From NCBI GenBank assembly GCA_003660555.1, contig QMUK01000078.1:1-5366 (forward strand): a stretch of 5,366 nt of DNA, read 5' to 3'. Numbering within the stretch: the first letter of the stretch is position 1; every line of letters begins with the position of its first letter. This stretch comes from Thermococci archaeon (lineage in GTDB: Archaea; Hadarchaeota; B88-G9). Position numbers and translations under genes: made by a program. The notes beneath the pieces are model-generated. The model saw nothing but the letters and a program-made list of their open reading frames with translations. It ran no database searches and was not told the origin of the DNA. Of the stretch, positions 1-5,366 are shown in pieces.

Positions 1-1
1 A

Positions 2-775
2 ATTCTAGGCAAGATATTTGGTCTTCCTCCAGAATTAGTGATTCCTGCATTTCTAGTAGTTCCAGGAGCAATTTTCCTATCGTATTCTGCCAGAAAAGAG
101 TATTTTTATGCCTTGTTCATTCTCGGATTCGTCTTTCTTTTTGGAATTGGATATAGAACCCCAGTAGTTGCTTTGATAATTGGGGGACTAGTGTTGGGCT
201 ATAAAAGGGTATTCTCCACTACAGTGGCAATACTCAGTTCACTAGCCCTAATCTCCTACGTGGTGCTTTACGGATGGTTTAAGGCAGTAATGGTCGGATG
301 GAGGGGGTTTTCGCCACTTTCTCTAGCTCTAGAGAGGATGAAATTCACATCCCACGTGTTTGACTACATAGTGTCTATTTCTTACCCTTGGGGACTTACA
401 AGGGGGGACTTACTTCTTTCGATCTTTCCTGGCCCAGGAATTGGGCCAAGGACCATGATATCCAATGTTTTCGGGGGAAGACCAGAAGCTACAATAACTT
501 CCACAATATTCGGTCCTCCAATGTTAGATTTCGGAGTATTGGGTGTAGTGGTGTTTTCATTTCTAATTGGATTCTCTCTTTCAATTTCGTTGAAGTGTAA
601 GCCTCTGTATGCTCTTCTCCTAGGGTATTTGCTTCCAGGAATAGAAACAGGGATAGTAGACTTCCTGATAATCACTTATTTTCTACTCCCACTGCTAATT
701 GCCTTCAGTCTTGAAAAAACTAGTTACTCCCTCCCCAGGAACAATAACCACGTCTCCTTCAATAGGAACTCTTGA
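2..775 (+). CDS. Multipass membrane protein, oligosaccharide repeat-unit polymerase-like (5' partial)
   Basis: The frame is open from the first bases of the window, so the N-terminus is missing; the GTG at 38 is internal to the open frame and need not be the start. The visible 257 residues are strongly hydrophobic. About four membrane segments come first, then a loop of roughly 80-90 residues rich in Gly/Pro/Arg (containing PGPGIGPRT and GGRPEATITST), then about three more segments. The tail is short and polar. A long extracytoplasmic loop between membrane bundles, followed by a motif like FGPPMLDFGVLG, resembles Wzy/O-antigen or oligosaccharide repeat-unit polymerases, which join lipid-linked glycan units outside the membrane. 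That would fit S-layer or surface glycan synthesis. This is family resemblance by eye, not a confirmed match; another multipass membrane protein is possible. The last 81 bases overlap the 3' end of the convergent minus-strand gene. Confidence 0.6.
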   Translation: MLGKIFGLPPELVIPAFLVVPGAIFLSYSARKEYFYALFILGFVFLFGIGYRTPVVALIIGGLVLGYKRVFSTTVAILSSLALISYVVLYGWFKAVMVGWRGFSPLSLALERMKFTSHVFDYIVSISYPWGLTRGDLLLSIFPGPGIGPRTMISNVFGGRPEATITSTIFGPPMLDFGVLGVVVFSFLIGFSLSISLKCKPLYALLLGYLLPGIETGIVDFLIITYFLLPLLIAFSLEKTSYSLPRNNNHVSFNRNS

Positions 776-1459
776 ATGCCTGTATACGTATATTTCCAAG
801 GTCGAGACTTCCTCTATTCCAAGTTCTTCGGCTATTAGGTTCATAGCCATTTCAAGGGAATTGGGTGTAGCTTTGTTCACGTTCAGATAAACTCCCCTGT
901 TGTCTCTTATTGTCATGACTATTCCTCTAGTCCCAGAGTAATCTCCCTCCATTTCCGATACGTATTTCGATATTAGAATTGGGCTAGTCTCGTTTTTGGT
1001 AGTAATTCCAATCTCTGTGGATAAATAACAATATTCAACGCCTTCTAGATTGCATATCTCTCTTAACTTAGATATCAAATTTTCTATTTCTGCTCCCTTG
1101 TAATTTCCCGGAGGTACTTTCTCTATAGATATGTAGTATTTCAGGGGAGTTATCTCAACTCTATAAGCAGATAAATGGACGTTTGGATTGAACCTTATTC
1201 CTACAGTGTATTGGATCCCATCATCGTCCATGACCCTGAGGGTGCCTCCTATTGCTCCTATTGCTATGCCTTCAATCTGTCTAGTCTTTCCAGATGAGTT
1301 TTCGAATCCGAATGCTCTCACGTAAACTGTGTATCCTTGACCCTCTAGCTCTACGTATTTCTTAGCTGCCTCTATACTTACCTCATATGCGAACTTCGTT
1401 TTAATCGGCGTAGTTAGTAGAAGCACTACTAAAACAAAAAGAGGTGCCTTGTTACTCAT
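695..1459 (-). CDS. Exported protein of unknown family
   Basis: This 254-residue protein starts with ATG. The N-terminus looks like a Sec signal peptide: K4, a hydrophobic core of about residues 5-17, and a plausible cleavage after A24 (KTKFA/YEV). The rest is soluble-looking, alternating predicted beta strands and helices with no second membrane segment, so it is probably secreted or held outside the membrane. The mature part has only two cysteines, C136 and C144, which could form a disulfide. It also has two N-glycosylation sequons (N54-S-S and N156-E-T), fitting an archaeal surface protein. I do not recognise the family and propose no function. Its ATG lies inside the 3' end of the HIT gene (8-nt overlap, ATGAGTAA), so translation is probably coupled to that gene. 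Its 3' end runs 81 bases into the convergent membrane-protein gene. Confidence 0.85.
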   Translation of the reverse strand: MSNKAPLFVLVVLLLTTPIKTKFAYEVSIEAAKKYVELEGQGYTVYVRAFGFENSSGKTRQIEGIAIGAIGGTLRVMDDDGIQYTVGIRFNPNVHLSAYRVEITPLKYYISIEKVPPGNYKGAEIENLISKLREICNLEGVEYCYLSTEIGITTKNETSPILISKYVSEMEGDYSGTRGIVMTIRDNRGVYLNVNKATPNSLEMAMNLIAEELGIEEVSTLEIYVYRHSRVPIEGDVVIVPGEGVTSFFKTEGN

Positions 1460-1976
1460 GATTATCCTTCCTCTCTTTCTTTAGCTGATCCAGCTTAGAT
1501 TTGAGTTTATCATAGGTCTCCTCTAGGGCCTCGGGTATGACCTTCACGTCTGCCAAAACGGGCATGAAATTGGTGTCCCCGTTCCACCTAGGGACTACGT
1601 GGATGTGAATGTGGTCCTCTAGACCTGCTCCTGCTGCTCTTCCTATGTTTATTCCTATGTTGAACCCATCTGGACTCATCTCCTTTTCTATTACTTGTAT
1701 AGCCACTTTGATTAAGTCCCACATCTCCAAGATTTCTTCTCTAGTCAGCTCCCCTATTTCGGACACATGTCTATAAGGCGCTACCATGAGGTGTCCAGGA
1801 TTATATGGGAAGGAATTCATTATTATGAAGGATTTAGTTGCTCTCAGTAGTATCTTGTTCTCTTTATCTTTTTCTTTGTCCTGTCTTGGGAATTCACAAA
1901 GGAAACATTCCTTTCTCGATTCTTCCTTTGCTATTTCTATGTATTTTATTCTCCAAGGCGCCCATATTCTTCTCAA
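1452..1976 (-). CDS. HIT family protein (zinc-type; Ap4A phosphorylase/hydrolase-like)
   Basis: This is a histidine triad nucleotide-binding protein, a cytosolic family that hydrolyses or transfers nucleotidyl groups (AMP esters, Ap4A and related dinucleotides). The N-terminal RIWAPWR-KYI is typical of the Ap4A phosphorylase-like HIT branch. A CFLC pair follows, then NSFPYNPGHLMVAPYRHV, and finally the triad HIHIHVVPRW. In family terms the middle triad histidine is the nucleophile. The two cysteines, the RHV histidine and the first triad histidine probably bind zinc. The C-terminal 30 residues are a charged helix rich in Lys/Glu. I favour the TTG start at 1976 because AGGTG sits 6 nt upstream; a GTG at 1985 would add three residues but has no SD. 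The first gene of a two-gene unit, it overlaps the exported-protein gene by 8 nt. The substrate cannot be fixed from sequence. Confidence 0.93.
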   Translation of the reverse strand: MRRIWAPWRIKYIEIAKEESRKECFLCEFPRQDKEKDKENKILLRATKSFIIMNSFPYNPGHLMVAPYRHVSEIGELTREEILEMWDLIKVAIQVIEKEMSPDGFNIGINIGRAAGAGLEDHIHIHVVPRWNGDTNFMPVLADVKVIPEALEETYDKLKSKLDQLKKERKDNHE

Positions 1977-2013
1977 GAGTAACACCTACTTGCTGAGTGA
2001 TGTGCTCCCCCCT

Positions 2014-2028
2014 ATTATATAATAAATA
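2014..2028 (-). promoter_or_regulatory. TATA element for the HIT/exported-protein unit
   Basis: On the minus strand a run reading TATTTATTATATAAT lies directly downstream of the PHP stop codon. An archaeal TATA centred near 2019 predicts transcription start around 1992. That leaves a short leader of about 16 nt carrying AGGTG before the TTG start at 1976. The spacing and the A/T purity support an independent promoter. The BRE match is poor, and a G6 run (minus strand, 2012-2007) follows the TATA. Confidence 0.55.
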
Positions 2029-2032
2029 GGTT

Positions 2033-2746
2033 TTACCTTACGCCCAGTAACAGCTCGTTTGGAATCACTTTTCTGATTGAACTGAGTAGATGTACTATTG
2101 GAGGAGAGAGTTTTCCACTAAATCCGATTTTCCTTTTTCTCATTTCGTCTAGTAAGTCCAGGCTCATACTAGTGACATAAGCATTTCCCAATTCGAAGGG
2201 GAAGTGGGCATCGCTACCAGCGGTCATCAGTTTCTTCCTAGAGTTCTCACGGTATGCGGAAATGGCCTCTATATTTGGTTTTAAGCTGAGACATCTTGAA
2301 TTGAATACTTCTATCCCATCTAATTCATTATAGAGAGATGCTACGCTACTTCTATGTGTGTCAAATGGGTGTGGAGCTATTGCTATTCCATCTTGATCTC
2401 TTATCTCGTCTATTACTTCATTAAACTCTCTAGACTTCACTTCTTCCTGAATAAATAGTGCTAGTACTTCTCCCTTATTGGTTCGTATCTCTTCTCCAAT
2501 TACCAATAGGAGGTCTGTTGATTTCCTATCTATTATCTTTTTCAGAGCAAATGCTCCTTTTATCTCGTTATGATCCGTAATAGCTATCCCATTTAGCCCT
2601 TTCCTAATAACGATTTTTGGTATTTCACTCGGTTTGATCAAAGCGTCTTTAGAATAAATCGTGTGGACGTGTAAGTCAAATTTATAGTAATCTCCAGCAG
2701 TATGGTGCTTTTCTTCACTATTAATTTGTGCATGTCTCTTATTCAA
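2033..2746 (-). CDS. PHP-domain metal-dependent phosphoesterase
   Basis: This 237-residue protein has the full set of PHP motifs, characteristic of metal-dependent phosphoesterases with a distorted TIM barrel. They are DLHVHT (residues 24-29), S32/D34, AITDHN (55-60), GEE (84-86), APHPF (124-128), FNSR (148-151) and GSDAHF (177-182). The conserved His, Asp and Glu residues are the expected ligands of a two- or three-metal site, so it should be active. The C-terminal part from GSDAH onward fits the PHP-associated C-terminal region. Substrates in this family range from phosphate esters of amino-acid and nucleotide metabolism to DNA ends, so the substrate is open. No ATG precedes the first motif. 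The TTG at 2746 is chosen because AGGAGG lies 10 nt upstream. It leaves an 18-20 residue hydrophilic extension before DLHVHT. It lies 130 nt downstream of the initiator gene, in the same direction, with no terminator visible between them. Confidence 0.93.
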   Translation of the reverse strand: MNKRHAQINSEEKHHTAGDYYKFDLHVHTIYSKDALIKPSEIPKIVIRKGLNGIAITDHNEIKGAFALKKIIDRKSTDLLLVIGEEIRTNKGEVLALFIQEEVKSREFNEVIDEIRDQDGIAIAPHPFDTHRSSVASLYNELDGIEVFNSRCLSLKPNIEAISAYRENSRKKLMTAGSDAHFPFELGNAYVTSMSLDLLDEMRKRKIGFSGKLSPPIVHLLSSIRKVIPNELLLGVR

Positions 2747-2754
2747 CTGAGTTA

Positions 2755-2762
2755 TCCCTCCT
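2755..2762 (-). promoter_or_regulatory. Ribosome binding site deciding the TTG start of the PHP gene
   Basis: On the minus strand AGGAGGGA contains the perfect core AGGAGG complementary to the 16S rRNA tail, 10 nt before the TTG at 2746. There is no ATG or GTG alternative before the DLHVHT motif, so this site decides the start. Confidence 0.7.
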
Positions 2763-2791
2763 GGCGGCTTGTAGTGAATTGCCTAGATGGG

Positions 2792-2806
2792 GTAAACGAT
2801 ATATAT
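2792..2806 (+). promoter_or_regulatory. BRE + TATA promoter, plus-strand reading (possibly bidirectional)
   Basis: GTAAAC at 2792-2797 matches five of six positions of the archaeal BRE pattern (R-N-W-A-A-W). It is followed by the TATA-like ATATATAT at 2799-2806. Usual archaeal spacing predicts transcription start around 2825-2830, exactly where the first hairpin of the GC-rich element begins. The core GATATATATC (2798-2807) is a perfect palindrome, so TBP could also bind it in the minus orientation and serve the PHP gene (start near 2775). The BRE is good only on the plus side. Confidence 0.5.
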
Positions 2807-2824
2807 CTGGAGGTCCGACCTATC

Positions 2825-2878
2825 GGCAGAGGGGTGCCAGGGGTAGCCGGGCTGTGTCTGGCTACTCCACAATTTTTT
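2825..2878 (+). ncRNA. Candidate small structured RNA of unknown class
   Basis: A GC-rich island stands out in A/T-richer surroundings between two minus-strand genes. It has two consecutive hairpins. The first is GGCA (2825-2828) pairing with TGCC (2835-2838) across a GAGGGG loop. The second has 13 base pairs, 2840-2852 with 2856-2868, and a UGU triloop. Three pairs of the second stem are G-U, which hold only in plus-strand RNA; the minus-strand transcript would have A-C mismatches, so the strand is well determined. A BRE/TATA lies at the right distance upstream and TTTTTT (2873-2878) ends the element. I tested it by eye as a tRNA, a C/D guide and an H/ACA guide (an ACA follows the stem) and none fits. 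It could instead be a terminator with no separate RNA. The class is unknown. Confidence 0.45.
2840..2878 (+). terminator. Hairpin plus T6, intrinsic-terminator-like
   Basis: The 13-bp stem (2840-2852/2856-2868, loop TGT) is followed by ACAA and then TTTTTT at 2873-2878. Archaeal RNA polymerase stops mainly at U-runs, so the T6 is the functional part and the stem may be the body of the RNA. The T-run exists only on the plus strand. It ends inside the complement of the orc1/cdc6 stop codon (2877-2879). Confidence 0.5.
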
Positions 2879-3959
2879 AGAGCATATCTAGATATTCCCT
2901 TACTTTTTCCTTGGGAAACCTGAGATACACTTCCCTAGCCCTAGTAGACCCTGGGAGAGGCCTTAACTCTACGAGTCTATACCACTCTAGTCTCTGCAGT
3001 AGTTTCCTAAAGTGTTGAGGAGTTCTGCTAACTTCCTCGGAGAATAGCTCATACAGCTCTGGAGTAGATATTCCCTCCTCACTTTCAGCTATTTTCCTTA
3101 GAAGAGTTCTCTCCTCCTCATCCAAGCTATGTAGGAGTATCTTCATGCTGATGTACTTCGCCTCCTTGAATGCTTCCTTTATCTCTCTGGTTCCTACCCT
3201 CTCTTTTCCTCTGTTCTCTGCTATTATTCCTGCTCTTCTGAGAATTTCAAGTCCGACTCTTACGTCTCTATTTTCATTGTACGAATAATGAGATGCTAAT
3301 CTAATAGCTTCGTCTTCAATCTTTCCAGGTAGGAACGCCTCTCTCGCTCTATTCCTGAGTATCTCAGTTATCTCCTCTAGTTCGTATGGTGGAAAGTATA
3401 TTTCTCTACCCATGTAGCTCCTCAATCTCGGGTCTAGATCTTTTGGAGCAGTTGCTTCATTCATTATGCATATTATTCCAATTTTAGCTTCCTCTTCGAA
3501 CTCGTTGAATCTCAAGAAATTATATAAGATTTCCTCTCCGTTCTTAGTCCTTAGGAGTGCATCTATCTCATCCAATGCTAGTATCACACCAATGTCCTTA
3601 GCCCATTCTCCTATTGCTGACAAGTATTTCTCCCTAGATGCCTTTGGCGGTCTTCTCCCTGTTATGGACCTCACCACTTCAGAGAGAAGCTGAGAGGGAG
3701 ATGGATGGAAGAAACAATTCACATAGGCAGTTTTTACTTCTCCCACTTCTTCCTCTGCTATTCTCTTAAATAGGAACTTAACACCTCCTGTTTTCCCTGT
3801 AGAAGTTGGACCTATGCATAGACAGTTAAATGGTCTTCTTCCAGTGAATATGGGTCTCACTGAGTCAGAGATTTCTCTGAGTTGCCCTTCTCTATGAACA
3901 AACTTCTCTGGAACGTATTCGAATGTGAGCGCTTCCTCTCTCTTGAAGACCTCACTCAC
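2877..3959 (-). CDS. Orc1/Cdc6-family replication initiator (AAA+ ATPase)
   Basis: This is an origin-binding AAA+ ATPase that marks replication origins and helps load the MCM helicase. Counting from the ATG at 4013, it shows the family entry YVPEKFVHRE (33-42), Walker A GPTSTGKT (68-75), Walker B LALDEID (145-151), sensor-1 N185, the DLDPRLRS arginine-finger region (192-199) and a sensor-2 region NRDVR (248-252). The canonical sensor-2 motif is GDxR; here the Gly is replaced but Asp and Arg remain. A C-terminal winged-helix domain (about 295-378) completes the normal architecture. I prefer the GTG at 3959 (360 residues). A BRE/TATA lies within the first codons read from 4013, that ATG has no SD, and starting at SEVFKREEAL matches the usual family N-terminus. 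The alternative is ATG 4013, 378 residues. It diverges from the pheS operon. Initiator versus regulatory paralogue cannot be told. Confidence 0.93.
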   Translation of the reverse strand: MSEVFKREEALTFEYVPEKFVHREGQLREISDSVRPIFTGRRPFNCLCIGPTSTGKTGGVKFLFKRIAEEEVGEVKTAYVNCFFHPSPSQLLSEVVRSITGRRPPKASREKYLSAIGEWAKDIGVILALDEIDALLRTKNGEEILYNFLRFNEFEEEAKIGIICIMNEATAPKDLDPRLRSYMGREIYFPPYELEEITEILRNRAREAFLPGKIEDEAIRLASHYSYNENRDVRVGLEILRRAGIIAENRGKERVGTREIKEAFKEAKYISMKILLHSLDEEERTLLRKIAESEEGISTPELYELFSEEVSRTPQHFRKLLQRLEWYRLVELRPLPGSTRAREVYLRFPKEKVREYLDML

Positions 3960-3993
3960 GTATTTCCCTGGAGTCCAAAAGGAAACGGTAGTA

Positions 3994-4007
3994 TAGATAA
4001 ACTTATT
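3994..4007 (-). promoter_or_regulatory. BRE + TATA promoter of the orc1/cdc6 gene
   Basis: Read on the minus strand, AATAAG (4007-4002, five of six BRE positions) is followed by TTTATCTA (4001-3994). The predicted transcription start is about 3970, leaving a leader of about 11 nt before the GTG at 3959. The weak SD AGGGA lies in that leader. If translation began at ATG 4013 this promoter would be inside the coding sequence. Confidence 0.5.
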
Positions 4008-4010
4008 TAT
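3997..4010 (+). promoter_or_regulatory. BRE + TATA promoter of the pheS operon
   Basis: ATAAAC (3997-4002, five of six BRE positions) is followed by TTATTTAT (4003-4010). The predicted transcription start is about 4033. That gives either a nearly leaderless GTG at 4035 or a short leader with AGGTG before the TTG at 4044. It interleaves with the orc1/cdc6 promoter on the other strand. Confidence 0.5.
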
Positions 4011-4043
4011 CATGTTAGAGTTGACGTGGGGTAGGTGTGTTGG

Positions 4044-4553
4044 TTGAAGGACTCGGGACTCCTGATTTCCATCAGAGACGACGTCTTTACACTCTTGATA
4101 GATGGGAAACTAAGAGAAGTAACACTAGATGACGATAGCTTGAGGTTCCTTAGGTATATTGTCTTTGAAGAACTGTTGTCCGAGGGACATAATGAATTCC
4201 ATCTTTCGACTTTATTTTTCTCGAGAAATTTAGATGAAGATGACCTTAAACTCTTCGAAGAGAGAATGAAAGTTTACGGAAGAGAAGTTCCGATCGAAGT
4301 ACATCTAATTACGTCAGGAAAGGAAGGAAGGGTTTTAGTTAGGATAGAAGAGAAAATTTCTTACGAAGAATTCTGTGCCTTGGAGAATCTGCTTTCAAAA
4401 AAGATCGAAAAAATTCTAGAAGAAGGTAAAAAACATTTGGAAAGTCGTTATCGTGCAAAAATACTTGGGTCCTCAATAGAAAATCACATAGTGAAACTTT
4501 ACCCACTCATAGGCAGATCCGTGAAATTAGAGAGGGTGTCTGAGATTGGTTGA
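4044..4553 (+). CDS. Hypothetical protein, first gene of the pheS operon
   Basis: I do not recognise this protein (169 residues from TTG 4044, or 172 from GTG 4035). It is charged and soluble, with no signal peptide or membrane segment. The N-terminal half looks alpha/beta (GLLISIRDDVFTLLIDGKL, then a helix around FLRYIVFEELL). A beta pair follows (VPIEVHLITSG, GRVLVRIEE). A long amphipathic helix rich in Glu/Lys runs from ISYEEFCALENLL through KKHLESRYR. The short C-terminal part ends VKLERVSEIG. TTG 4044 is preferred because AGGTG (4033-4037) sits 6 nt upstream, the same arrangement as the HIT gene. It is transcribed away from orc1/cdc6 and overlaps the next gene by 8 nt, so translation coupling is likely. 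Its place before pheS suggests, weakly, a role in information processing. Confidence 0.75.
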   Translation: MKDSGLLISIRDDVFTLLIDGKLREVTLDDDSLRFLRYIVFEELLSEGHNEFHLSTLFFSRNLDEDDLKLFEERMKVYGREVPIEVHLITSGKEGRVLVRIEEKISYEEFCALENLLSKKIEKILEEGKKHLESRYRAKILGSSIENHIVKLYPLIGRSVKLERVSEIG

Positions 4554-5127
4554 GGTAATGTTTTCAATTGAGTTCGAGAGTGCCTTGCCTTGGAAGAGAT
4601 ATTTCGTATCAGAATTAGGGACGATCTTCAGAGAATTGTTCATAGTTGGTGTAGCACTATCTGGAAAGTGTGTTTCTGACCCAGCAGGAGTTTTCCATCT
4701 GACTTCTGAGTTGAATTTGCCTCGAGGAAAAGTTGTCTCGATATTAGGCAAGGTTGTGAGAAGAGGTGGGATTAATCTAATAGAGCCCGTCGAAGTCCAT
4801 TTGGTCGGTACGTCCTCCTATGCGTCTTGGTGTCTAGAGACTCTAAGGCAAACAGTTAAAAGGATAAAGAGGGTTGAGGAGAGCGACCCAATTGGGGGTG
4901 CATGGGAAGAGATAGAGAGGAACAAGTACTTGAGACTAATTCGAGATTTGATGTCTTGGAGGATCACGGATGGAAATACGTGGAATAGAAAGGAAATTAC
5001 TCTACGAATTGAAGTCACTCAAGGTAGCGGAATTAGAGCAGTTGTCAAAGGCATTGAACGAGGACATAGCGTCAGTGATGAGAGCTTCCAAAGAATTAGA
5101 GAACAAAGGATTAGTGAAATTGCGTGA
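4546..5127 (+). CDS. Hypothetical protein overlapping the start of pheS
   Basis: I do not recognise this 193-residue protein. It has no signal peptide or clear membrane segment. A hydrophobic helix (SELGTIFRELFIVGVALSG) is followed by a Leu/Pro/Gly region with LNLPRGKVVSILGKVVRRGG, a strand VEVHLVG, and basic helices around LRQTVKRIKRVEES and EEIERNKYLRLIRDLMSW. The TTG at 4546 has GAGGGTG 7 nt upstream (4532-4538) and overlaps the previous stop by 8 nt; ATG 4558 is the alternative. The oddity is the 3' end: the frame runs 158 bases past the pheS start, so the last 52 residues are encoded by sequence that also encodes pheS in another frame. A frameshift, real or a sequencing error, around 4878-4970 would instead end it at 4951 or 4988. 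The body to about residue 145 is the safer part. Confidence 0.65.
   Translation: MVEVMFSIEFESALPWKRYFVSELGTIFRELFIVGVALSGKCVSDPAGVFHLTSELNLPRGKVVSILGKVVRRGGINLIEPVEVHLVGTSSYASWCLETLRQTVKRIKRVEESDPIGGAWEEIERNKYLRLIRDLMSWRITDGNTWNRKEITLRIEVTQGSGIRAVVKGIERGHSVSDESFQRIREQRISEIA
4958..4966 (+). promoter_or_regulatory. Ribosome binding site of pheS
   Basis: GGAGGATCA contains a perfect GGAGG core (4958-4962) with 7 nt to the ATG at 4970. It is the strongest plus-strand SD in the window and fixes the pheS start, even though it lies inside the upstream reading frame. Confidence 0.8.
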
Positions 5128-5366
5128 AGAGTGGAAACGAGTCATTACAACAACAGAAAAGGGCAGAAAAGCATTGGAAGAAGGATTTCCAGAGAAATTG
5201 CTTGTTTTAGGTATCTTAAAGAGTGAAACAAACGAGTTAGAGAAAATATTGAATTTAGTCGGAAGAGAAGCAAATATAGCTCTAGGTTGGGCTATCAGGA
5301 GAGGATGGGTGAAAATAGAAGAGAGAAATGGCAAGAAGACAGTAGCACTAAGTGTAGAGGATCCGA
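4970..5366 (+). CDS. pheS: Phenylalanyl-tRNA synthetase alpha subunit, N-terminal part (3' partial)
   Basis: The frame opens at ATG 4970 and stays open to the window end (132 complete codons; the archaeal subunit is usually around 500 residues). The alpha subunit carries the catalytic core of the cytosolic (alpha-beta)2 enzyme that charges tRNA-Phe. Only the N-terminal winged-helix region is visible here. IERKLLYELKSL opens the first domain, followed by a helix-turn-helix part (SVMRASKELENKGLV), a wing (RVITTTEKGRKALEEGFPE) and the typical ALGWAIRRGWVKIEE stretch at about residues 98-112. The class II motifs lie beyond the window. The start is certain in position: GGAGG lies 7 nt upstream, an in-frame TGA at 4949-4951 excludes any earlier start, and the protein begins where archaeal and eukaryotic PheRS alpha normally begins. 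It is the third gene of a plus-strand operon; pheT may follow. Confidence 0.92.
   Translation, partial: MEIRGIERKLLYELKSLKVAELEQLSKALNEDIASVMRASKELENKGLVKLREEWKRVITTTEKGRKALEEGFPEKLLVLGILKSETNELEKILNLVGREANIALGWAIRRGWVKIEERNGKKTVALSVEDP

Follow-up and report, generated by a model that had tools for sequence, protein, structure and literature searches.

A candidate small RNA gene between an orc1/cdc6 paralogue and a PHP-domain gene in an archaeal genome

In Pyrococcus abyssi, the intergenic sRk RNAs lie in GC-rich islands, as found in AT-rich hyperthermophile genomes, and were detected by Northern blot (PMC3124441). In Methanosarcina mazei, sRNA162 is a regulatory sRNA with both cis and trans targets (PMC3510493). 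Archaeal U-tract terminators consist of 4-7 U and mostly act without a hairpin (PMC8716108). The element described here, positions 2825-2878 of a 5,366-nt stretch of DNA (the window), shares with the sRk RNAs that it is GC-rich, structured and intergenic and that it has its own BRE/TATA at the proper distance. Unlike those blot-detected RNAs, it was read from sequence alone and has no relative outside its species. sRNA162 offers a possible working model, in which one RNA pairs with cis-encoded as well as trans-encoded mRNAs, the likeness being one of possible mechanism. The T6 at the 3' end of the element resembles the archaeal U-tract terminator, from which the element differs in that a 13-bp hairpin precedes the T6 and that no upstream plus-strand protein gene is served.

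The window corresponds to contig 92 of an archaeal assembly of 1.30 Mb in 150 contigs, the sole member of its family among 28 genomes of the phylum. Given that the mean GC content of its tRNAs is 69% as compared with ~42% for the genome (194-kb sample), the source genome points to a thermophile lifestyle. The element lies in a 130-bp gap flanked on either side by minus-strand genes, an orc1/cdc6 paralogue and a PHP gene. The features of the region are as follows.

1452-1985, minus strand: HIT-family gene with its own promoter at the expected place (matrix score 10.9)
2033..2746, minus strand: PHP-domain metallohydrolase, 237 aa, with a TTG start and GGAGG upstream; matches to PF02811 and PF13263
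2791..2807, plus strand: promoter GGTAAACGATATATATC, with BRE AAA at 2794-2796 and TATA ATATATAT at 2799-2806; matrix score 14.95
2828 (alternative 2825; range 2825-2833), plus strand: predicted transcription start, from TATA spacing, tRNA spacing and a C-A step
2825-2828/2835-2838, plus strand: hairpin 1, GGCA/UGCC, a weak 4-bp stem with the 6-nt G-rich loop GAGGGG; -6.2 kcal/mol at 37 C
2840-2852/2856-2868, plus strand: hairpin 2, the RNA core, 13 bp with three G-U pairs and a UGU loop; -21.3 kcal/mol
2873-2878, plus strand: T6 U-tract, predicted terminator or 3' end, with a 2-nt overlap with the cdc6 stop codon
2877..4013, minus strand: orc1/cdc6 paralogue, 378 aa; matches to TIGR02928 and Cdc6_lid

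Between cdc6 and a start resembling that of phenylalanine-tRNA ligase alpha lie two plus-strand frames (4044-4553 and 4546-5127), neither of which has a match in Pfam or NCBIfam.

A hairpin and a U-tract in the gap

Read on the plus strand, the element consists of the 4-bp hairpin, the 13-bp hairpin, ACAA and then TTTTTT, the last of which reaches into the cdc6 stop codon (2877-2879, minus strand). An earlier, sequence-only reading of this DNA had described a two-hairpin, GC-rich plus-strand element ending in TTTTTT, with three G-U pairs in its 13-bp stem, and both descriptions are borne out: the fold of plus-strand 2825-2878 has an energy of -29.0 kcal/mol with a z of -4.52 (0 of 200 shuffles as good), and the three pairs are present in the stem. 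At 85 C hairpin 1 is predicted to be open while the 13-bp stem is still paired. The G-U pairs by themselves are weak evidence for the plus strand, three on one strand being a 1-in-8 accident.

Comparison with the genome, for which a 194-kb sample of the 1.3 Mb served as background, revealed that no perfect hairpin of at least 12 bp on either strand of that sample matches 2840-2868 in stability, and that no other such hairpin has a tail of five or more T. None of 20,000 random 54-nt windows of the same genome folded at -29 kcal/mol or below, the best reaching -26.4. The hairpin region is 70% GC in a genome of 42%, and 309 of the 193,522 windows 44 nt long are at least as GC-rich as the element; because GC-rich stretches alone are less rare, it is the fold, the strand and the T-run that carry the weight.

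The same DNA could act in the minus-strand mRNA, either as a stabiliser in the cdc6 3' UTR or as an element of the PHP 5' leader, as its site between two genes read in the same direction would allow. The minus strand keeps 10 of the 13 pairs of the long stem; however, its fold is weak for the element alone (-15.1 kcal/mol, z -1.65) and ordinary over the full 151-nt gap stretch (z 0.44), it carries no U-tract 3' of cdc6, and a plus-strand promoter would be left unexplained. We therefore regard an mRNA element as improbable. The two genes themselves are probably co-transcribed, with PHP read from upstream, given that no U-tract follows cdc6 on the minus strand and that a matrix scan of the gap found no promoter of tRNA type upstream of PHP (best minus-strand score 1.8).

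A promoter comparable to those of tRNA genes

The promoter matrix was built from 60-nt regions upstream of tRNA genes of the same genome. Twenty-two of these regions, not all of which have clear promoters, yielded a 17-nt motif whose majority form, GATAAAAGTTATATATC, is in keeping with an archaeal BRE plus TATA. The site at 2791-2807, which lies outside the training set, scores above the median of the tRNA promoters (11.0) and has the highest score in the window on either strand. Among 388,164 background positions a single one reaches this score; it is itself a tRNA promoter, as is the next best.

It could be argued that the TATA is accidental and faces outward, or represents the reverse face of a PHP promoter, with the hairpin and U-tract serving as an insulator that stops antisense transcription into cdc6; a short RNA would then be made but have no function of its own. 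The palindromic nature of ATATATAT, the position of the U-tract exactly at the 3' end of cdc6 and the terminator-like combination of hairpin and T-run are all compatible with such an arrangement. The promoter is nevertheless oriented: given a score of 14.95 on the plus strand versus 1.8 at best on the minus strand toward PHP, the TATA box at 2799-2806 belongs to the plus strand. Moreover, a stable, strand-specific stem right after the promoter exceeds what an insulator would need; because archaeal U-tracts terminate mostly without hairpins (PMC8716108), the hairpin more likely serves the function or the stability of an RNA than termination. An insulator is a doubtful explanation, though one that deserves to be kept in mind. 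We also rejected the idea that the element terminates a plus-strand gene lying upstream, since the nearest such gene in the list of open reading frames of the window ends at 775.

The predicted start follows from spacing. In archaea, the centre of the TATA box lies ~27 nt ahead of the start (PMC5316973), which from a TATA centre at 2802.5 gives 2829-2830, and in this genome mature tRNA 5' ends lie mostly 36-42 nt from the start of the motif, which places the start of the element at ~2827-2833. Pyrimidine-purine steps are present at 2824-2825 and at 2827-2828 (C-A). Both spacing rules favour a start at 2827-2833. The earlier claim of a BRE/TATA with a start at 2825 is accordingly upheld for the promoter, which is of tRNA grade, while the exact position 2825 depends on the spacing chosen. 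With a start at 2828, the weak first hairpin would lose most of its 5' arm; this hairpin may be only partly transcribed, part of the arm lying upstream of the true start.

Between the TATA and the start there is also a palindrome, AGGTCCGACCT (AGGTC-C-GACCT), at 2811-2821, which is possibly a putative regulator site on the RNA promoter and possibly a product of chance.

Copies, known RNA classes and the replication origin

A second copy of the element, identical to the first, was found in 'Candidatus Bathyarchaeota archaeon ex4484_205' (L002, contig NJEE01000060), whose sequence is 99.8% identical to the window where aligned ungapped and which belongs to the same species. At positions 3001-4290 of L002 there are several tandem duplications, one of which doubles the promoter of the small RNA while others lie in cdc6, and a deletion of ~106 bp relative to the window. 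Since the contig carries these other duplications and the deletion, we treated the doubled promoter as a likely assembly error, as the other rearrangements probably are too.

This same-species assembly aside, DNA searches, made in the 28 genomes of the phylum and in 394 genomes in all, found no homologue in the 393 other archaeal genomes, and a single-sequence covariance model, run on 28 genomes of the phylum and 394 in all, gave only weak matches outside the species. The best of these, which came from three genomes belonging to a single distant genus, fall inside a 551-aa reading frame that we read as a putative methyl-coenzyme M reductase alpha (mcrA); lying within a long coding frame, they were rejected as relatives and ascribed to chance. 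The cdc6-PHP neighbourhood does not recur within the phylum: in each genome that has relatives of both genes, they are either distant from one another or sit on separate contigs. When viral contigs were searched by protein for cdc6 and PHP, neither turned up; the 25-nt core of the element is absent from the viral collection, and a repeated or mobile element was rejected, the element being single copy in the genome. The lack of conservation outside the species would suit a GC-rich palindrome that arose by chance and is never transcribed. Yet each of the three features, promoter, fold and T-run, is uncommon in the genome, and here they stand in order and at the proper spacing, so that we consider an accident highly improbable.

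The sequence-only reading had also stated that the element fits no RNA class that could be tested by eye, and we came to the same view for the classes below. Rfam contains no family for 2825-2878 at either gathering or permissive thresholds; the match to sR10, which scored 9.8 bits where the cut-off is 45 (E 2.5), was attributed to chance, and it has no D box here. A box C/D guide was rejected, as both the C box (RUGAUGA) and the D box (CUGA) are absent from 2825-2878. The element resembles a box H/ACA guide RNA in that its hairpin is directly followed by ACA (2869-2871), but its stem is fully paired, with neither a pseudouridylation pocket nor a k-turn, and Rfam gives no match; this class was rejected as well. 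ARAGORN found no tRNA or tRNA fragment in the element, and a tRNA remnant was discarded, given that alignment of the element to 30 tRNA-model matches of the genome was no better than that of shuffles (102 of 200). As for a small protein, the only candidate start is a GTG at 2834, opening a 29-aa frame that runs antisense into cdc6, lacks a properly spaced SD and has no homologues.

The adjoining orc1/cdc6 gene and the presence of a GC-rich inverted repeat beside an AT-rich stretch raise the question of a DNA element, i.e. an Orc1/Cdc6 binding site or an origin next to the initiator gene. The gap contains no ORB-like motif (TTCCAGTGGA), and matches to it within the window are at chance level, whereas at the other orc1/cdc6 locus of the genome (L029, G000:C27) a clear ORB cluster lies upstream of the gene at 2689-2992, with dense TTCCAGTGGA repeats that carry G-tracts and occur in both orientations. 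That cluster is likely the chromosomal origin of the genome, and the cdc6 of the window is therefore a paralogue without visible ORBs. We rejected an ORB site or origin here and judge a DNA element the least probable of the readings considered. Beside the ORB cluster, a palindromic repeat of 42 nt occurs in two identical copies, at 3088-3129 and 3152-3193 of L029, spaced 64 nt apart.

The proposed RNA and its possible action

Promoter, fold and T-tract follow one another in this order, at this spacing and on this strand. A tRNA-grade promoter, an exceptional plus-strand hairpin and an immediate U-tract, together with the lack of an upstream plus-strand gene in need of a terminator and of any Rfam or tRNA match, favour a small RNA gene, and an independent gene of this kind is the reading best supported by the sequence. 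With a probability that we put at roughly 0.6, 2828 (or 2825) to ~2876 is a small RNA gene with the predicted transcript. The original proposal of such a gene thus stands as regards promoter, plus-strand fold and U-tract; the exact start at 2825 and any link to replication found no support, the latter being a matter of proximity only, with the likely origin repeats found at the other orc1/cdc6 gene.

The strong BRE/TATA promoter would start a plus-strand transcript whose length we infer to be ~48-54 nt. The predicted RNA would begin with a G-rich stretch that is for the most part unpaired (AGAGGGGUGCCA), continue with the rigid and very stable 13-bp hairpin and end in a U6 tail, which would stop transcription at the cdc6 stop codon; hairpin and tail would make the RNA stable and might offer a binding site for Sm/Lsm. 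Since cdc6 and PHP are probably co-transcribed, the RNA would be perfectly complementary to the spacer of the presumed cdc6-PHP mRNA, and its most likely action would be base pairing, either there, in cis, or in trans with other mRNAs through its G-rich 5' end. A search for trans targets of the 5' 12-mer found its own site as the only exact match, and sites with one mismatch were no commoner than for the reversed control. Pairing, whether with the cdc6-PHP spacer or in trans, is suggested by position only, and we infer it more weakly than the transcript itself. That a lineage-specific antisense RNA sets the level of the Orc1/Cdc6 paralogue in this archaeon is, in our estimate, quite unlikely; its logic would be comparable to the antisense control of plasmid initiators.

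The sequence of the RNA is probably new and its kind already known. To our knowledge, hardly any of the small RNAs of uncultured lineages of archaea have been mapped, since searches based on conservation miss RNAs confined to a single species. Here, the tRNA promoters of the same genome provided a yardstick for an orphan promoter, which together with the fold and the T-tract yielded a candidate RNA gene that has no homologue. More speculatively, if it is true that the RNA acts on the overlapping cdc6-PHP mRNA, an archaeal replication initiator would be under RNA control.
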